A stretch of DNA of 64,000 nt from a virus: positions 1 through 64,000 of the IMG/VR virus record IMGVR_UViG_3300032236_000771. One strand, written 5' to 3'. Both the position numbers and the translations under genes were made by a program. A model generated the notes under the pieces. That model was not told the DNA's origin, made no database searches, and saw nothing but the letters and a program-made list of their open reading frames with translations. The first letter of the stretch is position 1; the number at the start of each line of letters is the position of its first letter. Positions 1 through 64,000 of the stretch are shown piece by piece.

Positions 1-392
1 GACATCTTTAGTGGCACTGGCGATGGCTCAATGTAAGTAGGCAAAGCCTTCATACGTTCAAGCAGAACTTCTAGCGGGATGTCCTCGAGACCAGACAGCC
101 ACGCCATTGCCGCATCGTAGTCGTAACCAAGTTTGCCCCCAGACCAAGTCTTGTAGAACTCCTTGACGTCGCACACCAACATACGGACGTTGCCTTTGTA
201 GCCACAAGAGAAACAGAGGTGCATCCCCGATTCAAGGTTTATCCACCAAGACGGAGAGTGGTCTGCCTTACCAGTTTGCTTCTCGTGCTGTGGGCAAAGG
301 GCTAGGGCTTCCTCCCCCTTGACCTCGTAATCAAGACCAAGACCCTGCAGGACTAGCTCAATGTCGAGGGTAATCAAAATGCCGCATTCCAT
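1..392 (-). CDS. DNA primase, CHC2 zinc-finger N-terminus (partial)
   Basis: The frame from the ATG at 392 runs off the window at base 1, giving 130 codons. Residues about 36-70 contain CPQH and then CFSC, the CPxH...CxxC layout of the CHC2 zinc finger of DnaG-type primases, with a GYKGN motif just after. A CHC2 finger binds template DNA during RNA primer synthesis. The start overlaps the helicase gene by 19 nt, so the two are probably translationally coupled. The TOPRIM catalytic part lies outside the window. This could be a primase or a primase-helicase fragment; the zinc finger itself is clear. Confidence 0.75.
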   Translation of the reverse strand, partial: MECGILITLDIELVLQGLGLDYEVKGEEALALCPQHEKQTGKADHSPSWWINLESGMHLCFSCGYKGNVRMLVCDVKEFYKTWSGGKLGYDYDAAMAWLSGLEDIPLEVLLERMKALPTYIEPSPVPLKM

Positions 393-1627
393 GGAGTGCA
401 GAACTTGCACGAAGACGTAGTCACTTCATCGTGGAAGCAGCCAGTGTCCCAGTTCCAAGTCAGGCTGGTTTCGCCTGGTGGGCAGTTACGAGACTGAACA
501 ATCTTTAGCAAGCGGATGTTCTCATCGTCTTCTACTGGCTCAAGGCCGAGAATAACATCCGAGTCTTGGAAGAATGAGGATGAGTAACCAATGGAGTCTG
601 CGGTGACTTTTCCGCCCTTCATCTTCCAGAGCAGGGTCTGGGTACTAATGACGATTGGGATGTTCATTCGTTGGGCAGCTCGCTTGAGGCCACGAGTGAT
701 GTTGGTCAAAGCCTGTGGCGTGTTTGAGTCGCCAGTTACCTCATCCATCATCAGGTAGACGCCGTCTACGAACAGGATGTCTGGGTTCAGGTTCTCGGCC
801 TTGGCAAGCAGCGAGGAAAGGGTTAGGCCGTTGACGGCATCCACTAGGTGGAATGGTTTGGCTTCCTTCATCGTATCGAGCATGGCTAGGTAGCGGTCTT
901 CTTCAGCACCATCAAGCTTGCCTCGGCGTAGTCGCGAAGACGACACGTGTGCCCGCATAGCATCGTGACGCTGTGCCTGCTCGTGGTTGTTCATCTCAAA
1001 CGACTGGAACATTGGTACTAGACCAGACTCGTGGACGTTAGCGGCCATACGCAAAATGATTTGCGACTTACCAGTCTTCGGCGGAGCGATGACGGTAATC
1101 AACTGGCCACCCTGCAGTCCAGCGGTTGCTTCGTCAATCTTTTCAAAGCCAGTAGGGATGCCGAGCATCTTGTGGTTCTGGATGTTCTCGTATTCGGCCC
1201 AGCGAGTGTCTGGGTCCTTGGTCAAGTCAATGTGATTGGTGCCTAGGTTTCCCTGTGCATTGACAAGAGTGACCACCTTGGACATCTCAACGATGGCCTG
1301 CTCGTGGTTGTTCTCCGCCATGATGCTGACGACATCCTGGACACCGTTTCGGGTAAGCATGTTACGGCGAAAGGAAACCATCGTGTCGATGAGGTAGTCG
1401 ATGGTGTCTTCAACGTCATAGATTTTGAAGTTGGGGAAATTGTCCTTGACGGTTACACCAGTTGGAACCTCACGGTAAGTGGTGTAGTGCTCACGCACAA
1501 ACTTCCATACTCGGCGTAGGTCTTCATCAACGAACCAGTCGTCGCGAACACCCTGCTCGAGAACCGGGATGATGTTGCGGTCTCGGATAACTTTACTGAC
1601 GAGACGATGCTCGTTGTCTACTGCCAT
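374..1627 (-). CDS. Replicative DNA helicase, DnaB-like
   Basis: This 417-residue protein has a RecA-type core. The Walker A motif APPKTGKS is at about 181-188 and the Walker B strand ILFVD at about 284-288, preceded by a GIPTGFEKIDEATAGL segment typical of the start of the DnaB/RadA C-terminal domain. The N-terminal 130 residues are helical and match the primase-interacting domain in size. It should be the hexameric fork helicase. A DnaC-like loader lies about 740 nt upstream and a CHC2 primase overlaps downstream, so helicase, loader and primase form one minus-strand replication operon. Confidence 0.88.
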   Translation of the reverse strand: MAVDNEHRLVSKVIRDRNIIPVLEQGVRDDWFVDEDLRRVWKFVREHYTTYREVPTGVTVKDNFPNFKIYDVEDTIDYLIDTMVSFRRNMLTRNGVQDVVSIMAENNHEQAIVEMSKVVTLVNAQGNLGTNHIDLTKDPDTRWAEYENIQNHKMLGIPTGFEKIDEATAGLQGGQLITVIAPPKTGKSQIILRMAANVHESGLVPMFQSFEMNNHEQAQRHDAMRAHVSSSRLRRGKLDGAEEDRYLAMLDTMKEAKPFHLVDAVNGLTLSSLLAKAENLNPDILFVDGVYLMMDEVTGDSNTPQALTNITRGLKRAAQRMNIPIVISTQTLLWKMKGGKVTADSIGYSSSFFQDSDVILGLEPVEDDENIRLLKIVQSRNCPPGETSLTWNWDTGCFHDEVTTSSCKFCTPWNAAF

Positions 1628-1646
1628 TTTGCCCTCATGTTCTTTG

Positions 1647-2063
1647 TTACAAGTTGTTCAGTTCAATTCCAAATGAACCGTACCGAGCCACTCTACTCGG
1701 TAAGTCTACGATTCCCCTAAGGTTATTTCTATACGGGATTTCTCCCACGAAGTCATCTATGTCTGAATACAGCTCAGCATAATTAAATGGGTTGCCGCCA
1801 CGCCTGTCAAGTTTGTCCATCAAGGCGTCTAGGTGCTCCTGCTCCCAGTTCTCGTCAGCAAAGCCAGCCAACTCTAATGACATCCCGTATTTGTTGGAGA
1901 TGTTCCATAGGTGCGATAGTGCTAGGTGATTCAGTTTGGTCACCTTGCGAGTGGCTGAGCTAGAAAATAACTTCTTCTGCTCGGTCATCTCTGACTCGGC
2001 TACCACGTCAATTGTTACGATGAGCCGGGGAGACGACTCGTTTGAGATGTCTCCGCCAATCAT
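1647..2063 (-). CDS. Hypothetical protein in the replication operon
   Basis: This 138-residue protein is not recognised. Its ATG overlaps the stop of the upstream SWIM-like gene by one base (TAATG), which supports both the start and coupling. It starts with hydrophobic strands (RLIVTIDVV), followed by a basic and helical middle (ATRKVTKLNHLALSHLW) and an acidic C-terminal half. Its position between loader and helicase suggests a DNA-replication accessory role, but nothing in the sequence fixes a function. Confidence 0.7.
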   Translation of the reverse strand: MIGGDISNESSPRLIVTIDVVAESEMTEQKKLFSSSATRKVTKLNHLALSHLWNISNKYGMSLELAGFADENWEQEHLDALMDKLDRRGGNPFNYAELYSDIDDFVGEIPYRNNLRGIVDLPSRVARYGSFGIELNNL

Positions 2064-2368
2064 TACAAAACCTCAATAGGAGAATACTTCAGCATGAACT
2101 GGCGGAAACCCTCTGAGGACTCGGTGCTCTCCATGACCTCTTCGTCAGATAGGTCTGCCTTGATAGTCAGCGAGTACTCTCCGTTGTTGGCCTTCAGAGC
2201 GTTCTCTACCCATCGCTGGTGCTTACACTTAGTCAACTGGCGATACTTGGGGCAAGTGCAACGCAAGTGGTCTGAGTTACGGAACCCTGACTGGACCTCA
2301 CACACCCCTTCTTCAGAAATAAAAAACTGAATTGGTGTCCACTCGATTTCCATCCCTAGGCCTTTCAC
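2063..2368 (-). CDS. Small SWIM-like zinc-binding protein
   Basis: This 101-residue protein contains CTCPKYRQLTKCKH at about 39-52. This is the CxCx(n)CxH spacing of SWIM zinc fingers, which occur in DNA- and protein-binding contexts. The start overlaps the loader stop as ATGA and the stop overlaps the next start as TAATG, so it is embedded in the replication operon. The SWIM assignment rests on the four metal ligands only; the rest is unrecognised. Confidence 0.72.
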   Translation of the reverse strand: MKGLGMEIEWTPIQFFISEEGVCEVQSGFRNSDHLRCTCPKYRQLTKCKHQRWVENALKANNGEYSLTIKADLSDEEVMESTESSEGFRQFMLKYSPIEVL

Positions 2369-3081
2369 TTGGCTCTCCTCAAGTCTTTGTTTAGAATCCT
2401 TACACGGCGGAAGGCTTCGTGGGCAAAGCTACCCATCGCCTCACCGTATTGAACTGCCCAGTTCTCACGCATGTGATTCGTCGTAATTATTGTAGGCAAT
2501 CCTTTGTCGTAGCGTGAGCGAAGCAGGTCGTCAAATGACGAGTCGTTGTAAGTACTGCTGTTCTCTTTGCCTAGGTCGTCGATAATCAAAAGGCGGACAT
2601 TCATCCAGTCTTCTTTGGCACGACCATGGAAGCCTTCGATTTGGCGGTGGATTTCGCGTCGCTCTTCTGGCTCGGCATCAAACGCTGCCTTCTTTAGCGA
2701 TAGGAACTCTGGGAAAGTCAGGAAGTGGATTGCTCGGAAACTTCTGCCCAACTCACCCTGCTTGACGTGTAGAACCTTACGCATCTCGTTCTCGTCATCT
2801 GGCAGACGGCGGATGAACTCAGCAGCGGTTACTACAGCGTGTGTAGTCTTGCCTTCACCCGGTCCGCCATCAAACAAGAGACCAACGCCAGTGGTGCCAA
2901 CACCACCTGGGTTCAAGATGATTTTTCCGTCAATCGCATCGTCAAGCCATTCGTCAATCAAGATTGGGAACTTGCCCAAGTGTTCGACGATTCGGCCTCT
3001 AGTCCAGCCCTCATAGCGGATTGGGATGTTCGATGACTTAGTTAGCCAATACCGCTTCAGCGGTGATAGTTCATTTAGCAA
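2365..3081 (-). CDS. DnaC/IstB-like helicase loader ATPase
   Basis: This 238-residue AAA+ protein has Walker A GGPGEGKT at about 72-79, Walker B LLIIDDLGK at about 164-172, a sensor I-like IITTNH segment and a C-terminal arginine-rich helix (FRRVRILNKDLRR). This fits DnaC-type loaders that place the replicative helicase on DNA. It overlaps the upstream HTH gene by 11 nt and the downstream SWIM-like gene by 4 nt. An IstB transposition ATPase is the main alternative, but there is no transposase nearby and the replication context is strong. Confidence 0.85.
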   Translation of the reverse strand: MLNELSPLKRYWLTKSSNIPIRYEGWTRGRIVEHLGKFPILIDEWLDDAIDGKIILNPGGVGTTGVGLLFDGGPGEGKTTHAVVTAAEFIRRLPDDENEMRKVLHVKQGELGRSFRAIHFLTFPEFLSLKKAAFDAEPEERREIHRQIEGFHGRAKEDWMNVRLLIIDDLGKENSSTYNDSSFDDLLRSRYDKGLPTIITTNHMRENWAVQYGEAMGSFAHEAFRRVRILNKDLRRAK

Positions 3082-4039
3082 GGTCCCTCAACTTTTCCTC
3101 ATAGCGTTGCAAGGCGGCACGTCCAGACAACGAGTTGTCGAATTCGCGGCCGTCTGATGCATAAACATACTCGTCCGCATCCTGCTCGTCAACCTCGCCA
3201 GCCAATACCTGTCGAGATGGCATACCGAGGTTCATCAGAGCCTGGTCCATGTGGGTCGTAAACATCTTCAGGTAACGCTTGTAGAAGTACTGGGCCTGCG
3301 ACATGTCTGCCGAGTGCAGGCGTTCATCGCCCATAAACAACCGCAGGATTTCCAACTCAATCAGGGCAGTGATTCCAAACTTAGAGCGGTTCTGTCGCAA
3401 CGCACCAGTCAGTTCTTTGGTCTTGAACAAGCCAGGGAGAAGTGGGTATTTGCGTCCCAGTTGGAATGCAAACTCGGCGGCAACATCTGCTGGGGTCCAC
3501 TCAATGTCTGGACGGCGTCCTCGGGTTCGTGGGTCTCGCTTGTCAGTGCTTAGCTTGTGCTTGACCGCTGCTGGCTTCTCATTCTCAAATAGACCGAAGC
3601 CACCTACTTCGTCATCGCCAGTGGTGTCTTCTCCAGTTGGTCGCCATTTGCTTGCCACGACAATCTCCTTAAGCCCAGAATTCTTGGCATCTAAGTCATA
3701 TATGTTAGTAGTTTTAAATATAGATATATCTTTACTACTGTTAACTATTGATATATCAGCTGTTGATGCCAAGGCTGGTTGGCATGGTAGTAACTGATAA
3801 CGGTTCTTGTGAAACTTACCTAAGTTACGCTTTGTTCTGGCCGTGTCTACTAGAGATGCCTTCTCCAGCCCTCTAAGGGCTATACGCAGACTTTCACGGC
3901 TATACCCAGTAAGCACCCCTAATTCGACCATTGTGGCTTCTACGAGCCCCACAGGGCTTGCTAGGTGCCTTAAGGCCAATAGGGTGCGTAGTTCGCTGGG
4001 ACTAAGCCCAAGAAGGATAACTTCCTCGGAGTAATTCAT
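3071..4039 (-). CDS. Winged-helix replication protein (initiator/DnaD-like)
   Basis: This protein has 322 residues. The first about 75 form a winged helix-turn-helix (SPSELRTLLALRHLA, then LGVLTGYSRESLRIALRGL). Residues 90-170 are low complexity and probably a linker. The C-terminal 150 residues are helical. The order (HTH initiator, loader, helicase, primase) resembles phage replication modules in which a DnaD/RepA-like protein recruits the loader. The role is inferred from this context. The C-terminal domain is not recognised. Codons near 3690-3760 are markedly AT-rich compared with the flanks. Confidence 0.68.
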   Translation of the reverse strand: MNYSEEVILLGLSPSELRTLLALRHLASPVGLVEATMVELGVLTGYSRESLRIALRGLEKASLVDTARTKRNLGKFHKNRYQLLPCQPALASTADISIVNSSKDISIFKTTNIYDLDAKNSGLKEIVVASKWRPTGEDTTGDDEVGGFGLFENEKPAAVKHKLSTDKRDPRTRGRRPDIEWTPADVAAEFAFQLGRKYPLLPGLFKTKELTGALRQNRSKFGITALIELEILRLFMGDERLHSADMSQAQYFYKRYLKMFTTHMDQALMNLGMPSRQVLAGEVDEQDADEYVYASDGREFDNSLSGRAALQRYEEKLRDLAK

Positions 4040-4056
4040 TTGCCCTCACTTTTCGA

Positions 4057-4326
4057 CTATCTACGTCTGTCGATGACGTAAGGCCGATTTGCTAAGGCAC
4101 TTACGAGCAGACCTAGGAATGATACTAGGAAAGATGCTGCCAGTCCAGCCACCGCTAGTGCAAACCCGGTTATGGAAAGAATCCAGCATCCATAGAATGC
4201 CAATGGCAATGCCACGGCCGTCTTGAATAGGCGTGGACTCCAGTTGTCTGGGAGAGCCAGAGCGAGAATTTCGACTAGGTAACTGACGGCAAAACTTACT
4301 AGCAGGACTGATAAGAAAATGTTCAT
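4057..4326 (-). CDS. Small integral membrane protein
   Basis: This 89-residue protein is almost entirely hydrophobic, with an N-terminal segment (NIFLSVLLVSFAVSYLVEIL), a short charged break (DNWSPRLFK) and a second long hydrophobic stretch that can form two more helices. It ends in a basic RRR tail. It lies between the fibre/baseplate genes and the replication operon. Size and topology would suit a holin or a membrane anchor, but the lysis cassette is at 46-48 kb, so a holin role is not implied. Confidence 0.65.
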   Translation of the reverse strand: MNIFLSVLLVSFAVSYLVEILALALPDNWSPRLFKTAVALPLAFYGCWILSITGFALAVAGLAASFLVSFLGLLVSALANRPYVIDRRR

Positions 4327-4335
4327 ACCCAGATA

Positions 4336-6549
4336 CTAATCGGTAATTCCAGAAGCCTCAATACCAGACTGCGAGGTAATCATCCACGGAGTGTCATTAG
4401 GGATAAACGCCACGATTTCATCTGCCAACCGGGCAACATTGGTTATCTTGTTTGGGTAAAGATACGAAGGGCTAGTGCTTGAACTTCCAGACCAGACTGC
4501 ATCTCGCTCAGTTCCGTAGTCTCCGTCGAAGTATTCGGTGGCACCAAACGTTGGTTCAAACTGAACTGCATCGAACAAGGCAGTTCCAGCAAACGTTCCG
4601 CCCAAAGAAACAACGAAGTCCGTGCTTGCTTGAGCAAAGCCTGCAGGAATTGACCAAGCAAACTGTAGTCGAGACCAATCGGTGCCTAAGGCTAGGGTTG
4701 TGGAGCTAGTTGCAGAGAACTCAATGGTTCCGTCCGCATTAGTTTCCGCTACGTCGCTACCGCTTACGATAAAACCGATTTGACTTGGAGTAACTAAAGT
4801 CACAATGTGGGTTCCGTCGTAAGGACTTCCCAAGCCACTAACGGCCACAGTGTTTCCGACAACAACTGGGCCAACCGATGACACGCTTAGAACTGCCGTG
4901 TTGTTACTGACAAAAAAACCATAAACAACGCTGGAAGTATGGGCGGTGATTCCCAAAGTTGCGGTATCAGCAGCGTTGGTGCTATTAGCAAATGCCGACA
5001 GTGTTACGTATCCCGATGTTGGGACAAGGCCAGTAGCAATTGGAGTAGTTGCCGTTTGACCAGCCGTAAGTTGCAATGCCTTAGTTCCAACCAGGACCTG
5101 AGGGGCTGACGTCGCAGACACCTGAGAGCCAGCAGTAGTCCAGCCAGCAGTGCTTACTTCAAACGATGGGTTGTTGATGTAGTTGACTTTCTTCGGTGAC
5201 AGATAGGCAGTGATTCCACGTGCCTCGTGGTAATCGGTGATGTTGGCAGTAGCAAACTGAATCTGGTCCAAATTGAAATTGCCAGTTGCACCGAATGTAA
5301 ACTTTAGGCTGGCATAGCTTGCTCCAGTAGGGGATGTCGATAGGGCCACAGTCTGCTTAGCCCAAGTTGGGGTCACCGAGTTGATTGTTGATGAGGTAGT
5401 CGCTGAGCTGATGACCTGGCCCAAGTAATCATACCAAGTGACTGACGGGGTAACAGTTGCTCCGCCCAAAGTGTCGGTGCGAATGTAGTAAGACAATGCG
5501 TAGTCCACACCAGCAATGACTGGGATTCCTCGAGTAATTGGGTAGTCTTCACCATTACGGATAGACGGGCTCGTCGCACTATTTACGACTACCTTGGCCG
5601 AATACATGCGGTCAATCGTCAGGCTCTCAGAAGTGATTGGGGTTACGTCGTCCACACTTAGAGTGCAGTCACCGATGTTTTGCCAAAAACCTAGGCCCTT
5701 GTAAAAAGTACTGTCAGCGTTTGAGAGCATTAGGTTTGGTGACTGAGTTAGCACTGGAGCATACCCAGTAAGACTCTCAACCAAAGTCCCGAGTGCCGCT
5801 AGGGTGCCCTTGTTGCGGTAAAGATAGAACGCCTCACGAAGCATACGCTTCTGGTTCTTGATTGAAACCGTTGGTTCAACGGTCAGTCCCAACTGAGAAG
5901 CTTTAGCAGCAATGATGGTTGGGCTAGTAGTTGACCCCGAGTAGTCAGGCAGTAGAGACTCAGCCATGGTCAAGAACTCGTCAACAGTAAAGGACATGCC
6001 CTGCAAAAAGCGGTAGAGGTCGCTATCTGGGTTGACCGAGTCCAATGGAGACTGCGATACCGAAGTGTAAGTCCTAGGTAGCAGGTTCATAAAGCGGTCA
6101 TGCGTAGTCATCAACGATGACTTATTGAGCCCAAACGTTGGGTGGTCTGATGGGATTAGGGCGTAACTATCCCCGGCTGGATACCAGACATTGTCACTAG
6201 AGCGAAGAATCCAAAAACGGTAATAGACAAACTTTCCACCAACTAGTGGCGGGTTTGAGTTGTCCGCATTGTCCACTCCGTCAACAAAGGAACTGATTGC
6301 GATGCTTCCAGTAAGAGGGTCAATGCCATACTCTTCAAAAATTACCGCACCGTCTTCGTATGTCTCAGAATACCCGTCCTGGTTACGAAGCAGTTTGACG
6401 GCAGTATAGTTCCCGATTGGAGAACTCCAAGTAAGGCGTACCGAAGTGTAGGTTAGTGCAACGCTCGTAAAGGGGTTGAACGAAAACGCTAATCTAGACT
6501 TCTGACCATAGGTAGACTGGTCATACGCAAAGGAACCATATTTAGACAT
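4336..6549 (-). CDS. Tail protein I-like / modular minor tail protein
   Basis: This 737-residue modular protein sits at the distal end of the baseplate cluster. Residues about 20-130 resemble a fibronectin-type domain. Residues about 150-270 (FMNLLPRTYTS, then DLYRFLQGM, LLPDYSG, MLREAFYLYRNKGT) look like the P2 gpI/T4 gp7-type wedge domain that follows J/gp6. The C-terminal half holds beta-sandwich, carbohydrate-binding-like modules and a strand-rich VSGLGSPYDGTH module also seen in two other structural proteins of this phage. The wedge assignment is moderately secure; ligand binding by the C-terminal modules is inferred. Confidence 0.72.
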   Translation of the reverse strand: MSKYGSFAYDQSTYGQKSRLAFSFNPFTSVALTYTSVRLTWSSPIGNYTAVKLLRNQDGYSETYEDGAVIFEEYGIDPLTGSIAISSFVDGVDNADNSNPPLVGGKFVYYRFWILRSSDNVWYPAGDSYALIPSDHPTFGLNKSSLMTTHDRFMNLLPRTYTSVSQSPLDSVNPDSDLYRFLQGMSFTVDEFLTMAESLLPDYSGSTTSPTIIAAKASQLGLTVEPTVSIKNQKRMLREAFYLYRNKGTLAALGTLVESLTGYAPVLTQSPNLMLSNADSTFYKGLGFWQNIGDCTLSVDDVTPITSESLTIDRMYSAKVVVNSATSPSIRNGEDYPITRGIPVIAGVDYALSYYIRTDTLGGATVTPSVTWYDYLGQVISSATTSSTINSVTPTWAKQTVALSTSPTGASYASLKFTFGATGNFNLDQIQFATANITDYHEARGITAYLSPKKVNYINNPSFEVSTAGWTTAGSQVSATSAPQVLVGTKALQLTAGQTATTPIATGLVPTSGYVTLSAFANSTNAADTATLGITAHTSSVVYGFFVSNNTAVLSVSSVGPVVVGNTVAVSGLGSPYDGTHIVTLVTPSQIGFIVSGSDVAETNADGTIEFSATSSTTLALGTDWSRLQFAWSIPAGFAQASTDFVVSLGGTFAGTALFDAVQFEPTFGATEYFDGDYGTERDAVWSGSSSTSPSYLYPNKITNVARLADEIVAFIPNDTPWMITSQSGIEASGITD

Positions 6550-6553
6550 TTAT

Positions 6554-6991
6554 TTAGAGAGTTCCGCAATCAATCAGGTTTGCAACAAGGTTTCCCGAAA
6601 CGTCTACTGAGGCCACTAAGGCGTTAGAAGAGTTACGCACCTCAATGAGGTTTGCGGTCTGGCCCGACTTAGCTCGTAGAGTAAGTCCTACGGTGCTGTT
6701 CGACAACGACTGGATGGTTGAGCCACCGCCCACGTCTACGCGGTCAGTAAACGCTGTGTAGACACCAGCCTCGATGTTAGTAAGTCGGTCCTTTAGGTTA
6801 GACCAAGCGGTAGTTGTTGAGTCGAAGTTTCCGCTACCCCAAGTAGGGCTAATAGCAACTCCACCAGCACCGAGGTTCTGCTCAACAGCGGTAACCTCGT
6901 CATAGATGGTGTTCACATCTGCGGCAACTACTAGGTCCTGTAGGTCTCGACGAGCGGTCCAAGATTTAACTCTGGCAGGGTATTCGGTCAT
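6554..6991 (-). CDS. Minor tail / fibre-base protein
   Basis: This 145-residue protein has an N-terminal MTEYPARVKSWTARRD segment, a helical linker and a beta-rich C-terminus (GLTLRAKSGQTANLIEVRNS, then DVSGNLVA). The C-terminal pattern, hydrophobic strands with short polar turns, is typical of trimeric fibre stalk proteins. It lies 4 nt upstream of the gpI-like gene, so it probably joins the baseplate or a fibre. No specific family is recognised. Confidence 0.6.
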   Translation of the reverse strand: MTEYPARVKSWTARRDLQDLVVAADVNTIYDEVTAVEQNLGAGGVAISPTWGSGNFDSTTTAWSNLKDRLTNIEAGVYTAFTDRVDVGGGSTIQSLSNSTVGLTLRAKSGQTANLIEVRNSSNALVASVDVSGNLVANLIDCGTL

Positions 6992-7058
6992 AATGACTCT
7001 CCTAAAGTGATGTTTCTATTTTGCCCTGAAAGACGGGCTTTGATTGGGTGAACTGGGG

Positions 7059-7529
7059 CTATCCACCAAGGGCGGTAATCCTAGAACTCAGGGATGCAAT
7101 TTGTGACTGCTGGGTCGCAATCGTATGGGCCATAGCAAGCATTGACGCGGTTACGTCTACTTCAATTGACCCATCTGCGTTTCGTGCCGTAATGATGTAA
7201 CTAGTGATTCCAGATAGTGATTCCCCAGCCGCTAGTTGGCGAAGAAGCAGATTGTTGCCCGGTCCTTGGTTCTTACCAAAAACACCTACCCAAATAGGGA
7301 AGGCAACGTCCCCGCCCTCAAACATGACCCATACGCCTTGACCGACTGCTGGAGCCTTTTGACGACCAGTTGCTGAGAACGATGGCCAAGCCCACTCGGT
7401 TGGTTCCTCGTGGAACAACTGCGGAACCTTGATGCGGATACGGCCGTTATTCTGAGGGTCCTTATTGTCTACGACTATGCCTCGATAGACGCCGTAGGCC
7501 CGCTGAGCCCCAGTGCTATCCTTCAGCAT
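7059..7529 (-). CDS. Baseplate spike protein, gp5/VgrG OB-fold
   Basis: This 156-residue protein has YRGIVVDNKDPQNNGRIRI and AWPSFSATGRQ then VGQGVWVMFEGGD. This is the signature of the gp5/VgrG N-terminal OB-fold that sits under the hub and carries the membrane-piercing spike. It lacks the lysozyme domain of T4 gp5. Cell-wall hydrolysis in this tail may instead come from the M23 domain of the tape measure. The start shares one base with the upstream J/gp6 stop. Confidence 0.82.
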   Translation of the reverse strand: MLKDSTGAQRAYGVYRGIVVDNKDPQNNGRIRIKVPQLFHEEPTEWAWPSFSATGRQKAPAVGQGVWVMFEGGDVAFPIWVGVFGKNQGPGNNLLLRQLAAGESLSGITSYIITARNADGSIEVDVTASMLAMAHTIATQQSQIASLSSRITALGG

Positions 7530-9394
7530 TATGCGTTCCTAGTGATGGCGATTCGGTAAGTCTGAGTGGTGAATCCGTCTTGAGCTAGAACTACTACGTT
7601 GGCAGTCGTTACTCCAACTGGCGTAGTAACCACGGCACCGAGGACTGAGTCGTAAGCAGTTCCGTTGACAGTAATGCTTGCAGTTGACGATACGGCGGTA
7701 AGGGTTACCGAAGTGGTGCTGTCAGCAATGAGCAGGTTGTAGTTCAAGTGGTCTGAGGCAAAACTTGGGCTTAGGGTTCCGTGGTTAGAACTCAAAGCAG
7801 ACAGCGTTGAATCCGAAGATGCAGGGTTGATGTCTAGGTTAGGCTCATCGAATACAAAGATTTCACTAGCGGTTCCTTGCAAAACATTTCGTCCAGTAGC
7901 ACCTGGTCGAGCCAACAAAAGAACCTTGGCATTGTACACGCCGTCAGCCTGACGAATCTGGGCCTCAACTTCTTCTGGAGTAATCAAGTCTCCAAAAATC
8001 ATGTTGTTGTAAGAGAAACGATTTATCAAAGTAGCCAAGATGTTGGCCTTGACCGCATCGTTGGTGTACTGTGGTCGCTTAGTAAACTGAACGCCTAGGT
8101 GAACTGGTACATAACTAGGTGGCGATACAGTGACCGAAACGCCAATCTGAGTCTTGTTAGACAAGTACGAAGTAACGCCTTGGCTAAGTCCAGACCAAGT
8201 CACGGAGTCCAATGTTCCGCCAGCAGTTGGGTCCCCAGTAAAGCCTGGGTAAAGGTCGGTTACATCCGAGTTCTGCTGTGGAGAAACATAGAGGGTTACC
8301 GAGTTCTTCGACTCAGCAATCGCATTGCTTTTACCCACGTTGGTGACCTGAAGGGCTAGGCTTGCATAGTCCAGCAACGTAACGGCTCGGTTCAAAGTAG
8401 TAAGTGCTCGAGGAGCGTTGTAGCGAATGCTGGTGTTGCTCTCTGGCTCTGAGCCACCTACGCCTACGGTCGTATTGCTAACCTCAATGTTTGGCAGAGT
8501 GTAGCCAACTGGAATTGAGTAAATAGTGGTCAGCACGTTCGTAGTTACGTTTCCTACGGCACCTCCGCCAATGGTGTAGTCCACCTTGATGCTCTTACCA
8601 GTGCTTGGGATAGCTCCTGAGATTCCATCGCCAAAGGTGACGTAGACGTAGTTGTTAGCATCGATGTCAATGGTGTAGACGCTGTCCGTTGGCCCACTGT
8701 CTGAAAGGTGGGTAACTGGCTGCCATTCAGCGTAAGTGGTTCCGCTACCAATCTCAACGAAGACCTTGACCGAACCTTCAACTACCTGATTCTCAGCCAG
8801 CATAAAGGTCTGGCTTGGAGTGCCATCACTAATGCCAACTGCCTCGCCATAGTTAGGGTCATTGTTAGGAAGAGTAGATGCGTTTTGTCCGTGCAAAGCA
8901 ATAACGGCCGAACTTGCTCCAGCAGTTCCGTCTACAGCCGCTGGGGCTACTACCGCAGACTGAGTAGTGAAAACCAGTTCTTCAACTGCATCGTTTACGA
9001 CTACCTGTCCGCTAACCTGAGTTCCAGCAGGCACGGTAACATCGCTATTGCCAGTGTTGTAGAAGACAACCGAGCAACTAGCGGACTTGTAACTAGACGG
9101 GTTGTAGCCATAGACTTTGGCTAGATTGATGATGTTCTGACGCTGAGTTGCGGTGCTCAGATAGTTCTCGTTTGCAATTCGGTCAATGTAGTAGTTAGTT
9201 ACGTCGCCCATGTATGCGAATGCCTCAACTAGGGCTACGCCGAAGTCAGCAGGGTCGTTAGCACTCCAAGTAACGCCTGAGTTAGGGACGTTGACGTTTG
9301 CCTGAATGCGGGCAATCAAGTCGCTACGAAGCGAGTAGAAGTCGCGAGACGTATAGTCTACTGATACTGGAATTTCATTGGCAGGAGTGGTCAC
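7529..9394 (-). CDS. Baseplate wedge protein, gp6/J-like
   Basis: This protein has 621 residues. The N-terminus (VDYTSRDFYSLRSDLIARI, then DPADFGVALVEAFAYMGDVT, YYIDRIANE) is characteristic of the J/gp6/gp47 wedge family that closes the baseplate ring. Residues about 520-621 form a separate beta-sandwich that resembles the cadherin-like domain found on many secreted and virion proteins (LSPSFASDHLNYN...VTLTAVSS). It overlaps gp25 by 4 nt upstream and abuts gp5 downstream, the standard contractile-tail order. Confidence 0.9.
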   Translation of the reverse strand: MTTPANEIPVSVDYTSRDFYSLRSDLIARIQANVNVPNSGVTWSANDPADFGVALVEAFAYMGDVTNYYIDRIANENYLSTATQRQNIINLAKVYGYNPSSYKSASCSVVFYNTGNSDVTVPAGTQVSGQVVVNDAVEELVFTTQSAVVAPAAVDGTAGASSAVIALHGQNASTLPNNDPNYGEAVGISDGTPSQTFMLAENQVVEGSVKVFVEIGSGTTYAEWQPVTHLSDSGPTDSVYTIDIDANNYVYVTFGDGISGAIPSTGKSIKVDYTIGGGAVGNVTTNVLTTIYSIPVGYTLPNIEVSNTTVGVGGSEPESNTSIRYNAPRALTTLNRAVTLLDYASLALQVTNVGKSNAIAESKNSVTLYVSPQQNSDVTDLYPGFTGDPTAGGTLDSVTWSGLSQGVTSYLSNKTQIGVSVTVSPPSYVPVHLGVQFTKRPQYTNDAVKANILATLINRFSYNNMIFGDLITPEEVEAQIRQADGVYNAKVLLLARPGATGRNVLQGTASEIFVFDEPNLDINPASSDSTLSALSSNHGTLSPSFASDHLNYNLLIADSTTSVTLTAVSSTASITVNGTAYDSVLGAVVTTPVGVTTANVVVLAQDGFTTQTYRIAITRNA

Positions 9395-9810
9395 AGGAGT
9401 TCCTCACTTGATGGGCGGTTGCCTGGCGTAAGTACTACGCCGATGTTGGTGGTCACGGTGTCTTGGTTAGGTAGGCTGTAAACTACCTCTACAGACAAAA
9501 GGTTCTCTCGGTCGTCAAAAGAGGTATTGACCTTCTCAAGAGATAGGGCAGGTAAGAAGTTAGCAAAGGCATCGTGAACCGCACCCTTGAGCTTCTCTTG
9601 TGCACCTTGTTCGTTCTCAAAGTTCTGATAAGCAATCTTGGAGCCAAAGCGTGGTCGCATAACTCGCTCACCCACAACAGTGCCAAGAACCCCACGCACC
9701 CGGTCAGCCCAAATCTTGGACTGAGTATTACTTACGGCTACTCGTCCATACTGAGAAATGGCGAATGGTAGTGAGATAGAAATCTCTGAGATTGGGGCTT
9801 GCTGTGCCAT
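9391..9810 (-). CDS. Baseplate wedge protein, gp25-like
   Basis: This 139-residue protein matches the gp25/GPW family in size and in its core: QSKIWADRVRGVLGT, then RVMRPRFGSKI, then AVHDAFANFLP and a strand-rich end. gp25 nucleates sheath assembly on the baseplate and is present in nearly all contractile systems. It overlaps the J/gp6 start by 4 nt, which is the usual neighbour. Confidence 0.9.
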   Translation of the reverse strand: MAQQAPISEISISLPFAISQYGRVAVSNTQSKIWADRVRGVLGTVVGERVMRPRFGSKIAYQNFENEQGAQEKLKGAVHDAFANFLPALSLEKVNTSFDDRENLLSVEVVYSLPNQDTVTTNIGVVLTPGNRPSSEELL

Positions 9811-9816
9811 AGGTGC

Positions 9817-11106
9817 CTACTTCTTCGGTCCTTTGTGAATCCAAGTCGTTGGGGTTCTGGTATAGCCTTGACCCGTTTCTTTGGTCAATGCTCGCATAGG
9901 GGAAAGCATTGTCCCGCTAGTAGTTCGCAAATGAGGTGAATGCCCTCCGTTTGCTACTGCTGCTTCTAAGTCTACCTGACCCACTACGCTTGCGTTGGTC
10001 TTACGGCTTGGGGCTGGGGCGTTAGTTCCCGTGCCATCTGAAAGGGCTTGAATCTCTACTTGGTACTCACCGATGTAAGTGAGAGTGTGAGTTATCTCTG
10101 AAGGAACCCAAAATCCATCAAGGCGGGAGTCTACCCCCTGAACAAATACTGGGTGGTAAGGCCTCATGGCTGGGTGGCCCTGACCTTTGATACGAGCAGG
10201 GAGATTGAACCTTGCCAACTGGGCAGCTCCGTCCGCAGAGGTTGAAGCACCTACAACGTCATGCACTACCTGGTCCGTGCGTTGTTCGTCAAAGAAGACC
10301 GCATTGTTGCCACTACGCAGTTTTTTACCGACCTTAGTAGGAGCCTTAGTTGCAGTGACTGGCTTGCTAGTAACTGGGTCTACACCAGATACGGTCTTAG
10401 TATTGCGGAGCTCTAACCCGTCGATGTATTCGCCCTTCATGGCCTTGATGTAATCCAACGTACGGTCGCTATCCAACGTATCAGTTGGGACATCTCGACC
10501 AAAGGTTGCCATGACCGGGGCCGTCCCAGAGCCCTCATCAATAATTTTGTCCAAAGGTCGGAAGTAGAGAGTAGTGTTCTCTACGTACATGGCATAGCCA
10601 ATACGGGTAGCCTGCTCGTGCAACCACTCCCAATAGGACTGGTTAGCAATCGTAAGTTGAGGAAAAATTCGAGAATGTGGCTCACCGACAAACTTCAGGT
10701 TCTTTTCACGAGCAATCTGTTGAGCCACTTGCGTAATCGTCTTGTTACGGAATGTGCGAATCTTTCGTTCCTTCAAAACAAAGGAAGCCCCAATGCATAC
10801 AACTTCCATTACCTTCTTAGGGGCAACTGAGAGCTCAGAGGTGACGTGGGAGACATAGCCAGTAAAGGTTCCTTTATCAGAACCTTTGTTCCAAGTAAAA
10901 GTAACTGGGATACCAGTAGTTAGAGTGTCCAATAAGCGTTCATTCTGTGTGCTGTACTGCAAGACCGCAATGTCGTGAGACTTCATCTTCTGCGTAATAG
11001 TAACCTTGGCAGGAGGCAACAACGCCGTGTTCAAAGACGGCAACGTTGGAAACGTTACCGAATAGCCAGAACTTCGGCGGTTTGAACCGACTGAATTAGA
11101 GGGCAT
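9817..11106 (-). CDS. Baseplate hub protein, gp27/late-control-D-like
   Basis: This protein has 429 residues. The pattern of short beta strands, the AQQIAREKNLKFV segment, the QSYWEWLHEQATRIGYAMYV segment and the YFRPLDKII strand fit the hub family (gpD/gp27/VgrG hub). Such a hub forms the trimeric adaptor between the six-fold tube and the spike. The C-terminal 70 residues are disordered and Thr/Pro-rich. It overlaps the LysM gene by 11 nt and sits directly upstream of gp25, as expected. Confidence 0.78.
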   Translation of the reverse strand: MPSNSVGSNRRSSGYSVTFPTLPSLNTALLPPAKVTITQKMKSHDIAVLQYSTQNERLLDTLTTGIPVTFTWNKGSDKGTFTGYVSHVTSELSVAPKKVMEVVCIGASFVLKERKIRTFRNKTITQVAQQIAREKNLKFVGEPHSRIFPQLTIANQSYWEWLHEQATRIGYAMYVENTTLYFRPLDKIIDEGSGTAPVMATFGRDVPTDTLDSDRTLDYIKAMKGEYIDGLELRNTKTVSGVDPVTSKPVTATKAPTKVGKKLRSGNNAVFFDEQRTDQVVHDVVGASTSADGAAQLARFNLPARIKGQGHPAMRPYHPVFVQGVDSRLDGFWVPSEITHTLTYIGEYQVEIQALSDGTGTNAPAPSRKTNASVVGQVDLEAAVANGGHSPHLRTTSGTMLSPMRALTKETGQGYTRTPTTWIHKGPKK

Positions 11107-11374
11107 TTGGAATTCGCACTACCGTTCCAACTTGGATGTCAAATGGGTCAATAATCTCTGGATTGAAGTCCATGATTTTCCACCATGACTCAGGGCTACC
11201 CAAGAACTCATTTGCAATTAGGTCGATGCGGTCATTCTCAACCCAGGTGTAGTAATAGAACGAAGCTGTTGCAGTAGGGAACTCCCTGAATGCAGTAAAG
11301 AAGTAGTCATCTCTATTTGTATCATAGGTTTTAGCAATTAGTGCAGTCGCATAGCGGCTATCTGTATAAATCAC
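11096..11374 (-). CDS. LysM/gp53-like baseplate protein
   Basis: This 92-residue protein ends with a LysM-like module (DRIDLIANEFLGSPESWWKI, then NPEIIDPFDIQVGTVVRIP). Proteins with this pattern are the gp53/XkdP-type components that connect hub and wedge. It overlaps the upstream 557-residue gene by 4 nt and the hub by 11 nt. Peptidoglycan binding by LysM is possible, but in this family the fold is structural. Confidence 0.8.
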   Translation of the reverse strand: MIYTDSRYATALIAKTYDTNRDDYFFTAFREFPTATASFYYYTWVENDRIDLIANEFLGSPESWWKIMDFNPEIIDPFDIQVGTVVRIPNAL

Positions 11375-13044
11375 TCGAGAACCAATCCTTTGTTTCCAGA
11401 AGCACCATTCCTATTGCCAATAGGCGTGTAGGTAGTGCTCCAAGTATTGCTGTCTGGGTAATCAGGGTAACGACTAAAGCCAATGTCAACGTAACTCAAG
11501 ATTGGAACCATTCGCTCGTTAAACATCACGTGGTTCACCATCATGGTATTGACGTAGCCGTAGTATCGAAGATTAGGACCTAGGTGTAGCTCTACCTTAC
11601 GGCGACTGAAGAAGCCCATGTCCGCAGTCATTTCATACCGCAACTGGCTTTTCATGGTGTAGCCCAAGAGAACACGAAGCAAGTACTCAACGTCATACAT
11701 GGTGCCCTTGTTGTAAATGGCGTTCTGCTCATCGAATTCGATACCATGGGCTTTAGCTTGAGCCAAGTTCCAAGGATTACGTGGAGCATACAGGTTGGCA
11801 GCCAAAGCCTCTGACTTCAAAGTCCCATCCGTGTTGTAATACTTCATGTCGTACATACGGTTTAGCAAAATCTTAAAACTAATGCTGGCTGAGGCAACGT
11901 TAGGCGGGATGTAGTTGGCTGGGTCTTTACCAGACATCTGTAGTGCCACGTCCGTCTGAGCAACTCCCAAGTAGTTCATGTTGATTGACCCAGGGTTGTA
12001 TAGGAACTGGAACCCATACTTCTTTTGAGACTCATTCTTTGGGAAACCAGATACCGTGCCGTTGTAGTCAGTGACTCCCCCAGGTGGGAAGTAGGTCTGG
12101 AACATGCCCTTGCTACCTTGGACTTCTCGCCACAACTGTTTAGCGTCCAGTACTGCAGAAGGCGAGTTAGACCAAGTATTTCCTGGAATACCATTGACCG
12201 CTAGGTCCGCTTCTTCAACAGTTGTGTGTGCAGTTGCACGGGTAGGTAGGTAGCCTTCCTTGACAGAACCAACGTTGTAAATAACTGGTTTTGCATCTAG
12301 GTCAGCCTTTGAGATAAAGTTGCCCGGTGGTTGAGTGGTGCCTCCACCGTTGCCACTGAAAGAAGAAAAAGGAAGGCCAGCGGTGCCAAAGATGTACTTG
12401 CTGGCATTTGCTCCAGCCAACTTCTTGAACAAAGCAACTTCTGGAGCAAGTTGTGCTGAGGCCTTGTCTAACTTGCTTGAGATGGTTGAAATACGTGCCT
12501 CAAGCTCCTTCTTAAATACTCGAAAGTTTAGTCCCGTTAGGCTTGCTCTATCCAGCTCAGGGCTAATTGGTGCATTTGGACTTTCTGGGGAATGCCAAAG
12601 CATGTTATCTGCGGGAAAGTAGACGTCGTAAGGGCCGCCATCATCGTTACCATCTACGTTGTAGAGTGGTGAGCCAACGTATTCCGTTGGTAGAGCATTG
12701 TAATCGCCAGTAAAAAAACCTGTGTGGTGAATCCACCTTCCCTTTGCGTTAGAGAAGAAATTGTGCACAGCGGCCTTAGATACCAGTGCACTTGGCTGAC
12801 CATCGTAAGCATGACTAGCGTGTGCAGGGGGAGAAAAACTGCCAGAGCATTTATTCAACAAGTCCTGTAGCAGAAATAGCTGTCCCTTGTATTTCTCAAC
12901 CTCTTGCCACTTAGGGCTCCAAACCCAGTCAGACAGTTTATTAATCTTTTGCTGTTGAGCAAGGGTTTCTTGCTTTTGGGTCGGATAGATTCTGTATGCG
13001 TCTTCTTTAGCCGCACCTCTTGGAGTACCTGGATGTCCTGACAT
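11371..13044 (-). CDS. Tail/baseplate protein upstream of LysM protein
   Basis: This protein has 557 residues. The N-terminal 230 are helical (QKQETLAQQQKINKL; ELEARISTISSKLDKASAQL). The C-terminal half has FQFLYNPGSINMNYLG, then SASISFKILLNRMYDMKYYN and VEYLLRVLLGYT. A phenylalanine-rich FxFNPxxI motif before a strand-rich domain is known from contractile-tail tube-initiator or baseplate proteins that pair with LysM proteins. The helical N-terminal extension is unusual. It lies between tape measure and LysM gene; the exact role is inferred. Confidence 0.65.
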   Translation of the reverse strand: MSGHPGTPRGAAKEDAYRIYPTQKQETLAQQQKINKLSDWVWSPKWQEVEKYKGQLFLLQDLLNKCSGSFSPPAHASHAYDGQPSALVSKAAVHNFFSNAKGRWIHHTGFFTGDYNALPTEYVGSPLYNVDGNDDGGPYDVYFPADNMLWHSPESPNAPISPELDRASLTGLNFRVFKKELEARISTISSKLDKASAQLAPEVALFKKLAGANASKYIFGTAGLPFSSFSGNGGGTTQPPGNFISKADLDAKPVIYNVGSVKEGYLPTRATAHTTVEEADLAVNGIPGNTWSNSPSAVLDAKQLWREVQGSKGMFQTYFPPGGVTDYNGTVSGFPKNESQKKYGFQFLYNPGSINMNYLGVAQTDVALQMSGKDPANYIPPNVASASISFKILLNRMYDMKYYNTDGTLKSEALAANLYAPRNPWNLAQAKAHGIEFDEQNAIYNKGTMYDVEYLLRVLLGYTMKSQLRYEMTADMGFFSRRKVELHLGPNLRYYGYVNTMMVNHVMFNERMVPILSYVDIGFSRYPDYPDSNTWSTTYTPIGNRNGASGNKGLVLE

Positions 13045-15134
13045 TATCTACTTCCCATACTTGAAGTCATTGCGTGTTCGTCGAGAATCTGCTTCACGGT
13101 CTCTGCAAACTTTCGTGCCTCGGCCTCTGATGCTTGAGCAATAGTTAGGTTGATGTCTACCTTGGTGCCACCGCCCATAACCGAGCCACCACCCGCTGGG
13201 GTAATCCCGCCAAGACTCATGCCAGAGTAAGAACCACCAACGCCAGTAGCGGCAGTGGATGCAGAAGTTCCCAGCGAGTAAGAACGGCCTTGGTTAGAAG
13301 ACCCTGTCCATGCTGGAACACTAGCCGAAGTTGTTGGGGCACTAATGCCCAGCAAGTCGTTGACAGAAGCAGATAGTGTGGCTCCAGAGAAACCGCCAGC
13401 ATCGTTTGTAGACGACGTGCTGTATTTTCCATTACCCGCTTTAGATGGGTCAATCTGAGCTGCACCAGTAAGGATTACTGATGGGTCTACTGGAGTTCCA
13501 TCCTTAGTAACCTCAAAGTGCAAGTGAGGACCAGTAACGTGTCCGCTGTGGCCCGAGGTACCGATGCGTTGACCAGCAGTTACCTTTTGCCCCGGCTGGA
13601 CATCGGCACTAGAAGGGTCCAAGTGAGCATAGATAGTTTTGTACCCATTGCCATGGTCCACAGTGACATAGTGCCCAAATGAGTACGCTCCGCTACCTAC
13701 TGAGTCAGTAGAGACAACACCGTCTGCCGCTGCGTAAACTGGAGAACCGTCGCGAACTCCGTAGTCCACACCGTTGTGTCCTTGAGCACCCCACATTGGC
13801 CCCATCTCGTGCCATGTAGCAGTGATTGGTCCATTAGCGGGTACCGCTGACCCACTAGACGAGGCACCAGTTCCGCCACCAGAAAATGCACCAGTTCCGT
13901 TACCGCCAGAAGTTCCACCCTTAGGCACGATGCTTCCAAGAGCACTGCCTATAGTGGAACCCAGCAAAGCACCCGCAACAGTTCCTCCACCGGGCTCAAT
14001 AATCGTTCCAACGATTCCGCCCAAAACTGCTCCACCGATAGTCATTGCACCAGAGAGGGCTGAAGAACCTTTTTGCACTGCTTGACCAGCAGGGGTTCCT
14101 GCAGCAGTCTGCAACTGAGCGTTGAGCTGGCCGAACTGGGTAATGGTGTCCTTGATTACGCCATTCAATGAAGCAAACCACGCAGCAGCTTGATTGGCAC
14201 CTTGCTCATAAACACCAGATGCGGTGCCCATTTGGTCCGTCATGGTGGTGTTGATACTTAATGCCGATGCAAGTGGGTTGGTATTTCCCTTAGCATTGTT
14301 TGCCCCCATAATACTTTTCATCGCCGCATTGTTGGACAAGTCCATGTTCTTGCCGCCAAGTTTATTGACCATGTATGACATGAACATAGTCTGCTGGTCT
14401 TGGCTCAAACCAAGGTTATTGAGGTCAGCACCCAAGTTGCCTCGACGGTAACTATCCATCAAGTTAGTTACATTGAGGTTTCCGCTATTGCCAGAGAATA
14501 CCTGATTAGCAATCTGACCAAAGATTTGACTTTGAGTGAGAGATTTACCCGTCATTGGGTCTGAAGTGTAGATGCCCAAGGACTGCATCATGTTTGCTGA
14601 GGTCTGACCAGATGTCAGGCCCTCAAGGGCAGTGGCAGCGGACTGGTTATCCATGCCCAGATACTTGGCAGCGTTTGAGGTAGACCGCATCAACTGCATG
14701 TAGGTGCTGTTAGACGCAGTGCTGAAGTTAACGCCTCGACCCATGAAGTAGTTGGACACCATCGAGTCCGCACCAGGCGAAGTGATTCCTCCAGCCATAG
14801 CACTGAAGGATGCCTTCATCATGGTCTGCTTGTTGTACCCAGGAGCAAAGATGGAGCCCTGATAGTAGCCCATGTTATAGGTTTGGGTAGCAGCCACATT
14901 CGGCATTGCGGCAGCCATACCTGAAATTACGCCACTAACGACATTTCCCACACCGCCCACAAGGTTGGAAGCAAGCATGCTTCCTGGGGTCATGCCTCCC
15001 ATAGAAGAGCCAACGCCTCCACTCGAGCCACCAGCAAGAAGGGTGCTGAGTTTAGGGAGGACTGCGTTTAGTTTAGAATCGAGGTTGGCAACGGCACGGG
15101 TTAGGCCATCAACCTGTTGAGTGGTATCAGTCAT
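13044..15134 (-). CDS. Tail tape measure protein with M23 peptidase domain
   Basis: This 696-residue protein is Gly/Met/Ala-rich with long hydrophobic helices (about 60-110 and 365-410), as in tape measures. Residues about 435-550 are an M23 zinc peptidase: HNGVD supplies the first His/Asp ligands near 452-456, and GPHLHFEV near 533-540 gives the HxH motif. Such domains cut peptide cross-links in the wall during DNA injection. It shares one base with the next gene and overlaps the chaperone frame by 8 nt. At 696 residues it is short for a contractile tail, suggesting a tail near 100 nm. Confidence 0.85.
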   Translation of the reverse strand: MTDTTQQVDGLTRAVANLDSKLNAVLPKLSTLLAGGSSGGVGSSMGGMTPGSMLASNLVGGVGNVVSGVISGMAAAMPNVAATQTYNMGYYQGSIFAPGYNKQTMMKASFSAMAGGITSPGADSMVSNYFMGRGVNFSTASNSTYMQLMRSTSNAAKYLGMDNQSAATALEGLTSGQTSANMMQSLGIYTSDPMTGKSLTQSQIFGQIANQVFSGNSGNLNVTNLMDSYRRGNLGADLNNLGLSQDQQTMFMSYMVNKLGGKNMDLSNNAAMKSIMGANNAKGNTNPLASALSINTTMTDQMGTASGVYEQGANQAAAWFASLNGVIKDTITQFGQLNAQLQTAAGTPAGQAVQKGSSALSGAMTIGGAVLGGIVGTIIEPGGGTVAGALLGSTIGSALGSIVPKGGTSGGNGTGAFSGGGTGASSSGSAVPANGPITATWHEMGPMWGAQGHNGVDYGVRDGSPVYAAADGVVSTDSVGSGAYSFGHYVTVDHGNGYKTIYAHLDPSSADVQPGQKVTAGQRIGTSGHSGHVTGPHLHFEVTKDGTPVDPSVILTGAAQIDPSKAGNGKYSTSSTNDAGGFSGATLSASVNDLLGISAPTTSASVPAWTGSSNQGRSYSLGTSASTAATGVGGSYSGMSLGGITPAGGGSVMGGGTKVDINLTIAQASEAEARKFAETVKQILDEHAMTSSMGSR

Positions 15135-15336
15135 CCAACTTCACCTTTCCTCGTTCTCGGGCTATCTCTAGCCAGTTCAGTCTTTCTCTACGAGATAGGC
15201 TCTTGATTTCCTCAAGAGTCCATCCCGGATAAATCTCGGTAATTGTGGCCCACTGATTCATCAGTAGGTTGAACCCCGTAACACTAGAAGCGAAACAACG
15301 CTCCAAGCGATACTGGAACCACAACCTCTCCACCAC
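15127..15336 (-). CDS. Tail assembly chaperone, second frame
   Basis: This 69-residue frame starts at a GTG at 15336 that lies inside the preceding chaperone gene, in its +1 frame. The first ATG is at 15261 (44 residues), 22 nt after the first chaperone stop. The C-terminal TLEEIKSLSRRERLNWLEIA resembles the short extension product made from tail assembly chaperone genes next to tape measures. It may be expressed by frameshifting, by re-initiation at 15261, or from the GTG. Overlap with the tape measure start is 8 nt. Confidence 0.65.
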   Translation of the reverse strand: MVERLWFQYRLERCFASSVTGFNLLMNQWATITEIYPGWTLEEIKSLSRRERLNWLEIARERGKVKLDD

Positions 15337-16099
15337 AGTCTGGACAAGTCACCTTGACCGCTTCAAACTTTGGTCCCGGTGCCCGCTTGACAATCTCTTC
15401 GACAATCTTTCGACGGTCAACCAGACCCAAGTTCTGCACCTGTAGTGGACTTACTACTGGACTTCCATTTATCTCAATAACGGTGTTCTCGAGCAAAATG
15501 GTCGTCAACTCTGCCGAGTTCTTCTCCTCAGCAGCGATAATCTCTCGTTGAGTCATGCCAGTTGGCAGACTCACCAAGAACTCCCCCTTATTACCTTGGA
15601 CGGTAAAGTTTCGGTCAGCAATTGGGTCTACCAGAACCTTGCTCTGGATGTCGCCATCGATGTCCACAGAAACCGTCTTGAAGTCCTTGCATCCATCGCA
15701 GAATGCCCCTAGTTCAGCAGTCTTGCCGAAAGTCGCCTTGTAAATACCAAGAAGAAGAGCATCTCGGTCACCCGCTAGAAGACCATCCAAGACTCCTTCC
15801 GTGGCCTTTTTGTTTCCAATAGAAACCACAGCTCGGTTCAGAATCGTGACCCAAGTCTTGCCTTGGTTAGTCAAACGACCAATTGCCTCTTCATCCTTGC
15901 CGTTTAGTTCTCGAACTTCTGCGGTCCTAATGACCTCCCCAGTATCACTGATGTATCCACCAGGGAGGGTCACTAGGTTGTCCGCAGGAGAAGCGAGGTT
16001 GGCTTTTTCGATTGGTGCTACAGGTACAGCGGTAGCGTCTTCAACCATTGCGTTGAATACGTTTGGATTACTTGCTGCACTGACGGTGTTATTTTCCAT
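15284..16099 (-). CDS. Tail assembly chaperone / gp26-like baseplate protein
   Basis: This 271-residue protein has the VRELNGKDEEAI motif near 60-72 that is typical of the tail assembly chaperone (gp26-like) proteins encoded before the tape measure in contractile phages. It has a CDGC pair at about 133-136 and a C-terminal CPDC pair, together able to bind zinc. Its end overlaps the second chaperone frame by 53 nt. The last codons before the TAG include TTG TTT CGC TTC, where a +1 slip would continue into the downstream frame. Confidence 0.75.
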   Translation of the reverse strand: MENNTVSAASNPNVFNAMVEDATAVPVAPIEKANLASPADNLVTLPGGYISDTGEVIRTAEVRELNGKDEEAIGRLTNQGKTWVTILNRAVVSIGNKKATEGVLDGLLAGDRDALLLGIYKATFGKTAELGAFCDGCKDFKTVSVDIDGDIQSKVLVDPIADRNFTVQGNKGEFLVSLPTGMTQREIIAAEEKNSAELTTILLENTVIEINGSPVVSPLQVQNLGLVDRRKIVEEIVKRAPGPKFEAVKVTCPDCGGEVVVPVSLGALFRF

Positions 16100-16115
16100 T
16101 TAGTTTCCTTTTTAG

Positions 16116-16739
16116 TTACTGGGTTAGTGCTTCTGCCGAACCAGCAGTTGGTTCTTCGTTTAGACCAGGTAGCTTGGTTGCCCAAGTTGAGTCCATGCCC
16201 TCGTGAACAACGGTGAGCTGCTCTACGAAGATAGCGTTGTCCGCTGCGTTGAGGTCCGAGTAAGCCAGCGAAGTAATCCACGCATTGTAGATGTAGAAAC
16301 GCTGTGCGATGTGGTCCTGGTTACGAGAGCCGTCCTCTGAGCCAGCACCAGCGATTGGGTGCGAGAGAACCTGAATCTCGATGTCGCAACGGAAATTGTT
16401 GGCACCGACGTTGGTAGCGGTTGAGCCACCCTGTACGGTTGCAAACAACTTACGCATCCACTCCCAGTTCTGCTTGGTGCCAAGAACGACGCCACGCTGG
16501 AAGGTGACTGGAGAGAACGTGGTCTGACCAGGGATTTGGTGGAAGGTGGTGTTGTAGCCACCCTCACGGTAAGGGATTGAATCGGTGGTAACCGACAGAC
16601 CCGATACCGAGGTGAATCCAAGCAAACCCGAAGGCACGTTTGGAGTGTTCGAGTCTAGCGGGGTGAACTTGACCAAGAAGCGGAAGTTTCTTAGCGGGTC
16701 AGTCGCTAGAGTAGAGCGGTTGTTAACAATAGTTGCCAT
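16116..16739 (-). CDS. Tail tube protein, gp19-like
   Basis: This 207-residue protein has the conserved gp19 features: DPLRNFRFLVKF at the N-terminus, LGFTSVSGLSVTTDSIPYREGG, then PVTFQRGVVLGTKQNWEWMR. It forms the inner tube rings under the sheath. It is 12 nt downstream of the sheath gene and upstream of the chaperones, the expected order. Confidence 0.93.
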   Translation of the reverse strand: MATIVNNRSTLATDPLRNFRFLVKFTPLDSNTPNVPSGLLGFTSVSGLSVTTDSIPYREGGYNTTFHQIPGQTTFSPVTFQRGVVLGTKQNWEWMRKLFATVQGGSTATNVGANNFRCDIEIQVLSHPIAGAGSEDGSRNQDHIAQRFYIYNAWITSLAYSDLNAADNAIFVEQLTVVHEGMDSTWATKLPGLNEEPTAGSAEALTQ

Positions 16740-16751
16740 TGTCTATTCTCC

Positions 16752-18263
16752 TTAGTTAGCAGTCTTTTGACTGATGTTGATGACCACAAACTCGGCAGGA
16801 TACTGGAGGGCAACTCCGACCTGAATGTGAACTTCACCGTTAGCGATGGTCTGAGCGGTGTTGTTCTCAGCGTCAACCTTTACAAAGTAAGCCTGTGCAG
16901 GAGTAGTTCCACGCAGACCTCCCTGGTTACGGTATGCGTTTAGGAATACGCTGATGGTGGTTTGGATTCGTGCCCAAAGGTCCTCATTATTGTTCTCAAA
17001 GAGAGCAAACTGAGTGAGGTCATTGAGCGACTTCTCGATGTAGTTCAGCGAACGACGCATGTTTACATATTTGTTCGATGTTCCATCCTGAAGCAGGGTA
17101 CGAGCACCCATCGATACAACTCCAGCACCCGGCAGGTTGCGGAGAGCGTTGATTGGGTATGCACCAGAGTTCAAAGCGTCCAACTCAGATGAGGTGAACA
17201 ACTTCTCGAGTGCAAGGGCACCCTTTACGCCAGCGTTCAAACCTGCAGGGGCCTTGAATGGTCCCGACTGCTTGTCAGTCTGGATGTAAAGTCCAGCGAT
17301 AGCACTTGCTGGAGCAACCTTGCGGAGTGACTGCAGACTACGGCCTACTGGGTCAGTAATGTAGTAGTTAGGGAAGTAAACCGCTGCGTGGCTTGAGCTG
17401 GTCAGTCCCGCTGCATAGTCAAGTGCATCTGGAACAGCCGTTGAAGGTGCCGAGATTGCTGGGGTGTCAATTACAGCAAAGCTGTAAGTCGAGTCTGCCC
17501 AAGCAATCAGTGCATTGTGAACGGTAGTTGCGTTAGTCGAACCCAACTTAGCGATAACCTCAGGAGCAAAGACAACCAGTGGGCGGTCAATTGCACCGAA
17601 GTCAGCGACTGCACCCGAGTAGTCGGTAGCAGTAGCGGCCGAACCATCAGCCCCATTTACCAAAGGCAATACAGCGGTGGTAGGGGTCTTGGTCAAGTCG
17701 CTGACCGAGATGGTGATTGCGTTTGAGGCGTTGTTTACTACCGACTCAACGAAGTCGCCCGAAGTGCGGTCATTCACAACAACGTTGGTGTAACGCTCAA
17801 GGATGATGTCATCAGCAACGTTAGTTGGGGTGTTGCCACCTTCCTTGTAGACAGTCAGGTCAAAGTAGCCCGACTGAGCTGCTGCGGTGAACTGAATACG
17901 TAGGTTGTTGCCGTCTGAACCAAAGTCCTTAGCCGTAACGGTAGCCATAGTGTCGGTACCGTTAGTGGTGTGAGGAACAACAATGCTGGCCTTGACTGCA
18001 TCAGTGTGGACAACGCGACGAACGTAGAGTTCGCTACCGCCATTCTGGAAGAACTGGCCAACACCGAAGGTTGCTGGGTAACTAACGTTGTAACCGCCAA
18101 AACGCTTTACAAAGTCATACCACGAGGTAACCAAAGTTACCGAGGTTGGTCCCTGAGCAAACTCGCCAACAGCAGCACCCGCAGCATTTGCGGAACTGGT
18201 TGCAGCAATCTGAGCAGGGAGCAGAGTTTCACTGATGTAAACACCAGGACGCTGATACGTCAT
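16752..18263 (-). CDS. Contractile tail sheath protein
   Basis: This 503-residue protein starts with YQRPGVYISE and continues with AAVGEFAQGPTSVTLVTSW and FGVGQFFQNGGSELYVRRVV, all typical of sheath proteins (gp18/XkdK family). The C-terminal domain (MRRSLNYIEKSLNDLTQFALF, then QTTISVFLNAYRNQGGLRG, then the strand EFVVINISQ) is the sheath handshake region. It establishes myovirus morphology. A strong RBS (AGGAGA) precedes the ATG. Confidence 0.95.
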   Translation of the reverse strand: MTYQRPGVYISETLLPAQIAATSSANAAGAAVGEFAQGPTSVTLVTSWYDFVKRFGGYNVSYPATFGVGQFFQNGGSELYVRRVVHTDAVKASIVVPHTTNGTDTMATVTAKDFGSDGNNLRIQFTAAAQSGYFDLTVYKEGGNTPTNVADDIILERYTNVVVNDRTSGDFVESVVNNASNAITISVSDLTKTPTTAVLPLVNGADGSAATATDYSGAVADFGAIDRPLVVFAPEVIAKLGSTNATTVHNALIAWADSTYSFAVIDTPAISAPSTAVPDALDYAAGLTSSSHAAVYFPNYYITDPVGRSLQSLRKVAPASAIAGLYIQTDKQSGPFKAPAGLNAGVKGALALEKLFTSSELDALNSGAYPINALRNLPGAGVVSMGARTLLQDGTSNKYVNMRRSLNYIEKSLNDLTQFALFENNNEDLWARIQTTISVFLNAYRNQGGLRGTTPAQAYFVKVDAENNTAQTIANGEVHIQVGVALQYPAEFVVINISQKTAN

Positions 18264-18303
18264 CTTTTCTCCTTAGATAGGTTAGTAATACGGGGTGAAC
18301 GAA

Positions 18304-18957
18304 TTATGAGCGGATTATGTTCGAGGCAATGCCCGTAAACTGTGGCTGGTGAGCAGTGCCGCCAGCGTAAGCAGAGTCGAGCGAGTCGATGTTGATGGAC
18401 GAAACTTTTGTCAGAGTTCGGTAAGTATCCTGCGATACTTCACTCGAGACTCGGACGGTTATTGCATTGACGAACAAACGCTTGGCCTGCTCTGGTACAT
18501 CTCGCTTTGAGATGTTGATTACGTCTAGACGGCGGATGGTTCCATCCTCCAGAACTAGCGAACCAAATCGAATTGGCAGTTTCTCAAACATAATCTGAGT
18601 AACTAGTTGACGGTCGTGGCGTGGGTTACGAGAGTAGACACTAATCTGGTAATCCAGCGATACTGGGATAGGCAGGTGAAGTTGCCAGTTCTCAGCCTCG
18701 GTGCCCGTCTTTAGGTAATCGATGTTTGGTGTGTCCGAGTTGACAAGGCCACGCATTTCGCGGTCCGTCTCTCGACTAATGTCAATCATGTCGATGGTGA
18801 CGTAGGGGTAAGACTGGGTACGGATTTCTTGGTCAGGCTGCCCAAACCAAACGCCAACCTCACGTGGAGTGTCGGTGCCGTCTGACTTCTGGTCAGATAC
18901 AACCATTCCTTTGAGTTTCTCTCGCAGGGCTTTATCTTCTGAAAGTAGAAATGCCAT
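18304..18957 (-). CDS. Tail terminator / neck protein
   Basis: This 217-residue protein lies directly upstream of the sheath. It has YPYVTIDMIDISRETDREM, then the strand LDYQISVYSRNPRHDRQLVTQ and MFEKLPIRFG. This alternating strand-helix plan with a central YQISVYS strand matches tail terminator (gpU/gp15-like) proteins that cap the tube. The start shares one base with the stop of the preceding 102-residue gene. The family call is by pattern and position. Confidence 0.68.
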   Translation of the reverse strand: MAFLLSEDKALREKLKGMVVSDQKSDGTDTPREVGVWFGQPDQEIRTQSYPYVTIDMIDISRETDREMRGLVNSDTPNIDYLKTGTEAENWQLHLPIPVSLDYQISVYSRNPRHDRQLVTQIMFEKLPIRFGSLVLEDGTIRRLDVINISKRDVPEQAKRLFVNAITVRVSSEVSQDTYRTLTKVSSINIDSLDSAYAGGTAHQPQFTGIASNIIRS

Positions 18958-19265
18958 TACAACTTCCCCAAGTGCTTGTTGAGCTGTTTCATAAATACAG
19001 CCTCGGCTTTACCGGGATTGTTTGAATACTTACGCAAAACTGCAGTGGGACGTTGAGTCTCTGAGCCGTATTCACGGGTCCAAGCATCGCCAGCATGCTC
19101 TCCATCTAGGTGAGCATTGAACGCCTTGCCATCGTAAGATACGTGGATGGCACTAATCTCATGAGGTGCCCAGCCATGCTGACGTGCCGAACGGCGGATG
19201 TCAGCAGTCATGTAACGTGCTGTATCCGAGGCAGCTTTGGCGATTGCGTCTGGGAAGTGCTTCAC
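18957..19265 (-). CDS. Neck/connector-associated small protein
   Basis: This protein has 102 residues: MKHFPDAIAKAASDTARYM at the N-terminus, a strand-rich middle (AIHVSYDGKAFNAHLDG) and a basic helical end (AEAVFMKQLNKHLGKL). Size and location just before the tail terminator fit HK97 gp10-like or other neck proteins. It overlaps the upstream gene as ATGA. The function is inferred from position only. Confidence 0.6.
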   Translation of the reverse strand: MKHFPDAIAKAASDTARYMTADIRRSARQHGWAPHEISAIHVSYDGKAFNAHLDGEHAGDAWTREYGSETQRPTAVLRKYSNNPGKAEAVFMKQLNKHLGKL

Positions 19266-19462
19266 TTAGTTTTCTTGCCTGTGTAGGGTTCTGGCTTGTC
19301 AAACTTGTTCCGAACGTAACCTTGGCTCATCATAGAGAACATGACGTCTTGGCGAAGGTTTGGGCGGTACGCTGTGGCACCACGCAAGAACTCGTCCCGT
19401 TCCTCGAAATCGAGAAACTCATTGACCTTTTCCCACCAGGGTTTAAAGTCATTGTTTGACAT
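19262..19462 (-). CDS. Hypothetical protein before neck genes
   Basis: This 66-residue protein (starts MSNNDFKPWWEKVNEFLDF) is acidic at the N-terminus and basic at the end. The start has an AAGGA RBS 8-9 nt upstream and the stop overlaps the next start as ATGA, so it is translated with the tail terminator genes. It is the first gene after the terminator at 19535-19563 and so opens the tail transcription unit. No family is recognised. Confidence 0.62.
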   Translation of the reverse strand: MSNNDFKPWWEKVNEFLDFEERDEFLRGATAYRPNLRQDVMFSMMSQGYVRNKFDKPEPYTGKKTK

Positions 19463-19534
19463 TGCAAGAATCCTTTTCAGGAGGCAAGGCTACGTGAGTA
19501 GGTAGGCTCCGCACGGAGGTCTACGTATTTAGGA

Positions 19535-19563
19535 TAAAGAAAAGCCCTGCAAAAAGCAGGGCT
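19535..19563 (-). terminator. Intrinsic terminator, minus strand
   Basis: AGCCCTGC (19543-19550) pairs with GCAGGGCT (19556-19563) around a 5-nt loop, and on the minus strand the stem is followed by TTTTCTTT. It lies 22 nt after the stop of the Lys-rich gene at 19585 and separates the tiny-gene operon from the tail genes. Confidence 0.82.
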
Positions 19564-19584
19564 AATCTAAACTGTTTGGACTAC

Positions 19585-19782
19585 TTACTTGCCAGTAATT
19601 TTCCTGGCTAGAGCCTTGTCCTTCTTCATGTCCTCAGACTTGGACATCTTCTTGTTCTTGTCCATCTTCTTGTCCTTGGCTTCAAACTCTTTCTTCTGCT
19701 TAGGGGTCATGCCCTTTTCTAGCTTCTTGTCAGCCTTTTCGTCAGCCTTTGAGCCAGGCCATACCTTCTTCTTTTCAGCCAT
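19585..19782 (-). CDS. Lysine-rich small protein
   Basis: This 65-residue protein has about 40% Lys/Arg and many Asp/Glu (MAEKKKVWPGSKADEKADKK...). It shares its opening MAEKK-VW with the 54-residue protein at 20454-20618, so the two are probably related. Last gene before the terminator. Such highly charged proteins are often disordered nucleic-acid-binding or virion proteins, but the function is unknown. Confidence 0.65.
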   Translation of the reverse strand: MAEKKKVWPGSKADEKADKKLEKGMTPKQKKEFEAKDKKMDKNKKMSKSEDMKKDKALARKITGK

Positions 19783-19833
19783 TTACAGGCTCCTTTTCTT
19801 TGTCTTTACCGCAAGTGCAGTTTCCGTTACACA

Positions 19834-19986
19834 TTATCTTTTTGCCTTTCCTGCTGTTGGGAGAGTTCTGGCCTGCTGAGATTCCGACTTGTGCTTTTGC
19901 TGTAGCTTAGCGATAGCGACTTCGTGGGTCTTCTTCATTGCCTCAAGTTCAAGTTTCTGAAGGGCAGTTCGTCGGGTATTAGCCAT
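19834..19986 (-). CDS. Small basic helical protein
   Basis: The likely gene is 50 residues from the ATG at 19986, preceded by an AAGGGTGG ribosome site. A longer in-frame ATG at 20133 would overlap most of the clear 43-residue gene upstream and is not favoured. The sequence is one long basic helix (ALQKLELEAMKKTHEVAIAK) with a coiled-coil pattern. Function unknown. Confidence 0.6.
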   Translation of the reverse strand: MANTRRTALQKLELEAMKKTHEVAIAKLQQKHKSESQQARTLPTAGKAKR

Positions 19987-20038
19987 GGCTAGGAATCCAC
20001 CCTTTCCGCCGTTAGGCAATGGTGCTGGCTCTACCTTA

Positions 20039-20170
20039 TTATTTTGCACGTTTCTTTGCTTTCTTTTTGGGTAAAGGTTTGTTCTTTGGAGTTTCCTTTT
20101 CCCACCGCTCCGCCATCTCTGGGTGGGTCGCATACATCCATTTACGCTGGGCCTGTGATTTGAATGGCAT
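20039..20170 (-). CDS. Tiny conserved phage protein (KSQAQRKWMYATHPEMA type)
   Basis: This 43-residue gene has ATG at 20170 and TAA at 20039-20041. The N-terminus MPFKSQAQRKWMYATHPEMA is a pattern I recognise from many short phage proteins of unknown function, with a basic tail rich in KKK. The start overlaps the stop of the HNH-like gene by one base (TAATG), which strongly supports it. The overlapping longer frame in the same interval is a shadow. Confidence 0.78.
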   Translation of the reverse strand: MPFKSQAQRKWMYATHPEMAERWEKETPKNKPLPKKKAKKRAK

Positions 20171-20454
20171 TAGTGGTGCTTCCTGCGGTGGTCTTCTTTT
20201 GCAACGTTCTTACTGTGGCTCATAGCCTGAAGGTTAGACATAGAGTCGTGGCCCCTACGTCCGCCATTGTCTTTGTGGTCCACATCCGTGTGGCGGTCTA
20301 GGGTTTCGTGGTGGTCATCCTCATAATCCACACGAGCCTTGTTAGATGAGGTGGTAACCCACTTGCCATCTACCTTTTTCTTGTAGACATAGATAGGGCG
20401 TCCGCCATTCTGTGCGGAGCCCTTGTAAGGACCGAAACGCTTAGCCTTAGCCAT
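20170..20454 (-). CDS. Small HNH-like nuclease
   Basis: This 94-residue protein has a C-terminal VDHKDNGGRRGHDSMSNLQA and then SHSKN..HRRKH, which fits a minimal HNH beta-beta-alpha-metal fold: DxDH, a central NLQ and a final His/Asn pair. The N-terminal half (YVYKKKVDGKWVTT) resembles the strand-rich lead-in of HNH proteins. It shares one base with genes on both sides. A structural role for this fold cannot be excluded. Confidence 0.65.
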   Translation of the reverse strand: MAKAKRFGPYKGSAQNGGRPIYVYKKKVDGKWVTTSSNKARVDYEDDHHETLDRHTDVDHKDNGGRRGHDSMSNLQAMSHSKNVAKEDHRRKHH

Positions 20455-20618
20455 TACTTCTTCTTCTTGCCCTTTGATGCCGCCATGTTATCGACGAGGT
20501 TAGGGTATGGGCGACCAGCAGCCTTGGCACGAGCCTTAGCCGAAGACTTCTGACCCTTGGTCAGTTTCTTGTCTTTCTTAGTTGGGTCTGGCGTATTCCA
20601 GACTTTCTTCTCAGCCAT
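20454..20618 (-). CDS. Lysine-rich tiny protein
   Basis: This gene has ATG at 20618 and TAA at 20454-20456 and encodes 54 residues (starts MAEKKVWNTPDPTKKDKK, ends GKKKK). Both ends overlap neighbours by one base as TAATG, which is good evidence of translation. The N-terminus resembles the Lys-rich protein at 19585-19782. Function unknown; strongly basic and probably disordered. Confidence 0.72.
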   Translation of the reverse strand: MAEKKVWNTPDPTKKDKKLTKGQKSSAKARAKAAGRPYPNLVDNMAASKGKKKK

Positions 20619-21151
20619 TAGTTACCCCAATCTTTGTTGTGATGGCAGTCCACGTGGCGGGTAGTCCACTTTTCGTTTTGCTTAACCGTCAAACCTTCAT
20701 TAGCCCCGACAGCATTGCCACACTCAGCACACTTTCCTGGGTACTTATTAGTGAAGCCTTTAGGTGCAGCAAGCCGCTTTTGTTCTCCCACATTTTTGGC
20801 AGCCCTTTCTCCCGCTACTTGAGCGGTGAACTTGCCTAGTAATTCATTCATTTTGTCAGGGTCAGATAAGACAGCAAGTCTATCTGGAACCGTGTCTAGG
20901 TGAGCCATGAGACGCCTGCCTGCTTCGCTAGCATCGTCTTTTTCCTTGGCTGCCTGTACGTTTTGGGCAAACTCAGTGCACTTTTCCTGAGTATGAGGGA
21001 TGTGGGGTTGGGCCACCCAACCAGCACCGCCCTTAGTCTCTGCCAAGTAGGGCTTACCAGCACTGCTTCGTTCCCAATACAAATGTGGATTACCACAATT
21101 TTTACAAGTAACCAATTTGTTGTCTGGAATTATCTCGCCTCTACGTGCCAT
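20618..21151 (-). CDS. Zinc-ribbon protein
   Basis: This 177-residue protein has two probable zinc sites: CKNCGNPHLYWE near 16-27 with a C at about 58, and CAECGNAVG near 140-148 with a late C/H pair (DCHHN). The middle is helical. Single-base overlaps (TAATG) join it to both neighbours. The ribbons suggest nucleic-acid or protein binding. No family is recognised. Confidence 0.68.
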   Translation of the reverse strand: MARRGEIIPDNKLVTCKNCGNPHLYWERSSAGKPYLAETKGGAGWVAQPHIPHTQEKCTEFAQNVQAAKEKDDASEAGRRLMAHLDTVPDRLAVLSDPDKMNELLGKFTAQVAGERAAKNVGEQKRLAAPKGFTNKYPGKCAECGNAVGANEGLTVKQNEKWTTRHVDCHHNKDWGN

Positions 21152-21462
21152 TACTTCTTCTTCTTTGCGTCAAGACGCTTTGAGATAGCAGCAGCCTTCT
21201 TCTTGGCATCTGCCTTGGATGATGCTCCCCAAGCCTCTAGGCTGAGGAGTAGACGGGTAGGCTCACCGTTAGGCTTACGTTCTGGGCCAGGCATGTTACC
21301 CATGCGGGCTAAGAACGAAGCACGACGAGGATTGTCGCCAGACTTTACAGGAGCTTTGAGGTCAGAGCCAGGGTGTGCCTTCTCGTAGGACTTACGGCCC
21401 TTCTCGTTCAGGCCACCCTTCTTAGCCTTACCCTCTTTGCGTTGCCAAGCTTCACTTGCCAT
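21151..21462 (-). CDS. Small conserved phage protein (DUF6321-like)
   Basis: This 103-residue protein has GGLNEKGRKSYEKAHPGS, then DNPRRASFLARMGNMPGPE and EPTRLLLSLEAWGASSKAD. From memory this matches a conserved short family (DUF6321) known in other large phages; a profile search would confirm it. The function of the family is unknown. It is very basic and joined to both neighbours by one-base overlaps. Confidence 0.75.
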   Translation of the reverse strand: MASEAWQRKEGKAKKGGLNEKGRKSYEKAHPGSDLKAPVKSGDNPRRASFLARMGNMPGPERKPNGEPTRLLLSLEAWGASSKADAKKKAAAISKRLDAKKKK

Positions 21463-21650
21463 TATTCTTCATTCTCATTTCTTGACCGGGAGATTGCCGT
21501 ACGCAAAGCATCCTGACGGCTACGCTCGCGGTTAGGTCTCTCATCGTGTGTTCCAGCGGCATTGCTTCGACGAATCTGACGCATGCCCTCAATGTACGCA
21601 GTGTTCTGAATCTTGCCAGGCTTGGCTGGCTTAATCTTCTTCTGGGTCAT
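21462..21650 (-). CDS. Small basic hypothetical protein
   Basis: This 62-residue protein (MTQKKIKPAKPGKIQNTAY...) has a high Arg/Lys content and an Arg/Asn/Glu tail. It shares single bases with both neighbouring genes. It belongs to the run of tiny charged genes between neck and tail genes. Not recognised. Confidence 0.6.
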   Translation of the reverse strand: MTQKKIKPAKPGKIQNTAYIEGMRQIRRSNAAGTHDERPNRERSRQDALRTAISRSRNENEE

Positions 21651-21835
21651 TACTTTGCCTTTACGCGACTGCTCTTCTTAGCGTTTAGTGTTCCAGCGTT
21701 GTGCTTCTGGTGGACCTTTTCGACAGCCACATCATTCTTGTTGTGCTTAATCAATCCCGTGTGGTAGGCCTTTACGACCTTCTTTCCCTTACCGTTGCCA
21801 CGGACTTCTTGCTTCTTTACTTCGATTTTTGCCAT
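21650..21835 (-). CDS. Small basic hypothetical protein
   Basis: This 61-residue protein (MAKIEVKKQEVRGNGKGKK...) has about 30% Lys/Arg and several His residues. TAATG junctions on both sides. It follows the neck protein gene at 21835-22407. Not recognised. Confidence 0.6.
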   Translation of the reverse strand: MAKIEVKKQEVRGNGKGKKVVKAYHTGLIKHNKNDVAVEKVHQKHNAGTLNAKKSSRVKAK

Positions 21836-22407
21836 TAGACACTCCTTGGGTCGGGACGGGCAGGCAATGCATATCGCTGGAATTGCGGGTCATTGACCAA
21901 CTCTTCTGGGTTTATCTGGTTGCAATCCACAGTGATTGTGGTCCAGTTGTAAGACAGGGAACCGCGAGGTAGTACTCGAGTAGGCACGAAGACTTCGCCA
22001 CGATAAAGGATGCGGTCTTTGATGTGGTTGTTTGAATCAGTGACCAAGCTAGGAAGTAGACGCTGAACATCGCCAATGTTCATTACAAGACGAAGGGTGT
22101 CAGTTACGTAGAAACCACGCTCGTTCATTACGTTGGTACCACGAACAAACTGTGCCATCAAGGTAGGCATCTTGAACGGGAGCATCCAACGGCGACCATG
22201 GCCAGCAACGCTCGAGGAAACATCGTAGATGTCATCAACAATTGTGTTGAAGTTATCTTCTAGGTAGTAGTCTTGCCAACGGAACCAGTCAACTTCCTGA
22301 CCAACAGTTCCGCCAATTTCTTCGGCAAGGCCTTCATAGATAGACTGAATCTCGTAGTCCAAATCAAACTTGGAGTTACGGTCAGTGCTTTCGTTTCCAC
22401 CACGCAT
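21835..22407 (-). CDS. Head-tail connector / neck protein
   Basis: This 190-residue protein has an N-terminal helix (YEIQSIYEGLAEEIG), the segment VDWFRWQDYYLEDNFNTIVD and strand-rich RRWMLPFKMPTLMAQFV and DRILYRGEVFVPTRVLP. The pattern of tyrosine/tryptophan-rich strands and RGEVF resembles the neck or stopper proteins of contractile phages (T4 gp13/gp14 class). Inferred from composition and its place before the tail genes. Confidence 0.6.
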   Translation of the reverse strand: MRGGNESTDRNSKFDLDYEIQSIYEGLAEEIGGTVGQEVDWFRWQDYYLEDNFNTIVDDIYDVSSSVAGHGRRWMLPFKMPTLMAQFVRGTNVMNERGFYVTDTLRLVMNIGDVQRLLPSLVTDSNNHIKDRILYRGEVFVPTRVLPRGSLSYNWTTITVDCNQINPEELVNDPQFQRYALPARPDPRSV

Positions 22408-23048
22408 TAACTACTCGCCCCCCAATTAGAGCCATTCCAAACATAAACAGGCTTAGTAACCCATGCTGAGCCATTCCAAACCTGTACCGCTTTGGACGCC
22501 CATGAAGTTCCGTTCCAGACCTTTACTCCGCCACCAATAGTCCAAGAAAATGACTGACTAACAGAGCCGTCACCATTAGAGGCAGTAATAGTAAACGAGT
22601 ATGAGCCAGATACTGTGGGGGTTCCAGTGACGGCTCCAGAAGAAGAGTTCAACGAAATACCCGAAGGCAAGGAGCCAGAACTAACCGAGTAACTTGGTGA
22701 ATTAGTTGCGGATACGGAGTCGGAGTAGGCAACGCCAGCAATGGGTGTCGCTAGAGCATTGTCCGACCACGAAGGCGGATAAGTCGGTGGGGGAGCACAG
22801 GCTGGAGAGGTTCCTCCTACATCATAAAAGTCCGTGTAGGTAGTTCCAGATAACTTATAGCTAATGATGTAGGTTTGAGCCGCGTAAGTGCCACAGGCAA
22901 CATGCGTTGCACCAGATTCAACTACAGATGGGCCACTACGGTTTGTAGAGCCAGAAGGGAACACGTAGCCAGGAGCAGTGTAGGAAACGTTATACCCACC
23001 TGAACCATCAGATGAGAAACTTATAGCCCCAGGCGTCCAACCCGACAT
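22407..23048 (-). CDS. Ig-like virion surface protein with WNG repeats
   Basis: This protein has 213 residues. Residues about 95-170 form a putative Ig-like domain (GVAYSDSVSATNSPSYSVSS, then GISLNSSSGAVTGTPTVSG), the He_PIG type found on surface proteins. The C-terminus repeats VWNGTSW, VWNGSAW and VWNGSNW, a module seen at the tips or bases of phage fibres. It is the last gene of the fibre cassette and likely virion-exposed. The start overlaps nothing; the stop shares one base with the neck gene. Confidence 0.7.
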   Translation of the reverse strand: MSGWTPGAISFSSDGSGGYNVSYTAPGYVFPSGSTNRSGPSVVESGATHVACGTYAAQTYIISYKLSGTTYTDFYDVGGTSPACAPPPTYPPSWSDNALATPIAGVAYSDSVSATNSPSYSVSSGSLPSGISLNSSSGAVTGTPTVSGSYSFTITASNGDGSVSQSFSWTIGGGVKVWNGTSWASKAVQVWNGSAWVTKPVYVWNGSNWGASS

Positions 23049-23051
23049 TGG

Positions 23052-23612
<561 letters not shown>

Positions 23613-23646
23613 GTTTACCTCTCTAAAGTAAAGGGCTCGAAGTCAA

Positions 23647-24690
23647 TTATGCCTTGTAGAACTCCATGTTTCGGGCTAAACGGTCGTCTTCCGGGTTGAA
23701 GCCTAGGGCTATACCGCCATAGCGATAGGCCGTTTCCTTATTGCCAAGATTGTAGGCGGATATTGCCGCTAGGTCGTATGGAAGTCCGCCCCAAGCAAAC
23801 TCCTCGCAAAGGTAGTCCAAAGGCTTTTCCTCAATGTCGATGGCCTGCAATACCGTCTCTAGGCAGTTAGCCCAATCCTGTTTGGTGTAGTGGTATTGAG
23901 CCATCTCAACTAGGGCCTCACGGCGACCCGGAGCCTCGTTGATTGCCTGCTCCAAATAAAGGTGAGCAAGGTCTGGCAAGCATTTCGCCAGGTATCGACA
24001 AGAAGCAGCCCTCTCTGGACCCCAAGTGGCTTTAGGGTTTTGCAGGTGACGCTTAAACATGTCTGCCGCTTTATCTAACATTCCATGGAAGAAGTACTCG
24101 CGAGCTAGATAGTACTGGTTACGGTCATCGGTCGGGTCTTCTTCAACTGCCAGTTCTAGCAGTGGGAAATACTGGCCACGGCTCTTAGACTCGTCTGGGT
24201 GATGGTGAATCTCAAGAGCAATCCACTCCTGCACCTCTTGGATGCGGTCTGTAGTTAGCGTCTCGTGTACGGGGTGTTTCCATCGGTATCCGTGGCGTTT
24301 GTGAATCTTGTCCCCGCCGTATTGAAGCCCTGGTTGGTTGTCATCAATCCAAGACCAGGTGTATTGGTATCTAGGTCTTGTGGTGTCTGGAGAAACCTTT
24401 TCCAACGCTTCACGCCAGCCAGGAACAAGGACCTCATCCATGTCCAAAGCAATGCAAAAATCGATATCATCAGGAAGCAAAGCGAGGCTAGTATTCCTAG
24501 CGTCGTCGAAACGCCAAGGATTAATAGAAGCAGAAAAAACCTCAACACCGCACTCGTAAGCCCTATCAATAGTGCTATCGGTAGAACCAGTATCGAGAAT
24601 AAGGCGGTAGTCTGCCTCTTTGCAAGACTCTGCCCATCTTGCCACATGTTGTTCTTCATTTTTCGCAATTGCATAAACCGCTACTTTCAT
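23647..24690 (-). CDS. Family 2 glycosyltransferase with TPR-like C-terminus
   Basis: The ATG at 24690 is favoured because it overlaps the upstream stop as ATGA; the longer frame adds 19 unlikely residues. The 346-residue protein starts MKVAVYAIAKNEEQHV and has LDTGSTDST and LDMDEVL (the DxD near 79-83), the fold and metal-binding signature of GT-A family 2 enzymes. Residues about 170-340 are helical repeats (YYLAREYFFHGMLDKAADMF). It transfers a sugar from a nucleotide donor; the acceptor is unknown. It sits in the fibre cassette, which suggests virion or host-surface glycosylation. Confidence 0.85.
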   Translation of the reverse strand: MKVAVYAIAKNEEQHVARWAESCKEADYRLILDTGSTDSTIDRAYECGVEVFSASINPWRFDDARNTSLALLPDDIDFCIALDMDEVLVPGWREALEKVSPDTTRPRYQYTWSWIDDNQPGLQYGGDKIHKRHGYRWKHPVHETLTTDRIQEVQEWIALEIHHHPDESKSRGQYFPLLELAVEEDPTDDRNQYYLAREYFFHGMLDKAADMFKRHLQNPKATWGPERAASCRYLAKCLPDLAHLYLEQAINEAPGRREALVEMAQYHYTKQDWANCLETVLQAIDIEEKPLDYLCEEFAWGGLPYDLAAISAYNLGNKETAYRYGGIALGFNPEDDRLARNMEFYKA

Positions 24691-24932
24691 TCTTCGGTGA
24701 AACCTACTCCTGAAGTATCTACTGCATCCCACTTGTGCACAGGGCAAAAGGCGTGAGGAAGTCCAGTCTTAGCGGGCATAATGCAACCGCATTTAGTGCA
24801 CTGCTGAGTTAGCGAGATGAAGAACTCGCACTCACGGCAGATAGCCATACGAGATTCTTTGACTGATTCGCCTACTCGGCCAATGTTGCGGTTGAAGAGG
24901 TCCCAAGGCCTGGCTGGTTTAGGGTCATTCAT
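24687..24932 (-). CDS. Small zinc-binding protein (DUF6171-like)
   Basis: This 81-residue protein has CRECEFF, CTKCGCIMPAKT and then FCPVHKW. This Cys spacing matches a short zinc-ribbon family (DUF6171 from memory) common in phages near glycosyltransferase genes. It overlaps the GT2 start by 4 nt and the other glycosyltransferase by 4 nt. It may be an accessory to the enzyme pair; function unknown. Confidence 0.72.
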   Translation of the reverse strand: MNDPKPARPWDLFNRNIGRVGESVKESRMAICRECEFFISLTQQCTKCGCIMPAKTGLPHAFCPVHKWDAVDTSGVGFTEE

Positions 24933-25891
24933 CGGTAGTCCTTCGGCATGTAGAACGGGGAGATAGCCCCAAAGCGTACGTTAGTTCTAGTGTAAACCTC
25001 GTAGGCATGAATTGCGTCAGCATTTTCTGGGTCATTGATGAACTTTGTGTAATGAGCCTGAAGTCGGGATGTAATCTGGTCGTTCAACTCAGGAGTTACG
25101 TAGTCAGTAAAGAACATACGCTTGCCTCCGTACTCATTGATGTCGTCCGCATTTAGGTGGGTAATAGGGAACACGTCGCAGTTCGGATAAACAAACGAGA
25201 AGCCACGACCAAATAGGCTAATAGAGTAGATGAGGTCTTCATCATAAAACGTGGCATCTGGGTCCACGCCAGTATCCTTGGCCCACTCACGGTCGCCAAA
25301 AGCACAGGCAGGATTGAACTTTACGTTAGGGTAATACTTATTTGGGTATTTACCTGGCCAGAGCTCATTGAGCGGAAAGTCGCCCCATCGAGGCACTGCG
25401 TACAGCCATAACTCATTTGGAAGGTAGAACGGGTAAGCGTTTCGTTCCTTGCCCTCACGAGGCTTGCGTTCCGGGTGGTACTTAAACAGGCCCACATAGG
25501 TAGTCATAATGGTTTTAGGATTGCCCGACGCTTCCTTGGCCCCCTTATAGAGGTCAATCATGTCCACGTCCCAGCCCTGAGCTAGGTGGGTGTGGCAGTC
25601 AATCTGAAGCATGTAGTCCTCGTCCTCATACAGACGAGCGGCTCTCCAGCGGCCCTTACCAACGCCCAATGGCTCTAAGTCGTTCCGCTGAATCTCCTCG
25701 TAGGTAATACGGAGCCTAGGGTCGTCTCCGTAGAACTCCTTGAGTTCGTTGTAAATAGACGGCTCTAGGGCGGCTAGGCCAACTCCCACAACAACACGCT
25801 CTGGGTGAGTTGCTGCGTCAAAACAGTTCTTGACCGTAGGTACGACTTCGCTGTCGTCCATAGCGGCAATTGAAACAAAGATAGTTTCCAT
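24929..25891 (-). CDS. GlcNAc-transferase-like glycosyltransferase
   Basis: The ATG at 25891 shares one base with the upstream stop (TAATG), giving 320 residues. The N-terminus (METIFVSIAAMDDSEVVPTV), ERVVVGVG, and QIDCHTHLAQGWDVDMID are features of the glycosyltransferase family that includes the Skp1-hydroxyproline GlcNAc transferases (Pfam GlcNAc, PF11397). DCH replaces the usual metal-binding motif. The FNPACAFGDREWA and FYDEDLIYS segments also fit. The acceptor is unknown; collagen-like fibres with many Pro and Thr lie directly upstream in the same operon. Confidence 0.8.
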   Translation of the reverse strand: METIFVSIAAMDDSEVVPTVKNCFDAATHPERVVVGVGLAALEPSIYNELKEFYGDDPRLRITYEEIQRNDLEPLGVGKGRWRAARLYEDEDYMLQIDCHTHLAQGWDVDMIDLYKGAKEASGNPKTIMTTYVGLFKYHPERKPREGKERNAYPFYLPNELWLYAVPRWGDFPLNELWPGKYPNKYYPNVKFNPACAFGDREWAKDTGVDPDATFYDEDLIYSISLFGRGFSFVYPNCDVFPITHLNADDINEYGGKRMFFTDYVTPELNDQITSRLQAHYTKFINDPENADAIHAYEVYTRTNVRFGAISPFYMPKDYR

Positions 25892-26547
25892 TATGAGTAC
25901 CGCTTCCTGCTCCACCATTTACGTTTGTACCACGCATACGGAGGCATTTCAACCTCGTACGACTTCGGGTAGAAGTGGGTGTGGTCCTCGTCAATTACAG
26001 ACTCCCAGTCGTCTCGCTTAAATGGGATTATCTGAATAAGCGGAGTACCTGCTGGGATTACACCCTTAAAGTCTCGCTTGAGAATAAAAGGGAAGTTGAT
26101 TACTACTGGGTGCTTATCGGTGTCTACTACACCGCTAAACGAATAAAACGGCAAGTTAGGGCTGTTGAGCGGGTGGATAAACAAGCAACTGTACCCCTTA
26201 GGGGTCTTAATGTGCCACTGGTTAATCCACTTGTGAGGAATAGCGGAAAAGCCCTCAGGGACTTCCATGCCGTCAGTCTGCGAGGTGTGGTGCCGAGACA
26301 CTACTTCAATCTCAGAGTGCGTTGGCTTAAACGTAACCCAGTCTGGGTCCCACTCCACGTCTACTGGAAGTGTAATGATGTAGCCGCTAGTTAGAGCGTC
26401 TAGGAATGGCACACACTTCTTTACAGAGTGAATTTTCTCTTGGGTGCCGTCCATCTTTCGATACCAGTCAGGAACAGCCCTACTGGCCGGGATTGGTTTG
26501 GGGATGTTTACAGCCGCATTAGTTGTTTGAAACTTTATTTTCTTCAT
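25891..26547 (-). CDS. Unknown protein, paralogue of 26926-27615
   Basis: This 218-residue protein shares with the neighbour at 26926 the motifs VPDWYR/MPEWYR, KKCVPFLDALTSGYIITLP, TPKGYSCLFIHPLN, LPF, VVDTDK and IPAGTPLIQIIPFKRDDW. The conserved strand-rich C-terminal half looks like a cupin or dUTPase-type beta fold, but no catalytic set is evident. From memory a related family occurs in cyanophages without known function. It is in the glycosyltransferase operon, which hints at sugar or nucleotide metabolism. Confidence concerns the gene, not the role. Confidence 0.7.
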   Translation of the reverse strand: MKKIKFQTTNAAVNIPKPIPASRAVPDWYRKMDGTQEKIHSVKKCVPFLDALTSGYIITLPVDVEWDPDWVTFKPTHSEIEVVSRHHTSQTDGMEVPEGFSAIPHKWINQWHIKTPKGYSCLFIHPLNSPNLPFYSFSGVVDTDKHPVVINFPFILKRDFKGVIPAGTPLIQIIPFKRDDWESVIDEDHTHFYPKSYEVEMPPYAWYKRKWWSRKRYS

Positions 26548-26926
26548 CTGGGTCCTTGAATCCTTCGTCGTTGTAAATCCAATTTAGTGTCGGTTTCTTG
26601 TCGGTATCCTTTACCAAAACAAACTGCGGATGGCTTAGGAGCAAGGCAGCCATGCGGTTCTCTGCCCTAATTACCTCCTGCACAACGCCATCCAGAACTA
26701 TGGCAATCGTGTTTATTTGGCCGTGGCTAGGCATAGCTGGCGTTGCGGCAGCGTGAGTATGTGACGGTGCTCGCTTTGAGGTTACGCCAAGCTTCTTCTG
26801 CAACCAGTTGCGGAGAAGCTCACGAGTGGTAATTACTATCGGGTCATGGTCGTGGCTGTGCTCTCCGCCGCCGTGGTCGTGCCCGTGGTCATGGTCGTGT
26901 GAGTGGTCGTGGTCGTGGTCAGTCAT
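26519..26926 (-). CDS. Histidine/aspartate-rich metal-binding protein
   Basis: This protein has 135 residues. Residues 3-28 alternate His and Asp (DHDHDHSHDHDHGHDHGG), a pattern that binds Zn, Ni or Cu. It then has a helix (TRELLRNWLQKKLGV) and a compact strand-helix domain (INTIAIVLDGVVQEVIRAEN). The gene lies between the two paralogous unknowns and overlaps the downstream one by 29 nt. It may supply metal to the cassette enzymes. This is inference. Confidence 0.72.
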   Translation of the reverse strand: MTDHDHDHSHDHDHGHDHGGGEHSHDHDPIVITTRELLRNWLQKKLGVTSKRAPSHTHAAATPAMPSHGQINTIAIVLDGVVQEVIRAENRMAALLLSHPQFVLVKDTDKKPTLNWIYNDEGFKDPDEENKVSNN

Positions 26927-27615
26927 TATTTAAACTCTTTTCTTTGCCACAGGGCACTCTTGTACGAGCGTCCCTTACGTCTAACATTCCAGCCCTGAGA
27001 CATAATCTTGTCAATTAGGGATTGGTCGATAATCCTTGCCCACTTCTCCCGCTTGTACGGGATTATCTGGATGTATGGCGTTCCCGCTGGAATTACGCCA
27101 GTAAAATCTTCACGAATAAAGAACGGCACATTGCCAGGAGCGGCGAACTTATCGGCGTCAATGATGCCTGCCAAGGTGGTAAACGGAAGGTCTTGGCGGT
27201 TTAGCGGGTGGCACATAATCGCACTGTAACCACGAGGAAGTTTAAACCCCCATGCCGAGGACCAGACCAAGTGGTTGTGAGAATGCCCAGCAGGTCTAGG
27301 CATCTTCTCCCCAAGTGCCATGGGACGTTCACCAATAAAGCTGGCGTACTCTGGGGGGCCGTCCCACTTAAGGTCCAGCGTCCCGTCTTTCTTTTTAGAT
27401 ACGTAAATATCAAACGGGGTAACCAGAGTATAGCCCGCAACAAGGGCATCTAGATACGGAGCACATTTCTTCAGGCCAGCCGATTCTTGACCGTGCTCAT
27501 TTAGGTAAGTGCTCTCAGAAAGGCGATACCATTCGGGCATGGTTTCTTTGATTGCCCTTGGCTGCCCTAAATCAGAGAAGTTCAACTTATCGGTGACGAA
27601 TTTAATGAGCCGCAT
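26926..27615 (-). CDS. Unknown protein, paralogue of 25891-26547
   Basis: This 229-residue protein has the same motif order as its neighbour (MPEWYRL, KKCAPYLDALVAGYTLVTP, LPRGYSAIMCHPLN, LPFTTLAGIIDADK, IPAGTPYIQIIPYKREKW). The conserved HPLNRQDLPF and GTPxIQIIP suggest a shared fold and possibly a dimer of related subunits. It is the last gene before the Cys-rich fibre in the operon order. Function unknown. Confidence 0.7.
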   Translation of the reverse strand: MRLIKFVTDKLNFSDLGQPRAIKETMPEWYRLSESTYLNEHGQESAGLKKCAPYLDALVAGYTLVTPFDIYVSKKKDGTLDLKWDGPPEYASFIGERPMALGEKMPRPAGHSHNHLVWSSAWGFKLPRGYSAIMCHPLNRQDLPFTTLAGIIDADKFAAPGNVPFFIREDFTGVIPAGTPYIQIIPYKREKWARIIDQSLIDKIMSQGWNVRRKGRSYKSALWQRKEFK

Positions 27616-27626
27616 TAGAGTCCTAA

Positions 27627-28688
27627 TTAACTGATGGTGATATCCCCAATTGTACTGCCTTGGTTGTAATTAGTAGGGGTAACTACAATTCCGTATTTAG
27701 GAGTAAGGGCAACGCCAGTCGGGGTGTAGACCCAGTCAGAGTCAATCTGAGTTACCTGGTTGGTATCTGAGTAAGCCTTGGTAGTAATCTGCGAACCGCT
27801 AGTGGTGATGCGAAGTGACTGAGCTACAGCCGAAATAGCCTGGCTTGCAATTTGGGTTACAGTGTTAGCCACTGACTGGTACAAGCGAATGTACGCAGGG
27901 TAAGTAGTCACAGGGTTGCAGGCGTAGGTGTAGGCGAAATAAGCGTTGCAGTTTGAGCCTGAAAAGTTAGTGTACGCATTGCAGTTGCTCGTTCCGCCGC
28001 TGCAGTTGTAGTACAAATAGCCACCTGAATTACAGACTGCGTTATAGCTATACGCAACACAGGTTGCCGCATTCCAAGACGAGCAATACGTGGCATACCA
28101 AGAAGAGCAGTATGTCGCATACCAAGATTTACAAGTCTTACCAGAGTTATATGCAGAACATCCACCGCCCGAGTATCCTGAGCAGCCTCCACCAGCATAG
28201 GTGGCACAGTTAGAGGTATTAAATGTGTTGCAGGACGCTACGTAGTATACGTTGCCTAGGGTGCAGGCTGCAGTGTAGGTGTTGCACGTAAAGCTATACG
28301 CGTTGCAGTTAGAGCCAGAATAGTTGGTATAGGCATTGCAGTTAGAGGCGTTGCAAGTGCTGTACGTAGTCAGCGTTTCCTGGTCAACTGCAATAGCCCA
28401 CCAGTTACCTGAGTCAGTTACCCAGAGGCCCGCACCAGTTCCATTAGCCGTGCTAAGCAGGTCAATCTGCACGTTCTGCTTAGGCATGCCCACCGTGGCC
28501 AATGGGTACGACGATGGCGAAGTAGAGCTAGAAGCGGCGTTGCCAGAGATGCCCCAAGTACCACGAAGAACATCCCAAGTAGAGCCGTCGCTGGCGGTGC
28601 CTAGAACGCTGGCATTATCCGCACGGTTAAAGGTGTCCTTAAACTTCTTGCGAACGCCAGACGCAATCGAGCCAATATTAATTCTCAT
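27627..28688 (-). CDS. Fibre protein with cysteine-rich insertion
   Basis: The ATG at 28688 shares one base with the stop of the large collagen-like gene, giving 353 residues. Residues 1-110 (DTFNRADNASVLGTASDG, ending NWWAIAVDQ) and 265-353 (YIRLYQSVANTVTQIA...) together resemble one jelly-roll/LamG-like domain. Between them a 146-residue segment (about 27915-28358) holds 18 Cys plus many Tyr, Asn, Ser and Gly in repeats such as NCNAYTN and SWYATYC. It looks like an inserted surface loop, perhaps disulfide-bonded. It probably forms a tip of the receptor-binding fibre. Confidence 0.72.
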   Translation of the reverse strand: MRINIGSIASGVRKKFKDTFNRADNASVLGTASDGSTWDVLRGTWGISGNAASSSTSPSSYPLATVGMPKQNVQIDLLSTANGTGAGLWVTDSGNWWAIAVDQETLTTYSTCNASNCNAYTNYSGSNCNAYSFTCNTYTAACTLGNVYYVASCNTFNTSNCATYAGGGCSGYSGGGCSAYNSGKTCKSWYATYCSSWYATYCSSWNAATCVAYSYNAVCNSGGYLYYNCSGGTSNCNAYTNFSGSNCNAYFAYTYACNPVTTYPAYIRLYQSVANTVTQIASQAISAVAQSLRITTSGSQITTKAYSDTNQVTQIDSDWVYTPTGVALTPKYGIVVTPTNYNQGSTIGDITIS

Positions 28689-31600
28689 TATGCAGTCAGG
28701 TCTCCCGATACTACCCAAGTGTCAGTAGCAATCTTTACCAGCGATACTAGAGACCACTGAGCACGAAGCTTTAGGCCCGGTGTGCCATTTACAGTTACGC
28801 CAGAGCCAGCCACAATCGTGGTCTGTCCAGCACCATACTGAAGCACGGTCAAAGTAGTGCCGATGGCAAATGCCACTGAGGAGTTTGGTGGCACGGTTAG
28901 GTTGTTTGCCGAAGCAACGTTCATCTGAACCAGCACGTTCTTGTCGCTTAGCACCAAGGTGTACGACGAGGTCTGAGCGTTGATGCTAGTGACAGTGGGG
29001 GCATCTGCACCAGTTGGACCTGTGGGTCCCGTAGGTCCAGTTACCGCAGGCCCTGTAGGGCCAGTAGGACCAGTTACGGTAGATGCCGCACCAGTCGGTC
29101 CAGTAGGACCAGTTCCAGTGGTCATCAAGGCAGCCGAGAAGTATGTTCCCTGACTGCTGCTACCGCCATACTGAAGCGTTTGCGAAGTCGGGTTACCTGT
29201 GTAAGCGGTGAAGTCTACGTAGTCGGTTGAGCCGTTTAGGTAAACCAACTTGGTGACGTTTTGCGAGTAAGCATTACCAGACAAGGTCTGAGTCTGGTCA
29301 ATGGCGAACGTGCTGCCATTCTTACGCAACTGGATGTTGTTCTGGTTGTTAGTGACCGAAGCAACCGCCCACCATGCTTGGAGGGTAACCTCGTAGTAGC
29401 CAGCGTAAAGCGGAGTGAACTTCTTAGTCGAAGCGTTCCACCAAGAGTTAGGGTCAAAGTCAGCCACAAATGGGATGACCAAGTCTGAGCCATTAGTAAC
29501 CGTCTGGTCACCAGTCAACTTACCCTGAGTAACGGTGTTAGTTGCAGAGATGTTAGCACTTGGACCAGTAGGGCCTGTTGGTCCAGTCGGACCCGTAGCC
29601 CCAGTAGGACCAGTTCCACCGTTGTTTCCTGGAACACCTTGAGGACCAGTTGGACCTGTTGGACCTGTCGGACCAGTAGCACCAGTAAGGCCAGTGGCAC
29701 CAGTAGGCCCAGTTACCGTAGAGGCGGCTCCCGTAGCACCAGTAGGGCCAGTCGGGCCAGTTGGGCCAGTTGGGCCAGTAGCTCCTGTTGGGCCAGTGGC
29801 ACCGTTATTTCCAGCGGTTCCTTGGATACCCTGAGAACCCTGAGCACCCTGCGGCCCTGTCGGTCCAGTAGGTCCCTGAGCCCCTGTAGGGCCCGTAGGG
29901 CCAGTTACAGTCGAAGCGGCACCAGTGGCACCAGTTGGACCAGTAGGCCCTGTAGGACCCTGTGAGCCCGTGCTACCAGTAGGACCAGTGGCACCAGTTG
30001 GTCCAAGTTGGGTGTACATAACCTGAGTAGCGGTTACGATAACACCAGGGGTTGCTGGGGTAGTTGGAGTAGTTCCAGCGGCAATAGTCTCAATAGATAA
30101 AGAAGTAGACTCTGCCTGCCACCAGAACTCAATGTAGTCATTAGCCGCAACGGTAAAGACAAAGTTCACGGTCTCAAGCATCTGACCGTTAATTCCACCG
30201 TGGGAGTTAGGGACAGTCAACTGGCTGCCTGAATAAGGCATGTCTGTGCCGTTCTTACGCAGCCACAAGTTGGCGTTGGCAATTGACGATGAAGTGTTGA
30301 CCAACTGAACCGAGATGGTGACGCTATAGGTTCCAGCGTGTTGGAAAGTTAGGCGACCAGCAGCGTCGTTCGCTACACCATTGGCCTCGTAGGTGTTGTT
30401 GATGTCTACGAGGTAGGCAGTGGTGGTGCTTGAGATGTTCTGGGTGGTGGTGTTGTAGAACGAGCCGTAGTAACCCAGGGCACCGCCAGCACCAGTGGCA
30501 CCAGTAGGACCGACAATCTGGCCTACGTTGTTCCAAGTAGAGCCGTTCCAGACATAAAGGTCGCTGTTCGACTGAACGATGTAAGCATCGTTAACCGAGT
30601 TGCCAGAGCCTGGCAAGTTAACTGGGGCTGCTACTGAGCCCTTCAAGTTGATTGAGGTACCCTGCGGACCCGTTGGTCCAGTTGGGCCCTGCGGACCCGT
30701 TACGTTAGACGCAGCACCAGTTGGGCCAGTTGCTCCCGTTGCACCTGTAGGTCCCTGAGGGCCTGTGGCTCCAGTTGCTCCAGTAGCACCAGTTGGGCCA
30801 GTAGCACCCGTCGCTCCCGCATTGCCCTGAGTACCCTGCGGACCCTGTGGGCCTGTGTCTCCTTGTGGGCCAGTTGGGCCTGTGTTTCCACGAGGGCCAG
30901 TGGCACCAGCTGGACCAGTGGCACCTGTCGCACCAGTAGGTCCAGTTGCTCCGTTAGAACCAGCAGGTCCAGTTGCTCCAGTAGGGCCAGTAGGGCCTGA
31001 GCCAGCAGGGACGTTGACCCACGCCTGAAGTCCCGCATCAAACGCAATAACATCGCCATCGGCAAGAGTTAGTGGGTCTACAAGGAGGTCACGAAGTTCC
31101 TCAAGAGTAGGGAGGAACTTAGGGTAAACAAATACCTGACCAGCGGTGGCATCCTGGAAAAGGCACACGCCGATTGGGGTACCGAAGTAAACGCCCGTAG
31201 GGTAGTCGGTAGTAAGTTGGCCGTCATCGTAGGTGAAGACAACTTGCCCTTCAACTAGGGACGAGGTGTCTAGGCCGTGGACAACGCCGTAGGTGGTTAC
31301 GTAGCCTAGTTCACCCGCAAGGATGTCCTGAGTAAGAATGCCCAAGAAGCGTTCGGCAGAGCCGTCATTGGTATCGGTAACGTGGTCAACAACAAGGTTA
31401 TCGTTGTCTGAGCCTGTTACATAAACGGCACGACCGTTAAGAAGAGTGTGGCCCGCACCATTCTTTACAAGCTGGTTTAGTTCTTGGCCAATTTGCAAGT
31501 TAGCGTTGCCGTTAAGCATCTGGAACTCAAGAGTTCCAACCTGGGCATTCCAAGCCAACTGACCCGGCTGCTGTGAACGGTAGTCACTGTCTACAGCCAT

Positions 31601-32311
31601 AGATAGACGTGTAAAGGCATCAGTGCCGTCTAGAAGGGCAGAAGTATTGGCATCGCTTCCAGAAGGACCAGTGTCGCCCTGAGGCCCCGTAGGACCCAAA
31701 TCTCCTTGAGGACCAGTAGGTCCAGTATCGCCTTGTGGTCCAGTAGGACCGAGGTCTCCCTGAGGGCCCGTAGGTCCTTGAGAGCCCGCTTCACCAGCAG
31801 GCCCCGTAGGTCCTTCCGAACCGTTCTCGCCAGCAGGACCAGTCGGTCCTGTAGGCCCAGTGTCGCCTTGAGGACCAAGGCTTCCTTGAGGTCCAGTAGG
31901 TCCCTGGTCTCCTCGCTCACCAGCAGGTCCAGTTGGGCCAGTTGGGCCCGCAGGTCCAGTTGGACCAGTAGGACCAGTCGCACCAGTAGGTAGCGGGATA
32001 GTGTTCTGTACCCAACCACCGTCTGCATACGTGTAGATGTAGACGATGGTCGGGTCAGTAGAGAGAACAAATGCCCACTGCTGTGGCTGAAGTCCGCTAG
32101 GGAATCCTGACTCTAGGTCAGACAGCGATGGGTAGGTGCCAGCGAACTGGGCAGGGTGTCCCTCTGCACCAGTTCGTGGCGACCAGGTAGAGCCATCGTA
32201 AACATACACAACTTCGTCATTAGTATTGAAAAAGAGGTCGCCAGTGTGGCCCACCGACGGCAGCGTACTGCCAGTCGGTAGACCTACTGGGGTGAGAAAT
32301 TTTCTAGACAA
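28688..32311 (-). CDS. Large collagen-like tail fibre with C1q-like heads
   Basis: This 1207-residue protein starts [14 protein letters not shown], with a short beta head, then collagen-like Gly-X-Y blocks at about 113-212, 440-555, 785-920 and 1075-1115. GPT and GAT units dominate, with some GPQG and GERG. Between blocks lie two beta-sandwich domains with the C1q/TNF-like pattern ([35 protein letters not shown]). A C-terminal beta cap follows. It probably forms a trimeric fibre that carries the adjacent Cys-rich tip. Thr at position Y would allow O-glycosylation. Confidence 0.85.
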
Positions 32312-32331
32312 AGCTGTGTTCCTTTAGGTTA

Positions 32332-34104
32332 TTAGCCTACGATTACGACTCGGTAAGTGTTGGAAGATACGTTGCTTGATGCCCAAGTAATGGTAACAGT
32401 ATTTACGTCAGTCATCACTACATCGGCCTCAACAAGAGCACCACTGCTAACTTCACGCATCTGGACAGTAACGTCCTGGGTGCCGAAGTTGTGGGTAACA
32501 GTCCAGGTAACCTGGCCACCCGATGCAGTCAGTAAGCCGTTAGCAGCAGCATACTTGCGAACGCCGTAGCCGTTGGTGGTGTCTAGAGCAACGCCACCGC
32601 TTCCTACGGTAATACCAGTTCCACCAATAACGTAGATTCCGCCATCGGTGTCAAGACCACCAGTAGAGCTGAGGTTGGCTTTTAGACCAGAGCCCGATAC
32701 TGAAAGGCTGTCGCCATCAAGGTCAACCGAGATGGTGTTACCAGTGATGTCGATTCCGTTGCCAGAAGAGTACTCACCAGCAGCCGAGAACTGAGTCCAG
32801 ACGACACCTCCAGGTGGAAACATTGTAGTAATGTTAGTAACAATAAAGCCTCGAGCAGCGTTAGTGCCTTGCTCTACGAATACATAGTCGCCCTTTTCTG
32901 GGGTCAACTGGTCCGCAGCACGGGACAGGGTGGTGGTGGCTAGGTCGTAGACATAGATACCGTTCTGAGTTATGTCAGCCTGGTCCTTAAGCAGAACACG
33001 GGCACCATCCTCAAGAGTTCCTAAGTCCACAGTGGTGACGTTAGTAAGGTCTGGAACATCTGCAGTAGAGGCAACAACTACAGACTCCTTGACGTTCAGT
33101 CCAGAAGCAACTGAGTCAACGTATGCCTTGGTAGCAGCGTCCTGTGCACTTGATGGGTCAAGGAGGTTGACGATGCGGTGTGCAGACTGAGCATCAAGGT
33201 CATCGCCAAGAGCGGTGTTGGTCAGAGTCTTGCTGTCGAAGGTCTGGCTAGTACCAACAGTTGCAATCTCACGCTCTGGGTGAGCCGAGGTTGCGTCGTT
33301 ACCCCAGTGGATGTATGCCTTACCAGTGTGGCCACCGCCAGCGTCGTTACCTGGGTAAAGAACGATGTCGTTAGTTGCACGTAGCGATAGGTCATCTGCA
33401 GCAATAAGGTGAGCGGTACCAATACCCGAAACATCGATGGTAAGGCCCTCGAAGGTACCGTTACGGAACGAGGTGGTTCCAGTTACGATTGCACCGTCGA
33501 TGGTCTTGTTGCTGAGGGTCTGGGTAGCGTCGGTAATAACAACGTTCTCACCGAGGTCTAGTTCGCCAGTAGTAACACTGAGGTTTGAACCAACCGAAGT
33601 GATGTAGTTAGGTGCTAGACCAGAGATTGCAGACGAGATTCGGTCTGAAACAGTGTTGCCAGCGGTGCCGTCTACGGTGCTGTCACCAATCAGGCTGTTG
33701 ACGAAGGTCTCGGTAGCGTAGCCAGAAAGGGCGGCAGAAGTGATGTAGCCCTGGCCAGTAACGAAGGTCTCGGTTGCGTAACCTGAAAGAGCGGTTGAAA
33801 TGTCGCCAGTAGTAGCAAAACCATCACCAGTAAGGGTCGACTCAATAGTGCTGTAGTTAAGCGACAGTTCGCCAGTAGAGACGTTAAAGTCGCTAGTGGT
33901 CGAAGTGATGTAGCCACCGCCAGCCTCAGAGGTGATGTAGTCGAGCCACTGAGTGCCGCTCCACTGACGGAGGTTGCCTGCGTTAGTGTCAAAGTAAATC
34001 TGACCAGTAACAGGTGAAGATGGGGCAGTTGACAAACTCTGAATGGCTGCGTTAAGCAGTTCATTCTTATTTAGGTCAATGCCTGTTAGAAATTGTCTTG
34101 ACAT
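32332..34104 (-). CDS. Tail fibre protein
   Basis: This 590-residue protein has an N-terminus MSRQFLTGIDLNKNELLNA close to that of the large collagen-like fibre, so both may dock on the same site. The body repeats strand-turn units (GYATETFVTGQGYITSAALS), as in fibre shafts, followed by a module with TKAYVDSVASGLNVKESVVV and the DQADITQNGIYVY module, both widespread in phage fibres, and a C-terminal strand-rich domain. It is the first of the main fibre genes in transcription order. Confidence 0.85.
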   Translation of the reverse strand: MSRQFLTGIDLNKNELLNAAIQSLSTAPSSPVTGQIYFDTNAGNLRQWSGTQWLDYITSEAGGGYITSTTSDFNVSTGELSLNYSTIESTLTGDGFATTGDISTALSGYATETFVTGQGYITSAALSGYATETFVNSLIGDSTVDGTAGNTVSDRISSAISGLAPNYITSVGSNLSVTTGELDLGENVVITDATQTLSNKTIDGAIVTGTTSFRNGTFEGLTIDVSGIGTAHLIAADDLSLRATNDIVLYPGNDAGGGHTGKAYIHWGNDATSAHPEREIATVGTSQTFDSKTLTNTALGDDLDAQSAHRIVNLLDPSSAQDAATKAYVDSVASGLNVKESVVVASTADVPDLTNVTTVDLGTLEDGARVLLKDQADITQNGIYVYDLATTTLSRAADQLTPEKGDYVFVEQGTNAARGFIVTNITTMFPPGGVVWTQFSAAGEYSSGNGIDITGNTISVDLDGDSLSVSGSGLKANLSSTGGLDTDGGIYVIGGTGITVGSGGVALDTTNGYGVRKYAAANGLLTASGGQVTWTVTHNFGTQDVTVQMREVSSGALVEADVVMTDVNTVTITWASSNVSSNTYRVVIVG

Positions 34105-34112
34105 TTATTTCC

Positions 34113-34559
34113 TTAAGAAAGAATTGCAGTTCCAGAGATTGCCGCTGAAAATGCGATGGTTAAAGTGGTGTTGTCGGTGTGTGTTATCGTGCCCTCAACC
34201 ATGCGGTTTGAACTATCAAACGCCGTAACGTTCGGATAGAACCGTAGGTTGTGGGTAATGACCCAGTTATTGGAAGTTGCTGATTGCGTATGTCTGTACG
34301 CAACTTTGGTTGGCAGCAAAGGGTCTGCCGACGCTCCTGGACCCGTAGGACCAGTAACTCCTTGAGGTCCTGTAGGACCAGTTGGTCCCGCAGGACCAGT
34401 AGGGCCAGTCGCCCCTCGTGCACCCCTTTGACCAGGAACACCGGGCAGTAGAGTGGTGTCAATTGCTGGATAGCCTGGGCTATTGGGAACAAATGTTCCA
34501 GCATCTAGTAACGCCACATCTACTGGCGGCATTTTCGGAGCAGTAGGGTTAATTGGCAT
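34113..34559 (-). CDS. Short collagen-like fibre protein
   Basis: This 148-residue protein has a Pro-rich N-terminus, about 40 residues of Gly-X-Y repeat ([13 protein letters not shown]), and a C-terminal beta domain (NWVITHNLRFYPNVTAFDSS, then TLTIAFSAAISGTA), a cap also found on other phage appendages. It overlaps the neck gene by one base (TAATG). Confidence 0.8.
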   Translation of the reverse strand: MPINPTAPKMPPVDVALLDAGTFVPNSPGYPAIDTTLLPGVPGQRGARGATGPTGPAGPTGPTGPQGVTGPTGPGASADPLLPTKVAYRHTQSATSNNWVITHNLRFYPNVTAFDSSNRMVEGTITHTDNTTLTIAFSAAISGTAILS

Positions 34560-35875
34560 TACAAGACCACACTGCTGACTGGGTCTGTAAAGAAGTTGCC
34601 ACCTTGTACTTCGTCTGGAAGAATAGTTCCGCTATTAGGGTCAGTGTGATTAGGGTCAACCAACTGTAGCGACCAGTAAGTCCGACTTGGCAGACGCAAG
34701 GTCTGGTCCGCAGTCAAGGACAGCGTGGCGGTGTAGGTTCTGTCTGCGTTGAGCAGAGCAGTTGCGGTTAGCCCAGTCAATGCCAATGGCGTTGTGTGGG
34801 TAGTGGTTACAGTGAAGTTATTGGCGTCTACGACTGCGGTTACAACCCATGTTTGATTTAATTCAGTGTTTACGCCAATAACGTTTATGGAATCACCCAC
34901 GGCAAAAGTATTGCCCGCAGCGGTGATTTGAGCAGTAGTGCTTCCAGATGCCCTAGTGACGGCAGTGACTGCAAAGCTATTTAGGTCAACTACTTCTAGC
35001 CCGAACTCTTGCACTATCAGTACGCTTCCACGCTGAGGCAGCACATTAGCCACAAATGAGCATGAAAGGTCATACTGACCAGTAAAAGTAAGGGTAGTGC
35101 TGAAAGCACGGCCTTGATACGCCGTTAGCTCACCAGCATCGGTAGGCCATACGGCAGGCTTGTCGCCGTAGGTAGGCAACTCGTCGCGAACACGCTGTGG
35201 GTATGAGCGGTCATCGACTTCTTGAGGCTTGTACACAGGAACGTAACGGTTGGTAGCCTTCGATACTCGACGCAACGTAAACACGTCAATCTTGTACATA
35301 CCTAGGCCAAGTTGAACACAAAGTTCCTTATACTGAGCCTGACGCTCAGCAATTTGCTGGTTCAACTGGCGGTAACGCTCAGATCGCGGAATGCTGACGC
35401 CATCTGGTGCGGCAATGTCGATGTCAAAGGCAGCATCGGTTGCTAGGGTATACAAAGCCAAAGTAGTGGCATAAATAGCCACTGGGTATTCCTCAATAGG
35501 AGGCAATGTTGCTACGGTCACTTTACGGCCCAGAGAGTCTACGTGATTAGCAGTGTGCTGAAGAACAGCGTCAGTTACAAGCGACGATAGCTCAGCGGCG
35601 GTGAAGTAGCGGTAGTAGTTGCCACTTACAGTAACCTCAACACCGTCGTCTAAGACGGTGTCAGTTACGAGAATGCCCGTAGATTCCTCAACGGAGGACT
35701 GAGAGGTAATGTCGGTGCCGTCAGCAAAGACGTAAACGCTTGAAGCGTCTAGGGGAGAGTAGTGGAGTTGGAAACGGTTTGTCGTTCCATCGGCAACGAA
35801 CTGGGTAACAAAAGACTTGCCGAGGTCACCAAGTTCCAGACGAACCCGGTCAACAAGACTAGAGATGGTTGCCAA
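34559..35875 (-). CDS. Neck/connector protein with beta modules
   Basis: This protein has 438 residues. The N-terminus (MATISSLVDRVRLELGDLG) and the helical segment at about 95-200 resemble head-tail connectors. Residues about 330-400 contain a module (FAVGDSINVIGVNTELNQTW, then NNFTVTTTHT) also present in the proteins at 44642 and 4336. It is the first gene after the head terminator at 35941-35982, so it starts the neck/fibre transcription unit. The role is inferred from order and composition. Confidence 0.62.
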   Translation of the reverse strand: MATISSLVDRVRLELGDLGKSFVTQFVADGTTNRFQLHYSPLDASSVYVFADGTDITSQSSVEESTGILVTDTVLDDGVEVTVSGNYYRYFTAAELSSLVTDAVLQHTANHVDSLGRKVTVATLPPIEEYPVAIYATTLALYTLATDAAFDIDIAAPDGVSIPRSERYRQLNQQIAERQAQYKELCVQLGLGMYKIDVFTLRRVSKATNRYVPVYKPQEVDDRSYPQRVRDELPTYGDKPAVWPTDAGELTAYQGRAFSTTLTFTGQYDLSCSFVANVLPQRGSVLIVQEFGLEVVDLNSFAVTAVTRASGSTTAQITAAGNTFAVGDSINVIGVNTELNQTWVVTAVVDANNFTVTTTHTTPLALTGLTATALLNADRTYTATLSLTADQTLRLPSRTYWSLQLVDPNHTDPNSGTILPDEVQGGNFFTDPVSSVVL

Positions 35876-35933
35876 TTTTCCTCCGAAAATCTTCTGTATT
35901 TATGTTCCCCTAAACAGGGCAAAAATACTGCGT

Positions 35934-35982
35934 AAAAAAAGTCCACCCTGCTGGGAGGAGGGCGGGTACCAGCAGGGTGGAC
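35934..35982 (-). terminator. Strong intrinsic terminator, minus strand
   Basis: A perfect 14-bp stem pairs 35941-35954 (starts GTCCACCC) with 35969-35982, with a 14-nt loop, followed on the minus strand by seven T residues. It lies 15 nt after the stop of the 35997 gene and before the neck/fibre unit, and should end most head-gene transcripts. Confidence 0.92.
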
Positions 35983-35996
35983 AGTTTAAGAGGCTA

Positions 35997-36368
35997 CTAA
36001 CCTACTGAGGAAATGTAACCAAGCTGGTCGAGATACACGGCAAGCGAACGAGGAACTCGGTACTTGACGCCCATCTTGAATGTGTAGTGATTGCCTACAC
36101 CAAAAGTCATGTCTTCGATGTCGTGTGAAGTTCGGATAATGACAGTGTCGTTATTTACCGAAACTCCGACTGATTCAACCTCGTCGATAAGCAGTGGCTC
36201 ATCTGGCTTCTTTGGGTCGAAAACATCGTTCTGAAGACTCTCTGCTTCAGCCTGACGGCTGAGAGAAATCTCGTCTGCACGGTCCTGAAGGGCCTTTGCA
36301 TTTGCCTTAGCAGCCTGTTCTGCTGCACGGCCTGTTGCGTCCATTGGACTAGTTGAGGATTTTACCAC
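35997..36368 (-). CDS. Capsid-associated small protein
   Basis: The start is the GTG at 36368, with AGGAG 10 nt upstream; the longer frame overlaps the capsid gene and is not favoured. The 123 residues comprise an N-terminal Ala/Gln/Arg helix (RAAEQAAKANAKALQDRADE) and a C-terminal domain (VESVGVSVNNDTVIIRT, then YTFKMGVKYRVPRSLAVYL). It directly follows the major capsid gene, the usual place for a decoration or head-completion protein. No family is recognised. Confidence 0.68.
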   Translation of the reverse strand: MVKSSTSPMDATGRAAEQAAKANAKALQDRADEISLSRQAEAESLQNDVFDPKKPDEPLLIDEVESVGVSVNNDTVIIRTSHDIEDMTFGVGNHYTFKMGVKYRVPRSLAVYLDQLGYISSVG

Positions 36369-36408
36369 GTTGATTATTCTCCTAATGTGATTTGGTTTTA
36401 GTGTAAGG

Positions 36409-36432
36409 GACGGGGCCGAAGCCCCGCCCCCT
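36409..36432 (-). promoter_or_regulatory. GC-rich hairpin after the capsid gene
   Basis: GGGACGGGGC pairs with GCCCCGCCCC around CGAA with one mismatch, 16 nt after the capsid stop. It is followed on the minus strand by only a weak T run (TTACACTAAAACC), so it may slow or process the transcript and make capsid more abundant than the next gene. Confidence 0.5.
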
Positions 36433-36447
36433 GCACAAAGGTGGCTA

Positions 36448-37575
36448 CTAGTTGGTGTAAACCTTGTTGATAGCCTGGTCGGTGATGATACCGAGACCCC
36501 AGATTGAGTACCATGCGAGTGCGTGTTCACGACCGAAGTCCAGAACACCACCGTCACGGAGCTCAACAGGGAGCGAGATTGCGTGACCAAATGCGTTGTC
36601 ACCAATCATGATTGACTCGTAAACGTCAGCTGCGTTACCAGTTGCGTTGGTCAAGTAACCCGAAGCCTCTGAAGGGTTTTCTGGGTTACCACCCTGACCG
36701 CGGCCAGTGTTAGCAAGTACTGGCACAGAAGTCTGTGAACCAGGAGTGCCTACCAGCGACGAGGTGGTGTAGCCCGACTGCGATGCAGCAAGCTTCTTAA
36801 CCTGAGTGGTCTCGATGAAGACGACGTCGTAAAGACGACCAATCTCACCAAGCATGAAGTTACCTGGAGCAGCGTACTTGGTGACTTCGATGAACTCTGG
36901 GTTCGAGCGAAGGTCACGGCTCTGCTTAGGGTGGATGAACTGGACGTAGGTCTCACCAATGCGAGGGATGTTCTTGCCAGCAAGAACCAGTGCCGAGTCC
37001 TTGATTGCACCGGTGGTCAACTTGTAGTTACCATCGAGGTCAGCAATCGCGGTACCAACGGTACCCTCGTCATAGTTGGTGAAGGCACCACCCGAGATGC
37101 CCGAACGGTCGTAACCGAACGAAGCCGAGGTAGCAGCCGAGAGGGTGTCACGAGCCTGTACGTCGAGGTACTGGGCCATGTGACGACCGAGCAGACGCGA
37201 AGCCGATGCCATGATGTCATCGAACGATGCGTTGAGGAGCAACTCCGACACAGCAACTGCGTAACCGTGCTCAGCAACGGTGATAGCAATCTGCTCTGCA
37301 GTAAGTGCGTTGGTGGTCATACGGACACCTTCGGTCAGTGGAGTTGGGTCCACTGCGAAGTTCTTGTAACGCAGGAAGTTCACACGGAGACCTGGTGCAA
37401 CACCAAGCTCAGTCTTCTTTACTGCGAACTGCTCAAAGCGAAGAATAGGCATCGCCTGGAACAGGATTTCCTTCGACCAGATGGTCTGGATTGCTTGCGA
37501 TAGCTGGCTGTTTGAACCAGAGTACGCAGTAGGAGCCGAGGCAAGCTGGCTCGAACCAGTAATAGCAGAAGCCAT
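36448..37575 (-). CDS. Major capsid protein, N4-gp56 family
   Basis: This 375-residue protein has the N4-gp56 family features: QTIWSKEILFQAMPILRFEQF near 28-48, GLRVNFLRYKNF, AEHGYAVAVSELLLN near 103-117, LGRHMAQYLDVQARDT, and FIHPKQSRDLRSNPEF. This family uses an HK97 fold. It follows the scaffold gene and has a good RBS (AGGAA). Codon use is more uniform than in neighbours, as expected for a highly expressed gene. Confidence 0.94.
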   Translation of the reverse strand: MASAITGSSQLASAPTAYSGSNSQLSQAIQTIWSKEILFQAMPILRFEQFAVKKTELGVAPGLRVNFLRYKNFAVDPTPLTEGVRMTTNALTAEQIAITVAEHGYAVAVSELLLNASFDDIMASASRLLGRHMAQYLDVQARDTLSAATSASFGYDRSGISGGAFTNYDEGTVGTAIADLDGNYKLTTGAIKDSALVLAGKNIPRIGETYVQFIHPKQSRDLRSNPEFIEVTKYAAPGNFMLGEIGRLYDVVFIETTQVKKLAASQSGYTTSSLVGTPGSQTSVPVLANTGRGQGGNPENPSEASGYLTNATGNAADVYESIMIGDNAFGHAISLPVELRDGGVLDFGREHALAWYSIWGLGIITDQAINKVYTN

Positions 37576-37608
37576 TATAGGGTTCCTTTCAATTGATTAT
37601 TTACGGGG

Positions 37609-38379
37609 TTATCCAAAGAGACCCTGACCTCTGTTGTTTCCTGAGCCATTCAAAAGCTTGGCTCGATTCTTCGCATAGTCTGCCATGGACATATTTGCAA
37701 TATTGTCCGGGGTGTACGATAGTGAGTCCGAATTGTTGTCGAGGGGTCCGCTGGCTGGCATGGTGATACTTGCACCACGTCCAACCACTTCTTTACGAGT
37801 CTGTTGCGATACTGCTGCAACCGAATCGAAAATCTTTTGTGAACGGGTCTTAAGGTCAGCGATGCTGGCCTCAATCTCGTCCTTACTGTTACCAGAAATC
37901 AGGTCAATTAGTTCTGGCACAATGTTGTCTCGCTCAGACTCAAGACGAGCCTGACGATACTGCTGGAGTTCCTGGAATTCACGCTCACGCTCAAGAAGAG
38001 CAAATGCCTTCTCGCGTTCCGCACGTTCCGAGGCTAGCTGAGCCTGGAACTCCTCTTCCTTGGTCTTGAGAAGCTTCTTGAAACCCATCTCCTCTTCGGC
38101 CTTGGCCTTTTTCTCAGCCTCACGCTCAGCCTCACGGGCTGCTCGTTTCTGAGAACGCTCGGCTTCTCGAGCCTCACGCTCTTCGCGTTCCTTGCGGAGT
38201 GCGGATACCTCTTCACGCAACTTCTCTACCTGTGGGTAAAGTTTTGCTTTCTCCTGAGCACGGGCCTTGGCGATGTCCTCTGCTGTAAATCCAGCAGCGG
38301 CATTAGCCTCTGACGCAAATGCTTCAGCAGGAGTTGGTACGGTTTCGGTAGATTCTACTACCTCTGCATTATCTGCCAT
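37609..38379 (-). CDS. Capsid scaffold protein
   Basis: This 256-residue protein runs from the ATG at 38379, which has an AAGAGAAAA ribosome site; an ATG at 38397 lacks one. Residues about 45-160 form a long, very charged coiled coil (REEREAREAERSQKRAAR...), followed by a GASITMPASGPLDNNSD linker. Such a coiled coil between portal and capsid genes is the hallmark of a scaffold that directs procapsid assembly. No protease domain is visible. Confidence 0.85.
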   Translation of the reverse strand: MADNAEVVESTETVPTPAEAFASEANAAAGFTAEDIAKARAQEKAKLYPQVEKLREEVSALRKEREEREAREAERSQKRAAREAEREAEKKAKAEEEMGFKKLLKTKEEEFQAQLASERAEREKAFALLEREREFQELQQYRQARLESERDNIVPELIDLISGNSKDEIEASIADLKTRSQKIFDSVAAVSQQTRKEVVGRGASITMPASGPLDNNSDSLSYTPDNIANMSMADYAKNRAKLLNGSGNNRGQGLFG

Positions 38380-38495
38380 AGTATTTTCTCTTTTCATTCT
38401 CGAGGGTCGTTATCCGAATTAATGCCACATGACCTTGTCACTTGTACAAAATAAGTTCACCTTATTTGTCCAAACTTGTGTTGCTAAAAGCAAGA

Positions 38496-38524
38496 TAGTT
38501 AGTAAATTAACTAGTCTTTGTCAA
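38496..38524 (-). promoter_or_regulatory. Candidate promoter for scaffold-capsid genes
   Basis: On the minus strand TTGACA (38524-38519) is followed after 17 nt by TAACTA (38501-38496). The -35 is perfect and the -10 is weak. It overlaps the last codons of the portal gene and precedes an AT-rich 110-nt leader before the scaffold. This is the longest non-coding gap in the head region. Confidence 0.35.
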
Positions 38525-40034
38525 CGGTACGTCGTGATGGAAGTTTGGTCCCATAAGCCTCAGTTACGAGTTCATTACGGATTGCCATTTCGTCCTGGTC
38601 CTCTGCACCCTGACCGTTGGCCTCTTCGTTCTTGGCGTCTGGCCCAATTACGCCATCGCCTAGAACAGAGCCATCGCCCATCATCATTGGGTCCATTGGA
38701 GTAGCGGTGCCATCAGGGCCTGCCATCATGCCAGTGAGGTCCATAATGGACTTCTGGATTTGAACCTTGACTAGGTTGAGAGCACCATCAGACTTAGCGT
38801 CTTCAATAAGTTCTGAACGAATCTCAAGCAACTTCTCTGCTGGGAACTCTTCGCCAAGGGCACGGAGAGCACCTTCCTTGGACTCGAGGCCCATAGACAT
38901 CTTCTGCTGGAGCTCGTTGAGCAGAATCAACTTGTCTAGTGGCAGTGGCTCTGGGAAATGAGCGTAAGTAACGTAAGTCAGCGGGTCATTAGGGTCCAAC
39001 TGAGCAAGTTGGCCTTCGTTGATTGGGCCGTCTTCGTCTGGATTGTAGGAGAGAGTCTCAGGCTCTTTGACGGCCAAGTTCAGGATAACCAGTTCGTTGA
39101 TACGCTCTAGTCCACTTCCATACTGAGAAATTTTCTGTGACCAACGGTTCATCAATGGCTGGTACTGAATCGAAAGTGCTACACCTGAGGTGTTAGAGAT
39201 GGGCTGAACCTGACCAAGAGCGGTCTCAGGAACACCCATCATCTCATGCATTGAACGCTTAAGGGTTTCAAGGTAAGTCATAGCACCGTTGAGTCCAGCA
39301 GAACCGCCCTCAAGGTTGAATACCTGAGCGTCCTTAGGAAGACCTCCCCAAACCTTCTTAGCACCCTTTTCAAGGTTAGAAGACTTGGCACCAACGATTA
39401 CTGTCACAGGGGCAGCGTGGTAGTTGATGATGTCCGCAACGTCAGTAGCGATTTCGTTGTAAGAACGGTTAATGGTGATGATGTCTTGGGCATCCGACAG
39501 TCCCCAAGGCGAACCAGACACTGGGATATTAGGGATGTGGACAACTGGGATAACGCCCAGTGGATTTGGTCGAGAATCAATCAACTCGTCGTTTACGTAT
39601 TCTTCGATAATGTCATCGGTAAGAATTTCGGTGTAGGTAAAGACCTGACGAGTTCCCTCTAGCGAGGTTCCCCAAAAGCGGTACTTCTGCTTGAAACGAA
39701 GCAGGCGAGTACGGTCGTGTGGGTGGAACTCGGGGAAGCAAAAGGCTGAGTTCAACGGAAGGATGCGGACACGTCCCGGGTGGAAACGGCCAATACTGTC
39801 CTCCCACGCCTCTTCATAAGCAACCTTTACGAAGCAGTCGCCAGTGATGCCGCCGAGCTGTGCCATCTCAAGTAGAACGTGCTGCTTGTCGTTATCGATT
39901 TCCCAGACTCGCTCAAGACGTGCAGGGACGATAGCCTCGGTTGCCTTAGGAGAACGGAAGTGGACACCCTTGCCAAAAGTAAAGCGGGCAATGTAGTCAA
40001 GGAAGGCACGGTAGTAGTTGACCGAAATCTGCAT
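38511..40034 (-). CDS. Portal protein (main frame)
   Basis: This 507-residue open frame (MQISVNYYRAFLDYIARF...) has the portal pattern: an N-terminal wing, VHIPNIPVSGSPWGLSDAQD, a helical stem (MHEMMGVPETALGQV) and an acidic disordered C-terminus. Portals form the dodecameric DNA gate. The frame is open upstream to 40076 (GTIEHWGYKRESGE precedes the M), and the missing start of the protein is in another frame at 40066-40236. A +1 shift at about 40077 would give one protein of about 574 residues. A TAG is immediately upstream in this frame. Confidence 0.85.
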   Translation of the reverse strand: MQISVNYYRAFLDYIARFTFGKGVHFRSPKATEAIVPARLERVWEIDNDKQHVLLEMAQLGGITGDCFVKVAYEEAWEDSIGRFHPGRVRILPLNSAFCFPEFHPHDRTRLLRFKQKYRFWGTSLEGTRQVFTYTEILTDDIIEEYVNDELIDSRPNPLGVIPVVHIPNIPVSGSPWGLSDAQDIITINRSYNEIATDVADIINYHAAPVTVIVGAKSSNLEKGAKKVWGGLPKDAQVFNLEGGSAGLNGAMTYLETLKRSMHEMMGVPETALGQVQPISNTSGVALSIQYQPLMNRWSQKISQYGSGLERINELVILNLAVKEPETLSYNPDEDGPINEGQLAQLDPNDPLTYVTYAHFPEPLPLDKLILLNELQQKMSMGLESKEGALRALGEEFPAEKLLEIRSELIEDAKSDGALNLVKVQIQKSIMDLTGMMAGPDGTATPMDPMMMGDGSVLGDGVIGPDAKNEEANGQGAEDQDEMAIRNELVTEAYGTKLPSRRTVDKD

Positions 40035-40065
40035 CTCGCCTGACTCACGCTTGTAGCCCCAATGC

Positions 40066-40236
40066 TCAATGGTGCCCTAAGTACATAGCCCAGTTCAAAC
40101 TATAACGGTTTAAACGTGGTCCGTGTACTTCGAACTCCTCATCGGCTAGTTCTACTAGACCCAGTGGAGAAATAGAGATAGTTAAATCGCTACTCGCTGC
40201 ACGGTACGATGGTGGGGAGAAATCGAGGAAGGACAT
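40066..40236 (-). CDS. Portal N-terminal fragment (other frame)
   Basis: ATG at 40236 with an AGGAGG ribosome site 9 nt upstream opens a 56-residue frame (MSFLDFSPPSYRAASSDLTI..., ending SLNWAMYLGHH) that stops at a TGA at 40066-40068. Leaving out one G of the GGG at 40075-40077 would join MYL directly to GTIEHWGYKRESGE and the 507-residue portal frame. The join reads like a normal portal N-terminus. It is therefore the real start of the portal gene, by programmed frameshift, mutation or sequence error. Confidence 0.72.
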   Translation of the reverse strand: MSFLDFSPPSYRAASSDLTISISPLGLVELADEEFEVHGPRLNRYSLNWAMYLGHH

Positions 40237-40292
40237 CAGGCATCACCTCCTAGAGTTTCGGCGGAATTCCGCATTGGCATGTAAACCTTGCC

Positions 40293-40868
40293 CTACTTGT
40301 AATGTTCTTCTAAAATGGTAGCAATAAGTTGCTCCGTACTAATGCCTAACCTAAGAGAATCTTCTTGCAATTTTGACGCCGTGTCTGTGCTAACTAAAGT
40401 TTTTGCACGAATAATGCTCTCTTTAGTCCCAAGCCATCGGCAGTTTTCAGGAGAGTAAGGCCCATCAGGATTGATTCGGTCAAGTTGTTTCTCCGGGCTA
40501 AATCCGTTATTTAATGCCCATTCCTTAAACGTAAAGAAGTCATTTAGCCATTCGTCACAGACCGTAACTCCGAGTGCTCCATAAAAACGATAATTACCAG
40601 CGTTTTTGTTATAGCAACGTTCTTTAATCTTTAGCCAACGCCTATAGATAGGGGTTCTTGACTCGCCATGGTTTTTGACCCTAGTGAAGGTCTGAACTTT
40701 GCCATCCCGCAAACGAGTCACTTCTTGCCTAGGATTGGTGTCCCATTTTTCTACCCTCTTGATGTGGCGACAATTCTTGCACTGGGACTGTAGTCCGTCA
40801 GCAGTGGTTTTGTTTTTATGGAAATCATCAATGGATTTCACTAGACGACACTTTGAGCAAGGTTTCAT
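40293..40868 (-). CDS. HNH homing endonuclease
   Basis: This 191-residue protein has an N-terminal zinc-finger pair (CSKC...CKNC, residues 4-33), the WLKIKERCYNKNAGNYRFYG segment, and ITVCDEWL-type then QLDRINPDGPYSPENCRWL, the core of a homing HNH family found free-standing in phages. The C-terminal helix may bind DNA. It sits between the terminase/small-gene block and the portal, with its own promoter (TATACT, 6 nt before the ATG), as expected of a mobile gene. GC content is lower than in neighbours. Confidence 0.83.
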   Translation of the reverse strand: MKPCSKCRLVKSIDDFHKNKTTADGLQSQCKNCRHIKRVEKWDTNPRQEVTRLRDGKVQTFTRVKNHGESRTPIYRRWLKIKERCYNKNAGNYRFYGALGVTVCDEWLNDFFTFKEWALNNGFSPEKQLDRINPDGPYSPENCRWLGTKESIIRAKTLVSTDTASKLQEDSLRLGISTEQLIATILEEHYK

Positions 40869-40882
40869 CCACTAAGTATAGC
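40869..40882 (-). promoter_or_regulatory. Promoter of the HNH gene, probably leaderless
   Basis: On the minus strand TATACT (40880-40875) is preceded by CGC and followed by six bases before the ATG at 40868. A start site 6-7 nt downstream of the -10 would fall on the ATG, so no ribosome site would exist, and none is seen. No clear -35 is present. Confidence 0.6.
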
Positions 40883-40904
40883 GGTGAACAGCAGGTGGGA
40901 ATGT

Positions 40905-41189
40905 CTACTTCTTGTCGCCCTTTTTTCCCTTAGCTGACTTATCAGCCTTGTCCTTGTCCTTGAGTTTCTTGCTCTTGGCGAGGTGCTCTTTACGACGAGC
41001 CTCCATCTGCTGAGCCATAATCTTCTTACGGCGAGTAGTTTCGGAGGTGTCTTCAAACTTTCCGCCCAGTTCCACATAACGCTTGTGCACCCAGTGCGAA
41101 GCACCTGGGGATGGGTAGGTAGCGTACTTGGCCTTAGCCTGTGTGACAACCATGTGCCACAAAGTAGAATTAGTAGGTACCTGTGCCAT
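40905..41189 (-). CDS. Small basic protein (DUF5872-like)
   Basis: This 94-residue protein has YPSPGASHWVHKRYVELGG near 25-43, a pattern I recall from a short phage family (DUF5872), and a basic tail (KKLKDKDKADKSAKGKK). Its place between terminase and portal genes suggests a virion or packaging accessory. Function unknown. Confidence 0.68.
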   Translation of the reverse strand: MAQVPTNSTLWHMVVTQAKAKYATYPSPGASHWVHKRYVELGGKFEDTSETTRRKKIMAQQMEARRKEHLAKSKKLKDKDKADKSAKGKKGDKK

Positions 41190-41211
41190 AGAACTCCTCT
41201 ATGTCTAAGCA

Positions 41212-41229
41212 CCCCGCCCTAAGGCGGGG
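41212..41229 (-). terminator. GC-rich hairpin, weak terminator candidate
   Basis: CCCCGCC (41212-41218) pairs with GGCGGGG (41223-41229) around a 4-nt loop, 14 nt after the stop of the 41244 gene. The minus-strand sequence downstream (TGCTTAGACATAG) has little T run, so termination would be weak. Confidence 0.4.
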
Positions 41230-41243
41230 CACTCCGACACTAA

Positions 41244-41639
41244 TTAGTCGTTGACTACGGTAGGGTTCAGACGCTGAGTGCGTCCACCCGATACAACGGT
41301 AGTCTCGAACTTCTGCTCTGCGTAGTCGCTGAACGAGCCGTGAGCAAACTCCGACAGGAAGGTCGGGGCTTCAATCCAAGCAGCCGAGCCAACGTGTGCT
41401 CGTTCTGACAGGGTCTCAGCAGCAGGCTTCTGCCATACTGGTGCATTGCGGTTTGGGCGACCAGGGGCAGCAGCGAAACCGCTCATTACGCCCTTCTGGA
41501 AGTCGGTTGGAACGTCAGTGTCAGTAGCAACGCCTTCTTCAAAACGAAGTGGGCCACGACGCTCAAGGTTGCCAGCAAGCTTACGCTCGTAGACCTGAGG
41601 TGAACGCTCTGGGAAGTTAGGGGTTGGACTGATGCCCAT
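41244..41639 (-). CDS. Hypothetical virion-region protein
   Basis: This 131-residue protein (MGISPTPNFPERSPQVYERK...) is Pro/Arg/Ala-rich in the first half, with the conserved-looking segment AWIEAPTFLSEFAHGSFSDYAE later. It lies between terminase and portal. Small proteins here are often structural. No family is recognised. The ATG has an AAGGAG ribosome site. Confidence 0.62.
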   Translation of the reverse strand: MGISPTPNFPERSPQVYERKLAGNLERRGPLRFEEGVATDTDVPTDFQKGVMSGFAAAPGRPNRNAPVWQKPAAETLSERAHVGSAAWIEAPTFLSEFAHGSFSDYAEQKFETTVVSGGRTQRLNPTVVND

Positions 41640-41732
41640 GATAAACTCCTTAGTGATGGATAGGAAACTGCAGTATTTCCAATCTCTAGTTTGGAGTGTT
41701 TCGGGCCTTTTTGTCGGGCTAACTCAAACTTT

Positions 41733-43325
41733 TTACGCAAAGAATGGCGACATGCTGACCTCTACCTCAGGCATTGTAAGTTCCTTGGTTAGAGAGCAGG
41801 CAATGGCTAGGGAGTCAACAAAGTCATCGTGTGCATGGGCTTCGTTAGGGGCTGCTACTGTGAATATGTTTCCCTTGTACTGGATTTCGGCATCAGTCAT
41901 TTGCTGGTAGAAACGCTTCCAAACGCGAAGACGGCGGGTCTTAGCGTGGGCTGGGTAACTGATTGCCCGTCGCTGAATCAGAGCCTGTAGGTGCTTGAAT
42001 CGGCCAGACTGCTCTTGCTGGCTTGACGTTAGTCCAATAACCTCGGCCCTTGGCAATAGCAGACGAAGACGCTGGGCTACTACGTCACCAACACCGTTGG
42101 CGTCAATGCCCACGGCCAGTACGTCGTAGTTAGATAGGAAGTTGACGATTTGGAAGTACTGTTCTTCCCAGTCATCTCCCTGCAGTTCTAGCCAGTTCAG
42201 TACCCGGTGGTCGTAATAGCCAAACTCATCTGGCCTATCCCAGTCCACGAAGACCACGGTCACAATAGTGGAGTCCATCTTACGGGCGGGGTCAATTCCT
42301 ACGACTACTGGAGTCTGGTGCCAGACCTTGACTAGCTCTTGAGAGGTGTCTCCTAGTTCATCCATGACAGAGGATGACACAAACATTCCTCGCTCAAGGA
42401 GCCACTTGCACATGTAAGACATCTGGAACTCATCAGAGTCCTCGCCAATGCGGAGCATCTCCTGCTTGATGAACTTCTCGTAGTTAGGGTTGACCTTGGC
42501 TACTTCTCGCCAATCCCATTGGAAGTGGTTCTGTCTAGCCCCACGCTCAGTCTGCTTACGTTTGTTCAACTGGATGGACTGATAAAAGTTATTCTTCGAG
42601 GTCGTTGGGGTTCCAGTCTTTACCATGGTTCCCGCATAGTATGCCATCATCGGAGAGATTGACTTGTTGACGATAAAGTCGTCCGCTTCCTGACACTCAT
42701 CGATAATGACGAGGTGGAATGACTTTGACTCAATCTTTGCACGAGGGTTGGCCGTCATCATCATTACGGTAGAGCCGAGTCGCTTTAGGCGAATCTGTCG
42801 GACTACTCCACCCACACGCTCGGTGCTGTCGTCAATTTCTGGGTCGTCTAGAATCTCCACAGCTCGCTCTGAAGTCAGGCGGCTAACGGTACGGCCAAAC
42901 AGTGTTTCAGCCTGACCTTCAGTAGGTGCAAATAGACCAACCCACAGCCCATCTTTGAACTTACCTAGAAGGTCTGGATACAACTTGGCAAGGCTAGGTA
43001 GTAGAACCATAAGGGTGGCTACTGTGTCAGCAACGGTCTCAGACTTTCCTGACTGACGAGAGGCTAGGGCAGTGATTGCCTTACCGTCACCAATAATGAC
43101 TGACTCCATAATGCGTCTAGCCAAAGGCTTCTGGTATGGGTGCAAGTCGTGGCCAACAAGGTGCTTTAGGAATTGCATCATCTTGTCGATAAGGCGGTCA
43201 ACGAACTGCTGAGACAACTCATCGAGTTGCTCCTCATCGTCTACAACGGAATCGGAACCATCCTCCTGATAATACTCAGGATTGATTTCCTCAAACTGTT
43301 CTAGGTCTGGCTGGGTATCGTTCAT
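41733..43325 (-). CDS. terL: Terminase large subunit
   Basis: This 530-residue packaging motor has Walker A SRQSGKSE at 89-96, Walker B LVIIDE at 205-210 with the catalytic Glu, a coupling motif TGTPT near 237-241, and a RuvC-like nuclease domain with D345 (GIDPARK), D408 (GIDANG) and the HDD at 499-501. It cuts and packages concatemeric DNA. The ATG overlaps the upstream stop as ATGA. The family is clear; the packaging mode cannot be told from sequence alone. Confidence 0.95.
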   Translation of the reverse strand: MNDTQPDLEQFEEINPEYYQEDGSDSVVDDEEQLDELSQQFVDRLIDKMMQFLKHLVGHDLHPYQKPLARRIMESVIIGDGKAITALASRQSGKSETVADTVATLMVLLPSLAKLYPDLLGKFKDGLWVGLFAPTEGQAETLFGRTVSRLTSERAVEILDDPEIDDSTERVGGVVRQIRLKRLGSTVMMMTANPRAKIESKSFHLVIIDECQEADDFIVNKSISPMMAYYAGTMVKTGTPTTSKNNFYQSIQLNKRKQTERGARQNHFQWDWREVAKVNPNYEKFIKQEMLRIGEDSDEFQMSYMCKWLLERGMFVSSSVMDELGDTSQELVKVWHQTPVVVGIDPARKMDSTIVTVVFVDWDRPDEFGYYDHRVLNWLELQGDDWEEQYFQIVNFLSNYDVLAVGIDANGVGDVVAQRLRLLLPRAEVIGLTSSQQEQSGRFKHLQALIQRRAISYPAHAKTRRLRVWKRFYQQMTDAEIQYKGNIFTVAAPNEAHAHDDFVDSLAIACSLTKELTMPEVEVSMSPFFA

Positions 43326-43549
43326 AAGGCACGTTTCTTGAGTTCTCGGATAATGGCCGTCAATGCCTCAGCGTTGGCTTCTGCGTCAATCAATACCTCG
43401 ACGCCATCACGCTGGTGGTGGACTACTGCCCTACCAATCGCTGGGAGCAGACTCTCCGTCCACATAATCAAGTCCATAGTCGAAAGACTCTGTGCCCGCT
43501 TCTCTGCCTTGGTAGGCTGGCGGTTCCCATCCTTCTTCAAAATCTTCAT
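43322..43549 (-). CDS. Small protein before terminase (small-subunit candidate)
   Basis: This 75-residue protein (MKILKKDGNRQPTKAEKRAQ...LTAIIRELKKRAL) has a basic N-terminus and two helices. Its stop overlaps the TerL start as ATGA, which supports translation. The first 119 nt overlap the end of the upstream gene in another frame. Starts at 43477 or 43465 are possible but also overlapping. Its place and basic nature could suit a terminase small subunit, but no HTH is evident. Confidence 0.6.
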   Translation of the reverse strand: MKILKKDGNRQPTKAEKRAQSLSTMDLIMWTESLLPAIGRAVVHHQRDGVEVLIDAEANAEALTAIIRELKKRAL

Positions 43550-43790
43550 CAGTTAGTACTCGCTCCTGAATGGCCTTTCGCAAGGCTTGTTCTTCATCTA
43601 GTTGACCTGACCACTTACCAACGACTAGGGTGCGGTAAAACGGCAATCTAATCATAAAAGGACGAGAGGTCCTAAAGGGCTCTGAAATCTCTTGGGTTTC
43701 ACCACGGACAACAAACTTCTTGCCCCAGTCTGCTGGTAGTCGAAAGTATTGTACGAAGTGATTTTTTCCGATGTTGTGTACCTTGGGCAT
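43431..43790 (-). CDS. Hypothetical protein upstream of terminase
   Basis: From the ATG at 43790, four bases after the upstream TAG, this encodes 119 residues (MPKVHNIGKNHFVQYFRLP...). The strand-rich middle (KKFVVRGETQEISEPFRTSR, then IRLPFYRTLVVGKW) is followed by an acidic tail. The longer frame from 43976 runs through the preceding gene and is not favoured. It overlaps the next gene by 119 nt. Not recognised. Confidence 0.6.
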   Translation of the reverse strand: MPKVHNIGKNHFVQYFRLPADWGKKFVVRGETQEISEPFRTSRPFMIRLPFYRTLVVGKWSGQLDEEQALRKAIQERVLTDEDFEEGWEPPAYQGREAGTESFDYGLDYVDGESAPSDW

Positions 43791-43794
43791 GGGC

Positions 43795-44571
43795 CTAACT
43801 TGCTCTGCGTTGTCTTGGTGGGGTTGCTCTTGCTGGATTCTTTCCTGGCGACTTCTTGGCTCTGTTCCCGTAAGTCTGGTTAGGCTCTCGAACAGTCCTA
43901 ACTTTTCTAGACTCAGTCCATACTTTAGTGGCTGAGTGAGTAGTCTTGCCTGGCTGGATGTATCGCTTGTGGACAATCTGCTGGGTACGGGCTACTCGGT
44001 AAAGTTGCTCACGAATGCTTGCATCAATGGTCGATACATCGGCAGGGCCTCGGTCTTTGGCGATAAATAGGCCATCAACAGCCTGAGCACCGGGCTTTGG
44101 GTCTTCGGCTGCCTTATTTAGCCAAGGGCGTCCTTTAGAGTAAGATGCACGGAATGCTTCCCATTCAGACTGGGTAACCCCGTAGTAGTTGTAGAACGTG
44201 CCGTCCCGGAACACGACCGTCATGGTCTGACGACCAGCATCATAACCAGCGGCTACAGTGCGAGGACGGCTGTAGTTGGTGGACGATGTCGGGATGTCTG
44301 ACTCGGTAAAGGCGACTACGTTACCGCTCTTTGCAGACTCCTCGTGCTTGTCCTCATCTTGGTCATAGTAAAAACCAGCACCTGCGTACTCTTCACCGCG
44401 AACAAGGATTGACTCTTCATCACTAGCAAAAATTTCAGCGGCAGTTTTACCTGTGCGGGTACGCATGTCATAGGTAAGGCCGTAAGTATCGCCCTGAACA
44501 ATTGGGCCCAAGCTAGACTGGGCCTGACGACGGTTAGGTAGTTGATTTGGGGGAAGACTGTTCCTAGCCAT
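43795..44571 (-). CDS. KTSC-domain protein
   Basis: This protein has 258 residues. Residues about 105-155 (VAAGYDAGRQTMTVVFRDGT, then YYGVTQSEWEAFRASYSKG) match the KTSC domain, a small strand-rich module in bacteria and phages with an unclear role. Residues 185-258 are basic (HKRYIQPGKTTHSATKVW...). The N-terminus has a TYGLTYDMRTRTGKTAAEIF segment. Found just upstream of terminase; it may be a virion protein. Confidence 0.72.
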   Translation of the reverse strand: MARNSLPPNQLPNRRQAQSSLGPIVQGDTYGLTYDMRTRTGKTAAEIFASDEESILVRGEEYAGAGFYYDQDEDKHEESAKSGNVVAFTESDIPTSSTNYSRPRTVAAGYDAGRQTMTVVFRDGTFYNYYGVTQSEWEAFRASYSKGRPWLNKAAEDPKPGAQAVDGLFIAKDRGPADVSTIDASIREQLYRVARTQQIVHKRYIQPGKTTHSATKVWTESRKVRTVREPNQTYGNRAKKSPGKNPARATPPRQRRAS

Positions 44572-44580
44572 TACAACTCC

Positions 44581-44625
44581 TTAAATAAAGAAAACCGCCC
44601 TACCAGTTTAGAGGTAGGACGGTTT
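44581..44625 (-). terminator. Intrinsic terminator, minus strand
   Basis: AAACCG-CCTACC (44592-44604) pairs with GGTAGG-CGGTTT (44613-44625) with one mismatch and an 8-nt loop. On the minus strand TTTTCTTTATTT follows. It closes the 44642 gene transcript and precedes the KTSC gene. Confidence 0.85.
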
Positions 44626-44641
44626 CTTTACTTGCTAAGTA

Positions 44642-45316
44642 TTACGAAGCGAAGTACGGGGTGATGGTGATTGCGGTACCAACTGCGATGTCCGAAGCAC
44701 CTGCAGCAACCGACTGGGCCTTGATACGTCCAGCCTTTGCAGCAACCTTAGCGGTAACGCCAGTGAGACCTGAGTGAGGGGTGATGTTACCGTGAGTCTG
44801 TGCCCAAGCAAAGTTATTAGCGTCAGTTACGATGGTAATGGTGTGGGTGCCGTTTAGGTCCGCATCTGCTGAAGCCGAGCCTGAACCGTTAACGAATCCA
44901 GCAACAGTAACAACGTCACCAACAGCGTAGCCGTGACCAGTTGAAGTTACCGAAGCGACGTTAGAGGTTAGCGAAACACCTGTGATTGCAGGGGTTACTG
45001 CACCAGCAGTGGTGATGGTGCCGAACTCTGCATCAGTCAAGGTGTCAACTGCGTCTGCAGTCAACTGACCGATTACGTTAGGAACAGTGATGTAGGCAAC
45101 GCCTGCATCAACTGAGCCAACAGTGTTTGGTACGTACAGTGGGTAGCCGTTCCAGCCAGCCTCAGCAATTACGTGGTTGTCCTTGGTGTAGTCAAGGTTA
45201 GTGCCACCATTGTCACGGCGAACGTCGTTTGGCTGTAGAGGGAAGTTTCCCCATACAAAGTCAATAGCGACGTTACCCTTGTCGTCGAGCAAGTGCCCGT
45301 CTTGATTGGTTGTCAT
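44642..45316 (-). CDS. Decoration/virion protein candidate
   Basis: This 224-residue protein has VPNVIGQLTADAVDTLTDAEF, a PASTA-like segment, then SLTSNVASVTSTGHGYAVGD and NGTHTITIVTDANNFAWAQ. The latter module recurs in the proteins at 34559 and 4336. It is followed by its own terminator and preceded by a palindrome, so it is probably a separately expressed, abundant virion protein, perhaps a head decoration protein. This is inferred. Confidence 0.65.
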   Translation of the reverse strand: MTTNQDGHLLDDKGNVAIDFVWGNFPLQPNDVRRDNGGTNLDYTKDNHVIAEAGWNGYPLYVPNTVGSVDAGVAYITVPNVIGQLTADAVDTLTDAEFGTITTAGAVTPAITGVSLTSNVASVTSTGHGYAVGDVVTVAGFVNGSGSASADADLNGTHTITIVTDANNFAWAQTHGNITPHSGLTGVTAKVAAKAGRIKAQSVAAGASDIAVGTAITITPYFAS

Positions 45317-45348
45317 GTTTTTCTTTCTCTAGAGTGATTTGTTGCATT

Positions 45349-45362
45349 CCCCGTGCACGGGG
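45349..45362. promoter_or_regulatory. Perfect 14-bp palindrome
   Basis: CCCCGTGCACGGGG lies 32 nt before the ATG at 45316 and just after the preceding gene. It could be a protein-binding operator or a hairpin in the leader. No T run follows on either strand, so it is not a typical terminator. Confidence 0.45.
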
Positions 45363-45369
45363 GAAACCT

Positions 45370-45606
45370 TTAGTCTTCTAATTCACAGTCGTGAATCGCC
45401 AGTTCGTGTTCGGAGACTATCTCGGTGCACTTCTTGCAACGAAACATTCTTACGTCGTCTAGGGCTATGTGTAGAGAGTCCCCGTATTGTTCCTCGGCCT
45501 GAATCCTTGGCTGATAGAACAGCTCAGGAGGAAATGGGCCTCTTGCTGGTGAAAAACCATGAGGGACTGCATGTCCCTGCACAGCGAATTTACGAATTAT
45601 TGGCAT
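45370..45606 (-). CDS. Small zinc-binding protein
   Basis: This 78-residue protein has CKKC near 57-60 and HDC near 72-74, enough for a zinc site. The N-terminus is Pro-rich (RGPFPPELFYQPRIQAEEQY). It overlaps the upstream gene by 17 nt. No family is recognised. Confidence 0.6.
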   Translation of the reverse strand: MPIIRKFAVQGHAVPHGFSPARGPFPPELFYQPRIQAEEQYGDSLHIALDDVRMFRCKKCTEIVSEHELAIHDCELED

Positions 45607-45829
45607 CTTCTGCTGGGGCTTCCTCAGCAGGAGTGTCAGTAACTACTGGGTCCGTTTTCTTTTTACTTGGTGTTGGCACGACTGGTGCTGGTACGTCAAT
45701 CTTTAGAAGTCCCGCAGCCTTCTGGCTTAGCAGGAACTTAGGCAGGTGCTTTTCGCAATAGTGGATGACAAAATCAGCGGTGACCTTGTAACCGTATAGG
45801 GCGTCTGATGCACAGTTTGAACACTTCAT
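45590..45829 (-). CDS. Small zinc-ribbon protein with acidic tail
   Basis: This protein has 79 residues. MKCSNCASDALYGYKVTADF and then HYCEKHLPKFLL give a CxxC...CxxH zinc finger, and the tail is Pro/Ala/Glu-rich (VVPTPSKKKTDPVVTDTPAE). The stop is 17 nt inside the next gene and the start shares one base with the upstream stop. Not recognised. Confidence 0.62.
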   Translation of the reverse strand: MKCSNCASDALYGYKVTADFVIHYCEKHLPKFLLSQKAAGLLKIDVPAPVVPTPSKKKTDPVVTDTPAEEAPAEDANNS

Positions 45830-46308
45830 TAGTCCTCCTCAGGCTGACGTGGGGTTTCTGGGGTTGTAAAGTTCACTTCGTGGTTAGGGCCCTTGAAAGT
45901 AACAGGGCTACCTGGCTGCACGTGTTGGGCAAACTCAGTAGACAAGAACAGGTGGTGGAAAGATGCGTCCTTGGCAAGTTCGGCATCTGACTGGGCTTTT
46001 TCCAAAGACTGCTGGTGACCGAGTGTCTTCATGGCCACTTCGTGCTTATTGGCCAAACGGTTCTGGGCCATAGTGCGAAGGTGAGCACCCTTATCTAGTT
46101 TTTCCGAGGCTTCAGTAACCTTGTCGATGAGTTCGAGTTTCTCGGCCTGAGTCATACCTGCACCCACTCCTGCTTTAGTGGCCTTCGACTTAGCTCGAGC
46201 CTTGATGGCCTTCTGAGCTAGGGTAGCCGCTCCGCCAGCAAGATTGCCAACGACCTCTAGGCCAGTGTTGCCAACAACTGGCTTAATTCCGCCTGGATTT
46301 AGTTCCAT
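45829..46308 (-). CDS. Helical hypothetical protein
   Basis: From the ATG at 46308, which has AGGA 8 nt upstream, this encodes 159 residues. Gly/Ala-rich at 10-45, then a long helix (TQAEKLELIDKVTEASEKLD..., LANKHEVAMKTLGHQQSLEK) with coiled-coil character. The upstream in-frame ATG at 46326 would extend the overlap with the membrane protein gene. Function unknown. Confidence 0.62.
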   Translation of the reverse strand: MELNPGGIKPVVGNTGLEVVGNLAGGAATLAQKAIKARAKSKATKAGVGAGMTQAEKLELIDKVTEASEKLDKGAHLRTMAQNRLANKHEVAMKTLGHQQSLEKAQSDAELAKDASFHHLFLSTEFAQHVQPGSPVTFKGPNHEVNFTTPETPRQPEED

Positions 46309-46648
46309 TAGCAATCCTGTTCTCAATGTCCTCGAAGCGTTTATTGCCCTCTTCTAGTCTGCCATCTATTTGGTTTATTTTCTCTTCAACTCGCTTCAAA
46401 GAATCTTTCATCGAAGAACCGCCATTATGGCTCAATTCGTTCTCCAAACGCTGAAGTCGCTCTAGAACACCCGGAACAGCTTTGTGGCCACGAGATGCTG
46501 GTTCACCAAACCAGTCGCGAGTAAACCTATCTAGAGCCTCGAGCAATTTACGAGTTTTCTTGACAATAGGATTCAGCAATTTCCACACCACACCAACAGC
46601 ACCACCAATTGCGATGATGGTGGTGCAAACCATTACTAACGTATTCAT
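46283..46648 (-). CDS. Membrane protein with coiled coil (DUF2746-like)
   Basis: This protein has 121 residues: one N-terminal membrane helix (LVMVCTTIIAIGGAVGVVWK), then RFTRDWFGEPA and PGVLERLQRLENELS, and a C-terminal coiled coil. The pattern matches a family (DUF2746) common in actinophages next to lysis genes, often proposed as holin partner or second membrane protein. It overlaps its neighbours by 4 and 26 nt. Supports an actinobacterial host. Confidence 0.75.
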   Translation of the reverse strand: MNTLVMVCTTIIAIGGAVGVVWKLLNPIVKKTRKLLEALDRFTRDWFGEPASRGHKAVPGVLERLQRLENELSHNGGSSMKDSLKRVEEKINQIDGRLEEGNKRFEDIENRIANGTKSRRN

Positions 46649-46842
46649 TTTTGGATTAGACGTCCTCCGCCAAATCCCTCCGAGTTTTGCCTGCCCGGTC
46701 GTAGGTAATGGAAAATTACGCTACGCTCGTTGGACTTGACCTTGCCAGAAGGAATGGCCTCTGACTCCAGGGACGCTAGGAAGGCGGAACGGTTACGTCC
46801 GCCTAGCCTATTGTTTGGAGCCAGAGGCTTTCTTGGAATCAT
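46645..46842 (-). CDS. Small Arg-rich hypothetical protein
   Basis: This 65-residue protein (MIPRKPLAPNNRLGGRNRSA...) overlaps neighbours as ATGA and TAATG, so it is translated in the lysis operon. It is rich in Arg, Gly and Ser with no membrane segment. Not recognised. Confidence 0.6.
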   Translation of the reverse strand: MIPRKPLAPNNRLGGRNRSAFLASLESEAIPSGKVKSNERSVIFHYLRPGRQNSEGFGGGRLIQK

Positions 46843-47252
46843 TAGCCAAATGGGTCTGGTGCAAGCCCAGTTGCTGGGGCTTCAACCACAGGTGTGGCTG
46901 GAGCAGCAGGAGTAGTCAAGGTGAAGTCCTTGGCTTCTACGGCAGGGGCAGCAGGAGTCTCGGTGGCACCCTCAGTAAGTTCGAGAGCAGCCTTAACATC
47001 CTTGTCGCCTTCGGCCTGCTTAGCAACAGCAGCACGGAAGCCCTTTTCGATGTCCTCGTGCGAGACGCTTGCGTCCCAAGCCAACTGGATACCAAAGTAG
47101 ATGATGATGCTTGAGAACACGGTTGCAACACCGTTAAGTCCACCAAGCACTGGGCCAATGCCAGTTGCGGCACCTGATGCCATACCTGGGATAAATGCGA
47201 AGAGAATCACACCGACAGAGCGGGTGATAATATCCTTGAGTTTCTGCAACAT
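46842..47252 (-). CDS. Holin candidate
   Basis: This protein has 136 residues with two N-terminal membrane segments: about 12-38 (GVILFAFIPGMASGAATGIG) and 40-60 (VATVFSSIIIYFGIQLAW). A charged helix and a long Ala/Pro/Thr tail follow. It lies 11 nt downstream of the CHAP endolysin gene, the normal place for a holin. The long low-complexity tail is unusual for a holin. Confidence 0.68.
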   Translation of the reverse strand: MLQKLKDIITRSVGVILFAFIPGMASGAATGIGPVLGGLNGVATVFSSIIIYFGIQLAWDASVSHEDIEKGFRAAVAKQAEGDKDVKAALELTEGATETPAAPAVEAKDFTLTTPAAPATPVVEAPATGLAPDPFG

Positions 47253-47262
47253 AATTCTTTCC

Positions 47263-47844
47263 TTAGATTGCTACTGGAGCCTCAGGACCCGCTGGGGTGT
47301 CGTGAGGGGGAACGACTGGGGCAGGGGCATTGTGCTGGTCCTGCTGGTCAGGGTGTGGTGCTGGGATGACAGTCGGAGTCTCAAGGAACTTGACTGGACG
47401 ACCAAAGCCTGCAATCCACAGGGTTCCAATGGTGTTGATGGTTACTAGACCAGGGGTTGGGTTAGTCGAGTCAGCCGATACGTAAGTAACGGTCTGCTTC
47501 TTGAGGTCAACCGAGATAACCATGCCGACGTGGTCGGTGTTGGTGTTCTTGCCGAGACCCTTCTTCGACTCCCAGTCAAAGATTACACAGTCACCAGGCT
47601 GAACCTCGGTGAGGTCAGTGGTCCAGGTCTTGTTGTGGATGCAGAAGTCGCGGAGGACGTGGCACGATACGATTACTGGACGGAGACCCGAGAAGTACGA
47701 GTAACCCAGTGCACAGTCGTAGAAGCCGTGAACACGGTTAGGGAAGCCCTTAGTGGTGCCGTTGAGCCATGGAAGCTCAGTACGAGGCTTGCCTACAAAG
47801 GTCTTAAAGTTGTGGATTGCATCGTGAGCAGTAATTGCCACCAT
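47263..47844 (-). CDS. Endolysin, CHAP-like cysteine amidase/peptidase
   Basis: This 193-residue protein has FYDCALGYSYFSG with a probable catalytic Cys44, GDCVIFDW, and DHVGMVISVD with His105. This is the CHAP order (Cys, His) used to cut peptidoglycan. The C-terminal 40 residues are a Pro/His-rich tail with no recognised wall-binding domain. A strong RBS (AAGGAAGGAA) precedes the ATG, and a promoter candidate lies at 47907-47935. Followed by a holin candidate. Confidence 0.78.
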   Translation of the reverse strand: MVAITAHDAIHNFKTFVGKPRTELPWLNGTTKGFPNRVHGFYDCALGYSYFSGLRPVIVSCHVLRDFCIHNKTWTTDLTEVQPGDCVIFDWESKKGLGKNTNTDHVGMVISVDLKKQTVTYVSADSTNPTPGLVTINTIGTLWIAGFGRPVKFLETPTVIPAPHPDQQDQHNAPAPVVPPHDTPAGPEAPVAI

Positions 47845-47906
47845 GTTGTTTCCTTCTTCCTTGCCAATCAGGCGTAGAGAATTTGATAGGTATGGTTTGG
47901 TGAGCT

Positions 47907-47935
47907 CAGATAGTGTGACGAATAGAAGGCGTCAA
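47907..47935 (-). promoter_or_regulatory. Candidate sigma-70-type promoter for the lysis genes
   Basis: On the minus strand TTGACG (47935-47930) and TATCTG (47912-47907) are 17 nt apart. Transcription would start near 47900, giving a leader of about 55 nt before the endolysin ATG. Confidence 0.55.
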
Positions 47936-47983
47936 AGAGTTGTACGAGTATTATTGTCGAACATTACTCCAGAATAAACACGC

Positions 47984-48133
47984 CTAACTCTCAGGGTCTT
48001 CCTGAATTTTGGCTTTACTTTGGGCCGCTCGTCGTGTTATCGACATCTTTTGTTGACTAGCGAGAAGATTTCGGGGCCTAGTCACACGTTGCGGTTTCTT
48101 TTTACTCTGATGAGATTGTCTGACCAAAAACAC
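47984..48133 (-). CDS. Possible small basic protein
   Basis: A 49-codon frame ends at TAG 47984-47986. It starts at a GTG at 48133, or more likely the in-frame TTG at 48127, which has AGGAG five bases upstream. The product is very basic (SHQSKKKPQRVTRPRNLL..., about 14 Lys/Arg). It fills the otherwise empty space between the 48145-48179 hairpin and the lysis promoter. It may also be a chance frame. Confidence 0.4.
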   Translation of the reverse strand: MFLVRQSHQSKKKPQRVTRPRNLLASQQKMSITRRAAQSKAKIQEDPES

Positions 48134-48144
48134 TCCTGATAGAG

Positions 48145-48179
48145 CAAGGGGCACTAGTCACCTCTGCTAGTGCCCCTTG
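48145..48179 (-). terminator. Perfect 13-bp hairpin, terminator candidate
   Basis: CAAGGGGCACTAG (48145-48157) pairs perfectly with 48167-48179 around 9 nt. It lies about 50 nt after the stop of the 48228 gene. The minus strand continues CTCTATCAGGAGTG, so there is little T run; it may act with the distal TTTTT or as an RNA stability element. Confidence 0.55.
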
Positions 48180-48227
48180 TCTCACTATTCCTGTCGGGAT
48201 TTGTTCCTACCATTGCACGTGGCAGGT

Positions 48228-48548
48228 CTAGTAAGCAGCCGTGCCCCCATAGTCAGGCACTTGAGCCTGAATAGGACCGCCGCCAACCTTGCCCTCATCT
48301 GGAACCTCAGGGGTTCCCACTGGAACACCAGTATCGGTGCTCACTTGCCCAAAGTCTGAAAGGCCACCAATTAGGCCAGGCATTACATTCCAAGCGTAGC
48401 CGGGAGTTCCGTCATATCCCATGGCTGGGTCGCCAACGCCCTGCACGACGTATGAACCGCGAGGGGCGATAACCTGCTTCTGGCCACCAAACATCCCAGA
48501 GGCTAGGGCACGGGAAGAGTTCTGTGCTAGAGATAGTGGGGCAGTCAT
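48228..48548 (-). CDS. Gly-rich hypothetical protein
   Basis: This 106-residue protein is rich in Gly, Pro, Val and Tyr (YVVQGVGDPAMGYDGTPGYA). It shares one base with the upstream stop and ends the operon that starts with the HAD gene. No hydrophobic helices. Its composition would suit a virion-associated or disordered protein. Not recognised. Confidence 0.6.
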   Translation of the reverse strand: MTAPLSLAQNSSRALASGMFGGQKQVIAPRGSYVVQGVGDPAMGYDGTPGYAWNVMPGLIGGLSDFGQVSTDTGVPVGTPEVPDEGKVGGGPIQAQVPDYGGTAAY

Positions 48549-48763
48549 TAACTACCAAATCCTTGTTCGCCAATTTGAGTGTTCTTGGCTGGAGTGCTCT
48601 TGGTCTGCTCGAACTTTTCGTCCTGACCGTTAGGCAGGCCCTCTTCAGAGGCTGAGCCACTCTCACTCTGTGCACCGTTATCGTCGGTGTAAGGCTTAGA
48701 GTTGAGGTTATCTTCAGAAGTGTTGTAAACACCCTGGGTAGAGCTACGGCAATCTGAGCACAT
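48548..48763 (-). CDS. Acidic Ser/Asn-rich small protein
   Basis: This 71-residue protein starts MCSDCRSSTQG, with a CxxC pair at 2-5, and continues as a polar, acidic and probably disordered chain. One-base overlaps (TAATG) with both neighbours support translation. Function unknown. Confidence 0.6.
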   Translation of the reverse strand: MCSDCRSSTQGVYNTSEDNLNSKPYTDDNGAQSESGSASEEGLPNGQDEKFEQTKSTPAKNTQIGEQGFGS

Positions 48764-49239
48764 TAGTTAACTCCCTTGGCATCTACGCCTAATTTTTCAA
48801 ACATTTTTCTGTTCTTTTTTTTGTCATCGTAAGCAGTCTTGACATCGAACTTTGGCAGGATGTCTTCCTCAAGTAGGTCACGCTTGACCTTCTTGTCCTT
48901 GTCTTGGTTGTCGGTAGGACGCATAACTAAGGCGTCGTACTCAATGCCGTTCTTAGCAAGCCACTTCTTAGTCTCATCACGGTAGTGAGCGGAACGAGCG
49001 GTAAGGATTACGATGTTGTCGCCATCCTGCTTGGCTTCCTGAAGTTTCTCGACAATCTTCTTGTTAGTGCCCACCTCGAGAGCCTCAGCCGCGAAGTTGG
49101 CGTTCTTGCCGTTCTTAGCCTTGTGGTGCTTCTCCCAAGTCATGTTGTCTGCGAGAGTGCCGTCCAAATCGAACACAACGGTGTTTCCACGCTTGTGGAG
49201 TGGCTTCTGTAGCTCAAACTCGTTGTTATGACTAGACAT
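48763..49239 (-). CDS. HAD-family phosphatase
   Basis: This 158-residue protein has VVFDLDGTLADN (Asp24 and Asp26, motif I), IVILTARSAHYRDET (motif II), a conserved Lys later, and YDDKKKNRKMFE (motif IV). The order and size match the 3'-phosphatase domain of polynucleotide kinases and small HAD nucleotidases. A role in DNA or RNA end repair or nucleotide salvage is likely. No kinase domain is attached. The ATG seems leaderless: TATTCT ends 6 nt before it. Confidence 0.82.
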   Translation of the reverse strand: MSSHNNEFELQKPLHKRGNTVVFDLDGTLADNMTWEKHHKAKNGKNANFAAEALEVGTNKKIVEKLQEAKQDGDNIVILTARSAHYRDETKKWLAKNGIEYDALVMRPTDNQDKDKKVKRDLLEEDILPKFDVKTAYDDKKKNRKMFEKLGVDAKGVN

Positions 49240-49254
49240 ACCCCAAGAATAGCA
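49240..49254 (-). promoter_or_regulatory. Extended -10 promoter, leaderless HAD gene
   Basis: The minus strand reads TGCTATTCTTGGGGTATG: an extended -10 (TGCTATTCT) whose predicted start falls on or beside the ATG at 49239. There is no ribosome site. It directly follows the terminator at 49256-49279. Confidence 0.65.
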
Positions 49255-49255
49255 A

Positions 49256-49279
49256 AAGGGGCCCCTTTCGGGACCCCTT
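49256..49279 (-). terminator. Terminator of the NlpC gene, fused to a promoter
   Basis: AAGGGG-CCC (49256-49265) pairs with GGG-CCCCTT (49270-49279) with one mismatch. The minus-strand loop is GAAA. The TTTT after the stem runs straight into the TGCTATTCT promoter of the HAD gene. Confidence 0.78.
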
Positions 49280-49283
49280 AAGA

Positions 49284-49826
49284 CTAGAGGGTTTGTATCA
49301 ACCGAATGAACTTCGGCGTACTGCCTTTGAAGTTCATACTACTCAGACTGATAATCTGCGTAGTAGTTCCCTTATAGAAACCAGAGTGAATTACTTTTCC
49401 GTTACCAATGTAGATAGCGGCGTGGTAGTAAGACGTGGACTTACCATAAGCCCATACCACGATGTCCCCAGGACGAGGGTCTTTTACACCCTTGTTGAGG
49501 TGTCCCAACTTATTTGCTGAGTGTGGGACATTGATTCCTAATTGTTGGTATGCCCACATGACGAGACCTGAACAGTCCCACCCTGCGGGGGTGTCGCCTG
49601 AGAATACGTACCAAGTCTTTCCGATACGACTCTCCAAGCGGCGGATTACAGTCTGAACTCGCTGACCTTCAGCCATAAGGCTGACTTTCTTTACGAGATT
49701 CACCTGTGCAGGTTCCACAACCTGCTTGACGGCTACTGCACTAGCCTGATTAGTTGCTCCAATACTTGCGGAGCACCCTGCCATTACCAGTGCGATAGCA
49801 CTTGCTGCAATGAACTTCTTTACCAT
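49284..49826 (-). CDS. Lipoprotein NlpC/P60 cell-wall hydrolase
   Basis: This protein has 180 residues. The N-terminus is a lipoprotein signal (MVKKFIAASAIALVMAGC) with Cys18 as the likely lipidation site. Residues about 70-180 are an NlpC/P60 domain with WDCSGLVMWA (Cys85), YHAAIYIG (His135) and a later His147. These enzymes cut peptide stems of peptidoglycan. A secreted, membrane-anchored version is unusual in a phage; it may alter the wall during infection or block superinfection. It has its own terminator and an AAGGTAGG ribosome site. Confidence 0.85.
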   Translation of the reverse strand: MVKKFIAASAIALVMAGCSASIGATNQASAVAVKQVVEPAQVNLVKKVSLMAEGQRVQTVIRRLESRIGKTWYVFSGDTPAGWDCSGLVMWAYQQLGINVPHSANKLGHLNKGVKDPRPGDIVVWAYGKSTSYYHAAIYIGNGKVIHSGFYKGTTTQIISLSSMNFKGSTPKFIRLIQTL

Positions 49827-49895
49827 GGCGACCTACCTTTCATTTCTTTAGTACTCGGTCGTTACTCTATTTAAGTGTTGCCAATATTCAGTTAG

Positions 49896-49925
49896 AGAAA
49901 AACCCTAGCACAGAAGTACTAGGGT
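49896..49925 (-). terminator. Intrinsic terminator, minus strand
   Basis: ACCCTAG (49902-49908) and CTAGGGT (49919-49925) form a 7-bp stem with a 10-nt loop. On the minus strand TTTTTCTCT follows. It lies 20 nt after the FmdB-like gene. Confidence 0.75.
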
Positions 49926-49944
49926 CTCAAATTGTTAACTGCCG

Positions 49945-50115
49945 TTAATCTTTAGATGCCCAACCGCCACCTTTGAAACTCACAGGAGGGGCTGAAAACG
50001 CCTTTACAAGGGCTACATGGCAGTTCTCACAGGTTTCCTCGTTATTGTCGTGAATGGACTTTACAACCGATTTTGAGGCGTTACAGAGGGGGCAGGAGTA
50101 GTCGTAGGTAGGCAC
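49945..50115 (-). CDS. FmdB-like zinc-ribbon protein
   Basis: The GTG at 50115 shares one base with the upstream TAG and the TAA is at 49945-49947, giving 56 residues. The sequence PTYDYSCPLCNASKSVVKSI, then CENCHVALVKAFSAP and VSFKGGGW, follows the FmdB/CxxC_CxxC_SSSS zinc ribbon, including the FKGxG ending. FmdB-like ribbons are tiny putative regulators of unknown mode. It lies between the coiled-coil gene and a terminator, so it ends that operon. Confidence 0.8.
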   Translation of the reverse strand: MPTYDYSCPLCNASKSVVKSIHDNNEETCENCHVALVKAFSAPPVSFKGGGWASKD

Positions 50116-50408
50116 TAGAGCAATTCCCCGGTCTCAGGGTCAATGCGAGGGTCGCCAAGTTCCTTGAGCTTTGCAACATACTTGTCACGGGACTTCAGCA
50201 GGAAGTTTTCGATTTCCTTCTTCTGCTCTTCAAACTTAGCAGTGACATCTGCGTACTGACCATCAGTCAGTTCGTCTCGATACTGCTCAACCGTAGCAAT
50301 TGCCTTAGTGAGCTGTTCAGCAGCAGTAGCCGCCTGTAGTTGCTCTTCTTGGAACTTCTTATCGGCATTAGCCAAATACTTGAGTTCCTTCTTGCTGAAA
50401 TTAGGCAT
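50115..50408 (-). CDS. Coiled-coil hypothetical protein
   Basis: This 97-residue, fully helical protein (LQAATAAEQLTKAIATVEQY..., FEEQKKEIENFLLKSRDKYV) has heptad-like spacing and ends with a short GDPRIDPETGELL tail. It shares one base with both neighbours. No family is recognised. Confidence 0.62.
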   Translation of the reverse strand: MPNFSKKELKYLANADKKFQEEQLQAATAAEQLTKAIATVEQYRDELTDGQYADVTAKFEEQKKEIENFLLKSRDKYVAKLKELGDPRIDPETGELL

Positions 50409-50755
50409 TATTCTCCTACCAAGAAACTAACTAATCCTGGGTTATCCCTAAGGACCATCACTAAAGGCTCTTGCACAAGGTAGATGAACCAGTGCTCAAG
50501 ATTTTCATTGGTATCGGTTCGCTCGTCTTTATCGGCCTTATCGTTCTGGCCAAAAATAAAAATGACTGCATGAAGGATTTCATGCATCAAATAGCGACGC
50601 TGTAATTGTGGGGTCAGGTCTTTGTTGACAACGATAAAGTTGCCGTTAGTGTAGGTATACGCATGGGCGTCGTTTAGCCCCGCATCCTCGCTTATTGCCC
50701 GCTCGTAAATTGCGTACGTCTGAGAACCGATTTTTATCTTTTTGGGCAATGCCAT
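50408..50755 (-). CDS. Zinc metallopeptidase-like protein
   Basis: This 115-residue protein has the HExxH motif as HEILHAVIFIFG (His58, Glu59, His62), preceded by RRYLMHE and followed by NENLEHWFIYLVQEPLVMVL, where Glu or His may be the third ligand. It resembles short phage ImmA/IrrE or SprT-like peptidases. Host or virion substrate is unknown. Confidence 0.7.
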   Translation of the reverse strand: MALPKKIKIGSQTYAIYERAISEDAGLNDAHAYTYTNGNFIVVNKDLTPQLQRRYLMHEILHAVIFIFGQNDKADKDERTDTNENLEHWFIYLVQEPLVMVLRDNPGLVSFLVGE

Positions 50756-50764
50756 TTTTGCTCC

Positions 50765-51214
50765 TTATTCTGACCGAAATTCGATTTTATCAATCTCAGA
50801 ATGCCCTGAACGCCTAAACGTCCTCTCTCGGTGGCAGTTAGAACAGACTAGGTCGCACTTGTAGATTTCCTCGATAATCTTGGCCTCTGAATTGCCATTG
50901 GAAATCATGTAGGAGATAGGGGCCACTTTTTCGCCATTTACGTGGTCAAAGTCCATGACATACCAAGGGAACTTGTTACCACAGTCAAAACAAGGGGTTT
51001 CGGACTTGAAGTTGCGGACCCAAGACTTGATGCTGTCCATACGGGTTTTGCGGTTGATTTTGACGTGCAACTTGTGCAGGTCTCGGTCTCGGTGGTACCG
51101 CTCCCTAGAGGCGATGTTGGTGCATTCCTTACACCACGCCTGAAGACGAGTAGCCCCCTTCTTATTGAACTGGCCCAGAGGCTTGTCCGTGTCGCATTTA
51201 TTGCAGTGCTTCAT
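50765..51214 (-). CDS. HNH endonuclease
   Basis: From the ATG at 51214 this encodes 149 residues; longer frames run through the tRNA gene. MKHCNKCDTDKPLGQF and CKECTN form a zinc finger. CFDCGNKFPWYVMDFDHVNG and CDLVCSNCHRERTFRR form the HNH core with its own CxxC pairs. It is free-standing next to tRNA-Asn, a typical place for a mobile nuclease, and has a leaderless promoter. It is related in plan to the HNH protein at 40293. Confidence 0.83.
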   Translation of the reverse strand: MKHCNKCDTDKPLGQFNKKGATRLQAWCKECTNIASRERYHRDRDLHKLHVKINRKTRMDSIKSWVRNFKSETPCFDCGNKFPWYVMDFDHVNGEKVAPISYMISNGNSEAKIIEEIYKCDLVCSNCHRERTFRRSGHSEIDKIEFRSE

Positions 51215-51232
51215 AGCCCCCAAGATAGCACA
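51215..51232 (-). promoter_or_regulatory. Leaderless promoter of the HNH gene
   Basis: The minus strand has TGCTATCTT, then GGGGGCT and the ATG at 51214. The -10 TATCTT is 7 nt from the ATG. No ribosome site is visible. Confidence 0.6.
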
Positions 51233-51257
51233 AAACCCCCTGTGTTTCCACAAGGGG
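51232..51257 (-). terminator. Terminator after tRNA-Asn
   Basis: 51236-51244 and 51249-51257 form a 9-bp stem in the minus-strand RNA (CCCCUUGUG with CACAGGGGG, one U-G pair) and a GAAA tetraloop. TTTTG follows, then the HNH promoter. Confidence 0.72.
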
Positions 51258-51264
51258 TCTGAGC

Positions 51265-51334
51265 TGGTCCACCTGGAATCGAACCAAGAATCACGAGTTA
51301 ACAGCTCGTCGTTATGCCTTTTAACTATGGACCA
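51265..51334 (-). tRNA. tRNA-Asn (GTT)
   Basis: The minus strand folds as a 7-bp acceptor stem (TGGTCCA with TGGACCA), D-arm GTTA/TAAC, anticodon arm ACGAG-CTGTTAA-CTCGT with anticodon GTT, and T-arm CTTGG-TTCGATT-CCAGG. At 70 nt it is slightly short, with a small variable region and a small D-loop. CCA is not encoded beyond the paired end. Phage tRNAs often supply codons needed late in infection. A GC hairpin lies at 51339-51363 just upstream. Confidence 0.88.
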
Positions 51335-51338
51335 ATGC

Positions 51339-51363
51339 GGGGGCCCGTGTACTTTGGGCCCCC
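51339..51363 (-). promoter_or_regulatory. Perfect GC hairpin upstream of tRNA-Asn
   Basis: GGGGGCCC (51339-51346) pairs with GGGCCCCC (51356-51363) around 9 nt, four bases from the tRNA 5' end. With no T run it may serve transcript processing or insulate the tRNA fold. Confidence 0.5.
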
Positions 51364-51433
51364 TAAGGACTTGCACCCTTGTCCAAAACTCCCTATAGCG
51401 GATTTTGGTCAGTAGAACAGTTAACCAGAAAAA

Positions 51434-51955
51434 CTACTTAATGTCAATAGTCTTTGGCTTCTTTTCTTCAGGCAATTCCTTCTGGAAGGTCACGGTTAGT
51501 AGTCCGTTGTTGAGAGCCGCTCCGTTTACACGCCAATACTCGGCAATCGCCAGTTTCAGCGTGAAGTCACGAGCTGCGATGCCCTGGTATAGGACTTCGC
51601 CTTCGGCTTTGTTCTTCTTGCTCTTTTTGCCCGTGATTACGAGAGTTCCGTCCTCAACTGTGACTGAGAGTTCCTGCTTGAAGAACCCGGCTACTGCCAC
51701 GTTCAACAGGTTGGTCTCGTCATCAATCTTGACGATGTCGTAAGGAGGGTAAGCAGGCTTCTCAGCAGAAATCTGCTTGAGCTGCTCGAGAATTGGTGAC
51801 CAGCCAATAGATAGGCGTCCCAAATGTGGGAACAGGTCTGCGATGGTGAGAGGCTTTACCTTCTCAGGTTTCTTCCAGCCGTCCGACTCGTGGGGATTCC
51901 AAGGTTCGTTTGGACGGGGAGTGTATGGTTTGTAATCAGGATATTGATGTGACAT
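51434..51955 (-). CDS. Hsp20/alpha-crystallin small heat-shock protein
   Basis: This protein has 173 residues. Residues about 70-165 are the alpha-crystallin domain: YPPYDIVKIDDETNLLNVAV, then GTLVITGKK, RDFTLKLAIAEYWRVNGAAL and NGLLTVTF. The N-terminal 65 residues are Pro-rich. Small Hsp20 proteins of this type occur in cyanophages and other large phages and likely hold unfolded virion proteins. A TATACT promoter lies about 90 nt upstream. Confidence 0.9.
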   Translation of the reverse strand: MSHQYPDYKPYTPRPNEPWNPHESDGWKKPEKVKPLTIADLFPHLGRLSIGWSPILEQLKQISAEKPAYPPYDIVKIDDETNLLNVAVAGFFKQELSVTVEDGTLVITGKKSKKNKAEGEVLYQGIAARDFTLKLAIAEYWRVNGAALNNGLLTVTFQKELPEEKKPKTIDIK

Positions 51956-52043
51956 GCTATCTCTTTCGACGATAACTGTGCTACAAGCATCCCTGCCCGA
52001 AGCACAGGTTGTTTATGACACCCAATTGGCGTGTCCGTCTAGG

Positions 52044-52051
52044 AGTATAGC
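52044..52051 (-). promoter_or_regulatory. Extended -10 promoter of the Hsp20 gene
   Basis: The minus strand has TGCTATACT; transcription would start near 52037 and give an 80-nt leader with a GAAAGAGA ribosome site. It lies immediately beyond the stop of the preceding gene, as for other promoters of this type in the window. Confidence 0.55.
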
Positions 52052-52052
52052 A

Positions 52053-52424
52053 CTACTTTGATGATTTACGTGGTTTTTTCCACTCTTCCAAAGGAACCTT
52101 ACCCACAACTTTAAATCCCGCCTTAGACTGGATTTCCATCCCATCAAAAGTATCTTTTAGGTCGTTTTCGTCTATTGGTGTAACTTTATAGACATTTGGG
52201 GTTCCACCAAGTTTTTCCGCTGCACGTCGTGCGTAATAAGTTGCAGCAGGAGCGTATTTAGAGGCAAAGGCAACCCCCTCATGCTCATTGAATGGGGGCA
52301 GCCCCTCCCCGTATTCCGCTTCCGTAGGACGAGAAGCACCCGTCACACTTGCAGGAAGGACTAGGTCGCCTTCTGAAAACTCTTTATTGGTTCCATGAAA
52401 AAAGTCTGCGTTATTACGTCCCAT
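52053..52424 (-). CDS. ADP-ribosyltransferase-like protein (Arr-type)
   Basis: This 123-residue protein has FFHGTNKEFSEGDLVLP near 8-24, GVAFASKYAPAATYYARRAA in the middle and NVYKVTPIDENDL near the end. HGT, a strand with ALSK-like spacing, and a final Glu/Asp strand are the Arr (rifampin ADP-ribosyltransferase) layout, which transfers ADP-ribose from NAD. Its N-terminus (MGRNNADF) is repeated in the GNAT protein at 53104. Leaderless start. The modification target is unknown. Confidence 0.65.
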   Translation of the reverse strand: MGRNNADFFHGTNKEFSEGDLVLPASVTGASRPTEAEYGEGLPPFNEHEGVAFASKYAPAATYYARRAAEKLGGTPNVYKVTPIDENDLKDTFDGMEIQSKAGFKVVGKVPLEEWKKPRKSSK

Positions 52425-52438
52425 TAGCCCAGAATAGC
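52425..52438 (-). promoter_or_regulatory. Leaderless promoter of the 52053 gene
   Basis: The minus strand reads TGCTATTCT, GGGCTA, ATG. The spacing of 6 nt from -10 to ATG matches the HAD gene promoter exactly. Confidence 0.65.
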
Positions 52439-52466
52439 AAAAACCCCGCCAAATAGCGGGGTTTTT
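52439..52466. terminator. Bidirectional-type terminator hairpin
   Basis: AAAAACCCCGC (52439-52449) and GCGGGGTTTTT (52456-52466) form an 11-bp stem with a 6-nt loop and T runs on both strands. It follows the acidic-protein gene at 52479 and abuts the next promoter on the minus strand. Confidence 0.88.
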
Positions 52467-52478
52467 GCTAGATTTTGA

Positions 52479-52904
52479 CTAGAACTCGTCGTCCTCGTCG
52501 TCATCCGAGTCATCGAAATCGATGTCATCCGACTCTGGGTCATCGTCAAAGTCGATGTCCTCACCGTCAAACTCGTCATCCGAGTCATCGGTTGAATCAG
52601 TAATCTGGTCGTCAGTTGCGACTACTGGAGCAACAGTTGCGTCTACAACAGGAGCGGCTGGTGCCTCAACTGGAGCAGCAACAGGTGCGTCTACAACAGG
52701 TGCTGCATCTGCAACAACTGGAGCAGCGTCAACTGCAGGAGCAGCGTCAGCAACTGGAGCGGTGGTGTCAACAACAGGTGCGGTAGCATCTGCTGCTGGG
52801 GCTACGGTTGCGTCTACCACTGGGGCGGCAACAGGAGCGTCGGTAGCAACTGGAGTAGCGTCTACTACTGGAGTTGCGTCTGGGGTTACAGTCTCGTCAG
52901 ACAT
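52479..52904 (-). CDS. Ala/Pro/Val-repeat protein with acidic tail
   Basis: The ATG at 52904 has an AGGAAAA ribosome site; the longer frame to 52997 is not favoured. The 141 residues are about 85 of imperfect APVVDATVAP / APVADAAP repeats, then an acidic end (SDDEFDGEDIDFDDDPESDD). Extended and strongly negative. It may mimic DNA or act as a flexible linker in the virion or at the host surface. It lacks a signal peptide. No family is recognised. Confidence 0.65.
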   Translation of the reverse strand: MSDETVTPDATPVVDATPVATDAPVAAPVVDATVAPAADATAPVVDTTAPVADAAPAVDAAPVVADAAPVVDAPVAAPVEAPAAPVVDATVAPVVATDDQITDSTDDSDDEFDGEDIDFDDDPESDDIDFDDSDDDEDDEF

Positions 52905-52910
52905 GTTTTT

Positions 52911-52922
52911 CCTAACGTTAGG
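52911..52922. promoter_or_regulatory. Perfect 12-bp palindrome before the acidic-protein gene
   Basis: CCTAACGTTAGG lies 6 nt from the ATG at 52904 and includes the ribosome site. An operator that controls this gene is possible. Confidence 0.4.
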
Positions 52923-53103
52923 GGTGGATGTTAAAACGATAACAGACGAGGAGCCTAAAGTGAAGACATAACGCATGAATAAAATGCAAACACTCAAGAT
53001 TCCCCGTCTGCTACGTCAAACGAAAGAATTCGATATTAAGTTATATTTCTCTGCGTCTCAGAGGGCTACATTCAAACACACTTATTGACCAAAGTCAAAT
53101 CGG

Positions 53104-53445
53104 CTATTCGCCCCATACATTTGGGGCATCTGGATTGTGGATGCCGTTATTATCTGGGACATAGTCGCCAGTAGAAGCTGCCCAAGCATCGCCATCCTTG
53201 GTTCGGCTATCTGAGTGCTCTGGGTTGAAGCCTTGTGCCTTAGCGTAATTCCACATACCCGTGGCCACACCTTTGCGACGAAAAGGCTCCCCAACCCTAA
53301 TGTCCTTGACTTCTCGGTATTTACTGAGTCTCATCGAGCCCAAGAACCCAAGCTCTGGGTGGCTGGCTTCAATCGTTATTTCGCCGTATGGCTGCTCTTT
53401 GTGAGTAAAGACTAGGCCATGGAAGTCTGCGTTATTACGGCCCAT
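53104..53445 (-). CDS. GNAT acetyltransferase-like protein
   Basis: This 113-residue protein has MGRNNADFHG at the N-terminus (shared with the ART-like protein), ITIEASHPELGFLGSMRLS, then VKDIRVGEPFRRKGVATGMW and NYAKAQGF. The FRRKGVATGMW segment is the acetyl-CoA loop (R/QxxGxG/A) of GNAT enzymes. It is about 50 residues shorter than most GNATs at the N-terminus. The end (DAWAASTGDYVPDNNGIHNP) is unusual. Substrate unknown. Confidence 0.68.
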   Translation of the reverse strand: MGRNNADFHGLVFTHKEQPYGEITIEASHPELGFLGSMRLSKYREVKDIRVGEPFRRKGVATGMWNYAKAQGFNPEHSDSRTKDGDAWAASTGDYVPDNNGIHNPDAPNVWGE

Positions 53446-53759
53446 TAGTCTTCCACTTCCTTGATAACCCTGAAGCCCTGCTTATCGTTCACTTCTTTTC
53501 CGCCAAATTTGCCATGAGTGGCTGTGCTTACAGGTTCAACCTGAAATACTCGAGGCTTGTAGCCCTTCGCAACTAGATGTGGGAGAGGAAGAAAACGGCT
53601 CTGAGCATATCCTCTAGCCATGTCTTTATCTGGCGTGGCTGATGCACCTAGTTTAGGGTTTCTAGGGCGAATGATGTCACCAGGCTTAAATGGGTGAGGA
53701 GAGCCGTGGTATAGAGTGCCCCCCTGAAACATCGGCCCTAAGTTATTCTCTGCACCCAT
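53445..53759 (-). CDS. ADP-ribosyltransferase-like protein (Arr-type)
   Basis: This 104-residue protein has LYHGSPHPFKPGDIIRPRNP, then SATPDKDMARGYAQSRFLP and PRVFQVEPVSTATH. It has the same layout as the protein at 52053 (HG[ST]-pattern, strand, final strand) and a related C-terminus, GFRVIKEVED versus GFKVVGKVP. The minimal Arr-type fold is inferred; activity is not certain. The start shares one base with the upstream stop (TAATG). Confidence 0.62.
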   Translation of the reverse strand: MGAENNLGPMFQGGTLYHGSPHPFKPGDIIRPRNPKLGASATPDKDMARGYAQSRFLPLPHLVAKGYKPRVFQVEPVSTATHGKFGGKEVNDKQGFRVIKEVED

Positions 53760-54040
53760 TAGTCTTTATCCCTAGTGATGATGTCGTTAATAGGATTGCC
53801 CTGGATACGAGAGACATTGCGGTTTATTTTTGGCTTAGGTTCTTCATTCAAGAAACTAGGTGGCAACTTGAAGCCCAAGTGATTCTCAGTTGCTTTACGC
53901 CAAGCAGTATGTGCCTTCTTAGAGCTCCAACTAATCTGACGAGCCACCTTCATGCAGCCATAGTGCATCACATCTAGGTGTTCATCAATAGCCTTCTGAA
54001 GCTCAGGATTGATTTCCTTGCCTTCAAGCCAATCAGCCAT
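53759..54040 (-). CDS. Helical hypothetical protein
   Basis: This 93-residue protein (MADWLEGKEINPELQKAIDE...) has two helical stretches and a basic C-terminus (KPKINRNVSRIQG). TAATG junctions with both neighbours. Not recognised. Confidence 0.6.
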   Translation of the reverse strand: MADWLEGKEINPELQKAIDEHLDVMHYGCMKVARQISWSSKKAHTAWRKATENHLGFKLPPSFLNEEPKPKINRNVSRIQGNPINDIITRDKD

Positions 54041-54252
54041 TAGTCGCCCTCAATCTCCTTGCCCTGTAGGCGGAGGTTATCTTCTGGAGTAACGCCGTCC
54101 TTAGGGGTTGGACGACCACAATACGGATTCTTCATTGCGTGAACCCAAACGCCACCTGCGATGTCTCGCTTAGTTATGGGGCCGTTAAAACGGAAACGAG
54201 GGCTGAACTTAATCCAGTCACCACAGTACTTACAGTCATGCGTGGTTGGCAT
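54040..54252 (-). CDS. Small zinc-finger-like protein
   Basis: This 70-residue protein has HDCKYCGDWIKF near 5-16 and HAMKNPYCGRPTP near 38-50, giving a CxxC...HxxxxxxC set likely to bind zinc. Single-base overlap with the next gene. Not recognised. Confidence 0.62.
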   Translation of the reverse strand: MPTTHDCKYCGDWIKFSPRFRFNGPITKRDIAGGVWVHAMKNPYCGRPTPKDGVTPEDNLRLQGKEIEGD

Positions 54253-54255
54253 GAG

Positions 54256-54597
54256 TTACTTACCGAGTTTTCCAAACTGCTCTTTACGCAGTGCATTGTG
54301 TGCCTTGATTGCAAGACCGCCCAAAACTAGGGCACCAACAGTTGCACCAACACCGTGGCCAATCTGAGACGCCTGAGCAACCTGGTCAGCATTAGTAGCG
54401 ACCATGTGAGGCACGTGGTCAATTACAGCCTTGGTGACAGGATTGGTGATAGGGTCGTAGCCATCCTGCTTAGTCTGCAGTGGCACAATAGTGGTTGCAA
54501 CGTCTCGACCAATCGATGAGCCAGCCTTGGCACCGAAGCCAGAGGCAAGAGCGGCTACACCCGCACGGTTGATTGCGTTTCTGATTCTACCAGCCAT
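54256..54597 (-). CDS. Ala/Gly-rich hypothetical protein
   Basis: This protein has 113 residues. Two Ala/Gly-rich helical stretches (GVAALASGFGAKAGSSIG; IGHGVGATVGALVLGGLAI) could insert in a membrane, with a basic end. Its own ribosome site (GAAAGAAG) lies 8 nt upstream. Membrane-active or virion-internal roles are possible. Not recognised. Confidence 0.6.
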   Translation of the reverse strand: MAGRIRNAINRAGVAALASGFGAKAGSSIGRDVATTIVPLQTKQDGYDPITNPVTKAVIDHVPHMVATNADQVAQASQIGHGVGATVGALVLGGLAIKAHNALRKEQFGKLGK

Positions 54598-54636
54598 GAT
54601 ACTTCTTTCAACCCGCCCAGTAGGTTAGTTCCAATA

Positions 54637-55062
54637 CTACCAGTATCGGAAGTCGGTGTCTTTATGTTCTTCTTCAGCATCCTTTGCATGTTGCAAGAAC
54701 TCTTCTGGAGCTAGTGTAGGCAACTCTCCCTTGCGATTGCTGACGTTAGTCATGTCTACAACGCCATGCTTTGGGTGACTGTGTTCGATGTACTCTCCAC
54801 CATGCCAGGTGTGCTTCCAACCGCTAGGCGAAGTGTAAGAAACGTGGCGACCATCTTCGTCAATGCTCATCATGTGCTCTGGGAAGAGAGCCATACGCTG
54901 ATTGGCCTCGTGCTCAACGGCACCGCGATAAGAGCCGAAAATGCCTTCCATGTCGCTCCAAGCCTTAGCACCAACTGCATCGCCAACCATTTTCTTTTGG
55001 TCATTGGCAGTAAAGTTTCGACCCATAATCTCGTCGAACTGTTTGCTATCTTCTGGATTCAT
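54637..55062 (-). CDS. His/Trp-rich hypothetical protein
   Basis: This 141-residue protein has HVSYTSPSGWKHTWHGGEYIE near 75-95 and HSHPKHGVVDM, suggestive of a small beta domain with several His. The end is acidic. It overlaps the ParB-like gene by 4 nt (ATGA). Not recognised. Confidence 0.6.
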   Translation of the reverse strand: MNPEDSKQFDEIMGRNFTANDQKKMVGDAVGAKAWSDMEGIFGSYRGAVEHEANQRMALFPEHMMSIDEDGRHVSYTSPSGWKHTWHGGEYIEHSHPKHGVVDMTNVSNRKGELPTLAPEEFLQHAKDAEEEHKDTDFRYW

Positions 55063-55652
55063 CGTGCACCCTCGAACTCTTGGAAATTACCGGGGTGAAT
55101 CATGTTTGACCAATACCCATCATTCCTTTTAGAGACACCGTCGCCCTCAACTAGGCGAGTATCCATGTGCAGCGGTGCTCCCCTAAAAAGAGACTTCCGC
55201 TTCTCAAAACGTTCAGGGTAAACACTTCCGATTACACGCACAGGAATGTGAGTTAGACCTGCTCGTTTCGCTGCTTCTAGGCGGTGATGTCCTTCACCTA
55301 GATACGCATAATTCGTTTCGTGGTTGTAGTCCAAATAAACAGGTTCACGCATAGCGTTGACTCCGCCTTTGCGTAGGTCATCTGCAATGCTGTTGATGAT
55401 TTGCTCACTGTCTGGATGAGCCTGAGCACCAGTTCGGTCGTACTCACGATAGCGGTTTAGTTTAGAAACAGGTACTAGAGCGACATCTCTTCCCCAGCGG
55501 GCACCCGGTTCGCCTTTAATCTCATCAGGCTTTCGCTCTGACAATGCGTACTTGTTCCACCTAAATGCACGTCCAAATCCTGCTAAACCTGGTCCTGAAT
55601 ACACAGGTCTGGCGTACTGGAGCTGCTGTCCAATGTTTTCTTCGCTGACCAT
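55059..55652 (-). CDS. ParB/Srx-fold protein
   Basis: The ATG at 55652 shares one base with the upstream stop, giving 197 residues. Residues about 55-145 have VALVPVSKLNRYRE, SIADDLRKGG..REPVYLDY and YAYLGEGHHRLEAAKRAG. The GxxHHR motif is the ParB/sulfiredoxin-fold nucleotide-binding box. There is no helix-turn-helix, so it is not a classical ParB that would bind parS. Similar phage proteins may be nucleases or CTP- or ATP-dependent enzymes. The flanks are basic and disordered. Confidence 0.72.
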   Translation of the reverse strand: MVSEENIGQQLQYARPVYSGPGLAGFGRAFRWNKYALSERKPDEIKGEPGARWGRDVALVPVSKLNRYREYDRTGAQAHPDSEQIINSIADDLRKGGVNAMREPVYLDYNHETNYAYLGEGHHRLEAAKRAGLTHIPVRVIGSVYPERFEKRKSLFRGAPLHMDTRLVEGDGVSKRNDGYWSNMIHPGNFQEFEGAR

Positions 55653-56119
55653 TACTCGCCCTTCCAATCTGGGTGACTCTCTCGAACTACATCGCCAATT
55701 GTACGGAACTGCTGACCAACAGACAGGTTATTCTGCTGAGGCTCTACGACGTTGTTCTTATAGTGGCGAACTAGGTTATTAGCATCAACAAGTCCGCTAA
55801 AGTAAACGTGAGTCAATGGGTGGTTCTTACCCATAACAGAACTGGTGTTATCAAGCATCTTTTCTAGAGTGTCTGCGTGGTTCTGCAAGTGGCCCAATGC
55901 CTGGCCATAGGAGCCCTCATCGTGAGCAGCGTGAGCTAGAATCTCGTGGTCTTCTGCCTGAGCATGCAAAGCGTCATTGGTATTGAATAGTTTGACTACC
56001 TTTGGGGTCTGCTTGATACTGCCCAAGACAGAATTAGCCTTACCAATCAAATTGTCGTAATTGGCCGCTTGACGTCTCATAACGTCTATACCAATGCCGT
56101 GGATGTTTCCTATTGCCAT
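55652..56119 (-). CDS. Helical His-rich hypothetical protein
   Basis: This protein has 155 residues. It is helical with repeated HxxxxxHA-type motifs (DALHAQAEDHEILAHAAHDE; YGQALGHLQNHADTLEKML). It resembles the proteins at 56507 and 56932 in size and composition and may be a distant paralogue. One-base overlap with the ParB-like gene. Function unknown. Confidence 0.6.
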   Translation of the reverse strand: MAIGNIHGIGIDVMRRQAANYDNLIGKANSVLGSIKQTPKVVKLFNTNDALHAQAEDHEILAHAAHDEGSYGQALGHLQNHADTLEKMLDNTSSVMGKNHPLTHVYFSGLVDANNLVRHYKNNVVEPQQNNLSVGQQFRTIGDVVRESHPDWKGE

Positions 56120-56165
56120 TAGTTAGTTGGCCCTTTCCGCCGAGGCACTACTTTTTCGCATCACT

Positions 56166-56507
56166 TTAGCCCTTCCACCAGTGAATAGGAATAGGCGTGT
56201 TTGGGCGATGCTTCAACATAACTGCCAAACGGTGGTGCCCTTGAGTCAACGTCTTGTCCCCGTACCTGTCTACGTGAATCTCAATAGGCGACTGGATGCC
56301 ATTCTCTAGGATGTCGTCCTTTAGCCCATTGGCAACAGCGTTCTTGTACTTGTAGTTGAGCAGTTTCCTGTCATCGCCACCAGCAAAGTCAAAACGGCCT
56401 CGAAGGTCCTCGTGGTCTTCTAGTGCTACATGGCCAAAGAGTTCATTGGCGGACATGTGTGAAGGCAAGCCCTCGATGCCACCTTCAAACTCATCGCTTC
56501 TAGCCAT
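56166..56507 (-). CDS. Second ParB/Srx-fold protein
   Basis: This protein has 113 residues. GLKDDILENGIQSPIEIHVD and YGDKTLTQGHHRLAVMLKHR form the same strand, helix and GHHR motif as the protein at 55059. It is near the minimal size for this fold and has no DNA-binding domain. Shares one base with the upstream gene. The likely role is nucleotide-dependent; target unknown. Confidence 0.7.
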   Translation of the reverse strand: MARSDEFEGGIEGLPSHMSANELFGHVALEDHEDLRGRFDFAGGDDRKLLNYKYKNAVANGLKDDILENGIQSPIEIHVDRYGDKTLTQGHHRLAVMLKHRPNTPIPIHWWKG

Positions 56508-56929
56508 TAGGACAACTCTTCCATAACTAGACGGTGAACAGAATTGATTTTGCCCAATGCATCGGTCATGTGATTGACTATGGCACCTTTATCTGCATCG
56601 GTGATGTGTGGAGACTCTGTAGCAGCTTTGACTGCCTCTACAAGGTGCTTTCCGCCTTGAGCAGTGCTATTCAATACGCCCATAGTGTCGCCATTGGTTG
56701 ATGCGTCCTGTGCATACGTCATGTGGTGCTTTGCATGATACAAGTTGTTATCTGCCTGGACAGATGGGTGGTCTAGCATTTCCCGGTCAGATAGGTCTTG
56801 ACCAAATACCTGCCCTGCTGCTGGGGCAGTAATTTTTTTGATAGCGTCAAGATGGTCATGGATGCCATCTAGCAACATTTGACGGGCTATCGGCCTGAAT
56901 TGGCCACCTACGTTATCTGGTTCTGCCAT
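56507..56929 (-). CDS. Helical His-rich hypothetical protein
   Basis: From the ATG at 56929, two bases after the upstream stop, this encodes 140 residues. Helical, with HDHLDAIKKITAPAAG, NLYHAKHHMTYAQDAS and HLVEAVKAATESPHI. It has the same general plan as the proteins at 55652 and 56932. Not recognised. Confidence 0.6.
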   Translation of the reverse strand: MAEPDNVGGQFRPIARQMLLDGIHDHLDAIKKITAPAAGQVFGQDLSDREMLDHPSVQADNNLYHAKHHMTYAQDASTNGDTMGVLNSTAQGGKHLVEAVKAATESPHITDADKGAIVNHMTDALGKINSVHRLVMEELS

Positions 56930-56931
56930 GA

Positions 56932-57321
56932 TTAGCGGGCAAGCCACCGCATGTTGAAGTCTGGGGTTTCGACATCATTGTCGTGGGTGATGCCTTCAGC
57001 AGCCTTGTCTAGTGACGCTACGTGACCTTCAGTGGCATCGTTCTCTCCACCATCGCCACAGTAAGCCCTGTGCTCTGCAGATAGGTTCAAGACGCCACCA
57101 GCAACCTCGTTTAGCAAGTTACTTGGCACACTGCCGTTCTTCTGATACTCCGCACCTAGTTGGTGTAGACCCTTGTGAATTGAGTCAGTGTAGGCACTGT
57201 AGTCATCAAGGCGGTCTTTAGGAGCATTACGCACGAGCTGAGCGTGTAGACGCGATACGTGACCAATGTTGTCGTTGATTGCCCTCAACATTGCTGGGTA
57301 CTGGGAAAAGTCGTAGGTCAT
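56932..57321 (-). CDS. Helical hypothetical protein
   Basis: This 129-residue protein (MTYDFSQYPAMLRAINDNIG...) has helices with GHVSRLHAQLVRNAPKDRL and a Gly/Asp/Glu-rich break near 90. It is similar in kind to its two neighbours. Its upstream sequence contains a promoter-like repeat (57400-57426) and a stem of AACGCCCC and GGGGCGTT. Not recognised. Confidence 0.6.
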   Translation of the reverse strand: MTYDFSQYPAMLRAINDNIGHVSRLHAQLVRNAPKDRLDDYSAYTDSIHKGLHQLGAEYQKNGSVPSNLLNEVAGGVLNLSAEHRAYCGDGGENDATEGHVASLDKAAEGITHDNDVETPDFNMRWLAR

Positions 57322-57399
57322 ACGAAAAACTTTACCTTAGAACGCCCCTGCTATCTTGACTAACGTGGCTACTGTGTGCTATGTGCTGAGTAAAAACTT

Positions 57400-57426
57400 A
57401 TCGGGGCGTTTTATCCCTAAATTTGA
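57400..57426 (-). promoter_or_regulatory. Promoter-like repeat, copy 1
   Basis: The minus strand has TCAAATTTAGGGATAAAACG. Copies 2 and 3 are at 57794-57821 and 57912-57939. It overlaps the end of the 57417 gene and lies about 80 nt before the ATG at 57321. GATAAA may act as a -10. Confidence 0.55.
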
Positions 57427-57773
57427 CGAGTAATTAGGTGGCCACCAGCAGTAGGCTCAACGGTAAATCCGTGGCTAGATAGTTGGCTCAAAATCTTAGG
57501 CAATTCCTCATCGTGTTTAGCCATAGCAGGAGCCTTAGTGCTCGACCAGGTGCTTCCGTCTCGATAACTCATCAAAACAGCTTCGGCTGGGGTGTGGACT
57601 CGGCCACCAGAAGACAACGCCTTGTTGCCTTTACGGTCTACAGAGGTCAGTTTCCAGCCACGAGTGTCATACCCGCCCTTCGTGGACTTCCCGGCTGACT
57701 TAGATAGGTCCACGCCGAGCATTTTTAGGTGGGAAAGGACTTGTGAAGGTCTAATAGGGGTAATCTCACTCAT
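57417..57773 (-). CDS. Hypothetical protein, first minus-strand gene
   Basis: This 118-residue basic protein (MSEITPIRPSQVLSHLKMLG...) has a helical N-terminus and AEAVLMSYRDGSTWSSTKA and FTVEPTAGGHLITRQI near the end. It is the first gene leftward from the control region, 30-50 nt after promoter-like repeat copy 2, and so likely expressed early. Not recognised. Confidence 0.62.
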   Translation of the reverse strand: MSEITPIRPSQVLSHLKMLGVDLSKSAGKSTKGGYDTRGWKLTSVDRKGNKALSSGGRVHTPAEAVLMSYRDGSTWSSTKAPAMAKHDEELPKILSQLSSHGFTVEPTAGGHLITRQI

Positions 57774-57793
57774 GCGACAACCTTACAGGAACA

Positions 57794-57821
57794 GCAGGGG
57801 CCGTTTATACCTAAATTTTGA
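57794..57821 (-). promoter_or_regulatory. Promoter-like repeat, copy 2
   Basis: The minus strand has AAAATTTAGGTATAAACGGC. TATAAA would be the -10 for the gene at 57773. The parS palindrome begins one base upstream and would cover the -35 region. Confidence 0.6.
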
Positions 57822-57837
57822 TGTTTCACGTGAAACG
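57822..57837. other. parS-like palindrome (ParB site)
   Basis: TGTTTCACGTGAAACG contains the perfect 14-bp palindrome GTTTCACGTGAAAC, identical to the core parS site bound by chromosomal ParB across many bacteria, including actinobacteria. Only the last base differs from the 16-bp B. subtilis consensus. It is in the control region, over the -35 area of a leftward promoter. The two ParB/Srx-fold proteins nearby lack the DNA-binding domain, so host ParB is the likely ligand. Confidence 0.8.
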
Positions 57838-57870
57838 GTCAATGGCAGGGTGTTTGTTCCTTGGGCAAAA

Positions 57871-57881
57871 CCGACACTTTG
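57871..57881 (-). promoter_or_regulatory. CAAAGTGTCGG site in the control region
   Basis: The minus strand carries CAAAGTGTCGG, identical in 11 bases to the element before the 62227 gene on the plus strand. Here TTTT replaces ATAA, so this copy may be an operator and not a promoter. Confidence 0.45.
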
Positions 57882-57905
57882 GCCCGTACTTTAGCCACTT
57901 TGGCC
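57876..57905. repeat. 9-bp repeat cluster 1
   Basis: ACTTTGGCC (57876-57884), ACTTTAGCC (57888-57896) and ACTTTGGCC (57897-57905) are direct repeats. A second cluster is at 58088-58113. Together they resemble iterons. Confidence 0.7.
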
Positions 57906-57911
57906 TATCTA

Positions 57912-57939
57912 GCAGGGGCGATTTATGCCTAAATTTGGC
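57912..57939 (-). promoter_or_regulatory. Promoter-like repeat, copy 3
   Basis: The minus strand has CCAAATTTAGGCATAAATCG followed by GCCCCTGC. Copies 2 and 3 agree in 22 of 28 positions. Confidence 0.5.
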
Positions 57940-58047
57940 TACTGTGTCCAATTTGGGGGTGTTAGGTGCGGCTGTCACCTGGCCGCCCCAGCCAGCTATC
58001 TTAGTCTAACCCTGCCCCCTAGTCAATTCGACACGCCGATAACCTCG

Positions 58048-58069
58048 ATAACGATTAGATAACGATTAG
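58048..58069. repeat. Tandem 11-bp repeat
   Basis: ATAACGATTAG occurs twice in perfect tandem, with two further GATAAC copies just upstream (58038-58051). The AT-rich patch lies between the two 9-bp repeat clusters and could be a duplex-unwinding element. Confidence 0.72.
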
Positions 58070-58087
58070 CCGGGAGCATTCCTGTGA

Positions 58088-58113
58088 ATTTGGCTACTTT
58101 GGCCACTTTGGCA
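58088..58113. repeat. 9-bp repeat cluster 2
   Basis: ATTTGGCT, ACTTTGGCC and ACTTTGGCA are contiguous at 58088-58113, same orientation as cluster 1. Confidence 0.7.
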
Positions 58114-58121
58114 GGGGTCGC

Positions 58122-58130
58122 TGTGGATAC
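58122..58130. other. DnaA-box-like site
   Basis: TGTGGATAC matches the complement of the DnaA box (TGTGGATAA) in 8 of 9 positions and is 8 nt from the 9-bp repeats. Confidence 0.45.
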
Positions 58131-58457
58131 GACCAGCTCTACACACCAGGTCTGGCTTGGTATCAGGTATGAGATTGGCTTCTAACGCCTTTTCAGGCGG
58201 TGGGTGGGGTGATTACCTATTTAGGGGGGGTCGTGGCTTCTACGGGCATTCTGGGGCTGTTTAGGCCATACGCGATCTAAACCCTATTCTGTGAGTATCC
58301 TGTGAGTTCTAGGTTTTACTTGACTTTGAGCTGCATCTGTGATTCTTCCGTTTTGCTGTGAATGTCCTGTGAGCTCTTGTTATCTCTCTCTTCTTTGTGT
58401 ATCCTTCTCCATCTGGATGCTGTGAGTTTGCTTGGTGTTCCCTGGTCGTTCCCTGTG

Positions 58458-58475
58458 AAGGGGGCAAGCCCCCTT
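58458..58475. promoter_or_regulatory. GC-rich hairpin 1
   Basis: AAGGGGGC (58458-58465) and GCCCCCTT (58468-58475) are a perfect inverted repeat. No T run follows, so termination is not implied. It lies upstream of the rightward operon. Confidence 0.45.
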
Positions 58476-58651
58476 TGACCCCCGAGGGCAGGGGCGTTTC
58501 ATACCTTGTATATATGGCGATAGGGGGCTGGCAATTCGCGATCTCAGCTTGCTGGCAACTTGCTGGGAATTACGATTTTTTAGGTGTCGGTGTTTGCTTT
58601 TGTCGGTGGGTTGTGCTTGGATTGGTCTTGTCGGGTAATTACCGACACCGA

Positions 58652-58680
58652 GAGCGGGGGCAACCCCCTGGCCCCCGCTC
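58652..58680. promoter_or_regulatory. GC-rich hairpin 2
   Basis: GAGCGGGGGC (58652-58661) and GCCCCCGCTC (58671-58680) form a 10-bp stem with a 9-nt loop, 37 nt before the first rightward ATG. It could affect translation or transcript stability. Confidence 0.5.
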
Positions 58681-58716
58681 TCATCAAACCAACAGGGGGG
58701 ACAGGGGCACCACCAA

Positions 58717-58935
58717 ATGGACATCCGTCTTCACCTTCACGACCAAAGCGTTCGTATCTTCTGGGGGACAGAGCTCAAACCAATGACCTTTGACCAACCA
58801 ATTGCGAATGACGACACCCTTCGGTGTGTCTTCTGCTCAAACGAAACCGAGCCAATGTTGTGGTGGCAATGGAGCAACCACCTAGCCAACCACCACAACT
58901 TCACCATTCTGGGCAACACCAAGGCAGGCAACTAA
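58717..58935 (+). CDS. Small zinc-finger-like protein, first rightward gene
   Basis: This protein has 72 residues: CVFCSNETEPMLWWQWSNHL then ANHH, a CxxC...HxxxHH set likely to hold zinc. The start may be the ATG at 58717 or the one at 58783 (50 residues); neither has a strong ribosome site. The stop shares one base with the next start. Probably an early gene. Confidence 0.6.
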   Translation: MDIRLHLHDQSVRIFWGTELKPMTFDQPIANDDTLRCVFCSNETEPMLWWQWSNHLANHHNFTILGNTKAGN

Positions 58936-59219
58936 TGAGCAACTTAGCGAAACTGGCCACCCGCCTGGGCGGTCTTGGAATCACCGCCGAATATGACGGC
59001 AACTACTGGGCGGGGGGAATCGAAGGCGTTTATGTGCCACTCCGTGAAGGTGTTGGAATCGGTATCGGTGAAACTTGGGATGAACCAACCAAGACCTTCA
59101 CCATTTGGCTCAATGCCGAACCAACCGAAGGGCAGGAGCAACTGACCTACACCAACCGACCAACCGAGCTCATTGCCAACTTGGTGGCAATGTTCCAGCA
59201 GAAGGGAATCACCAACTAA
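58935..59219 (+). CDS. Hypothetical early protein
   Basis: From the ATG at 58935 (TAATG overlap) this encodes 94 residues (MSNLAKLATRLGGLGITAEY...). A strand-rich middle (GIEGVYVPLREGVGIGIG; KTFTIWLNAEP) and a helical end. Not recognised. It shares one base with the next gene. Confidence 0.65.
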   Translation: MSNLAKLATRLGGLGITAEYDGNYWAGGIEGVYVPLREGVGIGIGETWDEPTKTFTIWLNAEPTEGQEQLTYTNRPTELIANLVAMFQQKGITN

Positions 59220-59455
59220 TGGCACTTTACGACACCAGCCTGAAACAAGTCCCCGCAATCACGCCTGACCCGGCCCAGCCCTTGACCCGTGCTGAGATTC
59301 ACGCCATCTCGGTGGCCTTGATTGTGCTTCGTGATAGGCACATTGCTGCCCACTACCGAGCCAAAGACCCAAGCAACGAAACCCACAACCGACAGGCGGG
59401 CGACTACCTAGACCAGCTCCGCCGCAAGGTCGAACTAATGAAGGAGAGCAACTAA
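59219..59455 (+). CDS. Helical hypothetical early protein
   Basis: From the ATG at 59219 this encodes 78 residues (MALYDTSLKQVPAITPDPAQ...) with two helices (TRAEIHAISVALIVLRDRHI; AGDYLDQLRRKVELM). One-base overlaps on both sides. Not recognised. Confidence 0.65.
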   Translation: MALYDTSLKQVPAITPDPAQPLTRAEIHAISVALIVLRDRHIAAHYRAKDPSNETHNRQAGDYLDQLRRKVELMKESN

Positions 59456-59649
59456 TGAAGAAGACCGAAGTTGAGCGTTGCGAGCGTTGCGACCGCCCGG
59501 CCACCGCAGAAGTGTGGTGTGCGACCCATTATCGCCAATGGTTGAGCGAGTGGGCTTGTGAGTGTGGCGAAGTCAATGGGGGCGGCATAAACCGATTCAC
59601 CAAGCGTTGCGGATTCTGTGGCAAGGCCAACGAAGAAGGGGGCAAGTGA
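59455..59649 (+). CDS. Zinc-ribbon early protein
   Basis: This 64-residue protein has CERCDRPATAEVWCATHYRQ and ECGEVNGGG and CGFCGKANEEG, giving two probable zinc sites. Such tiny ribbons often bind host proteins or nucleic acid. TAATG and TGATG-type junctions with neighbours. Confidence 0.65.
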   Translation: MKKTEVERCERCDRPATAEVWCATHYRQWLSEWACECGEVNGGGINRFTKRCGFCGKANEEGGK

Positions 59650-59903
59650 TGAGCAACATTTGGACAGCAGACCGAGCCACCAAGGCCACAACCGAAGACC
59701 TGACCAAAGCCTGGGCGATATTCCACCAAGCCCACGGGTGGCTAATGGCCAGCCCTTGGGACAGCACCCGCCACGCCGATGACCTGCTCCACGATTGGCA
59801 GGTTATCGAAGACGAGCTCGTGAAGCGGGGGGTTCTTGACCCCGAAGAAGAAGACCACACCTACACCTTGGCGGATGTTCTGCCGAGTGAGTTCATCTAC
59901 TAG
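59649..59903 (+). CDS. Hypothetical early protein
   Basis: From the ATG at 59649 this encodes 84 residues (MSNIWTADRATKATTEDLTK...). Helical with Trp and His residues, ending in an acidic DPEEEDHTYTLADVLPSEF. The start overlaps the upstream TGA as TGATG. Not recognised. Confidence 0.63.
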   Translation: MSNIWTADRATKATTEDLTKAWAIFHQAHGWLMASPWDSTRHADDLLHDWQVIEDELVKRGVLDPEEEDHTYTLADVLPSEFIY

Positions 59904-59912
59904 AAGGGAAGA

Positions 59913-60281
59913 ATGAAGATGAGCAAAGCAACATTGACCGAGCAGGAGAAGGCCGACATTGCCCAGCGAGTAGCCAAGGGGCTAGGAGCGGGTGGCAAGT
60001 TGGTTGTCGCAATCCACCGCACGAGCCAAAGTAATCTGTCGTATTCGTATTCCATTCGCTTGGTGTATCCAACTGACCAAGGCCTTAGCGACCTATGGCT
60101 GAACTATTGGTTCGCCGCCGAGTATGGCGAGAGCCTGACCAAGCAAGATTGGCTCAAAGGCCAAGGTGTTGGGACTGACCGCTACTTCTTGGCGGGCTAT
60201 GAGCTCGGCGGTCTGTTGGTCAAGCGTGGCCTAATCGAAGACCGCTACATTCCCGCCCGTCAAGTCTTGGCGATTGCTTAG
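59913..60281 (+). CDS. Hypothetical early protein
   Basis: This 122-residue protein (MKMSKATLTEQEKADIAQRV...) has a helical start, strands (KLVVAIHRTSQSNLSYSYSI) and WLKGQGVGTDRYFLAGYELG. Initiation may also be at Met3. An AGAAGGGAAGA ribosome site precedes it. Not recognised. Confidence 0.64.
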   Translation: MKMSKATLTEQEKADIAQRVAKGLGAGGKLVVAIHRTSQSNLSYSYSIRLVYPTDQGLSDLWLNYWFAAEYGESLTKQDWLKGQGVGTDRYFLAGYELGGLLVKRGLIEDRYIPARQVLAIA

Positions 60282-60292
60282 GGGGCCGGGGA

Positions 60293-60562
60293 ATGAGCGA
60301 GTTGGTCAAGATTGAGCAGGAGAGCTTCGTGGCTCGTATCTATCCGCACGGGGAAGGCTTCGTGCTGGTGTGGAATGATTATGCCGTGAATGAATGGGTG
60401 GAGAGATTCACCACGCTCCCGCAGGCCATAGCCCGCTTGGCTCTGTTGGTCCAGGCTGTGGAGAGCGACAGGGGCTTTACCAAGTGGGCTGGCGAGTTCG
60501 CAAGCGACGCGGAAGCGTGGTTCGATAGCCAACTGAATCAAGAGAATGGGAAGGTGGCCTAA
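60293..60562 (+). CDS. Hypothetical early protein
   Basis: This protein has 89 residues: MSELVKIEQESFVARIYPHG, then VLVWNDYAVNEWVERFTTLP and FASDAEAWFDSQLNQE. A small strand-plus-helix plan. One-base overlap with the next gene. Not recognised. Confidence 0.63.
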   Translation: MSELVKIEQESFVARIYPHGEGFVLVWNDYAVNEWVERFTTLPQAIARLALLVQAVESDRGFTKWAGEFASDAEAWFDSQLNQENGKVA

Positions 60563-60780
60563 TGCTGGTTGTGATTGCGAAGGGTGTCGAAGTGCTTGCT
60601 GTATCCACTAAGCGAGATTATGAGCAGGCAGGCATTGCCGAGCTCTGGTGGCAAGAGCAGGCGGTGGAAGCCCCCGCCAACTTGGTGGCTGCCTATCAGC
60701 AAGCCCTTGCCCAAGTCCTAGACCTAGGCCACGCCTTGGAGCAAGTCCAGGCACGAGCCGGGCAGGGGCAGGCCGAGTGA
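60562..60780 (+). CDS. Hypothetical early protein
   Basis: This 72-residue protein (MLVVIAKGVEVLAVSTKRDY...) has strands at the start, then a long helix (LVAAYQQALAQVLDLGHALE). Last gene before a 119-nt gap that holds a promoter-like element. Not recognised. Confidence 0.62.
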   Translation: MLVVIAKGVEVLAVSTKRDYEQAGIAELWWQEQAVEAPANLVAAYQQALAQVLDLGHALEQVQARAGQGQAE

Positions 60781-60843
60781 TTGTTTGTGTTGGCTGGCAG
60801 TTTGCTGTGAAGTTCAGTTTTTTGTGTGTCGCTATTGTTATGT

Positions 60844-60860
60844 CCCAAAGTGTAGGATAA
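60844..60860 (+). promoter_or_regulatory. Early promoter-like element, copy A
   Basis: CCCAAAGTGTAGGATAA lies 40 nt before the ATG at 60900. Copies B and C are at 62183 and 63935, also 29-33 nt before starts. GGATAA may act as the -10. Confidence 0.6.
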
Positions 60861-60899
60861 ACTCCTACTTATCAAACGCTCAATGAAGGAGAGCAGAGA

Positions 60900-61457
60900 A
60901 TGAAGAAGACCGAGTTAGTTGTAGGCCGAGAGTATGCCTACTCAACCAAGAGCAACCCGACCTGGGTTGAGCGGGTCAAGGTGCTAGACCTGAACCCAAA
61001 GCTTCTATGGCGAGATGCCAAGGGCAGTATCGAAGTGGAGTTCATCCGCACGGATCGCGAAACGGGCGAAGACAAAGCAGGTTCGCCAACCAAAGTTCTA
61101 GGCCGATACCTGATTGGCGAATACCGAGAAGCAGTCGCAAACATTGAGATTGCCAAGCGGGATAAAGAGATTGCCTATCTCCGCCGACAGGCAAACGAGA
61201 GAGAGCAGCGGGACTTCTTGGAAGGCCGGGTAAAGCCACTTCTCAAAGAAGTCTTAGAAGGCCAGTCGTATTCGATTCGCTTCGATTCATCGCGAACCTA
61301 TCAGCCATTCACTTTGGAGCTATCTCGTGAAGGTCTGCGAGTGCTTGTCGAAGACTTGCGAATCGGCAAGCACAACGCTGCCCGCTTGGAGAATGTCCTG
61401 CTGGAATTGGAGCGGGTTCGTGCCGAGCAGGCCAAGACCGAGAGCGTGGTGGCCTAA
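60900..61457 (+). CDS. Helical early protein
   Basis: This 185-residue protein (MKKTELVVGREYAYSTKSNP...) begins with a small beta domain (VKVLDLNPKLLWRDAKGSIE) followed by a long coiled coil (NIEIAKRDKEIAYLRRQANE) and a helical end. A strong RBS (AAGGAGAG) lies 8 nt upstream. It starts the second rightward unit. Not recognised. Confidence 0.67.
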   Translation: MKKTELVVGREYAYSTKSNPTWVERVKVLDLNPKLLWRDAKGSIEVEFIRTDRETGEDKAGSPTKVLGRYLIGEYREAVANIEIAKRDKEIAYLRRQANEREQRDFLEGRVKPLLKEVLEGQSYSIRFDSSRTYQPFTLELSREGLRVLVEDLRIGKHNAARLENVLLELERVRAEQAKTESVVA

Positions 61458-61777
61458 TGGAGAAGCAGTTGTTTGCCCGGTGTAAAGCCCGTGCCGAGTT
61501 TGAGATTCTAGACGACATTAGTCGGGGCTATGTCCCGCTGTCGGTCAAAGCGTTTGACGAGATTCACGCGTTTATGGACGCGAATTGCTATGGCGGTGTA
61601 GCCGATTCTGCGGGTGTCTTTTCGCGATCAGCATTCCCGACCACGGAAGACTGGCTGGCCTTCGTGGGAGAGCTTCACGCTCACCTAGACGGGTGGATAA
61701 AGTCGGGGTCAATGGCTCACGACTTCGGGCAGTTCTATGGCGAAGTCCTGACCTGGGGCAAGGTGGGCGAGAAGTGA
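61457..61777 (+). CDS. Hypothetical early protein
   Basis: This 106-residue protein (MEKQLFARCKARAEFEILDD...) is mixed helical with SAFPTTEDWLAFVGELHAHL in the second half. TAATG overlap with the previous gene and a GTGA overlap with the next. Not recognised. Confidence 0.65.
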   Translation: MEKQLFARCKARAEFEILDDISRGYVPLSVKAFDEIHAFMDANCYGGVADSAGVFSRSAFPTTEDWLAFVGELHAHLDGWIKSGSMAHDFGQFYGEVLTWGKVGEK

Positions 61778-62133
61778 TTACCCAAGTCCTGCCTATGGTC
61801 AATACGGATGAGCCTGATGTGGCCTATCGAATCGTTGGGAAGATAGACACCGACCAAGAGTTCTTCGCCTATGCGGAAGAGTTCTTGGAAGGTGAGTGGC
61901 AACCCGTTGAGAGCATTCAGTATCAGCGTGATTCGGTCAGCGTTCCAAACTTGGAGTATGACCCTGATGTGCTTCACTTCTTCGCAATGACTTGTAATCT
62001 CACCAAGCCGGGCGATTCATTCGATTGGCAGGCCAGTCGCAAGCTGGTGGATAGCCATACCTTGGTCTTCTTCGTGAATGGAGAATACCTAAGCCAAAGC
62101 GGTTCGCGATTCGTAAGCGTTATCGAATCGTAA
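61774..62133 (+). CDS. Hypothetical early protein
   Basis: The GTG at 61774 overlaps the upstream stop as GTGA, giving 119 residues; an ATG at 61795 would give 112. The body (VAYRIVGKIDTDQEFFAYAE, then FAMTCNLTKPGDSFDWQA, VFFVNGEYL) is mixed strand and helix and acidic. It is the last gene of the second unit. Not recognised. Confidence 0.62.
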   Translation: MITQVLPMVNTDEPDVAYRIVGKIDTDQEFFAYAEEFLEGEWQPVESIQYQRDSVSVPNLEYDPDVLHFFAMTCNLTKPGDSFDWQASRKLVDSHTLVFFVNGEYLSQSGSRFVSVIES

Positions 62134-62182
62134 TCAAACAAAGCCTGTCGCCTGTTGTTTGTGTTGGGCAAGTGCGGCAGAA

Positions 62183-62198
62183 TCAAAGTGTCGGATAA
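62183..62198 (+). promoter_or_regulatory. Early promoter-like element, copy B
   Basis: TCAAAGTGTCGGATAA is 29 nt before the ATG at 62227. The 11-mer CAAAGTGTCGG is also present in the control region on the minus strand at 57871-57881. Confidence 0.6.
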
Positions 62199-62226
62199 CG
62201 ACAGACAGAGAATGAAGGAGCGGTAA

Positions 62227-62811
62227 ATGGAATTAGCAAACATCAAAGCGGCCTTCGGCGTGATCGCGAAGAAGGGTATCACGACCAGGCTGAATGTAAT
62301 GTCGTGCTGTCGCAGTTGTGCGGTTGCCGAGTTCCCGTATGCGGATGATGTGCCAATGATTTGGACATTCGGCGGTCAGGGCAACCGAATCACTAGGACA
62401 GACAGCCCCGAAGAAGTGTGGGTCTATCACGGGAATCTCTCCAAAGACGGAGAGCTCACGCCGAGCGGCCGGGTGGTCGTGGCAGCGTTTGAGCAGGCGG
62501 GCTTCGCCATTGACTGGGAAGGTCAGAGCGAGCATAAGGCCATTCGCCTTACCGACGCGAAGCCAGTCGAAGATGAGTTTGGCGATTGCGATAAGTGCGG
62601 TGGCAAGTATGAGCTTGGATCGCGAGAAGGTCGCTGTGGCGATTGCGGTAATTGCTCCAAGTGCTGCGACCACAACGGAGCTTGGGTCTGCCCTACTTGC
62701 CACTACGAATGCCACCAAGACATTGCCAAGGGCGAGTGCGGGTCTTGTGCGGACTGCCACGCCTATCACCACGGGAATTGCCAGGTCTATCACGAGAAGG
62801 AGATTGTCTAA
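62227..62811 (+). CDS. Cys-rich zinc-binding early protein
   Basis: This protein has 194 residues. The N-terminal 120 have ITTRLNVMSCCRSCAVAEFP and GNLSKDGELTPSGRVVVAAF. The C-terminal 75 hold at least 16 Cys in CDKCGG, CGDCGNCSKCCDH, CPTCHYECH and CGSCADCHAY, which could bind several zinc ions, like B-box or LIM-type clusters. Probably a protein- or RNA-binding early factor. Not recognised further. Confidence 0.7.
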   Translation: MELANIKAAFGVIAKKGITTRLNVMSCCRSCAVAEFPYADDVPMIWTFGGQGNRITRTDSPEEVWVYHGNLSKDGELTPSGRVVVAAFEQAGFAIDWEGQSEHKAIRLTDAKPVEDEFGDCDKCGGKYELGSREGRCGDCGNCSKCCDHNGAWVCPTCHYECHQDIAKGECGSCADCHAYHHGNCQVYHEKEIV

Positions 62812-63047
62812 TGACCACCAAAGCAGAGCTCATTGAGTTCATTCAGAAGCGTTATTCAGATGACGAGCAGTTGGTCTGGCAGATTGTGAGCCGGGATGAC
62901 TTGGTTGATGTCGTCAGCGACCTAAACACTTGGGAGCGATTCGTGGCCTATGCCGAGCAGTATTCGACCTTGGCAACACCATTCAGCGATTCTGCTGTTG
63001 AGCAGTATCAGGACTTCGCAGAGAAGTGTGGAGAAGAGAATGACTGA
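62811..63047 (+). CDS. Hypothetical early protein
   Basis: From the ATG at 62811 (TAATG overlap) this encodes 78 residues (MTTKAELIEFIQKRYSDDEQ...). Helical and acidic. It overlaps the next gene by 8 nt. Not recognised. Confidence 0.63.
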   Translation: MTTKAELIEFIQKRYSDDEQLVWQIVSRDDLVDVVSDLNTWERFVAYAEQYSTLATPFSDSAVEQYQDFAEKCGEEND

Positions 63048-63336
63048 CCACGAAGCGGTCTATGTTTTCGACTGCCCAAGTTGCGGTGGCTTCTATGGCG
63101 AGAATGCTCTCACCAGCGACAACCGCCTGCTTTGCCCTAAGTGCTATGCGGAGCAGAGCATTCCAAGCCCGTATGTGGAGCGTATGCTCACGAGCTACGA
63201 GGTCGAACCATTCACCGACCACTTGCGGGACTGCTCCCACGAATGGTTGGTCGAAGCCCGGCTGACCTGGTGCGAGTATTGCGGAGCAAGCGAAACAGAA
63301 GTTCAGAATTACCTAGCCAAAGGAGAAGGCGAATGA
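63040..63336 (+). CDS. Two-zinc-ribbon early protein
   Basis: From the ATG at 63040 this encodes 98 residues with FDCPSCGGFYGENALTSDNR and LCPKCYAE, then DCSHEWLVEARLTWCEYCGA. Two CxxC ribbons are likely. It overlaps the next gene as ATGA. Not recognised. Confidence 0.67.
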   Translation: MTDHEAVYVFDCPSCGGFYGENALTSDNRLLCPKCYAEQSIPSPYVERMLTSYEVEPFTDHLRDCSHEWLVEARLTWCEYCGASETEVQNYLAKGEGE

Positions 63337-63905
63337 GCAGCAACGAAGAATTGGTAGAAGTCTTGGAGAATGGTCAAGGCCACCGAGTAGCCATTTACTA
63401 CGACAACGAAGCGGAATGCCCATTGCTCTGGTGGGACAACCTTGGTTGCCAACTCATCAGCTCTGGTCGCAACATCAGCGACTTCGGCACGACCGAAGAG
63501 GATGACTGGCACAGCGACTTGGTTCGGGACTTGATTCGCGATCACAAAGACACCTATGTCCAAGAAGAATTGGAGCAGCGTATCCGTGAGTATTTTGACG
63601 GGTATGGCGAAGGCGAGTATGCGGTTTCATTCCGAACGCTTCGTGGTGCTACCCAGGGCGAGTGGGCAAAGGTTGTCTTCTATGGCGAGAGCAGCGAAGA
63701 CCTAGACCGAGCGGCGAGATACACCGAAGCGTGGTTCGCTGGTGAAGTCTTCTTTTTGGCTCACGAAGTCGAAGTCATCTACACCTCACCGAATGGCAAC
63801 ACCAAGAAGTTTTGGGAGCTTGCGGATGACGAAGCCCTATCGGGCAACTATCTTGACCCATTGCCAAAGACTTACGAAGAGGCATTGGCAATTATCACAG
63901 GTTGA
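63333..63905 (+). CDS. Hypothetical early protein
   Basis: The ATG at 63333 overlaps the upstream TGA (ATGA), giving 190 residues (MSSNEELVEVLENGQGHRVA...). Acidic, rich in Trp and Tyr, with strand-like CPLLWWDNLGCQLISSG and helical LEQRIREYFDGYGEGEYAVS. Last complete gene. Not recognised. Confidence 0.64.
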   Translation: MSSNEELVEVLENGQGHRVAIYYDNEAECPLLWWDNLGCQLISSGRNISDFGTTEEDDWHSDLVRDLIRDHKDTYVQEELEQRIREYFDGYGEGEYAVSFRTLRGATQGEWAKVVFYGESSEDLDRAARYTEAWFAGEVFFLAHEVEVIYTSPNGNTKKFWELADDEALSGNYLDPLPKTYEEALAIITG

Positions 63906-63934
63906 TAACGAATCAACCAAAGGCCTATGCCTGA

Positions 63935-63951
63935 CCAAGAGTGTCGGATAA
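63935..63951 (+). promoter_or_regulatory. Early promoter-like element, copy C
   Basis: CCAAGAGTGTCGGATAA is 32 nt before the ATG at 63984. It starts a further rightward unit beyond the window. Confidence 0.58.
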
Positions 63952-63983
63952 GGTCGAACCAACTAAACCAAAGAAGGAGAGCA

Positions 63984-64000
63984 ATGCGAACTCTAACCTG
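63984..64000 (+). CDS. Start of a further early gene (partial)
   Basis: ATG at 63984 follows AAGGAGAG at the usual distance. Only five codons (MRTLT) are inside the window. Confidence 0.6.

Follow-up and report, generated by a model that had tools for sequence, protein, structure and literature searches.

The window analyzed here, a stretch of 64,000 nucleotides, belongs to a virus record of 85,557 bases (IMGVR_UViG_3300032236_000771). Its minus strand carries a block of tail genes with the following features:

16752 to 18263, minus strand: tail sheath (PHROG 23 tail sheath, 8.1e-53)
16116 to 16739, minus strand: tail tube, gp19 type (Pfam Phage_T4_gp19, 1.5e-24)
15284 to 16099, minus strand: ORF1, the short form (TAC-N) of a T4 gp26-type tail assembly chaperone; 271 aa, containing two CxxC pairs
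15300 to 15319, minus strand: predicted 5′ hairpin GTTCCAG-TATCGC-TTGGAGC, the proposed stimulator, whose 3′ arm ends 4 nt before TTT
15290 to 15298, minus strand: putative shift site TTG TTT CGC (E, P and A codons), with TTT at 15295-15293
15284 to 15286, minus strand: TAG that ends the short form, two codons past the shift codon
15127 to 15291, minus strand: +1-frame extension, ASSVTGFNLLMNQW...WTLEEIKSLSRRERLNWLEIARERGKVKLDD, 54 codons plus TGA (15129-15127)
13044 to 15134, minus strand: probable tape measure gene with an M23 peptidase domain (Pfam Peptidase_M23, 2e-30; PHROG tape measure matches)

The order on the minus strand is sheath, tube, ORF1, the overlapping +1 frame (ORF2) and the tape measure gene, whose ATG overlaps the 3′ end of the extension. 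The chaperone pair sits between tail tube and tape measure, a position that it also occupies in four related loci (L002 to L005). ORF1 closes with GCG TTG TTT CGC TTC TAG; the initial annotation had read the end of the first chaperone as TTG TTT CGC TTC TAG, which proved correct on the minus strand. The frame containing TLEEIKSLSRRERLNWLEIA is +1 relative to ORF1 and stays open as far as the TGA at 15129-15127. If TTTC is read as a single Phe, ORF1 and the extension give an uninterrupted long form of 323 aa. Elsewhere, the window contains a 1,207-aa tail fibre protein with collagen repeats (28688 to 32311; Pfam Collagen) and a single tRNA gene, tRNA-Asn (gtt), at 51263 to 51334.

ORF1 matched the Pfam family T4_baseplate (PF12322) with 29.3 bits, above the curated cut-off of 24.5, and gave a weak match to PHROG 150 baseplate hub (27.8 bits). 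Its AlphaFold model had a mean pLDDT of 83.4. Among the structures in BFVD, the model returned 57 matches at E <= 0.001, the best being 'Baseplate hub assembly protein, bacteriophage T4-like' (E 1.8e-20). A search of the PDB with the same model yielded no match at E <= 0.001; the top entry was 2ob9, the HK97 tail assembly chaperone, with a probability of 0.96 but an E value of 0.17. At the sequence level, a tblastn chain led from the related locus L093 to SP-15 (E 2e-3), from there to GXN1 (3e-40) and on to KVP40 gp26 (4e-4), and the same route reaches cyanophage gp26. Blastn with locus L096 gave no matches, and hhalign of the fused alignment against T4 gp51 or gp26 singly was not significant (probability 5.7 and 3.9). 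T4 gp26 has been named the hub assembly chaperone (PMC3004832).

Relatives of the locus were drawn from phage records, viral contigs and genome contigs. The first set comprised 100 loci, with the window as L001; one of them (L094) has no ORF1 match, and four (L043, L078, L084 and L085) stop short of the stop codon. Merging of duplicates (identical 90 nt plus ORF2) left 69 loci and the window, hence 70. The second set of 82 loci, its relatives partly from one listing of the best 80 of 511 relatives, contributed 48 that were new and distinct plus L111, which has Thr before TTT; the rest were duplicates. This gave a total of 119 distinct loci, the window among them. The filter of the second set admitted TTC as well as TTT, so that TTT was not imposed. 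Two loci, L111 and L112, stem from the Streptomyces sp. UNOC14_S4 and Saccharothrix sp. ST-888 assemblies, where they represent prophages or phage contigs and keep the TTT_C arrangement.

TTT was present at the shift site in 119 of the 119 distinct loci, followed by C in 117 and by T in 2, and both loci with T have a stop directly after TTT. The motif [RKS][ED]RxxW of ORF2 was found in the +1 frame in all 119 loci as well. The initial annotation had proposed that a +1 slip from TTT to TTC joins the chaperone pair, had called the second frame conserved-looking and had named conservation of the TTTC site and frame in relatives as a check; site, frame relation and extension alike were retained throughout the 119 loci. 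Within ORF1, the Phe of the shift site was the sole column written with a single codon among 37 near-invariant columns (Met and Trp excluded; first 70 loci), and four other Phe-rich columns of the same loci showed a mixture of TTT and TTC. The codon before TTT was variable (TTG 66, TTA 33, CTG 9, CTT 5, CTA 3, and TTT, TTC and ACC 1 each), and the invariant TTT thus reflects more than mere DNA conservation. The A-site codon was CGN in 74 loci, CAR in 42, a stop in 2 and CTC in 1, and a stop followed two codons after the site in 108 of 119. These A-site codons are not clearly slow; per 1,000 codons, the ORFs of the window use CGG 1.95 times (rare), CGC 9.0 times and CAG 27.7 times.

Outside the shift site, C followed TTT in 5 of 283 cases in the ORF1s versus 18 of 101 for TTC. 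The choice of Phe codon in the window depends on the next base: among 40 uncurated ORFs, TTT accounted for 15 of 87 Phe codons before C versus 205 of 366 before the other three bases. The scarcity of TTT_C away from the shift site looks like avoidance; ordinary codon-context bias would be an alternative explanation.

Directly upstream of the shift site, we found a probable conserved hairpin that the initial annotation had not contained. In the window, its minimum free energy is -8.1 kcal/mol, with a P value of 0.09 from synonymous randomization of this one sequence. Further analysis relied on 62 diverse loci with less than 75% mutual identity downstream of the site. Among 60-nt windows, the one at -40 had the lowest fold energy (mean z, -2.06), and the energy dipped again at +80 (-1.80). 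Of all position pairs within -75 to +59, the pair (-19,-10) had the highest mutual information (0.88; next, 0.58), and both positions are synonymous wobble positions. The core of the stem is CCNA..TNGG, in which the variable pair is TA, GC, CG or AT and the register is shifted in some loci; the stem has eight pairs in L093 and L096 (core CCGCTA/TAGCGG) and reads CCCAC/GTGGG in the Streptomyces phages. In an ungapped alignment, 85.0% of the cells pair, compared to 26.5 to 57.6% in slid versions. Double changes in the stem numbered 34 versus 15.5 in shuffles, and the stem covariation was 0.281 versus 0.178, neither value being reached in any of 500 shuffles. Two of the five stem measures (pairs with double changes and further pair types) were not above the shuffles. 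Synonymous randomization, which keeps the amino acid sequence fixed, gave a mean z of -1.59 for the 62 loci (z below 0 in 60, P below 0.05 in 21), and 11 control windows gave values of -0.57 to +0.16. On a tree of the 119 loci, both sides of (-19,-10) changed on 7 branches versus 1.1 expected, and 6 of these changes exchanged one pair for another; 4 such exchanges were seen at (-22,-7). The unpaired control positions (-19,-16) (4 versus 0.5) and (-16,-13) were likewise above expectation, though without an exchange of this type; the excess of (-19,-16) over random placement indicates that the tree test is inflated. RNAalifold predicted no consensus pair on the alignment of the relatives.

Other stimulators were considered. 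A 3′ structure was rejected as a candidate: just downstream of the site, z was about -1.1 to -1.3, not clearly past other windows, and there was no consensus. Base conservation across the 119 loci gave no evident internal Shine-Dalgarno sequence 5′ of the site. Only the GG of a Gly codon is kept at -9 and -8, and position -7 varies (A 42, G 40, T 21, C 16).

The comparison was extended to 14 distant gp26-type loci, in which the frame of the extension motif was judged by eye (the ORF1 start of LR756511 is uncurated). The motif lies in the +1 frame in six of them (SP-15, LIS04, GXN1, LR756508, Mel-JY01 and immuto) and in the -1 frame in the other eight (LR756511, Atu_ph07, PA5oct, Bellamy, P-SSM2, KVP40, DSL-LC02 and Cygsa01). 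Of the +1 loci, SP-15, GXN1, LR756508 and immuto carry TTT_C and the other two TTT_T. Upstream of the site, five of these six have 20 or more open codons in the +1 frame, and their slip point is therefore assumed and not bounded. Six of the eight -1 loci carry T_TTT_TTC. Of the six distant +1 loci, LR756508 alone had a significant 5′ hairpin (P = 0.003); the six distant -1 loci that were included (Atu_ph07, PA5oct, Bellamy, P-SSM2, KVP40 and DSL-LC02) had none. The loci from cyanophages, KVP40, PA5oct and Atu_ph07 (L200 to L205) encode gp26-type chaperones with the extension in the -1 frame at T_TTT_TTC. The annotation of P-SSM2 names the small ORF after the chaperone gp51.

A second frame disruption in the window affects the portal gene, whose frame is broken by a TGA at about 40068-40066 on the minus strand; according to the initial annotation, the portal and the chaperone together would make two +1 events in this genome. 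The window is 7 nt longer than its relatives at this break (CAC CAT TGA GCATTGGGG versus CAC CAT TGGGG; 40062-40068), and the extra nucleotides come with an imperfect CATTGAG/CATTGGG repeat and a stop. A portal match was present in 8 of 14 other records searched, and the frame was open in all 8, which rules out a conserved +1 event and leaves the earlier proposal for the portal unsupported. A private insertion or an error is the likelier cause. A ribosome hop between the two portal CAT codons would restore the frame; none of the relatives with a portal match shares this arrangement. Just upstream of the portal lies a 191-aa ORF (40293 to 40868, minus strand) that by eye resembles an HNH-type homing endonuclease.

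For the chaperone, a sequencing error in the window has a negligible probability as the source of the apparent frame change. The portal of the same record does have a break that is absent from relatives, but the identical frame relation of the chaperone across all 119 independent records or loci already refutes such an error. ORF2 could instead be a separate small protein with its own start, translated by re-initiation or coupling. The window offers an in-frame ATG at 15261 as well as upstream GTG and TTG codons, and three of four Streptomyces records annotate ORF2 as its own CDS (the fourth lists none, and a frameshift is annotated in none of the four). Against a separate protein, the stretch of the +1 frame from the nearest upstream stop to the Trp motif lacks an ATG in 65 of the 119 loci and lacks ATG, GTG and TTG altogether in 17. 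Moreover, a Tyr codon (100) and a Leu codon (96) upstream of the position of the window's ATG are kept among 102 in-register loci, and independent initiation would leave the invariant TTT codon unexplained. We therefore regard a separate ORF2 protein as highly improbable; translation from the ATG at 15261 only, which the initial annotation had put forward as a refuting outcome, is disfavored by the same data. Similarly small, if not slightly smaller, is the probability that the frame is changed by a -2 slip or by transcriptional slippage. A -2 slip would land in the identical frame as a +1 slip, and -2 shifts have been described (PMC5009743, PMC3498833). With -2 slipping, tRNA-Phe would face UGU in the window, and re-pairing to UUU would be possible in only 6 of the 119 loci. 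A run of three Ts is too short for usual polymerase slippage, and the base after TTT is C, not T, in 117 of the 119 loci. A +1 ribosomal frameshift at TTT_C very likely occurs.

Given a +1 slip, the hairpin could still be a by-product of codon or protein constraint with no role of its own. The failure of RNAalifold to return a consensus, the second energy low at +80, the inflated tree test and the rarity of the hairpin among the distant +1 loci all speak for such a by-product. However, positions -19 and -10, which covary, are both synonymous, and the randomization signal was obtained at a fixed amino acid sequence. We consider a by-product unlikely, and the hairpin is the likely stimulator of the +1 slip.

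ORF1 and ORF2 thus most probably represent a single T4 gp26-type chaperone gene that is decoded with a +1 slip at TTT_C, with the hairpin as the proposed stimulator. What the comparison of the loci shows is conservation of the site, the frame, the extension and, less certainly, the hairpin; that a slip takes place, how efficient it is and what the hairpin does are our inferences. Most ribosomes would halt at the TAG and release the short form of 271 aa. On some ribosomes, tRNA-Phe would move one base ahead, from UUU to UUC, and translation would continue to the long form of 323 aa; UUC is the better codon for tRNA-Phe (PMC3498833). The hairpin in the mRNA on the nascent side would fold up against the rear side of the ribosome, 4 nt 5′ of UUU (3 to 7 nt in relatives), where it might push or hold the mRNA and favor the forward slip. 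A refolding hairpin beside the E site has been reported to stimulate +1 and attenuate -1 slipping on 70S ribosomes in vitro (PMC6321510). By analogy to lambda gpG/gpGT, short and long chaperones would coat the tape measure and recruit the tube protein; the ratio of the two proteins and what they do would follow from the same analogy.

For the family as a whole, we lean toward a broader scenario, with less confidence. Here, a hairpin that refolds behind the ribosome and replaces the Shine-Dalgarno duplex would drive tRNA-Phe forward on UUU_C and would be kept in a large clade of actinobacterial and freshwater contractile-tailed phages. The family would have switched between +1 (UUU_C) and -1 (U_UUU_UUC) at one Phe codon, and T4 would have arrived at split genes. 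The gp26 genes of cyanophages and KVP40, each with a short next ORF, are like the window in family, in the extension motif and in a shift at the equivalent Phe codon, but they have the extension in the -1 frame at T_TTT_TTC. T4 and the window have PF12322 in common, and the end of T4 gp51 resembles WTLEEIKSLSRRERLNWLEIA of the window by eye. However, T4 gp26 and gp51 are two separate genes on opposite strands without a shift, whereas the window has one shifted gene. According to a citing passage, some T4-like phages have a short plus a fused long chaperone gene (PMC10885494).

The proposed mechanism shares features with several known systems. Frameshifting in tail chaperones is classic and nearly always in the -1 direction. 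The frameshifted pairs of tail assembly chaperones, lambda gpG/gpGT among them, were reportedly the subject of Levin 1993 and Xu 2004. Like the predicted arrangement of the window, lambda gpG/gpGT and similar pairs yield both a short and a long chaperone from a single gene, which lies just before the tape measure gene and shifts close to where the first frame ends (PMC5009743). Such pairs mostly use -1 shifts with a 3′ structure, whereas the window has a predicted +1 shift at UUU_C, a chaperone of the T4 gp26 family and a 5′ structure. The +1 site of influenza A virus PA-X is UUU_CGU, in the context UCC_UUU_CGU (PMC3498833), and it resembles the window in the P-site slip from UUU to UUC and in a CGN codon in the A site. 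PA-X is decoded by the eukaryotic ribosome with no evident stimulator (PMC5009743), in contrast to the conserved upstream hairpin and the stop two codons on in the window. The prfB gene (CUU_UGA, with an internal Shine-Dalgarno sequence) likewise combines a bacterial +1 slip with a duplex immediately before the P site. In prfB the A site holds a stop, as in 2 of the 119 loci here, which mostly have sense codons; the duplex of prfB forms between mRNA and 16S rRNA, whereas here it would be an mRNA hairpin. A +1 shift is also very likely in the chaperone of the haloarchaeal myovirus HSTV-2 (PMC5009743, PMC8211752), which is like the window, by shift direction alone, in that a +1 shift is proposed for the chaperone of a contractile-tailed virus.

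Our literature search, in the portions of text that it covered, found no +1 shift described either for gp26-type chaperones or for these Streptomyces phages; the full text of Vladimirov, Gautam and Davidson 2022 on the T4 chaperones lay outside it. The announcement of phage BRock mentions neither frameshift nor tail nor chaperone. If our interpretation is true, the locus would represent a widely conserved +1 slip of bacterial viruses at UUU_C, a class predicted from PA-X (PMC3498833). The hairpin would then be a natural upstream hairpin of the kind that stimulates +1 slipping in vitro on 70S ribosomes (PMC6321510). With the split gp26/gp51 genes of T4 standing beside relatives of both +1 and -1 type, the evolution of frameshift direction would become testable in this family.
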